Below, one piece after another: positions 1 to 64,000 of a DNA stretch of 64,000 nt (its first letter is position 1; each line of letters starts with the position of its first letter). The translations under genes and the position numbers were made by a program. The stretch is taken from contig NZ_ML219770.1 in NCBI RefSeq assembly GCF_004765785.1, positions 62,001 to 126,000 on the forward strand, written 5' to 3'. This DNA comes from Halorussus ruber (lineage in GTDB: Archaea; Halobacteriota; Halobacteria; Halobacteriales; Haladaptataceae). The notes beneath the pieces are model-generated. The model saw only the letters and a program-made list of their open reading frames with translations, had not been told where the DNA came from and did not search any database.

Positions 1-543
1 GAGGTCCGCTCGCGGACCGGCGACCGCCCGGCCAGCGAGCGCCCCGACGCCCCCGAGCGCGAGGGGCCGCTGGCCGACGTGGCCTCGGCGGTGGACGAGC
101 GCCGACGCAAGCGCACCGAGGGCACCGACCCCTTCGAGTCGGTCGAGGTGGGTGAACTCGACGGCGAGAAGCTCTGGGAGCAGTTGGCCGAGGGCGACGA
201 CGACTCCTCGGTCGCGGCCCGACCCGACGCGGGTACGGTGGCCGACGCGGGCACGACAGGCGACGCAGGTACGACGACCGACGCGGTCGGGTCGGCGGAC
301 GTTCCCGGCCCGACCGCCAGAACGGGCGACGACCGAGACGTGCGGACGATTTCGAAGGACACCTGCCACGGCTGTCCGCACTTCGGCGACCCGCCGGAGT
401 TGGCCTGCACCCACGAGGAGGCCGACATTCTGGCGATGCCCGACAGCGACCACTTCCGCGTGGCCGACTGCCCGATGGCGGGCGGCGACGACGAGGACAT
501 CGGCACCATCGGCGTCGAGTCCGACGCGGGTGACGACAGCTAA
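1..543 (+). CDS. Hypothetical protein with C-terminal Cys/His cluster (5' end outside window)
   Basis: The reading frame is open from the first base, so the start lies upstream of the window. The visible 180 codons begin with a charged acidic stretch. Next comes a low-complexity segment in which Asp-Ala-Gly-Thr units repeat about every five to six residues. A compact C-terminal module follows, with the motif CHGCPHFGDPPELACTH and a later DCPM. The spacing of three to four Cys plus His suggests a small zinc-binding knuckle, which is inference. A GTG at 79 could serve as a start, but the codons before it look equally coding. No specific function is recognised. Confidence 0.7.
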   Translation, partial: EVRSRTGDRPASERPDAPEREGPLADVASAVDERRRKRTEGTDPFESVEVGELDGEKLWEQLAEGDDDSSVAARPDAGTVADAGTTGDAGTTTDAVGSADVPGPTARTGDDRDVRTISKDTCHGCPHFGDPPELACTHEEADILAMPDSDHFRVADCPMAGGDDEDIGTIGVESDAGDDS

Positions 544-744
544 CCGACCGGGGAGTTTATCTCTACTCGGCGGTCGGCGCAGGTGCGGCAGTACTGGTGA
601 AGACTGGACTGGAGTTGGTCGGGACCCCATAAGTGGTGTTTGGAAATATTCTTATTTCCTATAGACTTGATTTTGTTTCTTTAACATCACTTTACAATTC
701 TTTCTACGAGGGCGACGGCCGCTCCTCGGTCGCGCGGCGCTCGG

Positions 745-880
745 CGGAACAGCTACCGGGACTCGCTCGGCCGACCGACCGCCAACGAACGCTCAACCGA
801 CCAACCACGGGGTGGGATGAAGGGGCCGCCCGGTCGCGGTCACGCGAGCGGGCGGGGGCTTCAAGAAACGTTCATCACGT
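745..880 (+). repeat. Structured repeat family A, minimal copy with upstream tandem units
   Basis: The 508-base gap between the first gene and SAMP1 starts with an AT-rich stretch (630-700). Degenerate 26-27 base units (about 745-810, with GAACGCTC-type cores) follow. At 818-841 is the 5' arm of the family outer helix (core GCCGCCCGGTCGCGGTC), followed almost at once by a shortened 3' arm at 846-863. The inner helices seen in larger copies are missing, so this copy folds as one hairpin. The tail CAAGAAACGTTCATCACG (863-880) matches the tails of other copies. Confidence 0.8.
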
Positions 881-934
881 TAGCTCTGCTGTCTGCTGTT
901 ACGGTTTCGTCGAGACGAAGCGACCGGGGAGGGG

Positions 935-941
935 TTTAAAA
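935..941 (+). promoter_or_regulatory. TATA-like box upstream of SAMP1
   Basis: TTTAAAA is the best archaeal TATA-like match in the gap. It would start transcription near 965 and give a leader of roughly 85 bases before the SAMP1 ATG, which is unusual in a neighbourhood of leaderless genes. The assignment is by position only. Confidence 0.45.
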
Positions 942-1051
942 GGTGTTCACGGGTGCGATTCTGGTTTCGAGGCCGATTCCGCTGTTCGCGGTGTCGGAGG
1001 TGTCATTCGAGGAGCGATGGAACAAAGACCGCCGACCCCCAACGACTCGAC

Positions 1052-1324
1052 ATGCGCTGGAAGTTGTTCGCGGACCTCGCCGAGGTCGCTGGCGGGAAGG
1101 AGATAGAGGTCGAGGCCGAACCGGGCGAGACGGTCGGCGACGCGCTGTCGGCGCTGGTCGCCGAGCATCCCGACCTGAAGGACCGAATCTACGAGGAGGG
1201 AGACCTGCGCGAACACATCAACGTCCTGCGGAACGGGACGAACGTCCACACCGAGGAGGGCCTCGAAACCGAACTCCAGTCGGGCGACGAACTCGCGCTG
1301 TTCCCGCCGGTCAGCGGCGGGTAG
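1052..1324 (+). CDS. samp1: Ubiquitin-like small archaeal modifier protein 1
   Basis: This 90-residue beta-grasp protein of the MoaD/ThiS type ends in Gly-Gly, the tail that is adenylated by the E1-like UbaA and then joined to lysines of target proteins or thiolated for molybdopterin synthesis. It keeps the Haloferax SAMP1 hallmarks from memory: a MxWKLFADLAEVAG start, the central HINVLRNG and the C-terminal DELALFPPVSGG. The ATG at 1052 was chosen because it gives exactly the family length; the frame is open further upstream but that part is not conserved-looking. A JAMM protease able to reverse this modification is encoded at 14728. Confidence 0.93.
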   Translation: MRWKLFADLAEVAGGKEIEVEAEPGETVGDALSALVAEHPDLKDRIYEEGDLREHINVLRNGTNVHTEEGLETELQSGDELALFPPVSGG

Positions 1325-1472
1325 GGTCTCGTTACCAACCGCCATCCCGTCGAGAAGCGCCGAAGTCACCGGTCGTCTGACCGCCGCGGAGCGCCGACGT
1401 ACCCTCCGCTTGACCGGTCGCTAGAGCGTCCATTACGGCCGATAGGGACGACTTTCCGATTCAGCCAGAAGT

Positions 1473-1480
1473 GCTTAAGG
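1473..1480 (+). promoter_or_regulatory. TATA-like box for the 1506 gene
   Basis: GCTTAAGG lies 26-33 bases before the ATG at 1506, as expected for a leaderless haloarchaeal transcript. Confidence 0.55.
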
Positions 1481-1505
1481 TCGTGGTCCACTACCTCTGT
1501 TGAGA

Positions 1506-2717
1506 ATGGGTGTGGGAGATGGGGACTCCGAAAATCGTTCACTCGACTCGCTGATACCGGGAAGCAGGGAGGGGCCGAGTTCGCCGTACAAGCGAGTTCG
1601 CCAGTGGGTACTCCTCCGCGGCAAGCGGATGTGGGTCGCGTTTGCGATTCTGGTAGGTGTCCTCTTCGTGCTGTTGGCGACGTCTATCCTCAGACCGTGG
1701 AATCTGCAAGAACTGCTCAGCAACACGAGTACGGTTCAGACACTGTTCAGCGCGCTCCTGAGCGGGTCGATTCTGCTGGTCTCCATCGTCGTGTCCATCA
1801 ACTCCATCGTCCTCTCCGAGGAGATAACCGACATTGAGTCCCAGCGCGAGCGCATCGACGCCTCGGTCCGCTTCCGCGGCCAAATCGAGGAGTACATCGA
1901 GTCCGACGTGAGTCCGGCCCGGCCCGCCGAGTTCCTCCGGACGATTCTGAAAGTCATCGACCGGCAGGCAGAGGGCATCACGGCCATCGCCCAAGAGGGT
2001 GACAACGACGAGTTCGCCGACGAGGCCAAGATATTCTCCGAAGAGGTCTCGAAAGAGGCCGAGAAGGCGGGTGAGACGCTCTCGGGCGCGAATTTCGGCT
2101 CGTTCAAGGTCCTGCTCGCGGGACTCGACTACGACTACTCGTGGCAAATCCACGTCGCGCGCCGGTTCAAGCGCAAGTACGGCGACTGTCTGGGCGACGA
2201 CCAACAGGAGGCCATCGACGACCTCGTGGAGACGCTGAAGGTGTTCGCCACCGGGCGGGAGTACTTCAAGTCGCTGTACTACAAGCGGGAGTTCGCCCGC
2301 CTGTCAGCCCGCCTCCTCTACGTCGCGCTTCCGACCGTCGTCTACATCTCCTACGTGATGCTGGCGATTCACTCGCCCAGCTCCCCGCTGGTCCCGACCG
2401 ACGAACTCCGGATATTCACGAAAGGTGTGAGCATGGTGCCGCTGACGATGTTCGTCGCCTTCTCCTACACCGTCGCGCTCGCGCCCTACGTCGTCCTCAC
2501 CTCTTACGTCGTCCGCGCGATGACGGTCACGCTACAGACGCTGGCCTCCGGCCCCTTCGTCCTGCGCCAGAGCGACGAACTCGACGAGTTCGACTGGCAC
2601 GACGACGACATCGAGGTGTCCGACCGCAACATTCCGACGCCCGACGACGGGATGCCCTCCGAGGACGTGTCCGCGGACGACCCGTCCACCGACGAGCGCC
2701 CGGCCGACGACGACTGA
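1506..2717 (+). CDS. Multi-pass membrane protein, paralogue of the 19125-20183 protein
   Basis: The protein has 403 residues. Two N-terminal membrane segments (about residues 40-65 and 85-105) are followed by a roughly 150-residue acidic, helical cytoplasmic domain. Two further membrane segments (about 260-285 and 310-340) precede an acidic tail. Shared landmarks with the minus-strand protein at 19125 are LxxxDYxYSWxIxVARR, the FGxxREYFKxLY-type segment and GPFVLR near the end, so the two are paralogues. The ATG at 1506 is preferred over an in-frame TTG at 1500 because of promoter spacing. The function is unknown and no transporter motif is visible. Confidence 0.85.
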   Translation: MGVGDGDSENRSLDSLIPGSREGPSSPYKRVRQWVLLRGKRMWVAFAILVGVLFVLLATSILRPWNLQELLSNTSTVQTLFSALLSGSILLVSIVVSINSIVLSEEITDIESQRERIDASVRFRGQIEEYIESDVSPARPAEFLRTILKVIDRQAEGITAIAQEGDNDEFADEAKIFSEEVSKEAEKAGETLSGANFGSFKVLLAGLDYDYSWQIHVARRFKRKYGDCLGDDQQEAIDDLVETLKVFATGREYFKSLYYKREFARLSARLLYVALPTVVYISYVMLAIHSPSSPLVPTDELRIFTKGVSMVPLTMFVAFSYTVALAPYVVLTSYVVRAMTVTLQTLASGPFVLRQSDELDEFDWHDDDIEVSDRNIPTPDDGMPSEDVSADDPSTDERPADDD

Positions 2718-2730
2718 CGCTCTCCGACGG

Positions 2731-3651
2731 TTACCGGGTCAGGTCGGCCGCCAGCACGAAGTCTGGGTCGTCGGCGATTTCGACCCGGCAGAACGCCGCG
2801 TCGCTGACGTGGCGAACGCTCTCGGGAATCAGCACGCGAGTCCGGTCGGCTCCGACCTCGGCCGCGTCGCGGGCAATCGCGCCGAACAGCGCGTCGGCGC
2901 TCTCGGCGTCGTCCCACGCGCCGACGCCGTACTCGACCCACGTCTCGGTCTCGTCGCTACTCTCGCCCTCGGCCTCGCGCTCGTACTCTCTGATTCGGTG
3001 GGCGAACCCGCGCGTGCCGTCGTCCTGCACGACGAACAGGCCGCCGTCGTCGGCCGCCTCGCGCAGGTCGCTCCGGGTCAGCTGCGAGAGCGCCCACGAT
3101 TCGCCGGGGTCGAGTGCGAGTCCGCGGAGTCGGTCGCGGGCCTCGCTGTCGGTCCAGTAGTTCCACGCCGCGCGGGGGTCTGCCGTCACCTCGCAATCGA
3201 GGTCGGGGTTCGGGTCCGGGTCAGGGTGCGCCCACCGGAACTCGGTCGCGGGGTCGTAGCCCGTGGCGCGCGACTGGCCCAACCCGGCCACGTTCCACGA
3301 GAAGACCATGTTCCGGGCGACGGTCGCGCCCTGCTCTCGCGCCCACTCGAAGAGGTCTTCGGTGACGGCGACGCTGACGCCCCGTCCCCGGAAGTCGGGG
3401 TTCACGCGGAGTCCCTGATTCCACGCCTCCCAGTCCGACAGCAGGACCGTCTGGGCGAGACCCGCGACCTCGCCGTCGATTTCGGCGACCGCGGTGCGTT
3501 TCTCCTCGCCTTCAATCCAGTCGTGGTAGATGTCGGGGATGTAGTCGCCGCCGTCGCGGTCGGGCCACGTGTTCTGGGTGAACGCCGCAATCGCGTCGTA
3601 GTCCTCGGGACGGGCCTCGCGGACCTCGACGCTGGTTCGGTCGCTACTCAC
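2731..3651 (-). CDS. GNAT-family N-acetyltransferase (two-domain)
   Basis: This 306-residue protein has an N-terminal GNAT fold. An ARPEDYDAIAAF start leads to the acetyl-CoA pyrophosphate-binding loop NPDFRGRGVSVAV at about 80-95 and an MVFSWNVAGLGQ segment in place of the usual final strand. The second half, about 170-306, looks like a degenerate second GNAT-type or substrate domain. The gene starts 9 bases after gatD ends on the same strand, so the two are probably co-transcribed. The substrate is not predictable. Confidence 0.83.
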   Translation of the reverse strand: MSSDRTSVEVREARPEDYDAIAAFTQNTWPDRDGGDYIPDIYHDWIEGEEKRTAVAEIDGEVAGLAQTVLLSDWEAWNQGLRVNPDFRGRGVSVAVTEDLFEWAREQGATVARNMVFSWNVAGLGQSRATGYDPATEFRWAHPDPDPNPDLDCEVTADPRAAWNYWTDSEARDRLRGLALDPGESWALSQLTRSDLREAADDGGLFVVQDDGTRGFAHRIREYEREAEGESSDETETWVEYGVGAWDDAESADALFGAIARDAAEVGADRTRVLIPESVRHVSDAAFCRVEIADDPDFVLAADLTR

Positions 3652-3660
3652 GGCCCTCTC

Positions 3661-4908
3661 TCACTCCCACGGGACCGACCGGTCGGTAATCTCGCCCGCG
3701 ATTGGGGTCCGGACCGTCTTCTCGGGGGCGTCGCTGTTGGCCAGCGCCCACATCAGTTTGACCTTCGCGGTGCCGGGGAGCATGTCCTCGCCCTCCACGA
3801 CGCCCGCGTCGAGCAGGTCCCGACCGGTGTCGTAGACGCGGTCGCAGACCCGGCCCTCGATGCACTGGCTGGTCATGACGACCGTGGTGCCCGAATCGAC
3901 CAGTTCCGCGATGCGGTCGGTCCACTCCGAGTGGACGTGGCCCAGCCCGGTGCCTTCGAGGACCAGTCCCGCCTTGCCCTCGGCCACGTCGAGCGCCGAC
4001 TCGTCCATGCCGGGCGTGAACTTCAGCAGTTCGACCTCGGATTCGAGTTCGGGCGCGAGGGACAGCTCGGCCTCGCCGCGCTCGGCGTACTCTCGGCGGA
4101 AACTGACCTCGGCGTCGCCGCCAGCGTACTCGACCTCGCCCAACGGCTTCGCGCCGACCGTCTCGAAGGCGTCGCGCCGGGAAGTGTGGTTCTTCCGGAC
4201 GCGAGTGCCCCGGTGGAGGGCGCACACGTCGTCGGATTCGGTCGCGTGCATGCAGACCATGACCTCGGCGGCGTCGGCCTTGGCGGCCTCGACGGCGCAG
4301 ACCGCGTTCATCACGTTGTCCGAGGAGGGCCGGTCCGCGGACCGCTGGCTCCCGGTGAACACGACCGGGACCGGCGTGTCGAGCATGAACGAGAGCGCCG
4401 AGGCGGTGAACTGCATCGTGTCGGTGCCGTGCATCACGACCACGCCGTCCGCACCCGCCTCGATCTCCTCGTGAACTGCCTCTGCGAGGTCGCGCCACAC
4501 GTCGGGGGTCATGTTCTCCGAGAGGATGTTCGCCACCACGCGACCCCGGTAGTTGGCCCGGCCCGCGAGGTCCGGCACGGCCCGAAGCACGTCCTCGGCG
4601 TCGAACTGGGCCGTGACGGCCCCCGTCCGGTAGTCCACCGTCGAGGCGATAGTCCCGCCGGTCGAGATGAGCGAGACGGTCGGCAGGTCGGGGTCGAACT
4701 CGACTTCGGAGGACTCGTCGGTGTCGCCCTCCTCGATGTCGTACACGTCGCTTTCGAGTACGTCCACGTCGGCCTCCTCGCGGTCGATACCGACGTTGTA
4801 CCCGCCCTCTAGCTTGACGACGAGGTTCTGGCTCGTCGAGGAGGGGAGCAGTACGCCCTCGTAGGTCTGGTCGGCCCGCTCGACGCGGACGCGGTCGCCG
4901 GGGTTCAT
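3661..4908 (-). CDS. gatD: Glutamyl-tRNA(Gln) amidotransferase subunit D
   Basis: This 415-residue subunit is the amidase of the archaeal GatDE complex. It releases ammonia from glutamine or asparagine so that GatE can convert Glu-tRNA(Gln) to Gln-tRNA(Gln). An N-terminal small barrel (about 1-75) precedes an L-asparaginase fold with both threonine loops, STGGTIAST (about 87) and MHGTDTMQ (about 160), plus the later GTGLGH and TSQC motifs. The length is typical of GatD and longer than that of plain asparaginases. gatE is not in the window. The GNAT gene follows immediately. Confidence 0.95.
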   Translation of the reverse strand: MNPGDRVRVERADQTYEGVLLPSSTSQNLVVKLEGGYNVGIDREEADVDVLESDVYDIEEGDTDESSEVEFDPDLPTVSLISTGGTIASTVDYRTGAVTAQFDAEDVLRAVPDLAGRANYRGRVVANILSENMTPDVWRDLAEAVHEEIEAGADGVVVMHGTDTMQFTASALSFMLDTPVPVVFTGSQRSADRPSSDNVMNAVCAVEAAKADAAEVMVCMHATESDDVCALHRGTRVRKNHTSRRDAFETVGAKPLGEVEYAGGDAEVSFRREYAERGEAELSLAPELESEVELLKFTPGMDESALDVAEGKAGLVLEGTGLGHVHSEWTDRIAELVDSGTTVVMTSQCIEGRVCDRVYDTGRDLLDAGVVEGEDMLPGTAKVKLMWALANSDAPEKTVRTPIAGEITDRSVPWE

Positions 4909-5054
4909 ACTCCGGAGTACCGGCGCGCCGGACTTGAAACCATCTTTTCGACGCGTGGGGAGATTCCCGGTTCGTGTCGAGTTCCCACCCAGTGAGAATG
5001 GCCTTGCTCGGTTATGGGCGCTGGCGTCCTACACTCACCTAGGAGGCCCAACTC

Positions 5055-5387
5055 ATGACCACGAAACTACGGGCGGCGGTGGCCGCCCTCGCCGGTTTGA
5101 CCATCCTCGGCCTCGCGCTGACGGCGACCGCGGGCGCTCATCCGACCGACTTCGCCCGAGACCCCGTCTCGACTGTCGGACACGTCTGCGACCAATGGGG
5201 ACTGCACAACGACTGGGGCACCCACCAGCACGGCGACTACTGGGGTGACCACCCGCACCACGACGGGACCGCGGGCCATCACCACAACGATGGTGGTCCG
5301 CATCGCGGCGAGCCGCACCACGACGGGCCTACCGGACCTCACGGCGGACCGCACAGTGGTCCCCACGGCCAACACCACGGGTACTGA
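5055..5387 (+). CDS. Secreted histidine-rich protein
   Basis: The protein has 110 residues. A Sec-type signal peptide (hydrophobic segment at about 8-25, likely cleavage after TAGA) leads into a mature chain of about 80 residues, extremely rich in His, Gly, Pro and Asp, with GPHGGPHSGPHGQHHG-like repeats near the end. A single Cys sits in HVCDQW. Such composition suggests extracytoplasmic binding of divalent metals (inference). The last codons lie in a 23-base tandem duplication. No enzyme motif is visible. Confidence 0.75.
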   Translation: MTTKLRAAVAALAGLTILGLALTATAGAHPTDFARDPVSTVGHVCDQWGLHNDWGTHQHGDYWGDHPHHDGTAGHHHNDGGPHRGEPHHDGPTGPHGGPHSGPHGQHHGY

Positions 5388-5421
5388 CCATGAATAACCA
5401 CGGGTACTGACGATGAATAGA
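5376..5421 (+). repeat. 23-base tandem duplication over a stop codon
   Basis: Two adjacent 23-base copies (5376-5398 and 5399-5421) both begin CACGGGTACTGAC and differ at three positions. The first copy encodes the last His-Gly-Tyr and stop of the histidine-rich protein. The second lies just outside the gene. Confidence 0.85.
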
Positions 5422-5469
5422 GATGGGTCACGGGAAAGACCCATTACCTCGGCCAACCCACACTCCACC

Positions 5470-5958
5470 ATGCCCCAGCGCTCCGACCAGCGCACCCGCG
5501 AGGAGTTCGCGGACGACCTCACCGAGACCCTCCGAGACGATTCCACCGAGCAGGAGACCGACTCCTCGTCGTTCGTCCAGCGCGCCCGGAACCGAGCGGC
5601 CAGCATCTTCTCGCCCAGAGTCTTCCTCTACGCGCTCGTCGTCCTCGGCAGCGCGGGCTTCGCCGGAAACGCCTTCATCCCGCTCCCCGTCCTCGACAAC
5701 CTCGCGGGACTCGTCGGCGTCTTCGCTGGCGCGTTCCTCCTCGGGTTGGCGGTCGAGCGCTCGACCGTCCTCGAATCGGCCGCCGCGGGCGCAGTCGCCG
5801 CCGGACTGACCGCGCTACTGGGCAACCTCGCGCTGACGGCCTTCGGCGACGCGGGCGTCCCGCTGGCGATGTTCGGCGCGGGGACCGGCCTGCTGGCGGG
5901 TGCGCTCGGCGCGTACTTCGGCGGCGACCTCCGGAACGGGCTGACCGCGGATATATAG
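5470..5958 (+). CDS. Small polytopic membrane protein of unknown function
   Basis: The protein has 162 residues from the ATG at 5470. An in-frame ATG at 5413 would add 19 residues of poor composition. A charged, acidic N-terminal 45 residues is followed by about four Gly/Ala-rich membrane segments, including one that starts at FSPRVFLYALVVLG. The stop is directly adjacent to the stop of the convergent regulator gene. No motif identifies a function. Confidence 0.7.
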   Translation: MPQRSDQRTREEFADDLTETLRDDSTEQETDSSSFVQRARNRAASIFSPRVFLYALVVLGSAGFAGNAFIPLPVLDNLAGLVGVFAGAFLLGLAVERSTVLESAAAGAVAAGLTALLGNLALTAFGDAGVPLAMFGAGTGLLAGALGAYFGGDLRNGLTADI

Positions 5959-6711
5959 CTATTCTTCTGCCAGCACCCACTCCTCGCTCTCGTCACGCTC
6001 GACAAGACCTTCGTCCGCGAGTTCCGACAGGCAGGCCTCGACGACGTGTTCCGGGGCCTCGACCGCGCGACTGATTTCGCCGACAGTAGCCTCGCCTCCC
6101 GCGATGGCCGACAGGACCTCGGCGTGGAGTCGGCTCTCCTCCTCGCCGTCGAGGGCGTCGCCGAGTCGGTCCTGCACGTCGGCGACGCGGCCGTGGACCC
6201 ACCGCTGGGCCAGCGAGAGTTCGCGCTGGAGCTGCTGGAGTTCGTCTAACTCCTCGGCGAGCGTGGTGGCGCGCTCGACGGTTTCGTCGTCCGCGACGCG
6301 CTCTTCCGTGTCGTCGCTCTCCTCGGATTCGGCACCTGTCTCGGCCTCGTCCACTCCCGCGTCTCGCTCCTCGGCGTCGAGCTGGACGTTCAGCGAGAGG
6401 TAGCGCCAGCGACTCACGTCGAGGTTCGCGCTGGCGGGGTAGGCGCTCTTCATCCCGAACTCGTAGGGCGAGACGCTGACCTCCAGTCGGAGGTTGCGCG
6501 AGATGCTGAAGTACTTGCGGCGCTGGTCGTCGGTCCGGCTCTCGATGAGTCCGGCGTCCTCCAGCTTTCGGAGGTGGTCGATGACGGCCTTCGGGCTGAC
6601 GCCGAGGTACTCGCTGATTTCGGTGACGTAGCAGGGTCTGCGCGCGAGAAGCCGGAGGATGCGCCTGCGGTTCTCGTTGCCCAGAATGTCGAGTAGCTCG
6701 GCGGAGTCCAT
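5959..6711 (-). CDS. ArsR-type winged-helix transcriptional regulator with second HTH
   Basis: This 250-residue protein opens with a winged helix (LLDILGNENRRRILRLLA, then a recognition-helix region SPKAVIDHLRKLEDAG at about 40-55). A middle part has an acidic linker and a coiled coil (about 130-180). A second HTH-like module lies at about 195-245 (EVLSAIAGGEATVGEIS, then LADEGLVERDE). Such two-headed ArsR proteins are common in haloarchaea. It lies 53 bases downstream of the secreted-protein gene on the same strand, so the two probably share a transcript. The ligand is unknown. Confidence 0.85.
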   Translation of the reverse strand: MDSAELLDILGNENRRRILRLLARRPCYVTEISEYLGVSPKAVIDHLRKLEDAGLIESRTDDQRRKYFSISRNLRLEVSVSPYEFGMKSAYPASANLDVSRWRYLSLNVQLDAEERDAGVDEAETGAESEESDDTEERVADDETVERATTLAEELDELQQLQRELSLAQRWVHGRVADVQDRLGDALDGEEESRLHAEVLSAIAGGEATVGEISRAVEAPEHVVEACLSELADEGLVERDESEEWVLAEE

Positions 6712-6764
6712 TCGCTATCCGGAGCTACGAATCGGTCACTCAAAAGGGTGTCTCTCGCGCGCTT

Positions 6765-7841
6765 CTACGCGGCGGTCAGCTCGTACTCGACGGTGTAGGT
6801 GCGCGGGCCGAACGTCTCCGGGACGTGGCTGAAGAAGTCGGGCGTCGCGGACACGGCGGACGTGACGGACGCGACGACCTGCGAGGCGGCGTCCGCGCCG
6901 TTTCCGTTGCCGGTGTCGCCGTTACCCTGTCCGGGCGGCGTGGCCGGTGGGGTTCCGTTCGGGGCGCTCGCGTTGGGAGCGCTCGCGTTCGGGACAGTCG
7001 TCCCGTTCTCCGTGCTGTTGCCGACGATGGGGGCCTCGCCCGAGTCACCCGACTTGCCCGGCGGATTCGACTTGCCCGGCGGGTTCGAGTTTCCCGGTGC
7101 GCTCGCGTTGGTTCCGTTGGCCGTGCCGTTGCCCGCGGCGGCGGGCGGTCCCGTCTTGTCGCCCGTGCCCGCCGCGCCGTTGCCGTTGTTACCGTTTCCG
7201 ACGCCGTTCGGCGGCCCGGCCTCGCCGTTCCCGACGCCGGTCAGGTTGCGCGCGACCGACGCGATTTCCGGCCCGGTCAGGTTCTCGGACTCGGTCCGGA
7301 GGTCGTCGAGCGACTCGACGCTGGCGTTGGCCCGCGTCGCGCGGACCGAGGTGGCGTCGATGGCCGACTGGAGCGCGTTGATTTGCCCGAGGAGGCGGCT
7401 GACCTTCGCCTTGTAGGCGACTTCGGAGACGTCGCCCTCCTCGCGCTCGGCGACGAGTTGGGCCTTGCGCTCGCGGAGTTCTGCGAGTTCGGTCTGGAGC
7501 TCCGAGGTCCGACGTTCGACCAGTTCGGTCTGGACCGACTGGTTGTCGGTGGCGTTGAACGACGCAGTCCACATGCCGGTTTCGACCGCGCCGCCGACCT
7601 CGACGGCGCTCGACTGCATGAACGAGGAGATGTCCGCACCGAGTGTCGAGTTATTCTGCGTGCCGTTCGGGGCGGCCGTCGGTCGCGCGTCTCCGGCGAC
7701 GGCCTCCTCGACCGGTTCGTCGGAGACCGCGACGCCGGGAGACGAATCGACGCCGACGTTCGCTGCGCTCGTCGGAACGGCGGCGGTCAGCGAACCTCCG
7801 ACGACGAACAGCGCCAACAGGACGGCTCGATAGGGGGTCAT
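6765..7841 (-). CDS. Secreted coiled-coil protein with Asn/Gly/Pro-rich region
   Basis: This 358-residue protein has a Sec signal peptide (about 1-27, ending PTSAANV). A helical domain with heptad-like Glu/Leu content follows (about 105-170, e.g. ELQTELAELRERKAQL). A long low-complexity region (about 205-315) is built from NGT, NAS and PPGKS units, rich in N-glycosylation sequons. A short C-terminal domain ends in TYTVEYELT. It is probably a cell-surface glycoprotein. The regulator gene follows it in the same direction. Confidence 0.75.
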   Translation of the reverse strand: MTPYRAVLLALFVVGGSLTAAVPTSAANVGVDSSPGVAVSDEPVEEAVAGDARPTAAPNGTQNNSTLGADISSFMQSSAVEVGGAVETGMWTASFNATDNQSVQTELVERRTSELQTELAELRERKAQLVAEREEGDVSEVAYKAKVSRLLGQINALQSAIDATSVRATRANASVESLDDLRTESENLTGPEIASVARNLTGVGNGEAGPPNGVGNGNNGNGAAGTGDKTGPPAAAGNGTANGTNASAPGNSNPPGKSNPPGKSGDSGEAPIVGNSTENGTTVPNASAPNASAPNGTPPATPPGQGNGDTGNGNGADAASQVVASVTSAVSATPDFFSHVPETFGPRTYTVEYELTAA

Positions 7842-7950
7842 CGGTTGGTTCTTTACCCCCGCATCTTAAAAAGGCCGACATTCGTTCGTTCTGTTCACGG
7901 GGCGATTTGAAGCATCCAGAGGCGCGCTTAGAGTTTAAAGGCGGTAGAAA

Positions 7951-8604
7951 TCACGTTTCAGTTCGCTCTCCCGAGCGCCGGAGTCGCGGAAAGGCGCGGG
8001 CCGCGGCGGCCACCGCGAGAACCGAGAGCGCGACGGTCGCCGCGGGGAGCAGTAAGTCGGGGTCGTACCGGAGCGGCGGGTGGATTCCCAGCACGTAGTC
8101 GAGCGCGTCGTTGACCAATAGCGCGGCGAGCGCCGTCGCCAGCGCGCCCCGGGTGGTCGCGCCGTAGAGCGGGAGGAGAGAGGCCTCGGCCACGAATCCG
8201 AGATGAGTCACGATGATGAACCAGTACGACCAGAAGGCGTCGGGGTTCCACGGCGGGCCGAAGTAGGCCCCGAAGCCGAGGTTCAGCGAGACGAACGTCC
8301 AGAGGCCGTACTTGACCAGCCACGCGAACGCCAGCGTGTGGAGGTACGCCAGCGCGCGGTTCCGGGGCGCGTCGGAAAGCGACCGCCCGAGGTTCGGCAG
8401 GAGCGTCACCAGAGACAGGGTCACCAGAAACAGCGCGGCGGGCGAATCGGCGTACAGCGGCCACAGGTAGACGGGGACCTCGGGCAGGGTCTCGACGTAG
8501 AACTGAACGCCGACCAGTATCGCCAACACGTTGACCGCGATGAGCCACGCCAGATTCGGGCCGTCTTCGAGGTACCGACGCGCGTAGCGCTCCAACGTCG
8601 CCAT
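7951..8604 (-). CDS. DUF1405-type integral membrane protein
   Basis: This 217-residue protein has about six membrane helices. It starts MATLERYARRYLEDGPNLAW and contains WNPDAFWSYWFIIVTH and GAYFGPPWNP loops that match the DUF1405 family found in haloarchaea and Bacillus. The ATG at 8604 is preferred over an in-frame ATG nine codons upstream because the family starts at the membrane helix. No function is established for the family. Confidence 0.8.
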   Translation of the reverse strand: MATLERYARRYLEDGPNLAWLIAVNVLAILVGVQFYVETLPEVPVYLWPLYADSPAALFLVTLSLVTLLPNLGRSLSDAPRNRALAYLHTLAFAWLVKYGLWTFVSLNLGFGAYFGPPWNPDAFWSYWFIIVTHLGFVAEASLLPLYGATTRGALATALAALLVNDALDYVLGIHPPLRYDPDLLLPAATVALSVLAVAAAARAFPRLRRSGERTET

Positions 8605-8856
8605 ACACGGCCACGGGAGCGCCAGCGACAAAGGTCTTCGCAGAACCGGTCGAGGACCTCGGGACGGCGATAAAATTAATTATATTTGTTTAAGCAATGT
8701 CTCTCTGCTCTAAAGCATTGAGAATATTTGGCAAGGGACGAAAGACGGTCCGCGGCCCAACCGGTTGCGGTGTCGAGACACGTCCTGCCGTCCGGTTTCG
8801 TCCGGGGGGACAACCACCCGGTTTCGGCCGGTGGAACACGTGCGGTCCTGGTGGAA

Positions 8857-9022
8857 TGAAAGGGCGAGCGGGGGCGCGGTCACGCGAGCGGAGCGAGGGT
8901 GACCTCGGAAGACGCGGGTTGTCTTCCGGCGTTTACGTGGTCGGCTCAGCGGCCCCTATCCGACGCAACTACGTCCGTCGGATATGTCGCTGAGCGTCCG
9001 CGAGGCCCGCGAGGGCTTTCGA
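8857..9022 (+). repeat. Structured repeat family, B-type copy with P1-P4
   Basis: This copy fills the middle of a 587-base gap between divergent genes. The P1 arms are 8857-8881 (TGAAAGGGCGAGCG core) and 8993-9022 (ending GAGGGCTTTCGA). P2 is GGTCAC (8879-8884) with GTGACC (8899-8904). P3 is GGAAGAC/GTCTTCC with loop GCGGGTT (8907-8927). P4 spans 8945-8994 and has the TATCC/GGATA pairing with an unpaired CCC facing a single T. The rest of the gap holds an AT-rich stretch (8668-8740) and nothing else I recognise. Confidence 0.82.
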
Positions 9023-9191
9023 GGACATCGCTGGCTGGTCTGCTCCTGCGGTTCCAGGCGTGAGGGTTCTCGAAGCCCCGACCACCTACCGAACCCCGAA
9101 ACGTCGAAAGGACTTAAACAGTATACTTGCCCTACTATATAAATCTTTACGAAAGGTTTATCTCTATGGGTGATATACGATACCACGTCTC

Positions 9192-9548
9192 ATGTTCGAG
9201 GAGTTTTCGAGCGGCTACTACCTCGGTCGGCTCTACGTCGAGCCCTACCGGGGCGAGCAACCGGCCATGCGCCGCGAGCAACACGAGCGAATCAACGAAC
9301 AGCTGTACGCCTCCGGAGACGGCATCGAACGCCTCGACACCCCGCTCGTGATGAAAGTAGACAACCGCCACGTCGCAGTCCACGGCGACGAGGGCGTCCC
9401 CGAGGGGACGCTGGCGCTCCCCGAGGACCTCCTCGACGACACCCGCATACGCAACCCCCCGACGCTCAAGGAGGTCCTGCTGGCGAAGGCCGACCGGGCG
9501 AGCCAACTCCTCCGGTATCAGGACCACGCGCCCGGCGTCGGCATCTGA
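9192..9548 (+). CDS. DUF5802-like haloarchaeal protein
   Basis: This 118-residue soluble protein starts MFEEFSSGYYLGRLYVEPY and contains LVMKVDNRHVAVHGDE, a pattern I associate with the haloarchaea-only DUF5802 family. A TATA-like TTTATC around 9157-9162 is at leaderless distance. No catalytic motif is visible and the function is unknown. Confidence 0.75.
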   Translation: MFEEFSSGYYLGRLYVEPYRGEQPAMRREQHERINEQLYASGDGIERLDTPLVMKVDNRHVAVHGDEGVPEGTLALPEDLLDDTRIRNPPTLKEVLLAKADRASQLLRYQDHAPGVGI

Positions 9549-9632
9549 GGGCAAGCGGTTCGACGCCCGGCGTCGGAGACCGACGCCGGGCGTCGAGACA
9601 ACGGACGCTAATTTTATCGCATCGAAAACTAA

Positions 9633-9638
9633 TTTAAC
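9633..9638 (+). promoter_or_regulatory. TATA-like box for the 9661 gene
   Basis: TTTAAC lies 23-28 bases before the ATG at 9661. This supports that start over the in-frame upstream GTG at 9643. Confidence 0.45.
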
Positions 9639-9660
9639 GCCCGTGGCGTCTAGACTCCCC

Positions 9661-9936
9661 ATGGCAAAGTCCGTTTTCGGGAGCGAGAATCCTCTGACGT
9701 ACACGGAGGTCCACGCGGTCGTCCTCGGGGCGGTCATCGGCGTCCTCACCGGCTACGCCCACGGTATCGGTCGGACGAGCGCCGCAGTCGGGGTCACCGT
9801 CACCTTCGTCGGCGTGGCACTGGGGGTGAAGTACACCGGCGAGATTCCGGCCGCACAGCGCACCGTCCGGCGTGAACCGTGGTACGCCTTAGCGGCCCTG
9901 CTGGTCGGCGGCGCGATTGGCCTTGCGGTGATTTGA
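9661..9936 (+). CDS. Small membrane protein (three hydrophobic segments)
   Basis: This 91-residue protein contains three predicted membrane segments (about 17-35, 40-58 and 73-90) and a short basic loop RTVRREP. Its last 48 bases overlap the 3' end of the convergent gene at 9889. The function is unknown. Confidence 0.68.
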   Translation: MAKSVFGSENPLTYTEVHAVVLGAVIGVLTGYAHGIGRTSAAVGVTVTFVGVALGVKYTGEIPAAQRTVRREPWYALAALLVGGAIGLAVI

Positions 9937-10752
9937 GACCGAGCGGGGGTCCCCCGAGTCAGACGCGTTCGGTCCCGAGTCGGACGGCGTCTGCTTCGAG
10001 TCGGTCGAGGCCTGCCCCGAGTCGAACGGGACCTGCTGTGAGGCGATTTCCGCGGCGTAGAAGTCACGAATCATGGATTTCGCCATGACCTCCTTGTAGA
10101 ACAGTCGCTGGTTGTACGCCACGAATGCGAGACCGGCCAGCACCCCGGCCAGACCCGCCGTCGCCGCGAGTGACCATCGTCCCTCGTAGAGACCCGCCGC
10201 GTTGCCGACCGTCAGCGCGACGTATCCCAGTCCCGTCGCAGCGAACGTGACGTAGAGGCTCCGCATCAGGACGAACAGCATGTGGAAGCGCTGTGTCCTG
10301 CCGATGTCGTTGTTCAGCAGATAACTCTGGGTGAGCGCCCGAAGCCGATAATCGCCGAAGCGCTTGGGAATCTGGTCGTACTCCTCGACGCCGTCGGCGT
10401 CGAAGAACAACTGTGCGCCCTCCAAGAACTGCCGTCGCAGGGTTTGGTGGTTGTTCGTCCGGTCGGTTCGCGCCTGTGATAACTCCGCCATGAAGGGACT
10501 CTTCTCGGCACCGAACCGGGCCATCACTCGCTTGTCGAGTCGCCGAGACACCTCCTGTAGGACGAGGCCGACGACGTAACCGACGACCAGCGCGACGAAC
10601 AGGAACCCGATTCCGGACCCGAGCGCCGCCAGAATTGGGTCGGTCGCCGACGCCGGAAACAGCGACGCGACGAGAACGAGGAGCGTGACACCGGGGACTA
10701 CGTCAACGATGAAGTCCCACGGCGAGAAGTTCTGGTTCGCGGACCCTTTCAT
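9889..10752 (-). CDS. Membrane protein of unknown function
   Basis: This 287-residue protein has two N-terminal hydrophobic segments (about 13-33 and 45-67, followed by an EVSRRLDKRV amphipathic stretch). A soluble middle region includes FFDADGVEEYDQIPKRFGDYRLRA-like sequence. A second membrane pair lies at about 160-215. The Ser/Asp-rich C-terminal tail repeats DSGQ/DSKQ/DSGP-type units every seven to eight residues. Its end overlaps the convergent gene by 48 bases. No family is firmly recognised. Confidence 0.72.
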   Translation of the reverse strand: MKGSANQNFSPWDFIVDVVPGVTLLVLVASLFPASATDPILAALGSGIGFLFVALVVGYVVGLVLQEVSRRLDKRVMARFGAEKSPFMAELSQARTDRTNNHQTLRRQFLEGAQLFFDADGVEEYDQIPKRFGDYRLRALTQSYLLNNDIGRTQRFHMLFVLMRSLYVTFAATGLGYVALTVGNAAGLYEGRWSLAATAGLAGVLAGLAFVAYNQRLFYKEVMAKSMIRDFYAAEIASQQVPFDSGQASTDSKQTPSDSGPNASDSGDPRSVSNHRKANRAADQQGR

Positions 10753-10808
10753 CTGGCCGCTACATCCGAGAGGCCAGATAAATCACTTTCGCCACTTGAC
10801 TGACGCCG

Positions 10809-14042
<3,234 letters not shown>

Positions 14043-14070
14043 CTGTTGGTAGACCGAAGTTCGTTCATCG

Positions 14071-14077
14071 TAATAAG
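14071..14077 (-). promoter_or_regulatory. TATA-like box for carB
   Basis: On the minus strand this reads CTTATTA, 29-35 bases before the carB ATG at 14042. This supports a leaderless transcript and excludes the upstream in-frame extension. Confidence 0.5.
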
Positions 14078-14334
14078 TCCGACGATAGATTACGAGTTCC
14101 GAAGTACGATTTCGAAATTCGGAATCGGTCCTCGCGTGTAAGTCGTTACCACGACGACCGGCCGATTCGAGTCGGCTCGATGACGAGTCGGACGAGCCAG
14201 ACGAGGGTGACGAGGCGGGGAGCGCTGGCGCGCGCAGTTCTACGCGCGCCAGCGCGGGCGCTCGGTGAAACATTGTACGTGGCAGAACTCGGTGCATCAG
14301 CCGACAGGACACGTTCGGTGAGACATTCCCCCAG

Positions 14335-14635
14335 AAGCACTCGACTGAACAAACCACCAGCGAACGCTCGACTGAACAAACCACGGGGCGGGACGAAGGG
14401 GCCGCCCGGTCGCGGTCACGCGAGCGGAGTCTCACCGAACGAAGTGAGGTCGTTCGAAAGGCGAAGCCTTTCGTGATCACGAAAATCTCCGATTTTCGGA
14501 CGATGACGGCTCGGGAGACGCGGTTTGTCTTCCGGTGCGAAGGTGACCTCGGGAGACGCGGGTTGTCTCCCGGCGTTTACTGTAGTCGTCTGAGCGACCG
14601 CGACCGGGCGGGGGCTTCAAGAAATGTTCATCACC
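14335..14635 (+). repeat. Structured repeat family, large A-type copy
   Basis: This copy occupies the 685-base gap between divergent carB and the JAMM gene. About two 27-base tandem units (ACCACCAGCGAACG core) run from 14335 to 14390. The P1 arms are 14394-14417 and 14595-14619. P2 (GGTCAC 14414-14419 with GTGACC 14543-14548) is expanded by inserted hairpins, including CGAAAATCTCCGATTTTCG and a P3-like hairpin at 14514-14534. P3 proper is GGGAGAC/GTCTCCC (14551-14571). P4 is missing. About 170 bases are nearly identical to the 47.2 kb copy. The rest of the gap is AT/GC mixed with no gene. Confidence 0.85.
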
Positions 14636-14696
14636 ACGAACCCACCCCAAAACCGGTCCTGTCGGTCTTCTGCCCGTAAACTCCGTCACACGACAA

Positions 14697-14703
14697 CTTA
14701 TCC
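14697..14703 (+). promoter_or_regulatory. TATA-like box deciding the GTG start of the JAMM gene
   Basis: CTTATCC lies 25-31 bases before the GTG at 14728, typical leaderless spacing. No ATG in frame gives a complete protein. Confidence 0.5.
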
Positions 14704-14727
14704 AACCAGACCGATAACCAACACCCA

Positions 14728-15183
14728 GTGCCCACCATCGTCATCCCCGAGTCAATCCGCGACGAAATCCTCGACCACGCACGCGAGAAAGCACCCGACG
14801 AAGCGTGCGGCCTCCTCGCGGGCACCCGAACCGAGGGCGAGCGCGCAGACGGCCCGACACACCGCGTCGAAACTCGTCACCCTGCCGAAAACGTCGCCGA
14901 GACGCCCCGGACGCGGTACGAAATCGACCCGCGCGAGCAGTTGGAACTGATGGAGGCAATCGAGGAGTCGGGCCGCGAGGTGGTGGGGTTCTACCACTCC
15001 CACCCGCGAGGACCCGCGGGGCCGAGCGAGACCGACGCCGCGCAGGCGACGTGGCCCGACCGGTCGTATCTGATTGTCTCTCTCGGTGGGACTGAGGGTG
15101 CGCAAGACGGTGAGACTGTTTCGGTCGGGTCGTGGCGCTGGACCGGCGAGGAGTTCGTCGAGGAGTCGGTTTTGGTGGCGTAG
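14728..15183 (+). CDS. JAMM/MPN+ metalloprotease (desampylase)
   Basis: This 151-residue protein is probably a zinc isopeptidase that removes SAMPs from conjugates, like HvJAMM1 of Haloferax. The JAMM signature is complete: Glu25 (in DEACGLLAG), His90 and His92 (FYHSHPRGP), Ser100 and Asp103. The start is a GTG, supported by promoter spacing. Together with SAMP1 at 1052 the window carries both the modifier and a likely remover. Substrate preference cannot be told from sequence. Confidence 0.9.
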   Translation: MPTIVIPESIRDEILDHAREKAPDEACGLLAGTRTEGERADGPTHRVETRHPAENVAETPRTRYEIDPREQLELMEAIEESGREVVGFYHSHPRGPAGPSETDAAQATWPDRSYLIVSLGGTEGAQDGETVSVGSWRWTGEEFVEESVLVA

Positions 15184-15264
15184 ATACTGGGACTTGCGAT
15201 TGCAGTCTTCGACTTTCGGAATCTGCACGGAGTAGGATTGTAGGAGTTAGCGTCAGGCTTGAGC

Positions 15265-15385
15265 CGAGGGGACACCGCACCGCTACCGCAGGCCTCACAC
15301 CTCCCCAACCTCGGCGGCCGCATTCGCGGCCGCCGTCCCTCGCGCGCGGCGAGACGCCTGCGGCGTCTCGCTTCGCACGCGCCGA
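15265..15385 (+). repeat. Repeat family C, copy 1
   Basis: The core reads CACCGCACCGC, then GGCCTCACACCTCCCCAACC, then a GCGGCCGC hairpin, GTCCCTCGCGC, a GCGAGACGCC hairpin and GCACGCGCC. The same blocks in the same order occur at 33482 (reversed), 34990 and 50662. It lies between the JAMM gene and the convergent membrane-protein gene. Confidence 0.8.
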
Positions 15386-15462
15386 CCGCAAAGGCAACTA
15401 TATAGCCGCTAAGAAACGAACCTCCTATATTTAGGAAACAAAAAGTTGTCTCTGCTGTCCGT

Positions 15463-15813
15463 TCACTCGCTCCGCTGGGCCGACCACACCGCGACCAGAC
15501 CCAGCAGAATCGCGGGAATCAGCGGCAGGACCAGATACGCGAACCGGAAGGGCCGGACCGGCGGCAGGACGTAAATCGTGGCCGGAATCACGATGAAGGA
15601 GACGAAGATGACGCCGACCAGCACCCAGTCGCGGACGTTCCACGTCTCTCGGCCGCGCTCGACCGGCGCATTCGGGTGGACGAGTTCGTCGTCGTCACTC
15701 TCGTCTCGCGGCTTCGCCGCTCGATGGTCCGAGTCGCGTTGCGCCTCGCTATCTCGCCCTCCTCGCTCGCCATCTACCTGCCCCGGTTGGTGCGTGTAGG
15801 TGTCTTCGGTCAT
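15463..15813 (-). CDS. Small two-helix membrane protein
   Basis: This 116-residue protein has a long charged hydrophilic N-terminus (about 60 residues) and two membrane segments (about 62-83 and 92-111). Its start overlaps the stop of the alcohol dehydrogenase gene by four bases (ATGA type), so the two are translationally coupled. The function is unknown; haloarchaeal genes of this shape often sit beside transporters or oxidoreductases. Confidence 0.75.
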   Translation of the reverse strand: MTEDTYTHQPGQVDGERGGRDSEAQRDSDHRAAKPRDESDDDELVHPNAPVERGRETWNVRDWVLVGVIFVSFIVIPATIYVLPPVRPFRFAYLVLPLIPAILLGLVAVWSAQRSE

Positions 15814-16856
15814 CTATCGTATTCGCTGTCGGGCACGACGACGACCTTGCCGAAGCCCTCGCGCTCTTCGAGCATCTCGTGGGCGCGGGCCGTCTCGCTC
15901 ATCGGCAGGACCTCGCGGATGCGGGGTTCGAAGGGACCGTCCCAGACCAGTTCCAGCACGTCGTCCACCTCGCCGGGGTTCCCCATCGTCGAACCGATGA
16001 CCGACAGCTGGTTCCAGAAGATGCGGTTCAGGCCCGCGCCGGGGTTCGGTCCGGTGGTCGCCCCGCAGGTGACGATGCGCCCGCCCTTGGCGAGACTCTT
16101 GAGCGAGTCGGGGTAGGTCGCCTCGCCGACGTGGTCCACGACCATGTCCACGCCGCGCTTGCCGGTCAAGTCACGGATTTCCGAGGCGAAGTCATCCTCC
16201 TCGTAGTTGATAGTGTAGTCGGCACCGACCTCCTCGGCGTACTCCAGTTTCTCGTCGGTCGAGGCCGTGGCGTAGACCTCCGCTCCGGCGTAGTCGGCGA
16301 TTTGGACTGCGGCGTGGCCCACGCCGCCCGAGGCCCCGAGGACCAGCACCTTCTCGCCCGGGTCGAGACCACCCCGGTTCAGGAGCATCCGCCACGCGGT
16401 CTGGAACACCAGCGGTGCCGCGGCGGCGGTCTCCCATTCGACGCCCGTGGGGACCTCCACGAGGTTCTGCTCGGGAACGGCGGCCTTCTCGCTGTGGACG
16501 CCCCGGACGTGTTCGCCGATGATGTGGTACTTGACGCACATCGTGTACTCGCCGTCGCGGCAGAACTCGCACTTCCCGCAGTAGGCACCCGCCGAGACGG
16601 CCACGCGGTCGCCCGGTTCGAACCGGGTCACGTCCTCGCCGACTTCGAGGACGACGCCCGCGCCGTCGCTCCCCGGAATGTGGGGCATTTCGAGGTCCAA
16701 TCCGGGCAGGCCCCGACGAGTCCAGATGTCGAGGTGGTTGAGCGCGCCCGCCTTCACGTCGACCAGTACTTCGTCGCGGTCCGGCGTCGGGTCCGGAAAC
16801 TCGTCGTAGTCGATGACGTCTCGGTCCCCGTGCTCGCTGAACTGGACGGCTTTCAT
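15810..16856 (-). CDS. Zinc-binding medium-chain alcohol dehydrogenase / quinone oxidoreductase
   Basis: This 348-residue MDR-superfamily enzyme has an N-terminal GroES-like domain. It contains GSDGAGVV, the structural zinc loop CGKCEFCRDGEYTMC (about 92-106) and HIIGEHVRGVHSEKA. The Rossmann domain has GASGGVGHAAVQIA (about 170). The third ligand position is compatible with zinc-dependent alcohol dehydrogenases, but the substrate is unknown. A TATA-like TAAAACT at 16881-16887 (complementary strand) fits a leaderless start at 16856. Confidence 0.9.
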   Translation of the reverse strand: MKAVQFSEHGDRDVIDYDEFPDPTPDRDEVLVDVKAGALNHLDIWTRRGLPGLDLEMPHIPGSDGAGVVLEVGEDVTRFEPGDRVAVSAGAYCGKCEFCRDGEYTMCVKYHIIGEHVRGVHSEKAAVPEQNLVEVPTGVEWETAAAAPLVFQTAWRMLLNRGGLDPGEKVLVLGASGGVGHAAVQIADYAGAEVYATASTDEKLEYAEEVGADYTINYEEDDFASEIRDLTGKRGVDMVVDHVGEATYPDSLKSLAKGGRIVTCGATTGPNPGAGLNRIFWNQLSVIGSTMGNPGEVDDVLELVWDGPFEPRIREVLPMSETARAHEMLEEREGFGKVVVVPDSEYDR

Positions 16857-16964
16857 ACCAGACAGGTGGGCTTCGCGGGGTAAAACTGTACCTCAAACGC
16901 GCAGATATCGCCGACCAGCCCACTTCGAGTCGGTCGCGTGACAGTTCCGGCCGATAGCGGGGTT

Positions 16965-16973
16965 GCTTTAAGG
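16965..16973 (+). promoter_or_regulatory. TATA-like box for the MoaB-like gene
   Basis: GCTTTAAGG lies 24-32 bases before the ATG at 16997, consistent with a leaderless mRNA. Confidence 0.55.
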
Positions 16974-16996
16974 TGCTGTCTGCCAAATACTGACAC

Positions 16997-17635
16997 ATGG
17001 TCGATTTCCAATCGCGCGACACGCGGCGACACGACGATGACGACGAGGAGGACGAGGCCAGTCCACCGACCGAGAGCGAGACCAGCGACGACCACCGCGA
17101 CGAGAGCCACGGCGACGAGGGCCACGACCACGCCGACCACCACCACGCTCACGACGTGGAGACCCTCGGCGCGGCAGTCGTGACCGTCTCCTCGTCCCGA
17201 AGCCTCTCGGACGACCCTTCGGGCGACACGGTCGTCTCCGGCCTCGAAGACGCCGGGCACAAGGTGGTCAGCCGGGACCTCATCGACGACAGCTACGACG
17301 GCGTGCAGGGCACCATCGACGGGTTGGTCGGCCGAGACGACGTGGACATCGTGGTCACGACCGGCGGGACGGGCGTGACCCCCGACGACGTGACCATCGA
17401 GGCCGCCCAGCAACTGTTCGACAAGGAACTGCCCGGGTTCGGCGAACTGTTCCGGTCGCTGTCGTTCGAGGAGATCGGCACCAGAATCGTCGGCACGCGA
17501 GCGACCGCCGGGATTGCGGACGGCGTGGTCGTCTTCTGCCTGCCGGGGAGCGAGAACGCCGCCCGGCTCGGAGTCGAGAAGATAATCACGGAGGAGGCCG
17601 GGCATCTGGCCGGTCTGGCGGGACGAGGAGAGTAA
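16997..17635 (+). CDS. moaB: MoaB/MogA-family molybdopterin-binding protein with His/Asp-rich N-terminus
   Basis: The C-terminal 160 residues of this 212-residue protein form the MoCF-binding fold with [13 protein letters not shown] (about 114-126) and the PGSENAA loop (about 190). These motifs belong to proteins that adenylylate molybdopterin during molybdenum cofactor synthesis. The first 53 residues are an acidic, His-rich extension ([11 protein letters not shown] at 43-53) not needed for the fold. It is a plausible metal-binding or salt-adapted tail (inference). The gene is divergent from the dehydrogenase. Confidence 0.88.
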
Positions 17636-17715
17636 ACAAATCGTGATCCGTTTTATTTGAGGTCAATGAGCAATCAACAGTAATCCATTTCACTTGTGGC
17701 TGTTTTGCCAGAATC

Positions 17716-18450
17716 ATGATGGAGCCAGCTATATTGGTGAACTTTCTTTCTTTATTCCTTCCGGCAATGATTGGTGTAGTTGGGAGCTATTGTCTTTATA
17801 AGAAAAGACAGAATGACAGGAGGTCTAATCTTCGTGCTGCGTTTCTCGCCGAATTAGAAGGAACCGGCTTGTTAGATGTCTGGCCGGAAACTAACCCGCC
17901 TGCTTATGATTTCTTATCTGTGTCGGTATATGAATCGAACACGGGTAATTTAGGTCTCCTTAGTGACGCTGAGATTAATGCTCTTGTACGATACTATACC
18001 CGAGCAAAAACAATTCGGGGATTTATTGAGTATCATTCTAAAATAATTGCCCAGACAGAGTCATCCTATAACTCGGATTTCAACAGAGGGGACCGTGATA
18101 CAGGACTTCGGGGAGCAATCGATAAACTAGAACTCGCCCGTCAACGAGCTTTAATGACAATTGAAAAGGAAAGGGATGATATTCAATTGCCGGAATCGGG
18201 GATGAAAGTATCTAATTTACCTGATAAAATCCAACAGGACAAGCCGCTTCTTCTGGATTTTAATTTCGCAGAAGGAGACATGAATAGTGAAGCAACAATT
18301 ACAAATGAGGGCGAAGATTTCTTTCAGGGAGAATTACATCTACCTGGCCTTGCCCGAGAGCGGGATGTTCTTGAACGTGATAAATCTCGGTATGAGAAAC
18401 TATTCGAATTTCTTTGGAAACGGCTTTTTAATCTTCTACATTTAAATTGA
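17716..18450 (+). CDS. Low-GC membrane-anchored protein of unknown function
   Basis: This 244-residue protein has one N-terminal membrane segment (about 5-25, ending CLYKKRQNDRR) followed by a soluble helical domain. That region contains ALVRYYTRAKTIRGFIEYH and a long amphipathic stretch ending in ERDVLERDKSRYEKL. Codon usage is AT-rich and quite unlike all neighbours, which points to recent acquisition. No mobile-element genes flank it and no family is recognised. Confidence 0.75.
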   Translation: MMEPAILVNFLSLFLPAMIGVVGSYCLYKKRQNDRRSNLRAAFLAELEGTGLLDVWPETNPPAYDFLSVSVYESNTGNLGLLSDAEINALVRYYTRAKTIRGFIEYHSKIIAQTESSYNSDFNRGDRDTGLRGAIDKLELARQRALMTIEKERDDIQLPESGMKVSNLPDKIQQDKPLLLDFNFAEGDMNSEATITNEGEDFFQGELHLPGLARERDVLERDKSRYEKLFEFLWKRLFNLLHLN

Positions 18451-18463
18451 AATCCTATACTTT

Positions 18464-19051
18464 TTACTCGAAATCCCGCCGCATCGCAATCTCGAACCAC
18501 GGGCAGAGACGGAGCTGGCGGTACCACTCGGGATGCTCGTGGAGGCGCTCGTAGGGCACCCACATCAGGCCCGCGACTTCCTCCTCGTCGGGGTCGAGCG
18601 TTAGGTCGTCCAGCGTCAGCTTCAGCACGGCGCAGACCTCGTGTTCGAGGCCCGCGTTCTCGAAGTGCCGCCGGTACTCGAAGCGGTCGGTGACTCGCAG
18701 GTCGTCGTACTGGTCGGGCGTGATGCCCAGTTCCTCTTCGAGGCGCTGTCGAGTGGCCTCCTCTTGGCTCTGGCCCTGCACGGGATGGGAGGCGACGGTG
18801 CCGTCCCACCACGTCCCCCAGAGGCGCTTGTCGGGGGCGCGCTGGGCCAGCAGGATGTTGCCGTCGCCGTCGAACACCAGCGAGGTGAACGCCCGGTGGC
18901 GGATGCCCTCTCCGGTGTGGGCGTCGAGGCGATTGACGGTGTCCTGCTCGTTGTCGTCGGCGTCCACCGCGACGACGTGCTGGCGGGCGTTCTCGTGGCG
19001 GTCCTCCGAGTCGGGCGCGCTGGCGTCTGTCGTCGTGTCGTCAGTACTCAT
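18464..19051 (-). CDS. Type-1 isopentenyl-diphosphate isomerase-like NUDIX protein, usual Cys replaced
   Basis: This 195-residue protein has the family segments HRAFTSLVFDGDGNILLAQR, RLWGTWWDGTVASHP and a NUDIX-type helix GQSQEEATRQRLEEELG. The LEHEVCAVLKL segment aligns with the Glu-containing ENEVC motif. The position of the catalytic cysteine of type-1 isomerases (SVCGHP in Escherichia coli, from memory) reads TVASHP here. It may therefore be a NUDIX hydrolase of another specificity rather than an active isomerase. The start at 19051 gives a normal length; upstream frame extension is not coding-like. Confidence 0.8.
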   Translation of the reverse strand: MSTDDTTTDASAPDSEDRHENARQHVVAVDADDNEQDTVNRLDAHTGEGIRHRAFTSLVFDGDGNILLAQRAPDKRLWGTWWDGTVASHPVQGQSQEEATRQRLEEELGITPDQYDDLRVTDRFEYRRHFENAGLEHEVCAVLKLTLDDLTLDPDEEEVAGLMWVPYERLHEHPEWYRQLRLCPWFEIAMRRDFE

Positions 19052-19124
19052 TGCGCAAAAATGGAGCGCGATGCGTAAAACCGTCTTCGATAGTTCGCTC
19101 GCCCGGAGTCGCACGCGCCGACGC

Positions 19125-20183
19125 TCACTCCCCGTCGAAGTCGAGTTCGTCGCTCCGGTCCACGTTCCGGAGGACGAACGGACCGATGGAGAGGGTCCGC
19201 TTGGCGACCGTCGCAATCCGGAGAATGTACGACAGCAGGAGCATGAACGGGACGATAGCAATCGCCGTGGCGAGACTCGTCACCAGCACGTCGTTGCTGA
19301 TGGCGAGCGTCGAACCGGGCACCGCCGTGGCGTCGTAGTAGAGAATCATCGAGGAGACCACGACCAGCGCGGGGACCGCGGTGTAGAGCATCGCCCGCGA
19401 GAGGTTGACTAACTCCCACTGGAAGTACAGCGTCTTGAAGTGTTCGCGGGCCGGGCCGAAGAAGTTCAGCACCTCCTCTAAGTCGTCGAAGGCGTCTCTG
19501 GTTTCCTCGGTGAGCACGTCGTCGTGTGCGTTGTGGATTCGCCGGGCGACGAAAATCTTCCACGAGTAGTTGAAGTCAAGCACCGCCGACAGCAGGTCGT
19601 AGCTCCCGAACTCGGCGTCCGCCAGTTCGTCGCTGACCTCGTTGGCGTTCTCGGTCAGACCGTCGACGTAGTCGTCGATGATATTCTTCAACTCCTCGTC
19701 GCGGGCGTCCTCGACGGTGTCGGCGAGGTCGTTGGCCCGCGAGCAGGTCTCCTGAATGAGTTCCGACAGGAACGAGGCCGGTTCCGGCGGACTGACCGGT
19801 GCGTCGAGAACCTCCTCCACGTCCTCGCGGAACTGCATCGCGTCCTCCATCCGACCGCGCTGGTCGCCGACCGGCCCGAGTTCCTGCGAGAGGACCAACT
19901 GGTTCAGCGTCACCACCAGCGTCACGCCGGTGATGATGGCGGTCACGAACGCCTGAAACAGCGTCTCGTTCGGGTCCGAGGAGGCCACCGAGGCTTGAAG
20001 CGGCGAGGGGTCGAGAACCCCGATGACCACCAGCGCGACGAACACGCCGACGAGTAACACTCCGGCCACGACCCACCGGTTGGCCTCCATCAACAGCCAG
20101 AGCTTCCAACTGCTCTTGTCGGCCCGTTCGCGCATCGTGTCGCTCGGTTGGGAGTCGTCGTCAGACCCTCCGCTCTCCGACAT
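19125..20183 (-). CDS. Multi-pass membrane protein, paralogue of the 1506-2717 protein
   Basis: This 352-residue protein has a charged N-terminus, membrane segments at about 40-60 and 78-98, an acidic helical middle domain and two more segments (about 250-275 and 290-315). The tail contains SIGPFVLRNVDRSDELDF. The LDFNYSWKIFVARR and FGPAREHFKTLYFQWEL landmarks match those in the 1506 protein. The ATG at 20183 was chosen; longer in-frame extensions are Arg/Pro-rich noise. The function is unknown. Confidence 0.82.
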   Translation of the reverse strand: MSESGGSDDDSQPSDTMRERADKSSWKLWLLMEANRWVVAGVLLVGVFVALVVIGVLDPSPLQASVASSDPNETLFQAFVTAIITGVTLVVTLNQLVLSQELGPVGDQRGRMEDAMQFREDVEEVLDAPVSPPEPASFLSELIQETCSRANDLADTVEDARDEELKNIIDDYVDGLTENANEVSDELADAEFGSYDLLSAVLDFNYSWKIFVARRIHNAHDDVLTEETRDAFDDLEEVLNFFGPAREHFKTLYFQWELVNLSRAMLYTAVPALVVVSSMILYYDATAVPGSTLAISNDVLVTSLATAIAIVPFMLLLSYILRIATVAKRTLSIGPFVLRNVDRSDELDFDGE

Positions 20184-20254
20184 GTGACTTCGGATACGCT
20201 CCCGTGACGGAAATACCCGCGGGCCTTTTGTCGCTCTGGCCCGTGCGTGAAGAC

Positions 20255-21640
20255 ATGGCACGGTCAGGCCGGTTCGCCCTCGCGCTGGCGGTCGTGCTCG
20301 TCCTCGCGGGCGCGGCCCCAGTTGCGGGCGACCGGACGGGGGAGACGGGGGCAGTAGGGCCAAAGCATGATTTAGTAGGGGAAAAGAACGAACTTAATAG
20401 TGTATGGCAAGAGGTAGATGGTGAGAGCGAGTCGGTCGTCATCGAGACGGAGGACTTCGAACCGGACTACGACCCCGAGAAAATCCTGAGCCGCGTCGAG
20501 CAACTCCGGGGTCTCTCGGCTACCCAAGGCATCACGCTCCACGAGTACGACGCCGAGAACGGCTCCGAGTACGACATGCGCGACGAGTTCGGTGCCATCC
20601 GTCCAATCGGGGCCCAGACGCTCCAACTCTACTCGAACGCCTCGACCGAGCGCCGCCAACCGCTGGGCTACGCGGTCGAGCGCCAAGCCGCGGTTCACAT
20701 CTATCTGATGGACGACGCGGACTTAGCTGAGTACGGCATCTCGCAGGAGGTGGTGTTGGCTCACGAGTTGGTCCACGCGCTCCAGTTCCAGAACGACCTG
20801 CTGAGTTCCTCGCGCCGGGAGATGCGCTCGCAGTTCCAGTACTGGACGACCGACACCCGACTCGTGACGGCCGCGCTGGTCGAGGGCGACGCGATGTGGG
20901 TCACCGAGCAGTATCTGGCCCGGTACGGCGAGAGCAACTACTCGGTCACGAGCTACAACCGGTCGCTGGCGCGGTCGGCGTGGCCCCACAGCGTCGCCGG
21001 GACGCCCTACTACTACGGCTACGAGTTCTACGCGATGGCCGGGAGCGCGCCGGACGAGCGGTCGGACGAAATCGAGTCGCCGCCGAACTCGACCGCGGAA
21101 CTCCTCCACCCCGACGAGCGCGTCGAGCGCGCCGAGATTTCGCCCCCGGAGATTCCCGACTCCGAGAACCTGACCCGGTACCACGCCGACACGGTGGGCG
21201 AGTTGGTCGTCCGCCACTCGCTGCGCATCAACAACCTGTCGTTCGCTCGGGCGGCGGAAGTCGCCGACGGCTGGGCCGGAGACCGGATGTACTACTACGC
21301 TGCGGCGGGCGCGAGAGGCCCGGCGACCCACTGGGTGACGGCGTGGGAGAACGAGCGCGAGGCCCGCGAGTTCGCCTCGGCGTGGCGGTCGATGCTGGCG
21401 GCCAACGGCGCGCGCTCGACCGGTGAGACGCCGACCGGCGACACGCTGTTCGTTCCGGCGGGTGACCACGCACCCGGCATCCACTACGTCGTGGAGCGCG
21501 AGGGCGCGACGGTTCGGATTACGGCGGCCGAGGAGCCAGACACCGCCGAGCAACTCGCGGAGGCGGCCCAATCCGCCGAGACCGTGCAGTCTGCTGGGGC
21601 GATGCAGTCAGACGCGGAAAACGCGACGGTCGCAGCTTAG
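20255..21640 (+). CDS. Secreted HELVH-type zinc metalloprotease-like surface protein
   Basis: This 461-residue protein has a Sec signal peptide (about 5-25). The motif VLAHELVHALQFQ (about 171-183) is a perfect HExxH zinc site, followed by LVEGDAMWVTEQY (about 212-224), whose Glu is a likely third ligand as in gluzincins. Several Asn-X-Ser/Thr sequons and an Ala/Glu-rich tail fit an exported, possibly glycosylated protein. A patch of AT-rich codons follows the signal peptide. The stop overlaps that of convergent pspA by four bases. The in-frame ATG at 20204 is less likely. Confidence 0.82.
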   Translation: MARSGRFALALAVVLVLAGAAPVAGDRTGETGAVGPKHDLVGEKNELNSVWQEVDGESESVVIETEDFEPDYDPEKILSRVEQLRGLSATQGITLHEYDAENGSEYDMRDEFGAIRPIGAQTLQLYSNASTERRQPLGYAVERQAAVHIYLMDDADLAEYGISQEVVLAHELVHALQFQNDLLSSSRREMRSQFQYWTTDTRLVTAALVEGDAMWVTEQYLARYGESNYSVTSYNRSLARSAWPHSVAGTPYYYGYEFYAMAGSAPDERSDEIESPPNSTAELLHPDERVERAEISPPEIPDSENLTRYHADTVGELVVRHSLRINNLSFARAAEVADGWAGDRMYYYAAAGARGPATHWVTAWENEREAREFASAWRSMLAANGARSTGETPTGDTLFVPAGDHAPGIHYVVEREGATVRITAAEEPDTAEQLAEAAQSAETVQSAGAMQSDAENATVAA

Positions 21641-22473
21641 CTCTCGTCGTCGTCCTTGAGCTCCTCTAACTCGGCTTCGATGTCCTTGTCGGCGGTCTCG
21701 GACTCCGTTTCGGTCTCCAGTTCGGCTTCGAGGTCCACGTCCTCGTCTGCGGACCCGGCGTCGGACGACCCCGAACCCTTGCCCATCTCGGTCTTGAGGG
21801 TTTCGAGTTCGGCATCGACCTCGCCGGAGGTCCGCACGTCTTCGAGTTCACGGTCGAGACTGTCCTTGTCCGAGAGCGCGTCGTCGAAGACGCCCGACTC
21901 TTGGAGTTCGTCCATCGCTTCTGAACGGGCCTCCATGTCCTCGGTGCGCTCCTCGGCGCGTTCGATTGCACGGCCAACGTCTTCCATCTCGTCGCCAGCG
22001 CCCGTCATGGCCTCCGAAACGCGGGTCTGGGCCTCGGCGGCCTCGTAGCGGGCCTTCATGCTCTCCTTCTTGGTGCGGAACTCCTCGATGCGGTTCTGGA
22101 GCTGGTCCTTTTTGTCCACGAGGTCGTCCTGCGTGCTCTGGAGGCTCGCAATCTGACTCTCGAGGTCCTCGATTTGGTTCATCTTCTGCTTTTTCTTCTC
22201 CAGCGCGCGCCGGGCGAGGTCCTCGCGGTCCTGATTGACGGCCTGACGGGCCTGCTCGTTGTGCTTCTCGACGTTCTCTTCGAGGCGTCGCTTCTGCATC
22301 TCGAGGCGCTTTTTCTGCGTGGTGAGGTCGGCGATGCCCTGCTTGACCTCCTGCAGTTCGTCGCGCATCTGCTCGTAGGAGTAATCGAGCGTCTCCGAGG
22401 GGTCCTCGGCCCGATTTAGAGCGGCGTTGATCTTCGAGCGGACGACGTACGACAGGCGTGAGAGTACTCCCAT
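21637..22473 (-). CDS. pspA: PspA/IM30-family membrane-stress protein
   Basis: This 278-residue protein starts MGVLSRLSYVVRSKINAALNRAEDP, the amphipathic membrane-binding helix plus first coiled-coil helix typical of PspA/Vipp1. A continuous coiled coil follows to about residue 190. The last 80 residues are very acidic and low complexity, as in other haloarchaeal members. The family forms ESCRT-III-like membrane-remodelling polymers; a role in envelope maintenance is inferred. Its promoter side faces the degenerate repeat at 22.6 kb. Confidence 0.92.
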   Translation of the reverse strand: MGVLSRLSYVVRSKINAALNRAEDPSETLDYSYEQMRDELQEVKQGIADLTTQKKRLEMQKRRLEENVEKHNEQARQAVNQDREDLARRALEKKKQKMNQIEDLESQIASLQSTQDDLVDKKDQLQNRIEEFRTKKESMKARYEAAEAQTRVSEAMTGAGDEMEDVGRAIERAEERTEDMEARSEAMDELQESGVFDDALSDKDSLDRELEDVRTSGEVDAELETLKTEMGKGSGSSDAGSADEDVDLEAELETETESETADKDIEAELEELKDDDES

Positions 22474-22564
22474 ACCACCCTCTTTCGTGACCTGACCCTT
22501 AAAATCCTCACCTCCCCAACAGTCGTCAGACGCTATCCCGCGAGTCGATTTATCAACTACCTAA

Positions 22565-22700
22565 CTTCATCTCCGGGTCACGAGCGAGCGCTCGGCGGAA
22601 CAGACCACGAGCAAACGCTTGGCCAAACAGTCCACGAGGATGCGCCCGTCGGACATTCCACAGGGCGGGGGCTTCAAGAAGACAACACCACCGCAGTCCT
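22565..22700 (+). repeat. Structured repeat family A, degraded copy
   Basis: In the 326-base gap between divergent pspA and the hydrolase, the tandem units (GAGCGCTCGGCGGAACAGACC-like) run from 22584 to 22640. Only the 3' arm of P1 survives (GGGCGGGGGCTTCAAGAAG, 22664-22682), followed by the tail GACAACACCACC. The 5' arm and inner helices are lost. The remaining bases up to 22799 are AT-rich promoter-like sequence. Confidence 0.65.
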
Positions 22701-22799
22701 GCGGTTCGTGTTCACACTCACGTCGTCAGAGCAAACAGACCCCACTTTTCTTGGTTCTATTTTACAACCCTTTTTCCTACGCTCCCCCAAACTCGACCC

Positions 22800-23414
22800 A
22801 TGAACTCCGAAGACCTCCCCATCCCCGGCGGTCGAGACGTGCGCGCAACGCTCGACACCCCGGAAGACGCCGACCCGGAAGCTATCGTCGTCGCCTGCCC
22901 GCCCCACCCACAGCACCGCGGGCACCGCGGTGACGCCCGCCTCGAAGCCGTCAGCGAAGCCCTCTGCGAATCAGGAATTGCCTGCCTACGGTTCGACTAC
23001 GGCGACTGGGACGAGGGCTTCGGCGAGCGCGAGGACGCCCGCAACGCCCTCCGGTGGGCGAGCGAGCGGTACGACCGCGTGGGCATCTTCGGGTTCAGTT
23101 TCGGCGGTGCCATCGCCGTCCTCGCAGCCTCGACCATCGACCACCAGCCCGACGCCGTCTCCCTGCTCGCGCCGGCCTCGCGGCTGACGAAGGAGTTGGA
23201 CGCCGCGGCCACGCTGGAGGACGTGACGGGGCCGGTACAGGTGATTTACGGCACGCGCGACGAGACGGCGAACTGGCGGCGATTGGTCAAGCGCGCCAAG
23301 GAACTCGACTGCGAAGTCGTGGAGATGAGCGCGGACCACTTCTTCGTCGGCCAGCACGAGAAGGTGGCTGATTCGGTCGGTGAGTTTCTGGTCGCGGAGC
23401 TTCGAGAGCAATAA
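22800..23414 (+). CDS. Alpha/beta-fold hydrolase
   Basis: This 204-residue hydrolase lacks a signal peptide. Strand VVACPPHPQHRGHRGD is followed by LRFDYGDWDEG and the nucleophile elbow GFSFGG (Ser at about 102). The acid is likely Asp in YGTRDE and the base His in MSADHFF. The length and the DYGDWDEG turn resemble the short dienelactone-hydrolase-like or YpfH-like haloarchaeal group. The substrate is unknown. Confidence 0.87.
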   Translation: MNSEDLPIPGGRDVRATLDTPEDADPEAIVVACPPHPQHRGHRGDARLEAVSEALCESGIACLRFDYGDWDEGFGEREDARNALRWASERYDRVGIFGFSFGGAIAVLAASTIDHQPDAVSLLAPASRLTKELDAAATLEDVTGPVQVIYGTRDETANWRRLVKRAKELDCEVVEMSADHFFVGQHEKVADSVGEFLVAELREQ

Positions 23415-23457
23415 CCGAGAACGATAGAGTGATTTTATCGACGTGTCACGTCTAGAT

Positions 23458-23817
23458 ATGGGTCTGCTCTCCGTCGTCAGTCTCGTCCTTCTGCTGTCTG
23501 GACTGGGTCTCGTACTCACCGTCTTCTCGCTTCGAACGGAGGGGTCGCTGACGTCGGAGGACCAGATCGCGTATCTGCTGGTCTTTCTCGGGTTGTTTCC
23601 GTTCGCCATGTCGAACCTCATTCGCTGTGTCGGCAACTGCCCGACCGTCAGCGAGCGATTGATGTTCAGACTCGGCGCGAACGTCTTCTTTCTCTTCGCA
23701 TTCCTCATCCAACTTCGAGCGAACGGGAAAAAGTTAGACAGCGGCCCGACCCATCCGAAGGACGAACCCTACGAGGGTGGCGGTCAAACCTACCCGTGGG
23801 AGGACGACGAGCAGTAA
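23458..23817 (+). CDS. Small membrane protein (three helices)
   Basis: This 119-residue protein has membrane segments at about 3-25, 40-58 and 70-90, a CVGNCPT loop, and a charged C-terminal tail ending YPWEDDEQ. The ATG at 23458 is preferred over a GTG at 23443 because the TATA-like TTTTATC at 23433-23439 would place the transcript start after that GTG. The function is unknown. Confidence 0.65.
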   Translation: MGLLSVVSLVLLLSGLGLVLTVFSLRTEGSLTSEDQIAYLLVFLGLFPFAMSNLIRCVGNCPTVSERLMFRLGANVFFLFAFLIQLRANGKKLDSGPTHPKDEPYEGGGQTYPWEDDEQ

Positions 23818-24190
23818 CTGGATTCGGCTGGTCGAGTGTTCGAGAGATATATACAACCATTTAAGCAACCAAGATGTTTCTCTCGCTCTCAAGCGACCAG
23901 TTCCAGCCGCTCGCCGGCCTCGACCGAGACAGTCGTGACCTCGCCGTCGCGCCGGACCCGCACTAATAGCATCTTGCCGAGTTACTTCGAACTGCAAAGC
24001 AGTAGTTCTGCTTTTGACCAACAAGGTACCTCATATACCATAGAACATTTGAATTATTTCACTATCTACCTCTAGTACCAAACCTAATACCTAAAATACT
24101 ATAATAGATATACCCAATACTGTGAAAAAACATCATATATAAATTAGTTAGAAAAATATAACTATTGGGTATTTAATATTTGAATCGCAG
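23818..24190. other. AT-rich gap at the left edge of a low-GC islet
   Basis: These 373 bases are mostly AT-rich with poly-A/T runs (24010-24180) and no convincing gene. The exception is a GC-rich patch at 23885-23975 that still looks coding on the minus strand. No structured-repeat copy is present. The following two genes also have lower GC than the rest of the window. Confidence 0.6.
23889..23972 (-). pseudogene. Possible gene remnant, 27 codons
   Basis: On the minus strand an ATG opens MLLVRVRRDGEVTTVSVEAG, followed by ERLELVA and a stop, with haloarchaeal GC-rich codons. It lies within an AT-rich gap. It may be the last piece of a deleted gene or a very small protein. No promoter is visible. 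Confidence 0.35.
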
Positions 24191-25015
24191 ATGGAGAGAG
24201 AAAATACAGGAAGTTCGAAGCGTCGTACGTTCATTAAACAAATCGGAGCCGCCTCGCTGGCAATTTCCGGAGCTTCCGCTGGCACTGCGGCCGCAACGGG
24301 TTCTGAGTCTGGCGATTACAACGTGGCACGAACGTCGGGTACCGTCACCCCGAATTCGAAAGGTCTCTCGCTCTCCGAACGGCGTGACTTTGCGGAGAAG
24401 ATGGAACAGCGATACGGGACTGAAGCCACTCAGTCGCTCGCCGTCGAACCCCAGCAGGAGTTCAGCGCCAGCGCCGATGTAGACGGAACGCTCGTTCATT
24501 CTGAGGACGGCCACGTCGAAACCAAAGAAGCAGTTTCGGACCACATCATCGACATCTACGAGACCGATGTGTACACCGAGAGCGGTGCGCGGCGATACAT
24601 CTACCACCACTGGAGTACCGCTCAGTCGTTACAGAAGACGACTTACGAGGGCAACTTGGTCGAGTTTAGCAACCACGTCAACCACACCGACGTTTCCGAA
24701 CTGAAACAGTACAAGCCAGCCAGTTCGATAAGTCGAAACGGTACGGACGTGGACCTCGGACTCGAAACGACGGCGACTAGTAAGACAGGGACTGGTGAAG
24801 TGACGGCCTCAGCCAGTACGACCGTCGAACTACTCGAAGACACGATAGAGTACCATCCTAACAAAACGAGCACCAGTACGGACGAATTTGCGGTTCGTTG
24901 GACGGGTAACTACGAGGGCGCTCAAGAGGCGAGCGGTTTCCACGTCGAACAGCGACCGACGGACGGAATTAGACAGTTCGATTACACCTTCGAGCTGGTT
25001 TCGGACGTCTACTAA
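24191..25015 (+). CDS. Tat-exported protein, first of two tandem paralogues
   Basis: This 274-residue protein has a twin-arginine signal KRRTFIKQIG followed by a hydrophobic stretch and an Ala-rich cleavage region (about 10-40). The mature part is rich in Ser/Thr, with the C-terminal block FAVRWTGNYEGAQ and RPTDG. The same block pattern ([16 protein letters not shown]) closes the next gene, so the two are diverged tandem copies. No enzyme motif is visible. It is likely a secreted or surface beta-rich protein (inference). Confidence 0.78.
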   Translation: MERENTGSSKRRTFIKQIGAASLAISGASAGTAAATGSESGDYNVARTSGTVTPNSKGLSLSERRDFAEKMEQRYGTEATQSLAVEPQQEFSASADVDGTLVHSEDGHVETKEAVSDHIIDIYETDVYTESGARRYIYHHWSTAQSLQKTTYEGNLVEFSNHVNHTDVSELKQYKPASSISRNGTDVDLGLETTATSKTGTGEVTASASTTVELLEDTIEYHPNKTSTSTDEFAVRWTGNYEGAQEASGFHVEQRPTDGIRQFDYTFELVSDVY

Positions 25016-25058
25016 TCGACACGCTTTCCCATCAATCTCTTTTATTAGTACCGCAAAC

Positions 25059-25829
25059 ATGAGAAACAACAAATACTGTTCCCGACGGGAGTTCGCAAAG
25101 ATACTCGGGGGAGTTGGGCTAGCTACCACGACAGCCGGTTGTAGTACGCTTAGCTCACAGGCCTCAAAAAAGCCGATTACAGCGAGTACTGAACTATCTT
25201 TATCCCCCGATTCGGATTCAATGTCGCGTAGGGATTTCGAAGCCGCGATGGACGAGAACCGGGAGGAGTACGGTGAAAACGGTATCTGGGGGCTGTCAGC
25301 AAACGAACCAGACCACGGTCTCGAATACGTCGGCGCGTGGCAAGATTCGACGACTGGACGCCGGGCAGACGATACTGCGTTCACGTCCGACCACCTCGTC
25401 GTTCTGTATCGGATTCCCGAGTTGGAACTGGACGGTGAGCAGTTCTATCGAGCGTGGCTCTGGAGTGGGGCAGTACCCGAAACCTCCTACCAACTCGAAT
25501 CAATTCGGCCATCGGTACGTCTCGTTCACGACTCGGACGACATGCGGCGGTACGACCCTGCCAGAACGACAAGCGATGGGCCGGTTCCCGTTTCGTTCGC
25601 TACATCTGCTCGTGACGGGCCGACTATAGAGTTCCCCTTGCATGCTGGCAAAGTCGAGTACTCGGCAAAACAAACGAAGGTCGGAGAAGCCGGAAGCTAC
25701 GGGATAACGTGGACTGGAGAGTACGACTCAACCCAAGGCATAAATGCGACTTGTGTCATGAAGTGGCCGACGGACCGAGCATACGACATTCGGTGGAACG
25801 CGGAGATTAAAGCCGCACCAAAACAATAG
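25059..25829 (+). CDS. Tat lipoprotein, second of two tandem paralogues
   Basis: This 256-residue protein has a Tat signal ([13 protein letters not shown]) ending in a lipobox-like TTAGC, so it is probably lipid-anchored at the Cys near residue 24. The mature part contains [21 protein letters not shown], similar in pattern to the SLSERRDFAEKMEQ block of the upstream protein, and ends with the shared WTG/PTD module. It starts 43 bases after the first copy ends. The start at 25059 was chosen by the Tat motif position. Confidence 0.78.
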
Positions 25830-25920
25830 ACGTTGCTCGTGGGCACTCTCAATTGTGCCACTTTCTGACGCGCAACGCGCGCTCCGAAATGGTTTTGAAT
25901 CGCGCCCGCCGACACCCAGT

Positions 25921-27582
25921 ATGCCGACAGAACCGGAAACTGATTACGACCCTTCCCTCGGAAACAAGTTCATTTTCGTGACCGGGGGCGTCATGTCGGG
26001 ACTCGGCAAGGGCATCACGGCCGCCAGCACCGGCCGATTGCTGGCCAACGCCGGATTCGACGTGACCGCGGTCAAAATCGACCCGTATCTCAACGTAGAC
26101 GCGGGGACGATGAATCCCTTCCAGCACGGGGAAGTGTACGTCCTCAAAGACGGCGGCGAGGTGGACCTCGACCTGGGGAACTACGAGCGGTTCCTCGACG
26201 TGGACATGACGTTCGACCACAACGTCACCACGGGCAAGACCTACCAGCACGTCATCGAGAAGGAGCGCGCTGGCGACTACCTCGGTAAGACCGTCCAGAT
26301 TATCCCGCACGTTACCGACGACATCAAGCGCCGGATTCGGGAGGCCGCCGAGGGCCACGACGTGTGCATCGTCGAGGTCGGCGGCACGGTGGGCGACATC
26401 GAGGGGATGCCCTTCCTCGAAGCCCTGCGGCAGTTCGCCCACGAGGAGGACGAAGAGGACTTCCTGCTGACTCACGTCACGCTCGTCCCCTACTCGAAGA
26501 ACGGCGAGCAGAAGACCAAGCCGACCCAGCACTCCGTGAAGGAACTGCGGTCTATCGGCCTCCAACCCGACATTCTGGTCGGTCGGTGCGAGGACGAACT
26601 CGACCCCTCGACCAAGGAGAAAATCGCGCTGTTCTGCGACGTGCCGACCGACGCCGTCTTCTCGAACCCCGACGTGGAGGACATCTACCACGTCCCGCTG
26701 ATGGTCGAGGAAGAGGGTCTGGACGAGTACGTCATGGACCGCTTCGAGCTCACCGACGACGCGCTCCCCGAGGACGAACGCGACAACACGTGGCGCAGCC
26801 TCGTCACGCAGGACACCCACGGCGAGGTCGAAATCGCGCTCGTCGGCAAGTACGACCTCGAAGACGCCTACATGTCGGTCAACGAGGCGCTCAAGCACGC
26901 CGGACTGGAGAAGAACGTGGACGTGAACGTCCGGTGGGTCGACTCCGAGAAGATGGCCGAGGACCACGAACACCGCTTGTATGAGGCCGACGGTATCGTC
27001 GTCCCCGGCGGATTCGGCTCCCGGGGCACCCGCGGGAAGATCAAGGCCATCCAGTACGCCCGCGAGAACGACATCCCCTATCTCGGCCTCTGTCTGGGCT
27101 TCCAACTCGCGGTCGTGGAGTTCGCCCGGAACGTCCTCGGACTGGAGGGCGCACACTCCGCGGAAATCGACGAGGACACGCCCCACCCGGTCATCGACCT
27201 CCTGCCCGAGCAGTACGACCTCGAAGACCTCGGCGGGACGATGCGACTGGGTGCCCACGAGACCGACATCGAACCCGGCACGCTCGCCGAGCAGATTTAC
27301 GGCGGTACCTCCTGCACCGAGCGCCACCGCCACCGCTACGAGGTCAACCCCGAGTACTTCGAGAAGTTCGAGGACACGAATCTCGTGTTCTCGGGCAAGT
27401 CGGGCAACCGGATGGAGATTCTGGAACTCGACGACCACCCCTACTTCGTCGGCACCCAGTTCCACCCCGAGTTCCGGTCCCGACCGACCCGCGCGAGTCC
27501 GCCGTTCGTCGGCCTGCTGGAGGCCGTGCTGGACCGAACCGGCGAGCAGAACACTGAGGAACCCGAGGAGGTCGAAGCTTAA
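25921..27582 (+). CDS. pyrG: CTP synthase
   Basis: This 553-residue amidotransferase converts UTP, ATP and glutamine to CTP. The synthetase domain has the P-loop-like [11 protein letters not shown] (21-31), then [19 protein letters not shown] and [10 protein letters not shown]. The C-terminal class-I glutaminase has GGFGSRG, the nucleophile loop [16 protein letters not shown] and QFHPEF. The ATG at 25921 fits the family start. Its stop overlaps the start of guaAb (TAATG), so translation is coupled. Confidence 0.97.
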
Positions 27583-28499
27583 TGGTAAACACGGACGAGT
27601 TCATCGAAGACGCGATCGCAGAGATTCGTGAACAGGTCGGCGACGCCCAAGCCGTCATCGCACTCTCGGGCGGCGTGGACTCCTCGACTGCGGCCGCGCT
27701 GGCCTACGAGGCGGTCGGCGACCAGCTCACTCCCGTCTACGTCGATACGGGCCTGATGCGGAAGGGCGAGACCGAGGAGATTCGAGAGACGTTCGACTAC
27801 ATGGACAGCCTCCGCATCGTGGACGCCAAGGACCGATTCCTCGACGTCCTCGCGGGCGTCACCGACCCCGAGGAGAAGCGCCACGCCATCGGCGAGCAGT
27901 TCATCCGCGAGTTCGAGACGGTCGCCGAGGAGACCGACGCCCAATTCCTCGTGCAGGGGACCATCTACCCCGACCGCATCGAGAGCGAGGGCACCATCAA
28001 GTCCCACCACAACGTCGGCGGCCTGCCCGACGTGGTCGACTTCGAGGGCATCGTCGAACCCATGCGCGACCTCTACAAGGACGAGGTCCGAGAGGTCGCC
28101 CGCGAGTTGGACCTCGAAGAGATCATCGCCGAGCGCATGCCCTTCCCCGGACCGGGACTGGCGGTCCGCATCCTCGGCGAAGTCACCGACGAGAAACTGG
28201 AGGTCGCCCGCGAGGCGACCCACGTCGTCGAGGAGGAACTCGAGGAGTACGACCCGTGGCAGGCGTTCGCCGCGGTCCTCGGCAAGGCGACCGGCGTCAA
28301 GGGCGACAACCGCGTCCACGGCCACGTGGTCGCGGTTCGGTCGGTCGAGAGCCGGGACGGCATGACCGCCAGAGCGCAGGAAATCGACTGGGAGACCCTC
28401 CAGCGAATCCAGAGTCGCATCACGGGCCAGAACGACAACGTCTCGCGGGTGGTCTACGACGTGACCCACAAGCCGCCCGCCACCATCGAGTACGAGTAA
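27582..28499 (+). CDS. guaAb: GMP synthase subunit B (ATP-pyrophosphatase subunit)
   Basis: This 305-residue protein is the archaeal split form of GMP synthetase. It adenylylates XMP and uses ammonia from the separate glutaminase subunit. The PP-loop SGGVDSS is at 29-35, followed by [33 protein letters not shown] and the C-terminal dimerisation module ending KPPATIEYE. It overlaps the pyrG stop by one base. The glutaminase subunit is not in the window. Confidence 0.96.
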
Positions 28500-28500
28500 G

Positions 28501-28839
28501 ATGACGGAGACCAAGGAGATGAAGGTCATCCTCGTCGGTCCCGACGAAGACGGACTGGGTGACGCCCTCGCCGACGAGGGCGTCGAAGTGAGCCACATCG
28601 AGGAGGTGGCCAACCGGCCCGCGCTCGAAGAGGCCGGAATCACGGAGGCGGACGCGCTGGTCCTGACCGAGACCGAGGGCGCGACCGCGATTCCCATCGC
28701 CAAGGACCTCAACGCGGACGTGCAGGTCGTCGTCTACACCGAGCAGACCCTGCCAGACTTCGCCCGCGGGCAGGCCGACCTCATCGTGGACCCCCAACTC
28801 CTGTCGGCACAAGCAGTCGCCGAGGAACTGGCGGCCTGA
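28501..28839 (+). CDS. Small Rossmann-like (TrkA-N-like) protein, DUF7126 type
   Basis: This 112-residue protein opens with MKVILVGPDEDGLGDALADE, a beta-alpha dinucleotide-fold start, and contains DALVLTETEGATAIPIAKDL. It resembles the small haloarchaeal protein often found after guaA. It starts one base after the guaAb stop and completes the operon. A nucleotide-binding or regulatory role is inferred only. Confidence 0.8.
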   Translation: MTETKEMKVILVGPDEDGLGDALADEGVEVSHIEEVANRPALEEAGITEADALVLTETEGATAIPIAKDLNADVQVVVYTEQTLPDFARGQADLIVDPQLLSAQAVAEELAA

Positions 28840-28858
28840 ACTCGGATTTCTGCCCCTT

Positions 28859-29878
28859 CTACCGCGATTGTAGGGAGAATTCGGCCTCGAAGGTGAGCTT
28901 CGACTCCGGTGCGCCCGTCTTCGCGTAGTGAGTCAGCGAGTCCGAGATTCGATACCGGCCGGGGCCGGGCGGGACGGTGTATCTCGGGCGGTTCGCGGTC
29001 GTACTCGGGAGAACCTCGTACTCCCGAGAGACGGTCTCGCCGGGCGAGAGTTTCGTCGTCTTTCCGATAGCGCACTTGGCGTACCCGTCGTCGGTGAACT
29101 GGACGCATCCCTCCAACTCGTAGGGCCGCCAGAGGAGGAATCGGTCGTCGCTCTCGACCGATTCGGCGAACACCATCCCGAACGGCGGAACGGTTCCGGA
29201 GAAGACGGTCCGCGGTTCGGAACTCGCGTTCGTGAGCGACAGCGCCACGACGCCGGGGTCGTCGGGCGAGACGTACGAATCGACGACTTCGGCGTCGAAC
29301 TCGACGGCCGGGGGCGCGTCGGGACTGAGACGGTGGAGTTCCAGACCGACGTGGGTGTGGGTGCCGGTAGCTCCGGCCCCGGTGAAGAAGTCCACGCGCT
29401 TCACGAGGTCGGCCAACCCTTCAGGGAGGTCGTTCGACCGCCACTCACCGCCTTCGAGGGCGGTTTCGACGGCCTCACGGACGTTCGGGCCCGAAATTTC
29501 CGAGACGTCCCTCACGATTTGCTCCTCGCCGGTCTCGGTCTCCTCTCGCTCGACGGCGTCCGCCGAGTAGAACGCCGAGGGTTCGAGGACGTACCGGACC
29601 GACGGGCGCTCGGTTCGGGTCGAGACCGCGAGGTCGGTCAACTCGAACTCGGCGTCCGGTTCGGGCGTCTCCGGGGACTCGGAAGTGGTTTCGTCGGCCT
29701 CGGTCGTCGTCTCGGACGATTCGGGAGTCGAGGTGGGACGTTCGGTAGTCGATACGGGGGACTCGCTGGTCGAGCGAGTCGTCGCTGTCCGGGTCACGGC
29801 GGTCGGGTCGGACGAACCGGAACCGAGACAGCCAGCGGACAGGGCTCCGAGCGACGCGAGGAGGGCGCGGCGGCGCAT
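28859..29878 (-). CDS. Predicted lipoprotein with Ser/Thr-rich linker
   Basis: This 339-residue protein begins MRRRALLASLGALSAGCLG, a Tat-like or Sec lipoprotein signal with its lipobox Cys at 17. A Thr/Ser/Glu-rich linker (about 25-75) follows, then a folded domain with two later Cys (GCVQFTDDGYAKCAIGK), which may form a disulfide, and an Ig-like C-terminus (GETVSREYEVLP). The function is unknown. It is convergent with the preceding operon. Confidence 0.8.
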   Translation of the reverse strand: MRRRALLASLGALSAGCLGSGSSDPTAVTRTATTRSTSESPVSTTERPTSTPESSETTTEADETTSESPETPEPDAEFELTDLAVSTRTERPSVRYVLEPSAFYSADAVEREETETGEEQIVRDVSEISGPNVREAVETALEGGEWRSNDLPEGLADLVKRVDFFTGAGATGTHTHVGLELHRLSPDAPPAVEFDAEVVDSYVSPDDPGVVALSLTNASSEPRTVFSGTVPPFGMVFAESVESDDRFLLWRPYELEGCVQFTDDGYAKCAIGKTTKLSPGETVSREYEVLPSTTANRPRYTVPPGPGRYRISDSLTHYAKTGAPESKLTFEAEFSLQSR

Positions 29879-29938
29879 ACGTCAGCTTCGAACGTGTCAG
29901 GTAAATACTTTCTACCGATCCCCCGATTTTTCCCGCCC

Positions 29939-30634
29939 TCAAATTCGGTCGGCCAACTCCCGCAGTCGCTTCCCGCCGTTTCGCATGATGGGCGTGCCGT
30001 GGCCCATCGCGGCCATCTCGAAGGCGGGCGCTTTGCGGGCCAACCGCCGGATGCTCCGCTCGACCTCGTCGGTGTCGTAGCTGATGACCCACGGCGAGGC
30101 CGCCAACTCGCCGTTCTCCTCGCGGACTAGATCGCCGAGAAACGCCACGCTCGGCGACTGGGCGACGTAGGCCATGTGGCCCGGCGAGTGGCCCGGCGTG
30201 TGGTAGGCGGTGAAGCTCCCGATTCGGTCGCCGTCCACGACCGGTCGGATGGGCAGGTCGGGCACCGAGACGAGCGGGTCGGTCACGCGCTGGAGGAGGC
30301 CCTTGTGATTCTTCGCGGGCGGTTTCCGCTGTCCGGCCAGCACCTCGGCGTCCGCCCGGCCAGCGTAGACCGGCGCGTCGAGGCCGAGCTTCGAGAGCGC
30401 GCCGACGTGGTCCAAGTCGTAGTGGGTGACCAGCACGCGGTCGATGTCGGAGACGCGGTGGCCCGCCTCGCGGACGCCGTCGGCAATCGCCTGCCCGTCG
30501 CGGGGCGTTCCGGCGTCCACCAGCACGAGGTCGCCGCGGTCGTCGGCGAGGTAGGCGTTGACGCCGCCGAGGTCGAGCCACCAGACGCCCGATTCGACGT
30601 CGGGTTCGGCTTCGAGTTGGGTCGCAGTCGGCAT
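29939..30634 (-). CDS. Metallo-beta-lactamase-fold hydrolase
   Basis: This 231-residue hydrolase has the binuclear metal motif THYDLDHVG, in which the usual second His of HxHxDH is Tyr-adjacent (H-Y-D-L-D-H). Other metal ligands are the His in TPGHSPGH, the Asp in FLGDLV and a final MGHGTP His. This is the glyoxalase II/SoxH-like layout. The start at 30634 is the first plausible ATG. The substrate is unknown. Confidence 0.88.
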   Translation of the reverse strand: MPTATQLEAEPDVESGVWWLDLGGVNAYLADDRGDLVLVDAGTPRDGQAIADGVREAGHRVSDIDRVLVTHYDLDHVGALSKLGLDAPVYAGRADAEVLAGQRKPPAKNHKGLLQRVTDPLVSVPDLPIRPVVDGDRIGSFTAYHTPGHSPGHMAYVAQSPSVAFLGDLVREENGELAASPWVISYDTDEVERSIRRLARKAPAFEMAAMGHGTPIMRNGGKRLRELADRI

Positions 30635-30744
30635 GTCGCGTGCTACGTCACCATTCCTCAAAGTCCTGACCCCCACGAGGGGCCACCTCCTCTCGGCCAC
30701 CCGCGAGCGGACGCTTTTTGTCGGTCGGGAACCGAGAGGGATAC

Positions 30745-30963
30745 ATGGAGAACCGTTTCCCGTCGTCCGGGTCGATAGACCGCAAGCGGGCGGCGCTGGC
30801 CGTCCTACCGTTTCTGGCGCTGGGACTGGCCGACGTCGTCCTCTTGCTGGCGTGGGGCATCGACCCCCTGTGGGGCTTTGCCATCCTGCCGCCGATTCTG
30901 TTCGTGAGCGTGCTGGCGTGGATCGCTTTCTCGAAAGGGTTCGTCGGCGAGCATCGGACGTAG
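30745..30963 (+). CDS. Small two-helix membrane protein
   Basis: This 72-residue protein has two membrane segments (about 18-38 and 42-62) with a short GIDPLWG turn and basic ends. Similar tiny proteins are common in haloarchaea. The ATG at 30745 was chosen over an upstream in-frame start at 30718. The function is unknown. Confidence 0.65.
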   Translation: MENRFPSSGSIDRKRAALAVLPFLALGLADVVLLLAWGIDPLWGFAILPPILFVSVLAWIAFSKGFVGEHRT

Positions 30964-31061
30964 GCCAGATTTCGACGCCGCCGGTGAGCCTAACGGCACG
31001 TTCTCGTTTTTCCGGAAGCGTTCAGTCGGTGCTTGCGAACGAATAACATATCATACGCGAG

Positions 31062-31300
31062 AGTTGAACTGTGTGAACTACCCCACCCTACTCGCTCACC
31101 GCTGATGCGGTTCGCTCGGTGAGGGTAGGGCTTCCTGTTTCCACGACGCGCTTTGCAGATACGGGTGTATCCGCAGGGAGCGCAGTCTCCACAGGCATTG
31201 GTTCGGAGTGTCCCACTCCTACATCTTCGAGACCGCGAGAAAGGATGTTCCACGCCGCATTCGCGTCTCTGTCCGCCTCGAACCCACACGATGGACACGA
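31062..31300 (-). ncRNA. Candidate TnpB guide RNA scaffold overlapping the tnpB 3' end
   Basis: Known TnpB proteins use a right-end RNA that overlaps the 3' part of their own gene and whose last bases guide target choice. A strong hairpin covers the last tnpB codons (31086-31130). The transcript would run leftwards out of the element, with the guide starting near 31060. This is inferred from family behaviour; no boundary can be proven here. Confidence 0.35.
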
Positions 31301-32317
31301 ATGCTCACGCATCCACAACGGCTTGTCCGTCTCTGTTCCGCACGACGCGCATTCTTTGCTCGTACCTCGGGAGTCTACGGCGACGAAGTGTGTTCCTTCG
31401 CGCTCGCACTTGTATTCGAGCATCCGCAGGAACGTTCCCCACGAGGCTCCGGCCCGGTTACGAGAGTTGCCCGGCAGTTCGACCAGTCCCTTCGCGTCCA
31501 AGTCCTCGACCGCTACGAGGTCGTACTCGCGGGCGTAGTATGCCGAGAGTTTGTGCAAGAAGTCTCGACGCTTCCGCTTCAGGTCGGCGTGGCGTTGAGC
31601 GACCGTCTTGCGTTGTTTCTCCCAGTTGTTCGAGCCGTGTTCTTTCCGCGAAAGGTTGCGTTGGGCACGTTCTAACCGTTCGCGCTCGTCGGAGAAGTCC
31701 GGTGACTGGATAGCAGTTCCATCGGTATCGTGTGCGTACTTCAAGATTCCTACATCAACCCCGACGATTCGATCTGGATTCTCCGACTTCTCGGGCGTGT
31801 CTTCGTTCACGTCGATACCGAACGTGGCGAACCATTCGCCCGTAGGTTCTTGCTTGACCGTGACCTGTTTGATAGTCGCGTTCTCGGAGATGTCTCGGTG
31901 GAAGTGAATTGGAATCTCACCGATTTTGCTCACCCATAACACGGGCCGACCACTCGTATTCTTGAGTTCGAAGCCGGACTGGTTGTAGGTGAGCGACCGA
32001 TACTCCCGAGGCGATTTCCACTTGAGCATTCCCCCAGCACGCCCATTCTCCTTCTGTGCTTTGAGCGAGGAGAGGTTGTCGTAGACGCGCTTGACGACCA
32101 TCTGCAACACTTTCGAGTGAACGTCTCCGAGGTCGTCCCACCACGATTTCAGGTCGGGAAGCGTCCCCTGTACCTTGTAGCGTGCTGGAATCTCGTCTGC
32201 CTCGTTGAGTTTGTAGAGGACGTGGTTATAGAGTTGCCGACAAGTATCGACGTGGTGCAGAAGCGTCTCGGTGAGGGCTTCCGGTGGGTCGAGCCGATAC
32301 TTATAGTTGTAGTGCAT
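31088..32317 (-). CDS. tnpB: TnpB-type RNA-guided nuclease (OrfB family)
   Basis: This 409-residue protein appears intact. RuvC motifs are present: Asp188 (VGVDVG), Glu271 (VAVEDLD) and the Asp in ADRDANAAWNI (349/351). A zinc ribbon lies between the last two motifs (Cys323, Cys326, Cys341, Cys344). The N-terminal WED/REC-like part starts MHYNYKYRLDP. Such proteins cut DNA with a guide from the element end and help it persist. The ATG directly follows the stop of the small upstream ORF, so the two are coupled. Confidence 0.93.
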   Translation of the reverse strand: MHYNYKYRLDPPEALTETLLHHVDTCRQLYNHVLYKLNEADEIPARYKVQGTLPDLKSWWDDLGDVHSKVLQMVVKRVYDNLSSLKAQKENGRAGGMLKWKSPREYRSLTYNQSGFELKNTSGRPVLWVSKIGEIPIHFHRDISENATIKQVTVKQEPTGEWFATFGIDVNEDTPEKSENPDRIVGVDVGILKYAHDTDGTAIQSPDFSDERERLERAQRNLSRKEHGSNNWEKQRKTVAQRHADLKRKRRDFLHKLSAYYAREYDLVAVEDLDAKGLVELPGNSRNRAGASWGTFLRMLEYKCEREGTHFVAVDSRGTSKECASCGTETDKPLWMREHSCPSCGFEADRDANAAWNILSRGLEDVGVGHSEPMPVETALPADTPVSAKRVVETGSPTLTERTASAVSE

Positions 32318-32443
32318 CTATGACTCTCGTTCCTCGATAAGCTCGTCCAGTTTCTCTTGGACGAACGAGGAGAGATTCAGGTGGTTGTCCTGAATCCACT
32401 CCTCTTGGTCGTCACGGATGGAGATGTTTTTGCGAGTCGTCAC
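32318..32443 (-). CDS. 41-residue ribbon-helix-helix-like protein ahead of tnpB
   Basis: A GTG at 32443 opens a frame beginning MTTRKNISIRDDQEEWIQD and ending LDELIEERES. It has a short beta strand (KNISI) followed by two predicted helices, like the core of CopG/Arc repressors. Its stop (32318-32320) abuts the tnpB ATG with no spacing. It may bind DNA and control tnpB (inference). Similar tiny ORFs precede haloarchaeal tnpB genes in my recollection. Confidence 0.7.
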   Translation of the reverse strand: MTTRKNISIRDDQEEWIQDNHLNLSSFVQEKLDELIEERES

Positions 32444-32499
32444 AACACACTATACATAAAATACACAAATAAGAGTTGCGATTGCGTGGGCCTGTGGGT

Positions 32500-32715
32500 C
32501 TGTCGTCGCGGAGTGTTTGGGAGACGATGACGGTGCTGTATCCCCCTCTCTACTGTGTCCTCAGAACGCGGAGCGTTCTGATGTGCGAACGAGACGCGGC
32601 GCATCTCGTTAACGCTACTCGGTCGCTTCGCTCCCTGCGTTGTCGTCCGAAAATCTTCGATTTTCGTGATCACGAGAGAACTTCGCTCTCTCGAACGACT
32701 CCCTGAGGAAGGGGA
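32500..32715 (-). repeat. Fragment of the structured repeat family, inverted
   Basis: On the minus strand this contains the CGTTCGAGAG-type hairpin, GTGATCACGAAAATC and its GATTTTCGGACGA partner, as in the inserted arm of the 14.4 and 47.2 kb copies, plus two extra hairpins (CAGAACGC/GCGTTCTG, CGAGACGC/GCATCTCG). P1 arms are absent. The rest of the 674-base gap up to the cupin gene holds no gene I can support. Confidence 0.6.
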
Positions 32716-33084
32716 CTTAGCGCCTAAATATAATGAACTGTTTAAAACCGTTCAGCGGGCGGTGAACGGCTCTGAATCGTCTGTACAGTCGCCGCGGTTG
32801 AAGTGGGACGCTCCCCAAGGAACTGATGCGGTCGTTGCGACCGGCGCGTTGTCGTCTCCGCTCCCGGCAACGCGTTGTCGACCGCAACCGCACATCCCGG
32901 CGCGACGACGAGCGGCGACGAACACACCCGGCCGGGCCGGACCCGCCCACCGGCCCGGTTTTCCGCCAGCGCGACGCCGACCGCCTCGTCGCTGCTCGTC
33001 GTTCCAACTCACCACGACAGAGGCACCCATCGACTGCGCTACTCCGCCCACCCAGCCGCCCCGCTTTTGTACTTCTCCGTACCG

Positions 33085-33092
33085 GCTTTTAA
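33085..33092 (+). promoter_or_regulatory. TATA-like box for the cupin gene
   Basis: CTTTTAAG lies 26-33 bases before the ATG at 33118. This supports that start and rejects the long in-frame extension. Confidence 0.5.
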
Positions 33093-33117
33093 GGCGCGTC
33101 CGACCGTCGAACGTGGC

Positions 33118-33435
33118 ATGGGACTCGACCGCTATCCCGACCTCGAACCCGACGCGGGCGAAGTCATCGACACGGAACTGGCCGCGACCGACGACGTGCT
33201 GGTGAAGGCGTTCGCGCTCGGCCCCGGCGCGGAACTCTCGGCTCACGACCACGCCGACGCGACCAACGTCTTCCACGTGCTGGAGGGCACCGTTACCGTG
33301 ATTCAGGGCGACGACGAGGAGACCATCGAGGCACCCGGCGTCGTCCTCCACGAGCGCGGCGAGGTCCACGGCGCGCGCAACGACACCGACGAAATCGCGG
33401 TGCTGACCGCGAGTCTCTGTCCGCTCCCGTCCTAA
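33118..33435 (+). CDS. Single-domain cupin protein
   Basis: This 105-residue protein has cupin motif 1 as AHDHADATNVFHVLEGTVTV and motif 2 around PGVVLHERGEVHGARN. The His residues of HDHAD and EVHG are likely metal ligands. Proteins this short may be metal-dependent sensors, isomerases or dioxygenases; the substrate is unknown. Upstream reading frame is Arg/Pro-rich noise. Confidence 0.85.
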   Translation: MGLDRYPDLEPDAGEVIDTELAATDDVLVKAFALGPGAELSAHDHADATNVFHVLEGTVTVIQGDDEETIEAPGVVLHERGEVHGARNDTDEIAVLTASLCPLPS

Positions 33436-33481
33436 GAGTTCGACGTAGCTCAACGTAGCGCACATTTCGACTTCTCTCCCG

Positions 33482-33672
33482 GCGCGTGCTGGCGTCGTCG
33501 GGAGCGAAGCGACCGACTGCTCGGAAGACACGGTTTGTCTTCCGGCGCGACCGCTTGCTGGTCGCGCCGAACCGCGCGAGGGACGAGCATCGCAGCGAGG
33601 AGCGACCGCAGGGAGTGACGACCGAGAAGCGCAAGAGGTTGGGGAGGTTCGAGGCTGTCGCGGTGCGGTGGT
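33482..33672 (-). repeat. Repeat family C, inverted copy
   Basis: Read on the minus strand it carries the order CACCGCACCGC, CCTCCCCAACCTC, GTCCCTCGCGC and GCACGCGCC. Insertions include a GGTCGCGCC hairpin and a P3-like hairpin GGAAGAC/GTCTTCC with loop ACGGTTT (33522-33542). It lies directly before a structured B-type copy in the same 567-base gap. Confidence 0.7.
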
Positions 33673-33729
33673 CGAGATGGAGACAACTCCCGGTTTCGCT
33701 CAGCGAAGCAATCCTCTCCCTTGGCGGAC

Positions 33730-33909
33730 TGAAAGGGCGAGCGCGGTTCGCGGTCACGCGAGCGAAGCGAGGGTGACCTCGGAGGACGCGGTTTGTCCTC
33801 CGGCGCCCGAAGGGCATGGTCGTCTCAGCGACCCCTATCGCGGACCGGGCTGTGCGGAGAGGTCCGCGATATGTCGGTGAGAGACCGCGAACCGCGCGAG
33901 GGCTTTCGA
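33730..33909 (+). repeat. Structured repeat family, best-preserved B-type copy (P1-P4)
   Basis: The P1 arms are 33730-33755 (GAGCGCGGTTCGCGGTC) and 33883-33909 (GACCGCGAACCGCGCGAG). They match over about 15 contiguous pairs, with an outer GAAAG/CTTTC clamp after a purine-rich internal loop. P2 is GGTCAC/GTGACC (33752-33777). P3 is GGAGGAC/GTCCTCC with loop GCGGTTT (33781-33801). P4 is 33824-33881 with GGACC/GGTCC at its top and the CCC/T internal loop. It lies between convergent cupin and psiE genes. Confidence 0.88.
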
Positions 33910-34002
33910 AACCTCTGTTCCAGTTTCAATCGACTCTCTGGTTCCCGAACTCCGTCACTCTGAATCAATCCCCAACTCCAAATCGGCCACCCGAATCCCG
34001 AA

Positions 34003-34461
34003 TCACTCCAGTTGGTCCGACTCCTCGATTTCGCGGTGGACGATGTAGAATCCAGCCAAGAGCGCGACCAGAAGCAGGACGTAGACGCCCGCGATGGTGA
34101 TGGCCTCCGTGGGATTGTAGTCGTCGGGCTTGAAGATGATGATTTGGCGCACGACCGCGATGAGACCGGCGTGTATCACCGCGACGACGACGCTCTTGGC
34201 CTCGACGTAGGCGACGATGGTCTTGTAGAGTTCCACGACGACGAACAAGTAGAGGACGATGTCGATGGCCGACCGGATGAGCGAGACGACCCCTGACGGG
34301 TCGTCCGCGCCGAAGGTAGTCAGCGACGCGACGATGGTAATCCCGAGGTTGACGACCCCGAGCGCGAGGAGGACGACGAGAAATCCGGCGATGACGGTCT
34401 GGAGAAACGTGACGCTCCCTTCTAACCAGCCCGTCACGCGTGTAGCCTCCGGTCGGTCCAT
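34003..34461 (-). CDS. PsiE-type phosphate-starvation-inducible membrane protein
   Basis: This 152-residue protein has four predicted membrane helices. The features VLYLFVVVELYKTIVAYVEAKSV-like and AVIHAGLIAVVRQIIIF regions are typical of the PsiE family (the ExxxT and RxII-type patterns). The start at 34461 was chosen by family length. The role is unknown; the name reflects phosphate-regulated expression in Escherichia coli. Confidence 0.85.
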   Translation of the reverse strand: MDRPEATRVTGWLEGSVTFLQTVIAGFLVVLLALGVVNLGITIVASLTTFGADDPSGVVSLIRSAIDIVLYLFVVVELYKTIVAYVEAKSVVVAVIHAGLIAVVRQIIIFKPDDYNPTEAITIAGVYVLLLVALLAGFYIVHREIEESDQLE

Positions 34462-34724
34462 TCGAGGTACCACGTTTCGACGCCCCGGCAAAAGTGCGTT
34501 CTGCCCGAACGACACTTCGATTCCGTCCGCACGGCGTCGCATTCGGAGCGGAGCGTGTCCGCCATTAGACACATACTGGATTGCTTAGAGAAATGTTTTG
34601 ATTCATAAAAGACAATAGATTCGTTCTTTAGGGTGAATTTCTGCTCGTCTTTCTCACACGCGAATCGTCTTCCTCGTACGCGAACTTTCTCGCACGCGAA
34701 GGTTCAAATGCGAAAACGAATCAA

Positions 34725-34805
34725 CTCGGCCCGGACGTTTCGCGCGGTCACGCGAACGAAGTGAGTGTGACCTCGGAGGACGCGGGTTGTCCTCCGGCGG
34801 TCGCT
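34725..34805 (+). repeat. Fragment of the structured repeat family (P2 and P3 only)
   Basis: The sequence CGCGGTCACGCGAACG continues to GTGACC, closing P2, then the P3 hairpin GGAGGAC/GTCCTCC with loop GCGGGTT (34777-34797). The outer arms are eroded. It sits in an 816-base gap between psiE and the YkgJ gene, which also holds a family C copy. Confidence 0.7.
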
Positions 34806-34989
34806 CGTCGGTCGGGGCCGAGGACCGCCAGTCCGACTAACCGGAAACGGCTGAGCCACAGACTCTTCGAGCAGGACTCGGTAGCGGTTTGTTCGTGGTG
34901 GTAGCGACTGGCCGAGGAGGGTCGGTGACGAGGAGGGTCGGTGACGAGGTGGCTGGCTACTCCTCCGAGTCGGGGACCCATCGCAGAGC

Positions 34990-35218
34990 GCCGCGACTGC
35001 AAACCGCACCGCGACCGCGGGCCTCACGCCTCCCCAGCCTCGCGGCCGCGCAAGGCGGCCGCGTCCACCGGCAGACAAACCGCGTCTGCCGAGCTGTTGC
35101 AAATCGAAGATTTGCCACAGCACGAAAATCTCCAATTTTCGAAGACTGCACTCGCTTCGCTCGTGCAGACCTCGCGCGGAGCCGGAGCGACACGAGCGTC
35201 GCTCCAGCGCGCGCCGAA
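34990..35218 (+). repeat. Repeat family C with embedded hairpins of the structured family
   Basis: The block order is ACCGCACCGCGACCGCGGGC, CTCACGCCTCCCCAGCCTC, GCGGCCGC hairpin, a P3 hairpin in reverse orientation (GGCAGAC/GTCTGCC around AAACCGC, 35071-35091), GCAAATC/GATTTGC, CGAAAATC hairpin and finally CAGCGCGCGCC. The third P3 stem sequence in the window, again fully paired, is found here. Confidence 0.72.
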
Positions 35219-35277
35219 CCGAAGGCCGAGGAGTGGCTACGACGCCGAAAATCCAGACCGCCGAAACTCGCCGACGG

Positions 35278-35787
35278 TTACAACTCGCGCTTGGTGTCCG
35301 GATTCTCCAGTTCCCAGAGGTACTCCGGCAGGAAGGCGTCGAGGTTGTCCACGACCCGGCGCTCGCTCACGTTCATCCCCTCGCAGTGGTCCCACGCCTT
35401 CTCGCGGGTCGAGACGCGAATCTCGCCGTCTTCGAGGACCACCTCCAGTGGAAACACCGAGCAACGCGCGGGCTTCCAGTCGTGTTCGGCGTGGAGTTCG
35501 CAGCGGCCGTCCTCGCGGAGGAAGTAGCAGGCCGCGCCGTCGTCGGCGACGTGGTCGTCCCGGTCTTTCTCCTCGCGGGGGACGAAGTCCTCGCCGCGGA
35601 ACCGGGTCGTGGCCTCGCTCAGGTCCGCGCGCTCGGCGAGTTCCAGAAAGTCCTCGTCGTAGAGGAGGACGCCGTGCCGACAGCACCACGTACACTCCTC
35701 GACGCACTCGAAGGTCAGGTCCGGGTCGAACTCCACGACCGCCTCGCGGCCGGGGTAGACCTCCACGCGCAGGTCGTCTGCGGACAC
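35278..35787 (-). CDS. YkgJ-family cysteine-cluster protein
   Basis: This 169-residue protein has the CxxC...C pattern ECVEECTWCCRHGV (about 27-40) and later CYFLREDGRCELH and RCSVFPLEV. These match the YkgJ/UPF0153 zinc- or iron-sulfur-binding family. No substrate is established for the family. The coding strand faces the repeat-rich gap downstream. Confidence 0.88.
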   Translation of the reverse strand: MSADDLRVEVYPGREAVVEFDPDLTFECVEECTWCCRHGVLLYDEDFLELAERADLSEATTRFRGEDFVPREEKDRDDHVADDGAACYFLREDGRCELHAEHDWKPARCSVFPLEVVLEDGEIRVSTREKAWDHCEGMNVSERRVVDNLDAFLPEYLWELENPDTKREL

Positions 35788-35840
35788 GTCTCCGAGTCAC
35801 TCCTCCGCGAGCAAAAGGGCTTCTAAAGGGGTCCCGCCGA

Positions 35841-36407
35841 TTATCGGAACCGTTCGGTCAGGTCCCGCGCTCCCTCACCGGTACTCACGCCGGGGCCGGT
35901 CTTGATGTCGATGCCCGGAATCTGGGTCGCGGTCACGCCAGCGAGTCCCTCCGGGCACTCGACGAGCCCGGAGACGATATACGGCGTGCCGAGTTCGGGC
36001 GGCGTCTCCTGTTCGTCTACGTATATCTTTTTGCGCTCGACCAACTGCTCGGCGCGCACGTCGGGATTCCGGCCGAAGAACCCGCCAGCCGCCCCGTCCC
36101 ACTCGACCAGAATCCCCTCCCAGAGGGTGAGTTTGTCGGGCGGCCAGTTGGCGAACTCGCAGGTGTCGACCTCGCTCACGTCCGGGTCGTCGTCCGTCTT
36201 GTCGGTCAGCAGGACGATTTTTCGCCGGAGGCTCTCGCCGAGTCGCTCGGGGTAGTCGAAGGCCATCCGCCGAGCGAAGCGGGCGCGGTCCGGTTCGTCC
36301 TGCGCGGCGAATGTACCCAAGCCGCCGACGCCGAACGCGCCGACTGCTCCCTGTTTGAGAAAGCTCCGCCTGTCGATTTCCGTCTCGTGTTCCTCGTTCA
36401 TCCCCAT
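35841..36407 (-). CDS. Tat-exported protein of unknown function
   Basis: This 188-residue protein has a Tat signal DRRSFLKQGAVGAFGVGGLG (about 12-31). The mature domain has one Cys (DTCEFANWPPDK) and an ending rich in Gly. An in-frame second ATG at 36401 is equally possible. No family is firmly recognised. It diverges from the transducer gene 100 bases away. Confidence 0.78.
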   Translation of the reverse strand: MGMNEEHETEIDRRSFLKQGAVGAFGVGGLGTFAAQDEPDRARFARRMAFDYPERLGESLRRKIVLLTDKTDDDPDVSEVDTCEFANWPPDKLTLWEGILVEWDGAAGGFFGRNPDVRAEQLVERKKIYVDEQETPPELGTPYIVSGLVECPEGLAGVTATQIPGIDIKTGPGVSTGEGARDLTERFR

Positions 36408-36467
36408 CCCATTCGGACAAAGCCACCGACGTCTGTAACGGTTATCCCCGCTCCCGGAAACGGTACT

Positions 36468-36475
36468 GATTTAAG
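36468..36475 (+). promoter_or_regulatory. TATA-like box for the HemAT-like transducer
   Basis: GATTTAAG lies 32-39 bases before the ATG at 36507, giving a very short leader. Confidence 0.5.
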
Positions 36476-36506
36476 CCCCCCGATAGGTATTTTGTAATTG
36501 ACTAAA

Positions 36507-38024
36507 ATGCCTGAAATCTTCTCGGAGTCAGCCCACGATGTGTCAGTCGAACCGACCGACCTCGACGCTCGAAAATCGCTCGTCGGATTCGACGAATCGG
36601 ACGCCGAAACGCTTGCGGGCATCGCCCCCGACGGTCACAGCGAGGCCGTCGCCGAGCGTCTGCGTGAGGCCTACGCGGACCGCGAGGACGTAGACGACGA
36701 CCAACTCGCGGCGCTCGCGGACCTCGGCGCGTCCCTGACCACCGAGACGGACTACGACGCCGAGGCGTTCGCCGAGCGCGCCCGCTTCGGCGCGGCCCAC
36801 GACGAACTCGGCCTGTCGCCGTCGGCGTACCTGTGCAGTCAGGCGCGACTGTTCGAGGCGGTCCTGCCCGCGCTCCGCGAGCGACTTCAGGCCGAAGTCG
36901 AACAGACCGTCCGCGAACTCGCCCCCGCTACGGGCGAGGAGGCGGCGACCGACGGCGGCGAAGTCGTCGCGGCCGACCCCGCTGGCGGCCACCTCGACGC
37001 GATGGTCGAGGAGGTCAACGCTCGGGTGGACGAGACCTTCGAGCAGGTCGAGTCCCTCGGTCGGCTGTTCGCACTCGACGCGAGCGCAGGCCTCGACGCC
37101 TACGAGATGGGCGGCGACGCCGCGGAACTCGAAGAACTCCGCGAGGAGAAGGAGTCGCTGGAGCGGCGACTGAGTCGGGTCGACGCGGTCGGCGAGCAGA
37201 CCCAGATGACGGTCGCCGACCTCAACGAGTCCTCCGAGGACGTCAACCAGAGCGCCCAGGAAATCAGTCAACTCACCGACGAGCAGTCCGACCAGATGAA
37301 CCAGATTGCGACCGAGGTGTCCAAGCAGTCGGCCACCATCGAGGAAATCGCGGCCAGCGCCGAGGAGGTCGGCGAGCAGAGCCGCGAGGCGCAGGAACTC
37401 GCCGAGCAGGGCAAAGTCCTCGGCGAGCGCGCCATCGAGGCCACCCGCGAGACAGACGAGGCCCGCGAGAGCATCGTGGAGGACGCTCAAGCGTTGCAAA
37501 ATGCGGTCGAGGAGATCGGCGACGCGGTCGAGATGATAAACGACGTCGCCGACCAGACCAACCTGCTCGCGCTCAACGCCTCCATCGAGGCGGCCCGCGC
37601 CGGTGAGGCCGGAGACGGCTTCGCGGTCGTCGCAGAAGAGGTCAAGAATCTCGCCGAGGAGTCCCAGACTCGCGCTTCCGAAATCGAGTCGATGGTCGAC
37701 CGAATCGAGGACCGCGCCCAGAGTACCCTCGACAGCCTCGGCGAGAGCGAACGCTCCATCTCCGACACCGTGGAGGCGGTCGAAGAGACCGGCGAGAAAC
37801 TCGAACGCATCGTGGACGCCGCGACCGAGACCGCGACCGGGATGGGCGAGATTACGGACGCGACCGACCAGCAGGCCGCCAGCACCGAGGAGGTCGCAAG
37901 CATGATAGACGACGCCGCCGAGAAGGCAGACCGGGTCTCCGAGGAGGTGGACAGCATCGCCGCCGCGACCGAAGAGCAGGTGATGATGATAGCCGAACTC
38001 GAAGACACCGTCTCGAACCTCTGA
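36507..38024 (+). CDS. HemAT-like globin-coupled methyl-accepting transducer
   Basis: This 505-residue protein is soluble with no membrane segment. The N-terminus has the globin-coupled sensor start [17 protein letters not shown] (23-39) and a proximal-His region [17 protein letters not shown] (His98). A coiled linker leads to the cytoplasmic signalling domain with the hairpin tip [19 protein letters not shown] and flanking methylation helices. HemAT proteins sense oxygen. The globin part is about 20 residues shorter than I expect between these landmarks, so haem binding is likely but not certain. The ATG at 36507 is preferred over a TTG at 36498. Confidence 0.86.
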
Positions 38025-38071
38025 GCGGCTGAAATCGGACTCTATCCCGTACTATCCTGTACTCCCCTGTA

Positions 38072-40774
38072 CTACCCCGTGTTCTTCATCCCGGCCGCGA
38101 TGCCCTTGACGGTCAGTCGCAGGGTTCGGTCTTCTTCCGGGATGCGGTGAGATTGGGCCAGCAGTCTGACCTGAAGCAGGTTGAGGGGGTCCACGTAGGG
38201 GTTGCGACGCTCCAGACTCTCTTCGAGCCAGTCTCTGCGGAGCAGTCCTTCGCGCCCGGTAATCTCACCCACGAGTTCGACCGCCCGGTCGTACTCGTCC
38301 TCGATTCGCGGGAAGAACTCCTCGCGGAGGTCACTCGGCGCGAGTTGGGCGTACTCGGCCGCGATTTCGAGGTCGGTCCGGCCCAGCGCCAGCGCGGCGT
38401 TGTCCAGCGTCGTCCGGAAGAAGGGCCACTCCTCGTACATTTCTTGGAGGGTCTCCACGTCGCCGCCAGCGTCGAGGTAGCTATCGAGTCCCTCCGCGAG
38501 CGAGTACCACCCCGGCAGGATGGCTCTGGCCTGCGTCCACGAGAACACCCACGGAATCGCCCGCAGGTCCTCGACGGTGCGCTCGCCGGACCGGGAGGCC
38601 GGGCGCGACCCCAGATTCAGTTCCTCGATGACCTCGATGGGGGTCGCCTGCTCGAAGTACGAGACGAACCCCTCGGTCTCCAGCAGGCCCCGATACGCCT
38701 CGCGCGCCGAATCCGCGGCGGTCGCCATCGCCTCGGTCCACTCGTCGGGGACCTCCTCGGTCGGTTCCCGAATCGCCTCGTGGCGAGCGCGGAGTTGGGC
38801 GTTGAGCATCTGCTCCAGATTCCGCTCGGCAATTTTCGGGTTGGCGTACTTCTCGGCGATGGCCTCGCCCTGCTCGGTGAACTTGACCTCGCCCGTGATG
38901 GTCTCGTTGGGGAGCGCCAGCAGGGCGTCGTTCATCGGGCCGCCGCCACGCGAGATGGAGCCTCCGCGGCCGTGGAAGAGTCGGAGGCGCACGTCGTGGT
39001 CCTCGCAGATTTCGGCGAGGCGCTTCTGGTTGCGGTAGAGGCTCCAGTTCGCCGCCAGAAAGCCGTTCTCCTTGTTCGAGTCCGAGTAGCCGAGCATGAT
39101 TTCCTGGGTTCCTCCTCGGGCCTCGACCGCGGCGGCATAGGCCTCGTTCTCGAACAGCGTGCCCATGATTCGCCGCGCGCCGGAGAGCGCCGACTCGGTT
39201 TCCAGCAGGGGCACCACGTCGATGCCCGAGTAGCCGGGCAAGTCAACGATTCCGGCTTGGTCCGCGAGAAACAGGACTTCGAGGACGTGGCTCGGCTCCT
39301 CGGTCATGCTGATGCAGTAGGTGTCGATGGCCTGCACGCCGTACTCGTCCTGCCAGTCGGCGGTCCTGTCGAACAGCGTGAGGACCCGACTCGTCGTGTC
39401 CGAGAGGTCCTCGGCGTCGGCGGCCGCTCCGACGTCGATAATCGGGCCGTCCTGCAGAATCGCCTCGGTCAGCGTCTCGACGCGCTCGTCTTCGTCCATC
39501 TCGGCGTAGTCGATGCCCTCCCGGGCGAGGGCCTCGCCGACTGCCTCGGTGTGGTTCTGCTGATGGTCGCGCAGGTCCAGACTCGCCAGCGAGAGGCCGA
39601 ACGTCTCGACTCGCCGCCGGAGGGGGTCCACATCGTTCTCGGCGACGACTTCCGCGCCGTTTTCCCGCAGGCTCTCGGCGATGGCGTCCACGTCGGCCAG
39701 CAGTTCGTCGGTCTCCTCGTACTCGCCGGGTCGCACGTCGCCGATTCGGTCGAGGCGCTCGCGCATCAACTTCAGCTTCTGGCGGTAGGGTTCGTCGGGA
39801 TAGCGCTCTCGGGCCTCGTCGGCGACTCCCGGCAGGCGCTCGCGGTCGGCCTCGATTCGCTCTCGGAGGTCCTCGCCCATCTCGATGCTCCGGTCGCTCT
39901 GGCTCAGCACGCCCGAGAGGCGCTTGCACTCCTCGCGGTAGCGCGCCACTACGACCTCTCGCTGGCGGTCGAGCGTCTCGGCAGTCACCTCGGGCGTGAC
40001 GAAGGGGTTGCCGTCCCGGTCGCTCCCGGCCCACGACCGGAACTCGAAGAGTTTGGGCACGTCGAGGTCCCCGAACTCGTCGCCGAGTTCGCGCTCCAGT
40101 TCGTCGTACACCTCGCCCACCACGTCGAACAGCGTGTTTTCGAGGTACCACTGGACGTTGAGCGCCTCGTCGGTGACCTCGGGCCTGCGGTCGCGGACCT
40201 GCGGGGTCTGCCAGAGGCTGGTGACCTCGGCTTCGAGGTCGCGCTCGACGACGGCCTCCTCGCGGTCGGTCAGCCTGCGCTCGTCCAGCGTCTCGATGTC
40301 GGCCGCGACCGACCGGAGTTTCGCCTTCACCGTCTTCCGGCGGGCCTCGGTGGGATGAGCCGTGAAGGTGGGTTCGACCAGCACGTCGTCGAGAATCTGC
40401 TGGATTTCCTCGGCGTCCGCGCCCTCCTCGGCCAGTGTCTCGGCGGCCTCGGCCACGCTGTCGGCCAGCGTCCCCTCTTGGCCCCCTTTTCGGACCGCCC
40501 GGACTCGCTCGCGCTCCTCGGCGAGGTTGATGAGTTCGAAGTAGGTCGCAAAGGCGCGGGCCACCACCCCGGCGCGCTCCGGCGGGAGGTCGGCGAGTTC
40601 CGCCCGGAGCGCGTCCCGACTGTCGGCCTCGCCCCGTCGGTAGTCGATGGCGTCGGTCCGGACCGACTCGACCAACTCGAAGGCCTCTTTGGAGGTCTGG
40701 GCCTCTAATACGTCCCCCAAGAGCGCCCCGAGTTCCCGCACGTCCTGCCGAACGTCTCTGTCGTGGAGTCGCAT
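38072..40774 (-). CDS. ppc: Phosphoenolpyruvate carboxylase
   Basis: This 900-residue enzyme carboxylates PEP to oxaloacetate, replenishing the TCA cycle. It has the catalytic-His motif FTAHPTEARRKTV (about 135), the MLGYSDSNKENGFLAANW segment (about 565) and GRGGSISRGGGPMN (about 610). It ends with the conserved C-terminal MKNTG. The length matches the bacterial-type enzyme rather than the short archaeal form. No neighbouring metabolic operon is evident. Confidence 0.96.
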   Translation of the reverse strand: MRLHDRDVRQDVRELGALLGDVLEAQTSKEAFELVESVRTDAIDYRRGEADSRDALRAELADLPPERAGVVARAFATYFELINLAEERERVRAVRKGGQEGTLADSVAEAAETLAEEGADAEEIQQILDDVLVEPTFTAHPTEARRKTVKAKLRSVAADIETLDERRLTDREEAVVERDLEAEVTSLWQTPQVRDRRPEVTDEALNVQWYLENTLFDVVGEVYDELERELGDEFGDLDVPKLFEFRSWAGSDRDGNPFVTPEVTAETLDRQREVVVARYREECKRLSGVLSQSDRSIEMGEDLRERIEADRERLPGVADEARERYPDEPYRQKLKLMRERLDRIGDVRPGEYEETDELLADVDAIAESLRENGAEVVAENDVDPLRRRVETFGLSLASLDLRDHQQNHTEAVGEALAREGIDYAEMDEDERVETLTEAILQDGPIIDVGAAADAEDLSDTTSRVLTLFDRTADWQDEYGVQAIDTYCISMTEEPSHVLEVLFLADQAGIVDLPGYSGIDVVPLLETESALSGARRIMGTLFENEAYAAAVEARGGTQEIMLGYSDSNKENGFLAANWSLYRNQKRLAEICEDHDVRLRLFHGRGGSISRGGGPMNDALLALPNETITGEVKFTEQGEAIAEKYANPKIAERNLEQMLNAQLRARHEAIREPTEEVPDEWTEAMATAADSAREAYRGLLETEGFVSYFEQATPIEVIEELNLGSRPASRSGERTVEDLRAIPWVFSWTQARAILPGWYSLAEGLDSYLDAGGDVETLQEMYEEWPFFRTTLDNAALALGRTDLEIAAEYAQLAPSDLREEFFPRIEDEYDRAVELVGEITGREGLLRRDWLEESLERRNPYVDPLNLLQVRLLAQSHRIPEEDRTLRLTVKGIAAGMKNTG

Positions 40775-40847
40775 ACCACGACTTCGGTCTGGTGAGGCTA
40801 AAACGTCGGGAATGAGTGAAAATTACCACTCGATTCTGAGTTACTAA

Positions 40848-41348
40848 CTATTCGTGTGGTCGACTCGACTCCACGCGCCTTCTGAGTCGGGGTAGTAGCT
40901 TCTCGTCTAGGGTCTCCCAGAGAATCCCGACCGGGTTCTCGTGGTCGAAATCGGCCGGTTCGTAAGTGTACTCGGCGTCCGATGGATGTCGCTCTTGATA
41001 GTGGTCGAGTCCGGCCACGTGGTCGTTCTCCTGTCGATGCCAACCGCAGTCGAACCCACTCGATTCGACATAATGGATTTTGAACTGGTCGGGCGTCGGG
41101 TCGGGATGCGGCCACCAGTTGACGTACAACTCGGCGTCGTTCACCGGAGGATTTTCGTTCAGTAGCACCGAGAGCGCGAGGTCCGTGACGAGTCGCCAGT
41201 CGGTTCCCGTTCCGCTCTCCTCGAACCGGACTGCCGCGGTTCCGGGGTGATGTCGGAGGTTTCGCTTGAGTTGGTCCAAGATGCGTCTGCGCTTCCCACC
41301 GACCGACCCCGGTGGCAACCCGCCGTCGAATGCCAGCGACTCGTCCAT
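40848..41348 (-). CDS. Hypothetical partner of the 41352 HTH protein
   Basis: This 166-residue acidic protein begins with a basic helix (GGKRRRILDQLKRNLRHHPG). It continues with aromatic strands (ELYVNWWPHPDPTPDQFKIHYVESSGFDCGWHRQE) typical of a small beta-rich domain. It starts 3 bases after the HTH gene stops, so the pair is one operon. Haloarchaeal genomes often carry such HTH-plus-partner pairs, but no function is established. Confidence 0.75.
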   Translation of the reverse strand: MDESLAFDGGLPPGSVGGKRRRILDQLKRNLRHHPGTAAVRFEESGTGTDWRLVTDLALSVLLNENPPVNDAELYVNWWPHPDPTPDQFKIHYVESSGFDCGWHRQENDHVAGLDHYQERHPSDAEYTYEPADFDHENPVGILWETLDEKLLPRLRRRVESSRPHE

Positions 41349-41351
41349 CGT

Positions 41352-41909
41352 TCAACTGTGCAGTTGTTCTCGACTCGATTCTCGAAGCCTGTCGTATCGC
41401 TCGATTGCGTCGCGCATCATGAATTTCTCGTGTTCGCGGGACTCCCACTCCGACGCGATTTGGAGAAGCTCACGGGTCTCCTCGGCCGAAACGCCGTCTG
41501 CGGCGGCTTTCACCCGGAGTTCGTCGGGGTCGTCCACGCCGTACTCGTCTTCCCACACCTCGATATCGGCTTTGAGGTCAGCCAGCCTTTTGACTATTTC
41601 GTCTTTATCGTATTGTTCGACTAACTCCGATAGCTTTCGAAACCGAAGATACCCCGAGTTCGGCGAGTACGTCGTCGTTCCGTTCGCAGTCGCCGACGTG
41701 AGAACCCGCAGTTCCACGAGTCGTTCGAGATGATTTCGAGCGGTCGTCTCGGCGACGTAGGCCTCGTTCGCTATCGACTTCGCGGTTTTCGGGTCTGACA
41801 CCGAGAGCGCGACCGACATCACTCGGTCGAACGCACTCGTCTGTTCGACCCACGTTTCGGCCGCCTGTGGACCACCTTTTTCGGTATCGTCCGGTGAAGC
41901 GTCGTTCAT
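41352..41909 (-). CDS. Winged-helix regulator of the haloarchaeal DUF7342 type
   Basis: This 185-residue protein has an HTH at about 30-80 (SDPKTAKSIANEAYVAETT, then ARNHLERLVELRVL). A wing (TTTYSPNSGYLRF) and a C-terminal helical region follow. The first gene of a two-gene operon, it probably regulates its own promoter. An AT-rich 50-base region with TATA-like sequence precedes the ATG. Confidence 0.82.
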   Translation of the reverse strand: MNDASPDDTEKGGPQAAETWVEQTSAFDRVMSVALSVSDPKTAKSIANEAYVAETTARNHLERLVELRVLTSATANGTTTYSPNSGYLRFRKLSELVEQYDKDEIVKRLADLKADIEVWEDEYGVDDPDELRVKAAADGVSAEETRELLQIASEWESREHEKFMMRDAIERYDRLRESSREQLHS

Positions 41910-42106
41910 GGTCTATTGCACCTCTACATCGAATAACCGTCTTGTAGAACAATAATCTTTTGAGAGGATTGATTATTTGTCGAAGAACAAGAAACTATCT
42001 GGGCGATTCACGTAAGCCCGATATCGGAATAGGGCCACCGACCAGTTTGGCAGTCTCCGCTGGTTCTCCAACACAGATTAGTGCCCGACGCCCGTCAGTT
42101 CCACAC

Positions 42107-42499
42107 ATGAGCGACATAACCCTCGTCTACGACGACGACTGCGGATTCTGCACGTGGTGGGCGGACTTCTTCGGGAACCGCTCGGAGTTCCGAATCGTCG
42201 GCTTCTCGGAGCTGACCGACGAGGAGCGCGAGCGACTGCCCGACGACTACGAGGAGTGCGCCCACCTCATCGCGGACGGCCGGGTGTACTCCTGCGGCGA
42301 GTCATTGGAGCAGGCGCTCGTCCGGTCCGAAGTCGGCGAGAGCGCGGGATCGCTGGTCCGGTTCCTCCGGAACTTCGAGGACTACAACCGGTTCCGCGAG
42401 TCGGTGTATCAGGCGGTCGCCGACCATCGCGGGGACCTCGGGATGGTCGTGTCGAAGACGCCGCCAGCGCGCCAGCAGTCCGATTCGAGCGAGAAGTAG
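42107..42499 (+). CDS. DUF393-type thioredoxin-fold protein
   Basis: This 130-residue protein has the family signature VYDDDCGFCTWWADFF (5-20), with a CxxC pair (Cys11 and Cys14), typical of DUF393/YuxK proteins. A third Cys is in EECAHLI and a fourth in YSCGE. Thiol-disulfide chemistry is likely; the partner is unknown. The ATG at 42107 is preferred over the longer frame start. Confidence 0.85.
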   Translation: MSDITLVYDDDCGFCTWWADFFGNRSEFRIVGFSELTDEERERLPDDYEECAHLIADGRVYSCGESLEQALVRSEVGESAGSLVRFLRNFEDYNRFRESVYQAVADHRGDLGMVVSKTPPARQQSDSSEK

Positions 42500-42574
42500 C
42501 TTCGCTGGCGTTCCCATCATCGTCCCGTCTCCGATTTCTCCTCGGGCGTCGTGAACCGAACAGCTCTCCACAAG

Positions 42575-42584
42575 TTTATATATC
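42575..42584 (+). promoter_or_regulatory. TATA-like box for the 42612 gene
   Basis: TTTATATATC lies 28-37 bases before the ATG at 42612. It is a strong match for a leaderless transcript. Confidence 0.6.
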
Positions 42585-42611
42585 GTGGTGTAGGTAAGTC
42601 GGAGTACATCG

Positions 42612-43064
42612 ATGAGTTTAGTCGAAATAGACGACAGACGCTACTTTCCGATGCTGCTGCTCTTCGTCGGTCTCCTCGCGTTCGTACTCTTCGGTGCGAG
42701 TTACTTCGTAGAGGTGCGGATTATCGTCGAGAAGCCGCGATACGGCGACGTAACCGAGACCATTCGGGCGCTCTGGCGTGCCATTCTCGGCGCGACGACA
42801 ATCGGCTCGTTTCTCGTCGGCGTCTACGCCCTCCACAAGGACGACGATAGCGCGAGTGGTCCACCGACGAAAGTCGAAATCAAGGGGACCGGACACGACA
42901 TCGACGTGTATCCGAACGGGCCAGTGGGAAAGCGAGACGGCGAAAACGAGCGAGACGATACGCAGGACGACACGGTGGCGTCCGAGGCCGACCCCGAAGA
43001 CGGCGAGAATGCATCAGACGAGTGTTCGGAATCGAACACTGTCGAAGACCAACGGGCCGACTAA
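42612..43064 (+). CDS. Membrane protein with acidic tail
   Basis: This 150-residue protein has two membrane segments (about 13-33 and 55-75) and a C-terminal half of charged, Asp/Glu-rich sequence, preceded by VEIKGTGHDIDVYPNG. The stop overlaps the convergent gene's stop by four bases. The function is unknown. Confidence 0.7.
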   Translation: MSLVEIDDRRYFPMLLLFVGLLAFVLFGASYFVEVRIIVEKPRYGDVTETIRALWRAILGATTIGSFLVGVYALHKDDDSASGPPTKVEIKGTGHDIDVYPNGPVGKRDGENERDDTQDDTVASEADPEDGENASDECSESNTVEDQRAD

Positions 43065-43384
43065 CCCGAAAGCTGCCGGTTCAACCACTCTCTGGCGGCG
43101 ACCGAGAGCATGGCCTCCCACGAGTTGAACCCGGTGTGTTCGGCCACGTACTCGTCGAGTTCGGCCTCGGGAATCCGCTTGAACTCCGCCTCGGTTTCGA
43201 CCGTCCACGGACTCGCCGCGAAAAACGTCTCTATCGACTCGTAGTCGGTGTACGTCCGCATGAAATCCTCCGGGAACAGTTCGCCGAACGAGACGGCGTT
43301 CGTTCGCTCGCCCGACTCCGTGCGTTCTCCGAGTCGGTCGAGTTTGTCGGCCATCTCCTCGAAGCCCTCTATCTCGACACTCAT
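43061..43384 (-). CDS. Small acidic protein of unknown function
   Basis: This 107-residue soluble protein includes FPEDFMRTYTDYESIETFF and ends with EHTGFNSWEAMLSVAAREWL. The arrangement recalls small phage- or toxin-associated proteins, but I recognise no family. It is convergent with the membrane protein gene. Confidence 0.65.
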   Translation of the reverse strand: MSVEIEGFEEMADKLDRLGERTESGERTNAVSFGELFPEDFMRTYTDYESIETFFAASPWTVETEAEFKRIPEAELDEYVAEHTGFNSWEAMLSVAAREWLNRQLSG

Positions 43385-43499
43385 ATTACCGAATTCACCT
43401 CACTAGTATATAAACGATAGGGAGCCGTTCCGGTCGCACGTCCGCAATAGAACCTTTCGTAAAGTCCGTCGGAGAACGATTCCGAGATTCAGAGCGTCG

Positions 43500-43829
43500 T
43501 TAGCTGTACTCCCGCCAGCGGTACCCGCACTCCTGACACTTGAAGAAGCGCGTCGGGGGTTCGTCCGCAGAGCCGGTCTGCTTGATGGTGTACCACGCCT
43601 TGCCGTGGCCGCACTCGTCGCAGGTCACGTCCTCGGCGGTGGGCTTGCCCTCGAAGTTGGCGTCCTCGGAGGTCTCGATGACGTCGGAGTCGCCCTGCTC
43701 CTCGGTCGAGACGAACTCGGCGGCCTTGTCCTCGTCTTTCTCGGTCGTGTCCTGACAGTCGTCGTTCGTGCATATCATCTTCGACCCCATAGACTTCATC
43801 ATGGAGCCGCATTCGTCGCAGAATTGCAT
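43500..43829 (-). CDS. tfs: Transcription factor S (TFIIS-like)
   Basis: This 109-residue protein rescues backtracked archaeal RNA polymerase by stimulating transcript cleavage. The N-terminal zinc ribbon has Cys4, Cys7, Cys20 and Cys25. The C-terminal ribbon has CDECGHGKAWYTIKQ and CQECGYRWREYS, with the catalytic acidic tip SADEP between them. The start is supported by a TATA-like GATAAG (complement) at 43855-43860. Confidence 0.94.
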   Translation of the reverse strand: MQFCDECGSMMKSMGSKMICTNDDCQDTTEKDEDKAAEFVSTEEQGDSDVIETSEDANFEGKPTAEDVTCDECGHGKAWYTIKQTGSADEPPTRFFKCQECGYRWREYS

Positions 43830-43854
43830 GTTCGATGGCTAACGCCCGAGTGCT

Positions 43855-43860
43855 GATAAG
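43855..43860 (-). promoter_or_regulatory. TATA-like box for tfs
   Basis: On the minus strand this reads CTTATC, 26-31 bases before the tfs ATG, which fits a leaderless message. Confidence 0.5.
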
Positions 43861-43972
43861 CGCCACGTTCCTTCGAATGCTTCGTTACTGAGAGAGCGAG
43901 ACGTGACCGCGAACCGTAGAATCCAGATTTGACTGCACACGCGAACCGCAGAACCGGCGTGATGATGTCCTC

Positions 43973-44154
43973 TTGAAGCCCCCGCCCCGTCGCTTTGCAT
44001 TGGTAGCGATTCGAGGGGGAATCACGACCGTGAACGCCTCTGAAGCCCCCGCCCGGTCGCGGTCGCTGGCCGACATATCTTCGGCTCTCAACACCGCCCG
44101 CCTCAGATAGGGGTCGGCCAGCGACCGAGCAAGCGCGGCCGGGCGGCCCCTTCA
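43973..44154 (-). repeat. Structured repeat family, inverted copy plus a truncated second copy
   Basis: On the minus strand the copy has P1 arms at 44123-44154 (GGGGCCGCCCGGCCGCGC) and 44041-44064, and P4 between them (44065-44126) with GCCGAC CCCTAT and ATATGTCGGC. P2 and P3 are absent. A second 3' arm (CGGGGCGGGGGCTTCAAG) lies at 43973-43993. The 548-base gap between divergent tfs and the K+ channel holds nothing else except an AT-rich stretch near 44278. Confidence 0.78.
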
Positions 44155-44346
44155 TCCACCCGGCCAAGATTGGTCAGTCGAGCGCACCCACGCCGGTTGG
44201 TCGGCCTGCCGTCGCGTTCGGAGTCGCGGACTCGCCGCAGTCCGAGGAGCGCCGGACCACGCAAACATACCTCCACAATTTCTTAAGCAATAATTTGATT
44301 GCTTTACGCTGGCCGACGCCGATTTCGCCGAGCCAACTACCGACCG

Positions 44347-44352
44347 TTTATC
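44347..44352 (+). promoter_or_regulatory. TATA-like box for the K+ channel gene
   Basis: TTTATC lies 26-31 bases before the ATG at 44378, typical of a leaderless message. Confidence 0.45.
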
Positions 44353-44377
44353 TGGCGAGACGCCGACAGAGACGGAC

Positions 44378-45550
44378 ATGGAGGCGGGAACGTGGCGTGG
44401 TCGCGTCGGCGTCCGCGTCACCGTGACGCTGACGTTCGCGGTCGCCCTGCTGTCAGTAGCCACGGGCGTCTCCAGCATCGGCTTCACCGCGGCCTCGACC
44501 CAGAACCTCTTCGGCGGCCAGATTCCCGAGTGGGCGCAGGAGACCGCCGGGTTCACCGGGACGCTGACCGGGTTTCTGATGCTGGCCAGCGCGTTCGGGA
44601 TGCGCCGCGGACTGCGCGCGGCGTGGTACTCGACGGTTTTCCTGCTCCCGCTGACCGCGGCGCAGGGGTTGGTCCAGTCGAGTCCCTACTCCCTCCCGCT
44701 GGTCGCCGTCTCGATGGCCTCGCTCCCGGTGGTGTTGGCGGGCCGCCGCCGGTTCGACCGCGAGGTCGACCTCACCACGACGCAGATAGCCTCGCTGGCC
44801 GCGCTCGCCGGTGTGCAGGTCTACGGCACCGTCGGAACCTACGCGCTCGCGGACCACTTCCAGAACGTCGAGACGCCGCTGGACGCGTTCTACTACACGC
44901 TCGTCACCGCCAGCACCGTCGGCTACGGCGACCTCACGCCGACGACACAAACCGGCAGACTGTTCAGTCTCACGGTGGTCGTCCTCGGCACCGCGAGTTT
45001 CGCCGTCGCGTTGGCGTCGATTCTCGGCCCCGCCATCGAAGCCCGCCTCGCCACAGCACTCGGAAGAATGACAGAAACACAGCTCGAACTCTTGGAAGAC
45101 CACGTCATCGTCCTCGGCTACGGCGACCTGACCGAACCCATCCTGAACGAACTCGCCGAACAGGTCGAGTTCGTCGTCGTCACGCCCGACCCCCAGCGCG
45201 TCTCCGAACTCTCCGACCGCGGGTTCAAGGTCCTGAAAGCCGACCCGAGCGACGAGGAGCCACTCGAACGCGTCGGCATCGAAGAAGCGCGGGCGGTCGT
45301 CGCCGCCACGAACAACGACGCCGAGGACGCGCTGGCCGTCCTCACGGCCCGGCAACTCAACCCCGACGTGCGCATCGTCGCGGCCGCCACCGACCGCGAG
45401 AACGTGGACAAACTCCGGCGCGCTGGCGCGGACTCGGTCATCAGCCCCGCGACCATCGGCGGCCACCTGCTGGTGCGCTCGGCGCTCGGGAGCGACGGGA
45501 TGGAGAGCGTAGCCGACCGCCTCTCGGGCGAGTCGCCGAAGGCGGACTGA
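44378..45550 (+). CDS. Potassium channel with TrkA-N (RCK) domain
   Basis: This 390-residue protein has about six N-terminal hydrophobic segments. The pore loop ASTVGYGDLTP (about 188) is flanked by two helices. A cytoplasmic Rossmann domain (about 235-360) has HVIVLGYGDLTEPIL and the later AATNNDAEDAL segment. The selectivity filter is intact. A ligand such as NAD or nucleotide may gate it. It is followed three bases later by the convergent HPP-Usp gene. Confidence 0.92.
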   Translation: MEAGTWRGRVGVRVTVTLTFAVALLSVATGVSSIGFTAASTQNLFGGQIPEWAQETAGFTGTLTGFLMLASAFGMRRGLRAAWYSTVFLLPLTAAQGLVQSSPYSLPLVAVSMASLPVVLAGRRRFDREVDLTTTQIASLAALAGVQVYGTVGTYALADHFQNVETPLDAFYYTLVTASTVGYGDLTPTTQTGRLFSLTVVVLGTASFAVALASILGPAIEARLATALGRMTETQLELLEDHVIVLGYGDLTEPILNELAEQVEFVVVTPDPQRVSELSDRGFKVLKADPSDEEPLERVGIEEARAVVAATNNDAEDALAVLTARQLNPDVRIVAAATDRENVDKLRRAGADSVISPATIGGHLLVRSALGSDGMESVADRLSGESPKAD

Positions 45551-45553
45551 GAA

Positions 45554-47053
45554 CTACCCCCGGTGGACGATTGCCACGTCGCAGTCCAACTCGTGCAGTC
45601 GCTCGAACGTCGGCGGCGAGACGAACCGCGAGGCGGCCGACCGGTCGGTACTCGCGCCCATCACGGTCAGGTCGTAGTAGGCGTCGTTGGCCTCCAGAAA
45701 CGACTCGATGGACGACCGCGAGACGCGCGTCTCGAACGACCCCTCGAAGGCCTCCACGAGGTTCGCCAGCGTCGTCTCGGTGGCCCGGCGCTCCTCCTCG
45801 CGGTCGATACAGGTGCAGACGCTGACCCGGCCCGAACCGCCAGCGACTCGACGCGCGAACTCTATCATCGCGTGAGCCGTGTCGCCAGCGCGCCGGACCG
45901 GGACTAGCGTGCGCTTCCAGCGTTCGCGGGAGCCGTCGGCCGAGCGAAACGCTACGGTGTCGATGTTGCTCCGGAACAGCTCGCGGACGAACGACGAGAG
46001 ACTGCCCTTCTCCTCCTCGTAGGGCGTGACGATGAGGTCGCAGTTGGCCTCTCTGGCGGTCTTCAGTACTGTTCGCGGGAGGTCTGTCCCGTCGCCGATG
46101 ACGACGACTTCGCAGGGCACGCCGACCTTGGTCTCGATGCGGTCGGCCTCGGCCTCCAGTTGCTTGGCGGCCTCTTCGGCGACCCGGACCTCCTCGGACT
46201 CGACGTCGCGGGTGATTTCGGCCTCGGCCAGTTCGGCCCCGGCGCTCTCGGTCGGCACCTGCATCGTCTTCTCGGCCTCCTCGATGGCCTCCTCGTCGAT
46301 GACGTCGAGCAGGACCACCTTTCCGGCGTCGTGGGCCGCCGCGAGTCGCGCGCCGAACATGGCCGCCGACCGGGCGCGTTCGCCCCGCATCGGGACCAGC
46401 ACGTGGTCGTCGCCCTTCGTGGACTGGTAGAGGTACCGCGACCGGCGCTCGTAGAACCGCTCGCGCCAGACGTGGAAGGCGCTGGCGACGATGACGCTGG
46501 AGACGAACACCGACCCGACGAAGTCCACGAGGAACTCGTTGATGCCAGCGGGACTGGTGAACGCCGGGGCGATGAGCGCCAGCAGGGCCGTCGAGAAGGC
46601 GCTCGGCTCCTCGAAGTCGAGCGCCCACGTCGCTCCTCCGGTGAGGAGAATCGCCAGCGCGGCCTCGGCGGGCGAGACGAGCAACTGACTCGTGCCGAGC
46701 GGGTCCCGAAGCGTGGTGTGGAGGGCAATCCAAATCGCCGCGGTCCCGCAGAGCGCACCGACCGTGAGGCCGCCGACGAACTTGGTCGGCGAGGCGTAGG
46801 TGCCCTCGGGGTCGGCGAACAGCGTGAACGTCCCCGACGCCAGCGGCGGGAAGAGGACGAACGGAAGCGCGTCCACCGAGTTCGAGATGGCCGTCACGAG
46901 CGCGATGAGGAGGGGGACGAGGAGCAGGACCGAGAGGTGAATCACGTTCGAGGTGTGTTCCATCCACCGGCGGAAGTCCCGCACCTCCCGACGCTCAAAC
47001 CGGCGCACGCGCCGGACTGCGGCGTGATAGCGCGTCCGCAGACTATCCAGCAT
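45554..47053 (-). CDS. HPP membrane domain fused to tandem universal stress protein domains
   Basis: This 499-residue protein has four to five N-terminal membrane helices with LPFVLFPPLASGTFTLF, the HPP-family core (about 50-150). Two UspA-like domains follow (first about 190-345 with HVLVPMRGE, second about 350-495 with RTLVPVRRAGD). HPP proteins are linked to nitrite or anion transport; that role is inferred. The start is 47053; upstream in-frame sequence belongs to a structured repeat. Confidence 0.87.
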   Translation of the reverse strand: MLDSLRTRYHAAVRRVRRFERREVRDFRRWMEHTSNVIHLSVLLLVPLLIALVTAISNSVDALPFVLFPPLASGTFTLFADPEGTYASPTKFVGGLTVGALCGTAAIWIALHTTLRDPLGTSQLLVSPAEAALAILLTGGATWALDFEEPSAFSTALLALIAPAFTSPAGINEFLVDFVGSVFVSSVIVASAFHVWRERFYERRSRYLYQSTKGDDHVLVPMRGERARSAAMFGARLAAAHDAGKVVLLDVIDEEAIEEAEKTMQVPTESAGAELAEAEITRDVESEEVRVAEEAAKQLEAEADRIETKVGVPCEVVVIGDGTDLPRTVLKTAREANCDLIVTPYEEEKGSLSSFVRELFRSNIDTVAFRSADGSRERWKRTLVPVRRAGDTAHAMIEFARRVAGGSGRVSVCTCIDREEERRATETTLANLVEAFEGSFETRVSRSSIESFLEANDAYYDLTVMGASTDRSAASRFVSPPTFERLHELDCDVAIVHRG

Positions 47054-47139
47054 TACCGACACTTCGACGCCCTCGCCCCATATATCTGTTCGCTCGGGAA
47101 GTTCGGAGACGCAGTAGCCAGCGTTCCGTCGAGCGCCCG

Positions 47140-47490
47140 GCCGAACAACCCACCAGCGAACGCTCGGCCAATTAATCCACCGTGGGTGGGATGAAGGGGC
47201 CGCCCGGTCGCGGTCACGCGAGCGGAGTCTCACCGAACGAAGTGAGGTCGTTCGAAAGGCGAAGCCTTTCGTGATCACGAAAATCTCCGATTTTCGGACG
47301 ATGACGGCTCGGAAGACGCGGTTTGTCTTCCGGTGCGAGGGTGACCGCGGGAGACGCGGTTTGTCTCCCGGCGTGCAGTTTAGTCGTCTGAGCGACCCCT
47401 ATCCGCGCCGATACGGTTCGTTGCGGTCAGGCGCGAATATGTCGCTCAGCGACCGCGACCGGGCAGGGGCTTCAAGAGGACAACATTACA
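47140..47490 (+). repeat. Structured repeat family, complete A-type copy (P1-P4)
   Basis: Tandem units (ACCCACCAGCGAACG core) precede the P1 arms at 47192-47215 and 47451-47474. P2 (47212-47217 with 47341-47346) carries inserted hairpins, among them GGAAGAC/GTCTTCC (47311-47331) and CGAAAATC/GATTTTCG. P3 is GGGAGAC/GTCTCCC, loop GCGGTTT (47349-47369). P4 is 47388-47449 with GAGCGACCCCTATCCGCGCC and GGCGCGAATATGTCGCTC. The tail CAAGAGGACAACATTAC follows. It fills most of the 499-base gap between two minus-strand genes. Confidence 0.9.
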
Positions 47491-47552
47491 CCAATTCTGT
47501 CGTCGGTCACGTCGAGTCTGCTATTCGACAGCTGTCAAAAACAGGGAGAAAA

Positions 47553-48284
47553 CTATTCCGCCAGTTCCACGACAGCGTCGAGCGAAATCCGGATCGCGCG
47601 CTCGACGTTGTTCTTGGCCTTCTCGGGCAGTTCCTCGTCCTCGGTCTCGCCCTTCTGGGTGCCCTCCACGAGGTTGCCGTCCACGGTGCAGATAGCCCCA
47701 GCGCGCATCCCGCGGCGGCGAGTCAGCGAGAAGACCGCCGCGGCCTCCATCTCGACCGAGAGGATGTTGGCCTCCTCCCAGTCGGCGACGTACTCCTCGG
47801 TCTCGGCGTAGAAGGCGTCGTCGCTGGCGATGGGACCGACGTGGACCTCCTCGTCGTTCGCTTCTGCCGAATCGACCAGCGACGTGAGGACGTCGTAGTC
47901 CGGCACCGCGGGGTACTCGACGTCCTCGTAGCGCTTGCTGGTGCCCTCGTTCTTGGCGGCACCGGTGGCGATGATCATGTCGCCGATTTCGATGCCCTCC
48001 TGCAACGCGCCCGTGGTTCCGACGCGGATGACCGTCTCGACGCCGACGTTTTCGAGTTCCTCGACCGCGATTGCGGCGGAGGGACAGCCGATACCGGTCG
48101 AGCAGATGGTGAGGGGCGTTCCCTCGTACTCGGCGTTGACGACCTTGTACTCGCGGTTCTGGGCGACGACCTCGGAGCTATCGCAGAGGTTTGCGATGCG
48201 GTCCACGCGGCCGGGGTCGCCGGGGATGAGCGCGATGTCGTTCAAGTCGCCCGCTTCGACGAGGAGATGGGGTTGCTTCGCCAT
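47553..48284 (-). CDS. udp: Uridine phosphorylase / nucleoside phosphorylase
   Basis: This 243-residue enzyme cleaves uridine (or a related nucleoside) with phosphate. It has the phosphate-binding IPGDPGR (about 20), the STGIGCPSAAIAVEEL segment and the sugar-binding SVEMEAAAVF motif, where the Glu-Met-Glu binds ribose. The C-terminal insertion fits the hexameric Udp subgroup. The specificity for uridine is likely but not proven by sequence. Confidence 0.9.
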   Translation of the reverse strand: MAKQPHLLVEAGDLNDIALIPGDPGRVDRIANLCDSSEVVAQNREYKVVNAEYEGTPLTICSTGIGCPSAAIAVEELENVGVETVIRVGTTGALQEGIEIGDMIIATGAAKNEGTSKRYEDVEYPAVPDYDVLTSLVDSAEANDEEVHVGPIASDDAFYAETEEYVADWEEANILSVEMEAAAVFSLTRRRGMRAGAICTVDGNLVEGTQKGETEDEELPEKAKNNVERAIRISLDAVVELAE

Positions 48285-48441
48285 GGGCGAAGGTTGTCGG
48301 GAGAGGGAGAAAAAGCGTGAGGGTTCGGTGCCGACGTTGTCAGGTTCGTGTATGGGTTAGAATAGAAACTATTCTATAAATATTTAGCACTCCTATCTCA
48401 TTCTTGTGAAAACAAAAATCAATGTCCGGAGCGACCGGCAA

Positions 48442-48813
48442 TCATGAGTAGCGAGTGAGAATCTCGTGTTCTTCTCTGATGAGTTCGCTAATCCCTTGTG
48501 TCATCACGGCTTTGCCGAGCGAGGTGGCTACGTAATAGGAGTAGAGGCCGTCAGCCCCGCGTTCCTTCTCCAAGCGGTTGCTGACCAGACCCACGGCTTC
48601 GAGTTCATCGAGGTGATAGTGCAGTTTGTTGGCGGGAATTTCGAGTGCCTCTGCGAGTTCTTTTGCGCTCATCTCACCTTCGCGGAGCAACTCGGCGAGG
48701 ATTCGGTACCGAGTCTCCTCGCCGATGGCTCGTTGCATGGAGAGGTAGTCCTCTAAGTTGAGGACGCTGTCCTCCGGAAGTTTGGGTACGTCGTGACGTT
48801 CTGCTTTGGCCAT
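48442..48813 (-). CDS. Winged-helix (ArsR-like) regulator
   Basis: This 123-residue regulator has the HTH ETRYRILAELLREGEMS followed by AKELAEALEIPANKLHYHLDEL and the wing EKERGADGLYSYY. It is divergent from the 48996 gene across a 182-base interval that contains a 13-base tandem repeat, a likely operator for one or both genes. Confidence 0.88.
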   Translation of the reverse strand: MAKAERHDVPKLPEDSVLNLEDYLSMQRAIGEETRYRILAELLREGEMSAKELAEALEIPANKLHYHLDELEAVGLVSNRLEKERGADGLYSYYVATSLGKAVMTQGISELIREEHEILTRYS

Positions 48814-48861
48814 GGGAATTATGATGAAGTCGGTTTGCCGAGTTAGACTGGATTTCTCGCC

Positions 48862-48907
48862 GTATTCGGCATCTGTATCCGGTATTTGTATTCGATATCT
48901 GTATATC
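48862..48907. repeat. 13-base tandem repeat, 3.5 units, candidate operator
   Basis: Units GTATTCGGCATCT, GTATCCGGTATTT and GTATTCGATATCT are followed by a half unit GTATATC. They match at about nine of 13 positions with fixed spacing. They lie about 50 bases before the regulator's ATG and 89 bases before the 48996 gene. Confidence 0.75.
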
Positions 48908-48957
48908 AGAGACGATGTTACTTAACGCTTCTTGACTCAACCATTCCTGATAAAACC

Positions 48958-48970
48958 GCTATTTATAAGT
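48958..48970 (+). promoter_or_regulatory. TATA-like box for the 48996 gene
   Basis: GCTATTTATAAGT is a strong TATA match at 26-38 bases before the ATG at 48996, consistent with a leaderless transcript. Confidence 0.6.
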
Positions 48971-48995
48971 TAGTCAATTTCGTCTATCGAGATAG

Positions 48996-49538
48996 ATGCG
49001 GGAAACACTTCTCAAAAGGCTGGATTCGGCCTTTCCCCCGATTCGGCATCGCCAGTTCCTCATCTATCTGATGGGACCATACAAATCACACATCACGGAA
49101 AACGAAGAAATGTTCTCTCGTCTCGAAGCTTTGCGCGACAAACTACGTTCAGAGGGTTACAACGCATTTCTGGCTACTGACCCTGACATCCCTCTCGAAG
49201 AACTTGACGCCGGAACACAGAGCCTCAAATTCGCCCGAGCAAGTAACGTCGTGCTGTTCGTCGTCCCCGACGACGGGAAAAATCTCGGCGTCGGAATCGA
49301 AGTCGGTGCCGTCCTCGAAGATATGTCTACCCGTCAACGCCAGCGGATTCTATTCCTCCACGAGGACGGAATGCGGAGTGCGATGATTGGTGCAATTGGG
49401 GACCGATGGAACGTATTCCGACGAACCTTCGAAGACGACGATGACCTCTGGCACGAAGCGCTACTCTTCGTCCGTGACGTGATGCGAAAAGAGGTCTACG
49501 GCGATTTATCGAGAATTTTCGAGGAAGATAGTTCTTAG
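48996..49538 (+). CDS. DUF7509-like Rossmann protein resembling nucleoside deoxyribosyltransferase/TIR-like folds
   Basis: This 180-residue protein has FLIYLMGPYKSHITENEEMF (about 22-41), LRSEGYNAFLATDP and ASNVVLFVVPDDGKNLGVGI followed by EVGAVLED. A glutamate after the GxGxExG-like strand is typical of nucleoside 2-deoxyribosyltransferase and related TIR-like NAD-cleaving domains. That similarity is by pattern only. It is divergent from the winged-helix gene and convergent with the PfkB kinase (4-base overlap). Confidence 0.72.
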   Translation: MRETLLKRLDSAFPPIRHRQFLIYLMGPYKSHITENEEMFSRLEALRDKLRSEGYNAFLATDPDIPLEELDAGTQSLKFARASNVVLFVVPDDGKNLGVGIEVGAVLEDMSTRQRQRILFLHEDGMRSAMIGAIGDRWNVFRRTFEDDDDLWHEALLFVRDVMRKEVYGDLSRIFEEDSS

Positions 49539-50443
49539 AACTGCCCGTCCAGAAACGCCGCCACGTCCTCGAACGTCGGCGCGGTCCGCGCGCCCTCCTC
49601 CATCGCGGCCAAGGCCCCGCAGGCGTTCGCAAACTCCAGCGCTCGCTCGTAGTCGGCGTCCCTGTCGAGGAGTCCGCCGTCGTGCAACAGCACCGCGAGG
49701 AACCCCGCGGCGAAGGCGTCGCCAGCGCCCGTCGTATCGACCACCTCGGCGTCGAAGCCGGGGTGGTCGAAGGAGGCCTCGGGAGTGTCGACCTGCGCGC
49801 CCTCCTCGCCGTGCTTGATGACCACCACGCGGCCGTGGAGTTCCGAGGAGGGATGCTCCAAGTCGCTGTCGAGAATCGTCCGGGCCTCGCGGTCGTTGAG
49901 AAACACCACGTCGGAGTAGGCCAGCGCCTCGCCGAAGTCGCGCTCGGCGAGTCGCCTGCCGGGGTCGAAGGAGACGCTCACGCCCGCCTCGGTCGCTGTC
50001 CGGGCCAGTTCGGCGGCGGTGTCGGGGCGCTGGCTGGTCAGGTGGAGGTGGTCGGCGCTTGTGACGTACTCCGAGTCCACGTCGGCGGGCGTGACGGCCT
50101 CGTTCGCGCCCTCGTTGCCAAGCACCATGACCTCGCCCTCCGAGTCCACGATGAGGTACTTGGTGGTGGTTTCGTGGTCCTCGACCTCCAGCAGGTGCGA
50201 GCAGTCCACTCCGGCCGAGGTGAGTTCCCGGCGGACGAACTCGCCGGTCTCGTCGTCGCCGACGCTCCCGACGAGTCCCGTCTCGAACTCCATGCCCGCC
50301 AGCGCGACGGCCACGTTGGCGGCGCTCCCGCCGCCGGACCGACACTGGGAGTCGATTCGGGCTTCGCCGTCTGGTTTCGGGAGGGCGTCCACGCGGAGCG
50401 TCACGTCCCAGTTGACGTGGCCTGCGGTGACTACCTGGACCAT
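49535..50443 (-). CDS. PfkB-family carbohydrate/nucleoside kinase
   Basis: This 302-residue kinase has the family start GHVNWDVTLRVDALP and the glycine pair SGGGSAANVAVALA (about 37-50). A middle PGRRLAERDF segment precedes the anion-hole/catalytic motif DTTGAGDAFAAGFL (about 242-255). The phosphate acceptor is a sugar, nucleoside or similar; specificity is not clear. The ATG at 50443 is used; the in-frame extension crosses into repeat-like sequence. Confidence 0.9.
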   Translation of the reverse strand: MVQVVTAGHVNWDVTLRVDALPKPDGEARIDSQCRSGGGSAANVAVALAGMEFETGLVGSVGDDETGEFVRRELTSAGVDCSHLLEVEDHETTTKYLIVDSEGEVMVLGNEGANEAVTPADVDSEYVTSADHLHLTSQRPDTAAELARTATEAGVSVSFDPGRRLAERDFGEALAYSDVVFLNDREARTILDSDLEHPSSELHGRVVVIKHGEEGAQVDTPEASFDHPGFDAEVVDTTGAGDAFAAGFLAVLLHDGGLLDRDADYERALEFANACGALAAMEEGARTAPTFEDVAAFLDGQF

Positions 50444-50611
50444 AGCTGGCGACCGTGGCGGCGATTTGCGAGCGACATACCGCCACGATATGCACCCATC
50501 AGTCAAAACGCTGGTGGGTCGGGTAGGGAAACGGGATTTGGGAGGTCTCGACCGGTCGCTTCGTCGTGATGTGATTGAGAATAGTAACAACAGAACTATT
50601 GTGATATCGTC

Positions 50612-50640
50612 TTTTGAAGCCCCCGCCCGGTCGCGGTCGC
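50612..50640 (-). repeat. Structured repeat family, 3' arm fragment
   Basis: On the minus strand this is the P1 3' arm plus the CTTCAAAAG tail, with nothing of the inner helices except a P4-like start. It sits just before a family C copy in the 372-base gap between PfkB and DUF63. Confidence 0.65.
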
Positions 50641-50661
50641 TGAGCGTTTGCCGTGGAATGC

Positions 50662-50778
50662 TCCACCGAACGCGGGCCTCACGCCTCCCCAGCCTCCTCC
50701 TTCGCTCCTTACAGTCGCTCAGTCGTCCCTCGCGCGACGATGGCGGACCACAGGGGTCCGCCAGCACGCGCCGAAAAG
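50662..50778 (+). repeat. Repeat family C, copy next to a structured-family fragment
   Basis: The block order is CACCGAACGCGGGCCTCACG, CCTCCCCAGCCTC, a degenerate hairpin (CTCCTTCGCTCC...), GTCCCTCGCGCG, a GGCGGACCACAGGGGTCCGCC hairpin (19 of its bases paired), and CAGCACGCGCC. The same order as at 15265 and 34990. Confidence 0.75.
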
Positions 50779-50815
50779 TGAAATTCAGTAGCCCGAAAAC
50801 ACCGGCTCTGGCTCC

Positions 50816-51622
50816 TCACCCCGCCACGATGAACAGGAGGAGGTTGTGAACACCCGGACCGAGACCGACCGCGGCGACAGCGCCCAGAAGCAGGAAGCCC
50901 TCGGTTGGGTCCTCGCGGACGAAATCCGCGAAGAGGAAGACCACGACCTCCGCGATAGCGAGTTTCACCAGCACGAACAGCCACCCGACGCCGAATGTCT
51001 CGGCGGTCGGGAGCGAGGCCGCCACGTCGAGGACCGCCTGCGAGACCGGCGTGCGCTCGCCGAACCCGAGCAGGTCCACGCCGACCGCGGTCGAGACCGC
51101 GTCGAGCGAGTGGCTGAACAGCACCAGCGCGCCGACCGCCCCGGTCGCGGCGGTCACGCTCGGATAGGTCCACCGGGTCGCGCCCCAGAGCAGTCCCGCG
51201 ACGAGGAAGGCGACGACCGCGCCAGTCAGCGGCCAGAAGAGGTGTAGGCCGCCCTCGGCACCGCGAGCGAGGGTGTAGGCGACGACTGCGGTCGCGGCCA
51301 GCACGCCGACAGCGAAACCCGGGCGGACGGGGTCGGTTTCGGTCTGCATCGCGGCGAGCCAGACCAGTCCGGCGACGACGAAGGTGGTGACGTAGACCGC
51401 AGGCGTGCCCAGAAGCGGGGCGACGGCGTCGGGCACCCACTCCATGACGAACAGGACGTGGAGACTCGACCCGACGACGACCCACGGCGTGAGCGCGAGG
51501 ACGGTCCGGTCGGAGACGTGGGGGTCCGACCGGGCGAGCGCCCCGGCGACCAGCGCGACCGCCGCGAGCAGGCCGACGAGGTACGGAAGCGGCGGAAGCG
51601 CGAAGCCCTCTGGAAGCACCAT
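50816..51622 (-). CDS. DUF63-family integral membrane protein
   Basis: This 268-residue protein has seven to eight predicted membrane helices. It starts MVLPEGFALPPLPYLVGLL and contains DAVSTAVGVDLLGFGERTPVS and GVHNLLLF, which match the archaeal DUF63 family. The role is unknown. The ATG at 51622 was chosen for the family start. Confidence 0.83.
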   Translation of the reverse strand: MVLPEGFALPPLPYLVGLLAAVALVAGALARSDPHVSDRTVLALTPWVVVGSSLHVLFVMEWVPDAVAPLLGTPAVYVTTFVVAGLVWLAAMQTETDPVRPGFAVGVLAATAVVAYTLARGAEGGLHLFWPLTGAVVAFLVAGLLWGATRWTYPSVTAATGAVGALVLFSHSLDAVSTAVGVDLLGFGERTPVSQAVLDVAASLPTAETFGVGWLFVLVKLAIAEVVVFLFADFVREDPTEGFLLLGAVAAVGLGPGVHNLLLFIVAG

Positions 51623-51707
51623 GCCGGAAACCGGGGAACGCGTCGCCGAAAGGTTTGCGGTCGGCGACGGCCCCGCGCCGTCGCTCTCGGGGCGAAAACA
51701 CTCTCTT

Positions 51708-52289
51708 TCAGGCGCTCGCTTCGACCGCCGACACCGCGTTGTAGGCGGCGTCCTCGGGCACGTCGGTTTCCATCTCGACCTGCTCTTCTGCACCTTCGGG
51801 CAGGTCGAACGCCGACCCGCGGACCGATTCGATTTCCTCGCCGGTCTCGTCGTAGAAGGTGACGACGGGAACGACCTCGGCGTCCTCGCCCGAATTGGCC
51901 ACCGTAGCCGTCATCGTGACCTCGCCGACGGGCAAAACCTGCTCTCTCTCACTCCTGGGTTCTCCCTCGGACTCCTCGTGCTGGCGGACGCCGAAGTCCA
52001 CGACCACGAAGTCCTCGTCGGTCTCGGCCAGCGAATCGCGGAAGACGTGGATTCGGTTTCGCGCGGCCCGAATATCGCGGGCGGCCTCGCCGTCGAGCAA
52101 CTCCTCGATGCGGAGCAGTTCGTTGTCGATTTCGTCGAGGACGCCCTCGCGGTCGGCGCGATTCCGGTCGGCGAACGCGTCCAATCGGTCCCGGACCGTC
52201 TCGAACTCCTCGGTCACGTCCTGGTCCGTCTCCTGGCGGGCGCGATTCAAGTCGTCTCGAATGTCGATAATCGGCGGTAGCGATGACAC
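51708..52289 (-). CDS. Haloarchaeal helical protein of the DUF7553 type with C-terminal beta domain
   Basis: This 193-residue protein opens with the helical module IDIRDDLNRARQETDQDVTE and DEIDNELLRIEELLDGEAAR, then a FxLxP-like beta domain (about 95-185) ending DVPEDAAYNAVSAVEASA. The GTG at 52289 was chosen; an ATG further upstream would overlap the start of the divergent SPW gene and encode poor sequence. The function is unknown. Confidence 0.7.
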   Translation of the reverse strand: MSSLPPIIDIRDDLNRARQETDQDVTEEFETVRDRLDAFADRNRADREGVLDEIDNELLRIEELLDGEAARDIRAARNRIHVFRDSLAETDEDFVVVDFGVRQHEESEGEPRSEREQVLPVGEVTMTATVANSGEDAEVVPVVTFYDETGEEIESVRGSAFDLPEGAEEQVEMETDVPEDAAYNAVSAVEASA

Positions 52290-52415
52290 GGTTTTCCCCC
52301 GCGGGCACTCTGAGACCGAGGAGGAAGTGTCCTCCGGCCGGTCCTCCGACTGGGTTCGCTGACCGGGCGTTCGATTTATTCGTGTCGGAACCGTAATCCG
52401 TTCGGGGGTTAGACC

Positions 52416-52817
52416 ATGAGTGAGACTGACAGACAAAACGACAACACGGGCGGCTACGTCGCGGCCCTGACTGCGTTGCTCGGGACGTGGCTCATCGTCG
52501 GCGCGTTCGTCTTCTCGCCGATGCCCGCCGCCAACTTCTGGAACGACATCATCGTCGGCGGCGCAATCGGGAGCATCGCGGGCTACAACGCGGTTCAGTC
52601 GGACGAGCGCGGCGTCAACACCGGAGGCGCGTCGCTGGTCGCCCTACTCGGTCTCTGGATGGTCATCGCACCGTTCGTCTTCGAGACGACCGCCGCGGCG
52701 TCGTTCTGGAGCGACGTCGTGACCGGTGCGCTCGTCGCGGTGCTGGCGGGCTACAACGCCTATCGGTCCCGCGAGACCGAGCGCCGCAGGCCGACCGCCG
52801 AGGCCGAAACCCGGTAG
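52416..52817 (+). CDS. SPW-repeat membrane protein
   Basis: This 133-residue protein has two related membrane modules, each of the form LGTWLIVGAFVF...FWNDIIVGG...GYNA and LGLWMVIAPFVF...FWSDVVTGA...GYNA. These are typical SPW repeats. It starts after a TATA-like TTTATT at 52375-52380. The function of SPW proteins is unknown; a stress-linked membrane role is often suggested. Confidence 0.86.
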   Translation: MSETDRQNDNTGGYVAALTALLGTWLIVGAFVFSPMPAANFWNDIIVGGAIGSIAGYNAVQSDERGVNTGGASLVALLGLWMVIAPFVFETTAAASFWSDVVTGALVAVLAGYNAYRSRETERRRPTAEAETR

Positions 52818-52996
52818 ATTCGCAGGTTGTTTCTCCGGCAATCAGCGGTCGACCATTATATAAGGATATTTAGAAAACACATGGGTATCTTAAAGAACGA
52901 AATTTATTTCTTTGCAGTCGAACGAAGTCAGCCGAGTACGGCTCGGGGCGTCAGCCAATCCAATCCCGACCGGAGATTCATATCGTGGTATGAGGT

Positions 52997-53918
52997 TTAT
53001 TTCTCGCTCACGACGTGAACGAAGGTCAGAACGTGGCCGAAAGTAGGCCAGAATCGACGGGTCGGAAGCGAGCCGTCGGTTGGCACCCTCGCACGCGCGA
53101 CAAATTCCGAGAGTTCGCTGGCGTCGAGGGTTTCGCTCTCGACGCCGGGGACGACCGACGTGACGGTCCCGACGCGGAGGTGTTCGAGCGAAACGGACAC
53201 CGTCTCCGCTGTCGGGTCGAGCGTTGCGTCCGACACGGTCCACCCCGGCCTCGAACTGCCAAGTGTAGACACCTCGCCGGTCACAGGCAAACCCTCCTCG
53301 TACCGAAATTGCAGTTCGGCACGCGCGACCGGACTCGTCCCATCACGGTCACGCGAGGAGAGTCCACATCGACTCCACCGGGAGCAGCCACCGGTAGCGA
53401 GGCCGAACGGAGGGCGACGTCCCGACCCCGAGCCGAGACGGTCGCCGTCGAGCGACATCCCGATGCGATTACGACTCGCGTCGAACGGGACGATGCCGCT
53501 CGGCGCGGCGAACAGCCGGGCCGTTCCCGTCGTGTTCACGACCCGGTTCTCGGTGAGCGTGTTGTTCGTCGCCCGCGAGGAGGACCCCGCAAGCGAGTTT
53601 CCGCGGCTTCTGCTACGAGGACCGTGGAATCGTCCGTCGAGAGCAGGAGGAGACCGACCGTGTTGCCCGCGGCGATGACGTTGGCGAGTCGGTGCCGAAC
53701 TCCGTTCACCAGCACGACGCTGATGCCGGAGTCGCAGGGTTCCGCCGAGGATGTTCTATCGCCAACCGAACGTGGTCCGACTGCCGTCGATTCCCGACGG
53801 GGAAGCGCTGTATCGGCTGGGGCGACTGGAAACCCACGAGTAGTGTCGGACCGACGAACACGGCGAGACGGGCGAGCCGACGGCCTCGGAGGGGTGGCTG
53901 TCCCGGCAGAGAGCGCAC
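52997..53918 (-). pseudogene. Decayed surface protein gene (parallel beta-helix-like), frameshifted
   Basis: The minus strand reads as pieces of one protein in different frames. One frame has DSGISVVLVNGVRHRLANVI and TVGLLLLSTDDSTVL, shifting near 53590 to a frame with NNTLTENRVVNTTGTARLF and SRNRIGMSLDGDRL. A Ser/Arg-rich break follows before LQFRYEEGLPVTGEVSTLG. The N-x-x-T/L repeats suggest a NosD-like right-handed beta-helix. No single ORF is intact. The 1.2 kb gap otherwise holds only an AT-rich stretch near 52850-52930. Confidence 0.6.
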
Positions 53919-54056
53919 ACCCCACTAAATAAACCAAATATAGATATACGAAATCAGGACAGCGCGTCGAGAAGAACCCCTTCCGTCTCGCTCTGTGGGG
54001 TGTCCTCCCGCTCCGAGGAGCGAAGCGTCTTTTTTCGCCGGTGCGAATCACCGGGT

Positions 54057-54620
54057 ATGAGCGACGACCGAGACGAACTCGCGTGGGACCTCCTCGACGC
54101 GGAGGTAGCCTACTCCTGCCCCGGATTCGACGTGCGCCGCGAGGAGGTCCGTCTGCCCGACGGGACCGAGACCGACTTCGACTACCTCTCGGAACCCGAG
54201 AGCGTCGTGGTCCTCCCGTTCACGCCCGACGGTAACGTCGTCGTCATCGAGGAGTGGCGACAGGCCGTCCGTCGAGTGAACCGAAGCCTCCCGGTCGGCG
54301 GGATGGAACCCGAGGACGACGACCGCGAGGCGGCGGCCCGCCGGGAACTCCGCGAGGAGACCGGCCACGAGGCCGACAGCGTGGCGTTTCTGACCAGCGT
54401 CGAACCGGCAAACGGCGTGGCGAACTCGGTCCTTCACTTCTTCGTCGCCCGCGGGTGTACCCCGACCGCCGAGCAGGAGTTGGACCACAACGAGTCGATT
54501 CGCGTCGATACGACGACGCTGGACGTGTTACGGGAGCATATCGCCGAGAGAGGGATTCGGGATGGCCGGACGACGCTGGGGGTTCTCTACTACGACGCGT
54601 TCGGGGCCGAAAAGTCGTAG
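54057..54620 (+). CDS. NUDIX hydrolase (ADP-ribose pyrophosphatase-like)
   Basis: This 187-residue hydrolase has the NUDIX box GGMEPEDDDREAAARRELRE with EETGHEAD (about 81-107), the G-x5-E-x7-REUxEExGU signature. Flanking VVIEEWRQAVRR and the length match ADP-ribose/sugar-nucleotide pyrophosphatases. The ATG at 54057 is the first of the coherent frame. The substrate is unproven. Confidence 0.9.
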   Translation: MSDDRDELAWDLLDAEVAYSCPGFDVRREEVRLPDGTETDFDYLSEPESVVVLPFTPDGNVVVIEEWRQAVRRVNRSLPVGGMEPEDDDREAAARRELREETGHEADSVAFLTSVEPANGVANSVLHFFVARGCTPTAEQELDHNESIRVDTTTLDVLREHIAERGIRDGRTTLGVLYYDAFGAEKS

Positions 54621-54680
54621 TTTCTGCCGCGACTCCGAGCCGCACCCCGTACATCTGGGAAGTTATGTTTTCAATACTAA

Positions 54681-54690
54681 TTTATATACG
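54681..54690 (+). promoter_or_regulatory. TATA-like box for the PAS transducer
   Basis: TTTATATACG lies 19-28 bases before the ATG at 54709, slightly close for a leaderless start but the best candidate in the 88-base gap. Confidence 0.45.
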
Positions 54691-54708
54691 TGTAATGTTT
54701 ATTTATGT

Positions 54709-56031
54709 ATGGAAGTTACGGAGGCGGGTTCGACGAGTGGTACTGACTTTTCCCAAGAGATCGAGGGAGGGAAAGAACTCTCAGCGGAGGAGCTCCACGA
54801 CGTCTTATCGAACAGCATTCGAGCGATAATGAACTCGACGGGGGCCGCGATGCGGATTCTGGATACGAATTTCAACGTCGTTCTCGAAAACGACGAGATG
54901 AAAGAACTGGGCGGAGTCGAGGCCGAGGGGAGCGAACAACTCAGTTGCTACGACCAGTTCTGTCACCCGGACGTGTGTGGAACCGACAACTGCACGCTCA
55001 AACAGGTAGTTGACGAAGGGAAAGACGAAATCCGGGTCGAAGTCGAGAAAGAGAGCTACGACGGTCGGGTCGTTCCGACCGAACTCGTCGTTCGTCCGAT
55101 TCGGGACGCCGAGGGCGAAGTCGTGGCTATCAGCGAAACGTTCCACGATATCACCGAGCGCAAGGAGGCCACGGGGAGCATCAAGGTATCCGTAGACGAG
55201 CTGAAAGAGACCTCGCGCGAGGTCGCTCAAAACTCACAGCAAATCAGCGCCAGCGCGTCCGAGCAACTCGATTCGATTACCCAGGTCGCCAGCGAGGTAT
55301 CGAGTCTCTCGGCGACCGTAGAGGAGATCGCCGCGACCGCAAGCGAGGTAAACAGTATCAGCGAGCGCGCACGGAGGGAAGCCAAAGAAGGCGAAGCAGA
55401 CGCTGAAGCGACCATCGAGATGATGGAGACCATCGAACAGGAGGCTCAGTCGGCCACTAGCGAGATTCAGGACCTCCATCGGAGTATCCAGAAGATAGAC
55501 GAGCTGGTGGATGTTATCAACGACATCGCCGACCAGACCAACTTGCTGGCACTGAACGCGAGCATCGAGGCCGCCCGTGCTGGAGAGGCCGGTGACGGCT
55601 TCGCGGTCGTGGCCGACGAGGTGAAATCGCTCGCGGAGGACTCGAAGAATCGCGCGTCCGAAATCGAGGCGATAGTAGAGGAGGTCCGCACGAACACCGA
55701 AGAGACCGTCACGGCACTCGAATCGGCCAACGAGGTGGTTCAGGACGGTGCCGACAAGGTACGGGAGTCGGGTGAGAGTTTCAAGCAGATAGCCGAAAGC
55801 GTCGAAGAAGTGTCCGACGGGATTACCGAAGTCGCAGCGGCCACCGACGAGCAGGCCGCCAGTACCGAAGAGATAACCGGGATGGTCGACGAGACGGCCG
55901 ACGGATTCGAGCGAGTGGCCGACCGAGCGGAGGCCATCGCCGCCGCCAACGAAGAGCAGACGAGTCAAATTGAGGACATCAGCGAGGAGGTCGATCAGCT
56001 GAACGCACTCGACGTGCAAACGGAACTCTGA
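54709..56031 (+). CDS. Soluble PAS-domain chemotaxis transducer with Cys cluster
   Basis: This 440-residue protein has no membrane segment. A PAS-like domain (about 30-150) begins SNSIRAIMNSTGAAMRILD and contains an unusual SCYDQFCHPDVCGTDNCTL segment, with Cys80, Cys85, Cys90 and Cys95 spaced exactly five residues apart. A PAC-like VRPIRDAEGEVVAISETF leads into the signalling domain with the [18 protein letters not shown] tip. Cys spacing suggests metal or redox sensing (inference). Which kinase complex it uses is not in the window. Confidence 0.87.
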   Translation: MEVTEAGSTSGTDFSQEIEGGKELSAEELHDVLSNSIRAIMNSTGAAMRILDTNFNVVLENDEMKELGGVEAEGSEQLSCYDQFCHPDVCGTDNCTLKQVVDEGKDEIRVEVEKESYDGRVVPTELVVRPIRDAEGEVVAISETFHDITERKEATGSIKVSVDELKETSREVAQNSQQISASASEQLDSITQVASEVSSLSATVEEIAATASEVNSISERARREAKEGEADAEATIEMMETIEQEAQSATSEIQDLHRSIQKIDELVDVINDIADQTNLLALNASIEAARAGEAGDGFAVVADEVKSLAEDSKNRASEIEAIVEEVRTNTEETVTALESANEVVQDGADKVRESGESFKQIAESVEEVSDGITEVAAATDEQAASTEEITGMVDETADGFERVADRAEAIAAANEEQTSQIEDISEEVDQLNALDVQTEL

Positions 56032-56160
56032 GACGAGTCAACGTGTCGGCGCTGGCGGCCTCCCGACTACATTCGGCGGTTCTCACGACCCCCAGCGGAA
56101 TGCGCCGAGAACGACCGACGAACGGAACCCTTACCCCACTCGTCCGGCTATTCCGGGCCA

Positions 56161-57627
56161 ATGAGAGACCACTTCGAAATCCGCGACCAGGACGGGCTGG
56201 GTCGCATCGGGGAACTCTCGGTCCCCCGCGCTGGCGTGACCGTCGAGACCCCCGCGCTGCTGCCGGTCATCAACCCTCACGTGCGAACCGTCGAACCCTC
56301 GCGGCTCGAATCCGAGTTCGGTGCCGAGATTCTGATTACCAACTCCTACATCTTCTACGGGAGCGACGACTACCGCGAGAAGGCGCTGGATAGGGGCCTC
56401 CACGACGTGCTGGACTTCGACGGGGCAATCATGACCGACTCGGGGTCGTTCCAGCTGGCCGAGTACGGCGAAATCGACGTGACCACGCCCGAAATCCTCC
56501 AGTTCCAGCACGACGTGGGGAGCGACATCGGGACGCCGGTGGACATCCCGACCCCGCCGGACGTGCCCCGCGAGGAGGCCGAGGACGAGTTAGCCACGAC
56601 TCAAGAGCGCCTCGAAGTCGCCGAGGGCGTCGAGGTCGGCGAGATGCTCGTGAACGCGCCGGTGCAGGGTTCGACCTACCCGGACCTGCGCGAGGAGGCC
56701 GGTCGCCACGCCGAGGCCACCGACTTGGACGTGTTCCCGGTCGGCGCGGTCGTCCCGCTGATGAACGACTACCGCTACGCCGAGATGGTGGACGTGGTCG
56801 CTGGAGCGAAGCGCGGATTGGGCGCGGACGCGCCGGTCCACCTCTTCGGCGCGGGCCACCCGATGATGTTCGCGCTGGCGGTGGCGATGGGGTGCGACCT
56901 CTTCGACTCGGCGGCCTACGCGCTCTACGCCCGCGACGACCGGTATCTGACGGTCCGCGGGACCGAGCAGTTGGACGACCTCGATTACTTTCCCTGCTCG
57001 TGTCCGGTCTGCGCCGACTACACCCCCGCCGAGATGCGGACGCTGGCCGACCGCGAGCGCGAGGAGTTGCTGGCCGAACACAACCTCCACGTCACCTCTC
57101 AGGAGATGCGGACGGTCAAGCAGGCGCTCCGGGCCGGAAATCTGCTCGAACTGGTCGAGACCCGCGCTCGCGCTCATCCCGCCATGCTCGACGGCTACCG
57201 CGCGCTGACCGCCCACGCCGAGCAACTGGAGCGCGAGGACTCGGTCTCGAAAGGAGCCTTCTTCTACCTCTCGGGCGAGAGCGCCCGCCGCCCCGAGGTC
57301 GTGCGCCACCACCGGCGCCTCGAACGCCTGAATCCCGAGGGCGACGTTCTCCTCACGGAGGGCGGCCCGAGCGACCGCTACGACGAGTCGTGGCGCGTCG
57401 TCGCCCCGTTCGGCCCCTTCCCGCGGGACCTCTCGGAGACGTACCCGCTGACCGCCGAGGTCCCCGAGGAGATGGACGCCGAGGGGTATCGGTCGGCCGC
57501 GGAAGGCGTGGCGCTCCTCGCCGAGGCGAACCCCGAGACGGAGTTCACGCTGGCCTACCACGACTGGCCCGAGAGCGCGCTGAAGGTGGTCCCCGAGCGC
57601 GTCGAGACGGTGGACCTCTCGGGGTAA
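56161..57627 (+). CDS. tgtA: Archaeal tRNA-guanine transglycosylase (archaeosine pathway)
   Basis: This 488-residue enzyme exchanges guanine 15 of tRNA for preQ0, the first RNA-level step to archaeosine. It has the nucleophile segment [19 protein letters not shown] (about 80-98) and [14 protein letters not shown]. The zinc site is [14 protein letters not shown] followed by a downstream His in AEHNLHV. The C-terminal part lacks a full PUA domain, which ArcS carries instead. arcS follows after a repeat insertion. Confidence 0.94.
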
Positions 57628-57739
57628 GGTTCTGCGGGGCTTCGTCGATCTAATTGTTTCTAAAAGCAGTCTTTTATTGCCTTAAGGGAATTAAAGCATT
57701 CCTTTGGCGAGGCGCGCTCGCGGTTCGCCGCGAGCGCGC

Positions 57740-58010
57740 CGGGCGACCGAACCACCGGCGAACGCTCGGTGAATCAACCACCGGAAAACGCCCCGTGAAA
57801 CAACCGACAGGGTGGGATGAAGGGGCCGCCCGGTCGCGTTTACCTTGGTCGTCTCCGGCGGCTCTATTCGCAGGCCGGACGGTGTCTCGCCGAACGGAGT
57901 GAGGCGAGGCTCGGAAGACGCGGTTTGCCTTCCGGCGCGGAAAGGCCTGCGAATATCCGCCGGAACGACCGCGACCGGGCGGGGGCTTCAAGAGACGTTC
58001 ACGGTCACGA
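57740..58010 (+). repeat. Structured repeat family, rearranged A-type copy between tgtA and arcS
   Basis: Three tandem 26-base units (57748-57815) precede the P1 arms at 57818-57838 and 57967-57990. P4 is the long helix with CTCCGGCGGCTCTATTCGC at 57853 and GCGAATATCCGCCGG at 57949. Here P3 (GGAAGAC/GCCTTCC, loop GCGGTTT, 57913-57933) sits inside the P4 helix rather than before it. The tail CAAGAGACGTTCACG follows. The whole 486-base gap is between two co-directional genes of one pathway. Confidence 0.85.
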
Positions 58011-58113
58011 TTCTGCGGTCCGCGGTCACCTCATGAGATACTCGCAGTCCACGACCCGAATCCGACGCCGAGGACTCGCAAGATAGTTGCCTTTCGACCC
58101 CCGAACCGGTGGT

Positions 58114-59865
58114 ATGACCGACTACTTCGAAGTCCACGAGCGCGACGGGGCGGCGCGAATCGCCGAGTTGCGCCTCGCGGACGCCGTCACGACGCCCGCT
58201 ATCGCGGACGACATCCTCGCCGACGCCGGAAGCCTCTGGACTGCGGAGCGCGACCTGCCCGAGGGGAGCGACGACGTACTCACCATCCTTCCCCATCGAG
58301 GATTCCCGAGCGGAACCGACGAGGAGGTCATGGACTCGTTCGCGCCCGACTACCCCGACGTGGACTACCCGAGCGCGGCCGTCGTCGCGCCCGAGACCGC
58401 CGACGACTACGGGGCCGACGCCTACGTCCTCTCCGGCGCGCAGGGGTTCGTCGGCCACGGCGCGGGATTCAAAGACGCCATCGTCCAGACGAAGGAGGCC
58501 ATCCCTGCCGACAGCGCGCTCTACCTGCCGGGAGTCGCCACGCCCGCCAACGTCGCCACGCTGGTCTACGCCGGGGTCGATTTGGTGGACACCGACAAGG
58601 CCTACGTCGCCGGGACCGAGGGCAAGTACCTGACCTCTGAGGGCCGCCACTACCTCGAAGACCTCTCGGAACTCCCCTGCGCCTGTCCGGCCTGCCAGAA
58701 GTCAGTCTCGGAGTTCACCCGGCAGGACTGCGCCGACCACAACGTCAACGCGCTCCGGGCGGAACTCGGTATCGTCCGCGAGCGAGTCCGAGCGGGCCGA
58801 CTCCGCGACTACATCGAGGGTCAGTCCCGTCACGACCAGTGGCTCACCGCCGCCTTCCGCGAGTTCGACCAGCAGTGGGGCTACGTCGAACAGCGCACGC
58901 CGCTCATCCGCGACGCCGAACTCTCCGCGGCCACCGAGGACACTCTCCAGCGCGTCGAGATTCGGCGATTCGCCGACCGCGTGACCACGCGCTATCGCTC
59001 CCGGTTCGACAACCCCCTCGTGCTGGTCCCCTGCTCGGCGGCCAAACCCTACAGCGAGTCCCAGAGTCACGGCCAGTTCCACGACGCCATCCAGTTCCGC
59101 GCCCACACCGTCTCGATGACCTCGCCCATCGGCGTCGTCCCACAGGAACTCGAACTGACCTACCCGGCCCAGCACTACGACTCGGTCGTCACGGGTCGCT
59201 GGTCCGAGGACGAAAAGCAGTTCGTCGCCGAGGTCCTGCGGCGCTACCTCGAACGCAACGACTACCCTCGCGTCATCGCCCACGTCCCGCCGGAGGGCTA
59301 CCGAGAGGTCTGCGAGCGCGTCGAGGAGCAACTCGGCATGGAGTTCGAGTACACCGTCTCCGACCACCCGACCACCACCGAGTCGCTCGGCAACCTCATG
59401 CGGACCCTCGACGGCGAACTCAAGTTCGGCAAGCGCGAGCGCCAGCACAACACGGTCCGGGCCATCGCCGACTACCAACTCGGCGACGGCGCTGGCGACG
59501 ACCTGTTCGATTCTATCCGAACGGAGGCCCGGTACCCCAAACTCCGGGTTCACGACGACGAGGGCGAGCAACTCGCCGCGATGGTGCCCCAGTACGGCGT
59601 CCTCTCGTTCACCCTCGCCGGTGCCCGCCAGTGGGTCGAGTCGTCGGCCCCGACCAAGCGCGTCGAAATCGACGCCTTCGCGCCCCACGGGAGCGTCCTC
59701 GCGCCCGGCGTCGTGGACGCCGACGACGACATCCGGGTCGGCGACGAGGTGGTCATCGAGGGACCGAAAGCCTTCGCGGTCGGCCGCGCCGAGATGTCCG
59801 GCCCCGAGATGGCCGAGAGTACGCGCGGTATCGCCTCGACGGTCCGGCACGTCGAGGAGAAGTAA
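58114..59865 (+). CDS. arcS: Archaeosine synthase
   Basis: This 583-residue enzyme converts preQ0-tRNA to archaeosine. A degenerate TGT-like N-terminal half (zinc-type CACPACQKS near 190) is followed by the ArcS signature PCSAAKPYSESQSHGQFHDA (about 310-330). The C-terminal PUA domain begins VEIDAFAPHGSVLAPGVVD (about 518). The start at 58114 was chosen over an in-frame 58087. It completes the pathway begun by tgtA upstream. Confidence 0.93.
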   Translation: MTDYFEVHERDGAARIAELRLADAVTTPAIADDILADAGSLWTAERDLPEGSDDVLTILPHRGFPSGTDEEVMDSFAPDYPDVDYPSAAVVAPETADDYGADAYVLSGAQGFVGHGAGFKDAIVQTKEAIPADSALYLPGVATPANVATLVYAGVDLVDTDKAYVAGTEGKYLTSEGRHYLEDLSELPCACPACQKSVSEFTRQDCADHNVNALRAELGIVRERVRAGRLRDYIEGQSRHDQWLTAAFREFDQQWGYVEQRTPLIRDAELSAATEDTLQRVEIRRFADRVTTRYRSRFDNPLVLVPCSAAKPYSESQSHGQFHDAIQFRAHTVSMTSPIGVVPQELELTYPAQHYDSVVTGRWSEDEKQFVAEVLRRYLERNDYPRVIAHVPPEGYREVCERVEEQLGMEFEYTVSDHPTTTESLGNLMRTLDGELKFGKRERQHNTVRAIADYQLGDGAGDDLFDSIRTEARYPKLRVHDDEGEQLAAMVPQYGVLSFTLAGARQWVESSAPTKRVEIDAFAPHGSVLAPGVVDADDDIRVGDEVVIEGPKAFAVGRAEMSGPEMAESTRGIASTVRHVEEK

Positions 59866-59890
59866 CAACGTTCTCGTATTACTTTCGTTC

Positions 59891-60904
59891 ATGGGAGTAG
59901 TTTCGTCACTTTCGTTCGAACTGAGCGAAGAGGTAGACGAGTCAGGGAAAACCCATCCACTCGGTGAACTCTCGGTCACACTCGATACGACTCCGGTTGC
60001 TGATTTTCCGGAAACGATCTCGTTCACACGGAGCGTCTATTCTTTCGAGTGGAGTTTCACGCTCGCGTTGCGGTCAATACCGACGTTCCTGGCCGGGCAA
60101 CCGGCAAAGGTATTCGACTTCGAGCACGCCGAATGGTGGGCGCTACCACGAGACGAAGATACCGTGTATTTCGTCTGGAAAACAGGGTATGGAACTCCAG
60201 ACGACCGCCCGCCAACGCCGATAGAGCAAACTGCACTTGCACGGGCACTCGTGACGTACTGTCGCGAGACCACGCACTTTGACGCGGAGAGCGAGCGTGA
60301 ACGGGCGGCCCTATTAGTCGCCCGAAAAGCGATTGCTATCTACGAGTCCTCGTCCTCCGTTACTTACGACGACCTTCGAAAGCTCCGTGCCTTCGGATGG
60401 GTTCAGAGCAAGTGGACCGAATGGCAGTTCCCCCGCTCGCAATCAGCACTATACGACTCCGACACGCTAGAGGGCGTCCTCTCGTGGATACGGGAGAGCG
60501 AAGACGACGAACTCGCCGTGGCCGCTTACGAGACGGTGTTCGGAGAAGTCGGACTTCGGGAGGAAATGCTCGACTGGCTGACCGAAACGCCTGATTCGAG
60601 ACTTCTCGATACGGTGGTAACCGGTTGGGGATTCCGAGATGACCTCGCGGCCAAATGGGTAACCGTGCTTCGTAATATAGTTGTGGAAATCGACGAGCTT
60701 CCCGTTGCAGACGATGAGGCAGTTGATTCGATAACGGTCGGTCTGTACGCACACGACGACCCTCAAGTTCGCCGACGAGCAGCCAAGTTACTCAGAGAAA
60801 TCGGCGGGCCGCGGGCGATAACGGAATTGGAAAAGCTCGCTACCGAAGACGACGACGAAACCGTGAGGCAGACTGCACATAACCTCCTGAACGAGTACGA
60901 ATGA
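59891..60904 (+). CDS. HEAT-like-repeat protein, first gene of a coupled pair
   Basis: This 337-residue protein has a beta-rich N-terminal part (about 1-110, with DFEHAEWWALPRDEDTVYFV) and a helical C-terminal half. That half includes AVDSITVGLYAHDDPQVRRR, AAKLLREIGGP and ALTELEK-type units that resemble HEAT or PBS-lyase repeats. Its stop overlaps the next gene's start by four bases. Codon usage is less GC-rich than in arcS. No function is recognised. Confidence 0.7.
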   Translation: MGVVSSLSFELSEEVDESGKTHPLGELSVTLDTTPVADFPETISFTRSVYSFEWSFTLALRSIPTFLAGQPAKVFDFEHAEWWALPRDEDTVYFVWKTGYGTPDDRPPTPIEQTALARALVTYCRETTHFDAESERERAALLVARKAIAIYESSSSVTYDDLRKLRAFGWVQSKWTEWQFPRSQSALYDSDTLEGVLSWIRESEDDELAVAAYETVFGEVGLREEMLDWLTETPDSRLLDTVVTGWGFRDDLAAKWVTVLRNIVVEIDELPVADDEAVDSITVGLYAHDDPQVRRRAAKLLREIGGPRAITELEKLATEDDDETVRQTAHNLLNEYE

Positions 60905-61962
60905 CGTGGAAGCGCTGGGTTCCGGAACCTGACGAACCGCCGTCCGAATCAACCTACCCCGACGCGACGTGCGAACTCACTATCGAGAGCGACGCCGAGA
61001 CGGAGACGGAACGATACCGTCTCTCTACGGACGGGACATCGGTCTCCTCGCTCGCCGTCGAACAGACCGACGAGGAACGCCACCGGACCGACGCTGCCAT
61101 CGCAATCCTTCCGCTTCTCGCCGGACGCACTCAGGGTTGGCTCGATCACGCGGTACTCCTCGGCAATTACGCAACGTGGTCGATTTTCGCGTATCACCTC
61201 GAAGGCGGTATCGGCGTGACCGCGTACGACAACAGCGAGAACGCGGTTCGACCGCTCGGAATCGTCAAAGTCCTCTCGCTCGCCGAGACGCTCCGGTCCT
61301 ACGCGAGGGCTCGGGAACCCCAGACCGCCGTCAGTCCTCTCTTCGACCGGTATCTGGAGGACGCAGAGAGAGCACTCGAGCACTATCGAACAGCCGGTGA
61401 CTTGGACTCATTCCGATTCAAGCGGTCAGAGGACGCCATCGACGCGTACCTGTTCAGTTACCAGTCCGTCCCGGACGACCCACGGACCGCCGCGGTCGTC
61501 CGAGACGGGGAGTGTCTCGCTCCGAGAATCGAAGCCCTATCCGATAGCGACGACGAACTCGCCCGAAAGCGATTCATCGACCTCCTCTACTATCACGAGA
61601 ATCCATGGGTGAGGCGAAAAACCCGGACGATACTCGCAGAGACGCCCGACGAGCGGGCGACCGACTCGCTCTGGTTACGTATTCACGACGCAGAACCATG
61701 TAAAGACGAGGAAATTATCGATATCCTTCGCCTCCTGTCGAACCTGGTCGGCGGAGCCGAGGCCGACCGGCTTGCCCGAAGCATCGTCACGTGTGCCGGG
61801 GCCAACGAGGGCCAACTCATCGAATGCTGCAGGTCGGTATCGACGCCGCTTACGAACCAAGCACTGATACAGGTGGCCGACTGGCTCGATGCGGGTGACT
61901 GGGAACCCAGTACAGAAGTCGCTGCAACCCTCGAATCCGTGCTCACCGGGGCAGGGGAGTAA
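60901..61962 (+). CDS. Partner protein of the 59891 gene
   Basis: This 353-residue protein has a middle region with LLAGRTQGWLDHAVLLGNYA and a helical C-terminal half (RKRFIDLLYYHENPWVRRK, then ARSIVTCAGANEGQLIECC) similar in style to the repeats of its neighbour. It is translationally coupled (ATGA overlap). The pair may form a complex; the role is unknown and no mobile genes are next to it. Confidence 0.7.
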   Translation: MTWKRWVPEPDEPPSESTYPDATCELTIESDAETETERYRLSTDGTSVSSLAVEQTDEERHRTDAAIAILPLLAGRTQGWLDHAVLLGNYATWSIFAYHLEGGIGVTAYDNSENAVRPLGIVKVLSLAETLRSYARAREPQTAVSPLFDRYLEDAERALEHYRTAGDLDSFRFKRSEDAIDAYLFSYQSVPDDPRTAAVVRDGECLAPRIEALSDSDDELARKRFIDLLYYHENPWVRRKTRTILAETPDERATDSLWLRIHDAEPCKDEEIIDILRLLSNLVGGAEADRLARSIVTCAGANEGQLIECCRSVSTPLTNQALIQVADWLDAGDWEPSTEVAATLESVLTGAGE

Positions 61963-62094
61963 ATCTCGAAACAGATTGCTTCTACGACGATCGTCTGTGT
62001 GAAGCGAAGAGAAGTATAGTTCGCACGTATCCGGCGCATACTCGCTCTTATCGACTCAATAACCATGAGGATAGCTGGCGTAGTCAGAGCCGAC

Positions 62095-62916
62095 ATGGGA
62101 ACACCGCAACTGGAGTTCGACAGCGACGTGGAGGGGCGAATCTACCGGTACGTCGAGCGCCACGGGTCGGCCACCCGCGAGGAGGTCCGCGACGAGGTCC
62201 GAGTCGAGGAGAGCGCCGGGGCCAAGCCACCGCGGTCGGGCACCGAGTCGGCCTCCCGGCTCTCGGTCGCGGAGTTCAACGAGTACATCGACGACCTCCT
62301 CGATTCCGGGCCGCTGACCGAGCGCGACGGGCGACTCTACGTCGAACCCGACGAGGAGGCCCAAACTTACGAGGCCGAGGAGTTCGAGTACGTGGTCCGG
62401 CCCGCCGACGAGGACGACCGCGAGGCCATCGCGGCCCGAATCCGCGAGGTGGCCGACGAGGGGGCCATCGTCGTGGACGAGCGTGTCGCGGATGCAATCG
62501 AACAGGACGGCGCGCTCATCCGACTCAACGAGCGCGAGTCGCGGATGTTCTTCGTGGCCGAAATTCGGCCAGAAGGCGACGGGGAGGAAGCCGAAAGCGA
62601 TGGCGAAATCGTCGGCTGGGTCCACGTCCACGGCTTCGAACTCCCGGCCCGGAGCCACACCGCCGAGTTGACCGTCGGGGTCGCACCCGAGTACCGCGAG
62701 CAGGGCGTCGGCGGGACGCTGCTGGAGCGGGGTATCGCGTGGGCCGACGAGGAGGACTGCATCAAGGTCTACCAGAGTCTCCCGGCGACCAACGAGGCCG
62801 CTCTCGACATGCTGGACGAACACGGCTGGGAGCGCGAGGCAACTCGCGCGGACCACTACGAGGTCGATGGCGAACTCGTAGACGAGGTTCAGATGGCGAG
62901 ACGACTGGACAGATAA
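62095..62916 (+). CDS. GNAT-family acetyltransferase with N-terminal helical domain
   Basis: This 273-residue protein has an N-terminal winged-helix-like part (about 1-95: VEGRIYRYVERHGSATREEV, then FNEYIDDLLDSGPL) followed by a GNAT domain. The GNAT domain has VGVAPEYREQGVGGTLLERG (about 190-210, acetyl-CoA loop) and a C-terminal VYQSLPATNEAALDML. The ATG at 62095 is used; an in-frame ATG at 62065 is possible. The substrate is unknown. Confidence 0.84.
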   Translation: MGTPQLEFDSDVEGRIYRYVERHGSATREEVRDEVRVEESAGAKPPRSGTESASRLSVAEFNEYIDDLLDSGPLTERDGRLYVEPDEEAQTYEAEEFEYVVRPADEDDREAIAARIREVADEGAIVVDERVADAIEQDGALIRLNERESRMFFVAEIRPEGDGEEAESDGEIVGWVHVHGFELPARSHTAELTVGVAPEYREQGVGGTLLERGIAWADEEDCIKVYQSLPATNEAALDMLDEHGWEREATRADHYEVDGELVDEVQMARRLDR

Positions 62917-63507
62917 TTACATGAAGTCCTTATCTTCAACCATCTCATCTAACTCCGAGCGGGCACTAGTCGACTGATAGCCGGTATAGATACCGGAACC
63001 AGAACTCACGAAGCTGAGGGTGAAGAGTACGACTTCACCTATTGTCGTTGTCATAGATTCGGGTACAAGCCAGACAACGAGTGTTGCAAGCCCGAATCCG
63101 GCAAAAGAGATAACGGCCAACCAAAACGCCCTTTCACGATTATTTCGGCAGTCCTTATATGCTCGAACCGGCTTGTCAAGAGCCTCTAATTTGTCCTCTA
63201 GATCACCAAGATCGTCACGATCGTCAAGTACTTTGCGGAGTATCATCGCGGCCTTGCTACCGTCACTTAACTCTGTAGGAGAGTGATTATTCCCGTTCTG
63301 AGTCACGAACTGATACGCATCAGCTACGACAGGTCCTAGTTCGCCACACGCATCGTTCCAGCGGTCGCCTTGCAGAGTTTTGACTTCCTGTTTGTACTCG
63401 TCCTTCGGGTGTTCAAGATGGCGTGCGAGCATCACACCGATGCCACTCAAGACCGTGAATAGGAGTGGAAGTATCTTGAAAACAGAGACGCCAGCACCCG
63501 AGCCCAT
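62917..63507 (-). CDS. Membrane protein of the right-edge pair
   Basis: This 196-residue protein has one N-terminal membrane segment (about 10-28), a charged helical middle with one Cys (NDACGEL) and another (YKDCRNNRE), and two closely spaced hydrophobic segments (about 128-150 and 158-178). It starts 8 bases after the end of the winged-helix gene. GC is lower than the average. The layout recalls small membrane effectors, which is inference. Confidence 0.68.
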   Translation of the reverse strand: MGSGAGVSVFKILPLLFTVLSGIGVMLARHLEHPKDEYKQEVKTLQGDRWNDACGELGPVVADAYQFVTQNGNNHSPTELSDGSKAAMILRKVLDDRDDLGDLEDKLEALDKPVRAYKDCRNNRERAFWLAVISFAGFGLATLVVWLVPESMTTTIGEVVLFTLSFVSSGSGIYTGYQSTSARSELDEMVEDKDFM

Positions 63508-63515
63508 ATTCGTAA

Positions 63516-64000
63516 CTACACCAGTTCCGACTCGGTCGTCATTTCCGGGTATTCCATGTAGATGTACGACAGGAGTGCCCCGAGTGACCGCATAGACTGT
63601 TTGTATTTTACCCAGTCAAGGAGTCTCTTTTCGTCATCTGACCGGGATTGGTGTAAATCCCGAGCAGTAGAGTAACCACTCTCAGTAAGCTCGAACTTCA
63701 TCCCCTCGTAATCGCTATCATGTTCGTCTTCGGGGATTCGCTTGATTAAGCCCCTCTGATCGAGCGACTCAAGTATTTCGTACACTCCTTCGTCAGATGG
63801 TCCGTACTTGTGGGGTCGGAAATCGAAACCTGCACTCGTATTGAAGTGTTCTTTCAGCTTCTGCTGGAGAAGGAAAACGGCCTTCATAATTCGTGTCTTT
63901 CCGTAGATAGGACATGAACTACCGTTCTCGTTCGGGGCATATAGGAGTCGGAGTATCCACTCTTCCCGTTCGTCCAGCGTATCTGCTTTTGAGGGGGGCA
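63516..64000 (-). CDS. Winged-helix protein (YwgA/Panacea-like), 5' end outside window
   Basis: The frame stays open to the window edge, with TLDEREEWILRLLYAPNENG and GKTRIMKAVFLLQQKL in frame, so the ATG at 63887 is internal. The latter segment is the signature of YwgA/SocA (Panacea) antitoxin-type proteins as I remember them. Next comes a winged helix (GVYEILESLDQRGLIKRI) and a C-terminal helical part. It pairs with the membrane protein 8 bases downstream. Confidence 0.75.
   Translation of the reverse strand, partial: PPSKADTLDEREEWILRLLYAPNENGSSCPIYGKTRIMKAVFLLQQKLKEHFNTSAGFDFRPHKYGPSDEGVYEILESLDQRGLIKRIPEDEHDSDYEGMKFELTESGYSTARDLHQSRSDDEKRLLDWVKYKQSMRSLGALLSYIYMEYPEMTTESELV

Follow-up and report, generated by a model that had tools for sequence, protein, structure and literature searches.

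The window analyzed here, a 64,000-nt stretch of the Halorussus ruber genome (GCF_004765785.1; NZ_ML219770.1, positions 62,001-126,000), carries copies of a non-coding element whose structure is conserved through paired changes and which, on haloarchaeal plasmids, is linked to an SSB gene with a fixed geometry. In the H. ruber genome (4.32 Mb in 31 contigs) this plasmid-linked element forms a repeat family of at least 146 matches at E ≤ 0.001 to R1, a covariance model built from 15 B-type copies; the count is a lower bound because only 150 candidates were scored. An earlier description of the window made from its letters alone (the sequence-only reading) had already noticed a dispersed folded element, and the family is larger than it had claimed. 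We tentatively propose that it may act in cis on plasmids in the form of a folded DNA single strand, with a location and geometry comparable to those of the Frpo promoters of the F plasmid, and that it has multiplied in Halorussus chromosomes.

The following features were located in the window.
33730-33909, plus strand: B-type copy with an inserted two-hairpin module (R1 match 33720-33919, 136.2 bits, E 1e-30)
33720-33729, plus strand: unpaired 5′ leader, consensus CCTGGCGGAC, here CTTGGCGGAC; kept in copies of other families
33741-33755, plus strand: 5′ arm of P1, GCGCGGTTCGCGGTC, from pairing and fold
33753-33804, plus strand: inserted module of hairpins H1 GTCACGCGAGCGAAGCGAGGGTGAC and H2 GGAGGACGCGGTTTGTCCTCC, the P2 and P3 of the sequence-only reading; missing from undecorated copies
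33805-33815, plus strand: P2, GCCC-GAA-GGGC with a GNA triloop, from the fold
33818-33886, plus strand: P4, a long stem with a conserved internal loop (C-N-C / T beside TAT/ATA)
33883-33897, plus strand: 3′ arm of P1, GACCGCGAACCGCGC, from pairing and fold
8857-9022, plus strand: B-type copy between divergent DUF1405 and DUF5802 genes
14394-14620, plus strand: A-type copy 5′ of carB, with P1 intact and P4 lost (end motifs only, no model match)
44040-44154, minus strand: undecorated A-type copy
47192-47475, plus strand: A-type copy with large insertions
57818-57991, plus strand: A-type copy with a module at the tip of P4
818-864, plus strand: 47-nt A-type remnant (end motifs only, no model match)

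The outer arms of the copy at 33730-33909, described earlier as pairing over about 15 contiguous base pairs, do pair over 15 bases. When 184 nt around this copy are folded as RNA, z is -6.15, and when the copy is folded as DNA, z is -5.19; none of 200 shuffles was as stable in either case. The second copy named in the sequence-only reading, at 8857-9022, is indeed a copy, but it folds less stably (z = -2.56, a stability matched by 4 of 200 shuffles) and has an imperfect P1, and the stretch at 47192-47474, taken to be a changed version, proved to be an A-type copy. The four-helix shape holds for the copy at 33730-33909 but not as the general form, since two of its helices belong to the inserted module. 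A TnpB-type gene (IS605 OrfB) is located at 31088-32317, about 1.4 kb from this copy, and no match to the element was found at the ends of that gene.

End types and anatomy were read from 48 oriented copies, taken from 38 stretches and the window. The minimal element is about 125 nt, undecorated copies ranging from 108 to 133 nt, and its core is made up of the end stem P0, the stem P1, a small hairpin P2 that may be absent, and a long P4 whose internal loop is conserved. From 5′ to 3′, an unpaired leader (CCTGGCGGAC in B copies) is followed by P0 (GAAAG/CTTTC), a purine internal loop (GG/GG, with GA/GA in B copies) and P1, and then by P2 or a short linker and by P4. Two end types can be found, A (TGAAGGGG...GGGGGCTTCA, 19 of the 48 copies) and B (TGAAAGGGCGAGCG...CGAGGGCTTTCGA, 29 copies). 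That the arms differ between A and B copies while remaining complementary inside each copy had been noticed earlier, and it is seen in most of the 48 copies as well as in the pair counts given below.

Extra hairpins occur at three sites: before P4, at the tip of P4, and between P4 and the 3′ arm of P1. One frequent insert, represented in the window at 33753-33804, is about 52 nt long and made up of hairpins H1 and H2; relatives of this module sit at other positions in other copies. The H1 arms vary around GAGCGAAGCGA, and H2 is GGAAGACGCGGTTTGTCTTCC; in 22 H2 hairpins from H. ruber stretches, 140 pairs are Watson-Crick, 5 are G-U and 9 are others. The module is found in loops and junctions of the element and also elsewhere, including upstream of copies in L017, L031 and L046, and it looks like a small mobile repeat in its own right. 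We also noticed arrays of an approximately 26-nt unit (CGCTCGGTGAATCAACCGACAG) that precede many A copies (e.g., window 14336-14394) and that occur without a core in L164 and L165. Partial repeats of the 3′ end of the element lie downstream of many copies, and the motif GAAGCTAGCTTCAGGCTTGAGC or a near variant recurs about 60-90 nt 3′ of B copies (L010, L017, L037, L038, L042 and L044). A possible resemblance of GGGATTGAAAG to CRISPR repeats was considered.

It is evident from the covariance model that the base pairs are backed by covariation, both in the copies of H. ruber and in those of its relatives. In alignments fitted to the model, which favors the model's own structure, 36 of the 46 base pairs show changes on both sides among 53 H. 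ruber matches (including five weak matches on the opposite strand), and 93.4% of the cells pair; among 68 distinct matches of relatives, 40 of the 46 pairs change on both sides, and 94.1% of the cells pair. The covariation score is 0.354 in H. ruber, where shuffles give 0.105 ± 0.006 and sliding gives no more than 0.051, and it is 0.351 in the relatives, where shuffles give 0.103 ± 0.005. P0 covaries too, with GAACG/CGTTC in L282, L307 and L308, GAAGG/CCTTC in L272 and GTGAG/CTCAC in L270. The window copy at 47192 and a copy in another species that lies between the same two flanking genes (G008, L190:5479-5620) differ by compensated changes in P1 and P4. Pairing is kept although the copies are diverged, with a mean pairwise identity of 65%. 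Selection on structure, as suggested in the sequence-only reading, is therefore supported by paired changes in paralogs, in relatives and at one locus shared by two species, together with the conserved internal loops. Such covariation is equally expected for a structured RNA and for a folded DNA strand, and strong covariation among dispersed repeats need not imply RNA.

Thirteen Haloarcula plasmid records match the element (pNG500 twice), with a single matching place in 11 of the records and two places in the other two. Most of the Haloarcula (g21) matches lie at one conserved place with long shared flanks, and an SSB-like gene is present at 15 of 18 g21 loci. Usually there is one element, located 4-6 kb past VirD4 and in divergent orientation to an SSB/OB-fold gene. 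Along the plasmid come a VirB4-like conjugal transfer protein (if covered by the stretch), a relaxase, a VirD4-type coupling protein, 4-6 kb of other sequence and the element; the element is on the plus strand, and the SSB/OB-fold gene is on the minus strand immediately before it. With the relaxase either annotated or found by a PF03432 search, the order relaxase, VirD4, 4-6 kb, SSB gene, element is seen in pNG500, pHH126, JP-L23 unnamed2, H. pelagica and H. halophila unnamed2. JP-L23 unnamed3 shows VirD4, SSB gene and element, its relaxase lying beyond the stretch, and H. halophila unnamed3 shows the same three together with a relaxase-like stretch found by tblastn only, no relaxase being annotated. 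GH36 (L315) carries a partial copy in a different context. A link of the Haloarcula copies to rRNA operons was rejected, no Rfam match being found in 10 loci.

Eight Haloarcula loci were aligned, two of the ten being left out because the exact core string was not found in them; identity in the core windows is 91, 86 and 78%. For four diverged plasmids the corresponding values are 91, 86 and 76%, against 42% and 38% in the nearest flank windows and 49-81% in the SSB coding windows; the core is the most conserved window but not the sole one, because other upstream intergenic windows are 63-87% identical. Just upstream of the plasmid element, L294:7476-7641 matches non-coding parts of pNB101 and pHLAJ5II, two small plasmids, and overlaps a second block that is conserved across Haloarcula plasmids; it is possibly part of a replication origin.

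The linkage can also be approached from the SSB side. Homologs of the OB-fold protein encoded on a Haladaptatus plasmid occur in 190 plasmid records, and 12 plasmid loci over several genera were picked by SSB gene first (10 by this protein and 2 by its Haloarcula homolog) and scanned, with filters off, with a second model, R2, in which none of the 12 had been used; one of the 12 records (Halorientalis marina) had previously given an element-like match elsewhere, about 14 kb off. The element was found at 8 of the 12 loci (E ≤ 4e-6), in every case upstream of the SSB gene and on the strand opposite to it. The eight loci are those of Halorientalis marina, Haloarcula marina, Halorussus vallis, Haladaptatus caseinilyticus, Haladaptatus pallidirubidus, Haloplanus GX21, Halorhabdus tiamatea and Halobacterium salinarum PHS2. 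The element is within about 1.1 kb of the SSB gene in seven of these, and 2.5 kb away with one gene between in PHS2. R2 gave no match at the remaining four SSB loci (Haladaptatus halobius, Haloferax lucentense, Halomontanus and Natronomonas). Six of the eight positives (the two Haladaptatus, Haloplanus, Halorhabdus, Halorussus vallis and Halobacterium) share the common outer base and have a different distal sequence, which contains the motif AAGCACCG (GTAAGCACCG or CAAGCACCGCAGG). The same geometry with the first type of domain is found in Haladaptatus salinisoli (G022, L212) and Haladaptatus DYSN1 unnamed2, whose SSB proteins are about 30% identical to the Haloarcula ones. Linkage to an SSB gene with fixed geometry recurs across genera, and some of it could go back to an ancestral insertion that was passed on by descent.

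The surroundings vary among plasmids. No relaxase, VirD4 or other transfer gene is annotated in about 55 kb around the element copy of DYSN1 unnamed2. A second copy on the DYSN1 plasmid (L307:14776-14898) lies directly before a DUF87 gene, and a relative of DUF87 follows the copy in L270. No such SSB gene was found within 24 kb of the plasmid copies in Salinibaculum, Halovenus, DYSN1 unnamed1 and Halorussus halophilus, and neither the window nor the short flanks around copies in the numbered Halorussus genomes gave an SSB-like gene of the plasmid family. PLSDB types these plasmids as non-mobilizable, with MPF_T for some, including pNG500, pHH126 and four of the eight positives.

The proposed role as folded single-stranded DNA would work as follows. 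The home of the element would be the transfer or establishment region of haloarchaeal plasmids, where it stands divergent from the SSB/OB-fold gene. When the plasmid becomes single-stranded, in conjugal transfer or in replication via single strands, the element strand would fold into P0, P1 and the distal domain, and the folded shape would be recognized as a start site for RNA or primer synthesis. Synthesis would run toward the 5′ side of the element strand and through the SSB gene, as proposed for Frpo; Frpo1 and Frpo2 of the F plasmid, single-stranded promoters of the leading region (PMC9849209), are the precedent. If the element strand is the transferred one, its 5′ side faces the relaxase and VirD4 genes, and synthesis from the element would read the SSB gene. 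A majority of genes on the minus strand is expected in that case, and among genes starting within 10 kb past VirD4 in seven plasmids, 55 of 72 are on the minus strand, a count in which operon neighbors are not independent and in which only 3 of the 8 genes of pHH126 are oriented as expected. In Halorussus, the element would have multiplied to at least 100 intergenic copies with further small hairpin modules. We infer DNA rather than RNA, the role in initiation, the direction from plasmid to chromosome and the mode of copy spread. The window copies would be of the multiplied kind and may need no function in place. A wider claim, about which we are more doubtful, is that the element is an archaeal counterpart of single-strand promoters, recognized by its shape, with at least two interchangeable distal domains on P0-P1, that it is placed so as to switch on the SSB gene during the single-stranded state of the plasmid, and that derivatives of it have invaded Halorussus chromosomes, with well over a hundred in one genome.

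The distribution of the copies is that of a dispersed element and not of a gene essential at each site. R1 matches were found in 40 of 59 genomes and, under strict filters, in 110 of 243 genomes of the order, representing 47 of 77 genera (H. ruber included in both). Among Halorussus relatives there are at least 53 matches (53 of 53 scored) in G001, G002, G011, G012 and G013, at least 52 of 53 scored in G003 and G006, 11 in G004, 6 in G005 and only 1 each in G009 and G014; G006 and G010 carry copies on contigs of 3.0 and 3.7 Mb. The interval between the DUF1405 and DUF5802 genes, which holds the copy at 8857-9022, is 561 nt in H. ruber, and in the 14 relatives with both genes it gave no model match and measures 151-986 nt (151-194 nt in six). 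Upstream of carB, an R1 match in the same orientation was found in 4 of 17 Halorussus relatives (the G012 locus being incomplete), two of the four copies being intact (one with a large insertion at the tip), one degenerate and one without P4 like the window copy; a search for orthologous copies at carB in 80 haloarchaea gave a single weak match (E 0.028). Of the orthologous sites examined, the majority are empty, and the relatives are too diverged for insertion junctions or target duplications to be placed.

All 49 H. ruber copies examined are intergenic, a count that, like those of orientation, is based on a home-made gene caller. Cis-regulation of neighboring genes was rejected, as the neighbors of the 43 copies with both called are arranged -+ in 13, ++ in 13, +- in 9 and -- in 8 cases, with no clear orientation. 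The gene on the 3′ side is on the strand of the element in 30 of 48 copies, as a raw count. REPIN-like pairing was likewise rejected (3 pairs closer than 500 nt in H. ruber versus 2.5 expected). Head-to-head pairs of elements about 200-250 nt apart were seen in L298, L299 and L300 (two genomes of the same genus and another family). A Y1 (IS200/IS605) transposase was discarded as the mobilizer, PF01797 being absent from the element-rich G001, G002, G003, G010, G011 and G016; H. ruber itself has seven matches to PF01797. The phage records searched gave no match to the element.

These observations could be explained by a non-autonomous mobile repeat (MITE, SMR or REP-like) whose ends fold for the moving enzyme and whose plasmid copies are inherited without a role. 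The spread from 1 match to the H. ruber total, the empty orthologous sites and decayed carB copies, and intergenic copies without a clear orientation bias all agree with it, as does the Haloquadratum SMR-A, which is about 110 bp long and has inverted terminal repeats and no target duplications (PMC3119063). Pairing has been kept at such low mean identity, however, SSB linkage and geometry recur with SSB proteins that share about 30% identity, conservation on plasmids is highest in the core window (though upstream DNA is conserved too), and six element-rich genomes lack the Y1 transposase of which H. ruber has matches. We regard a mobile repeat as somewhat unlikely.

A structured non-coding RNA, acting in cis or in trans, is what the sequence-only reading had proposed. 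Its expectation of selection on a folded structure stands, and so does its remark that no named RNA has this shape: Rfam 15 gave no match at the gathering score in the whole window, and two copies searched up to E 10 had no match either. Both covariation and conserved internal loops are marks of structured RNA. G-U pairs make up 1.9% of the pair cells in H. ruber and 3.1% in the relatives, far below the 11.7% of SRP RNA from 29 genomes, a set that is less diverged than that of the element and whose structure is a prediction counting G-U. A tRNA control gave a similarly low value (acceptor and T stems of 11 haloarchaeal tRNAs, 3 G-U in 132 cells, 2.3%), which weakens the scarcity of G-U as proof of DNA: it sets the element apart from SRP RNA and not from tRNA. 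P2 was surveyed in 117 rows, of which 25 were over-long and 55 lacked a hairpin of at least 3 bp; triloops were present in 31 and tetraloops in 6. The triloops are 25 GNA, 2 TNC and 4 others, and none of the six tetraloops is GNRA or UNCG; across whole matches, triloop hairpins with stems of at least 4 bp are 40 GNA, 5 TNC and 112 others. GNA triloops form stable DNA mini-hairpins (Yoshizawa 1997 and Hirao 1994, as cited in PMC6479982), and the strand preference of the triloops would also suit a transcript. Given also that the 49 copies have no clear orientation to genes and that copies decay and range in number so widely, an RNA seems to us rather improbable. The suggested action as single-stranded DNA draws mainly on the plasmid setting.

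That setting might also suit an origin of transfer or a rolling-circle nicking structure for a relaxase, with the OB-fold protein as a relaxosome partner. Relaxase, VirD4 and OB-fold genes lie within about 9 kb, OB-fold relaxosome proteins are known in ICESt3 (PMC12614216), and the second conserved block, about 200 nt upstream, overlaps the match to pNB101 (replication protein gene) and pHLAJ5II. The element adjoins the SSB gene, however, about 6-9 kb from the relaxase gene, and more than 100 chromosomal origins of transfer are hard to imagine, which makes this explanation improbable. Still far less credible is a mutational artifact, in which the arms would stay complementary through template switching at palindromes and not by selection. 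The arms do pair almost perfectly by Watson-Crick rules, and base composition is strand-symmetric, but mismatched loops (GG/GG, C-N-C/T) and the unpaired leader are retained from family to family as the stems change.

Little is understood of conjugation-like transfer in haloarchaea, although relaxase and VirD4 genes are annotated. Among the titles found for transfer, none reported cis-acting DNA or expression from incoming single strands, and among those found in an open-licence library none described the element, the text matches to the motif being unrelated by title. The element is a concrete, deletable candidate on pHH126 (Haloarcula hispanica) and pNG500 (Haloarcula marismortui), both from cultured species. 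Among known repeats, the pneumococcal BOX repeats are modular and intergenic, with about 100 copies and stable stem-loops; the element resembles them in modularity, intergenic position and stable stem-loops, but BOX is bacterial. REP/BIME repeats are dispersed imperfect intergenic palindromes linked with RAYT (Y1) transposases; the element is similarly dispersed between genes, but it has a branched fold of about 125 nt, and six genomes rich in it are without Y1.

The element is non-coding, with inverted terminal repeats and many dispersed copies, as are SMRs, and it resembles SMR/PATE repeats in a length near that of SMR-A, in copy number and in nested repeat modules. As described in the available part of PMC3119063, SMR-A of Haloquadratum walsbyi is mobilized in a mode that is unknown and targets IS605-type palindromes, and SMR copies are commonly more than 95% identical, whereas copies of the element average 65% and its structure covaries; linkage to a plasmid SSB gene belongs to the element, none being described for SMRs in that part of the source. 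Unlike Frpo, the element is archaeal, of about 125 nt, with a different fold, free stem sequences and chromosomal amplification, and no -10/-35 or TATA-like boxes were noticed on reading its consensus by eye. Like Frpo1 and Frpo2, it is non-coding, is predicted to fold stably as a single strand and stands upstream of an ssb-type gene; it occurs as two copies on one plasmid in Haladaptatus DYSN1 unnamed2, and in Haloarcula its place past relaxase and VirD4 would fit that of Frpo in the region beyond oriT, with a fitting strand geometry if the element strand is transferred. By this analogy, the element may be comparable to Frpo in function and geometry, and it is not classed as Frpo.
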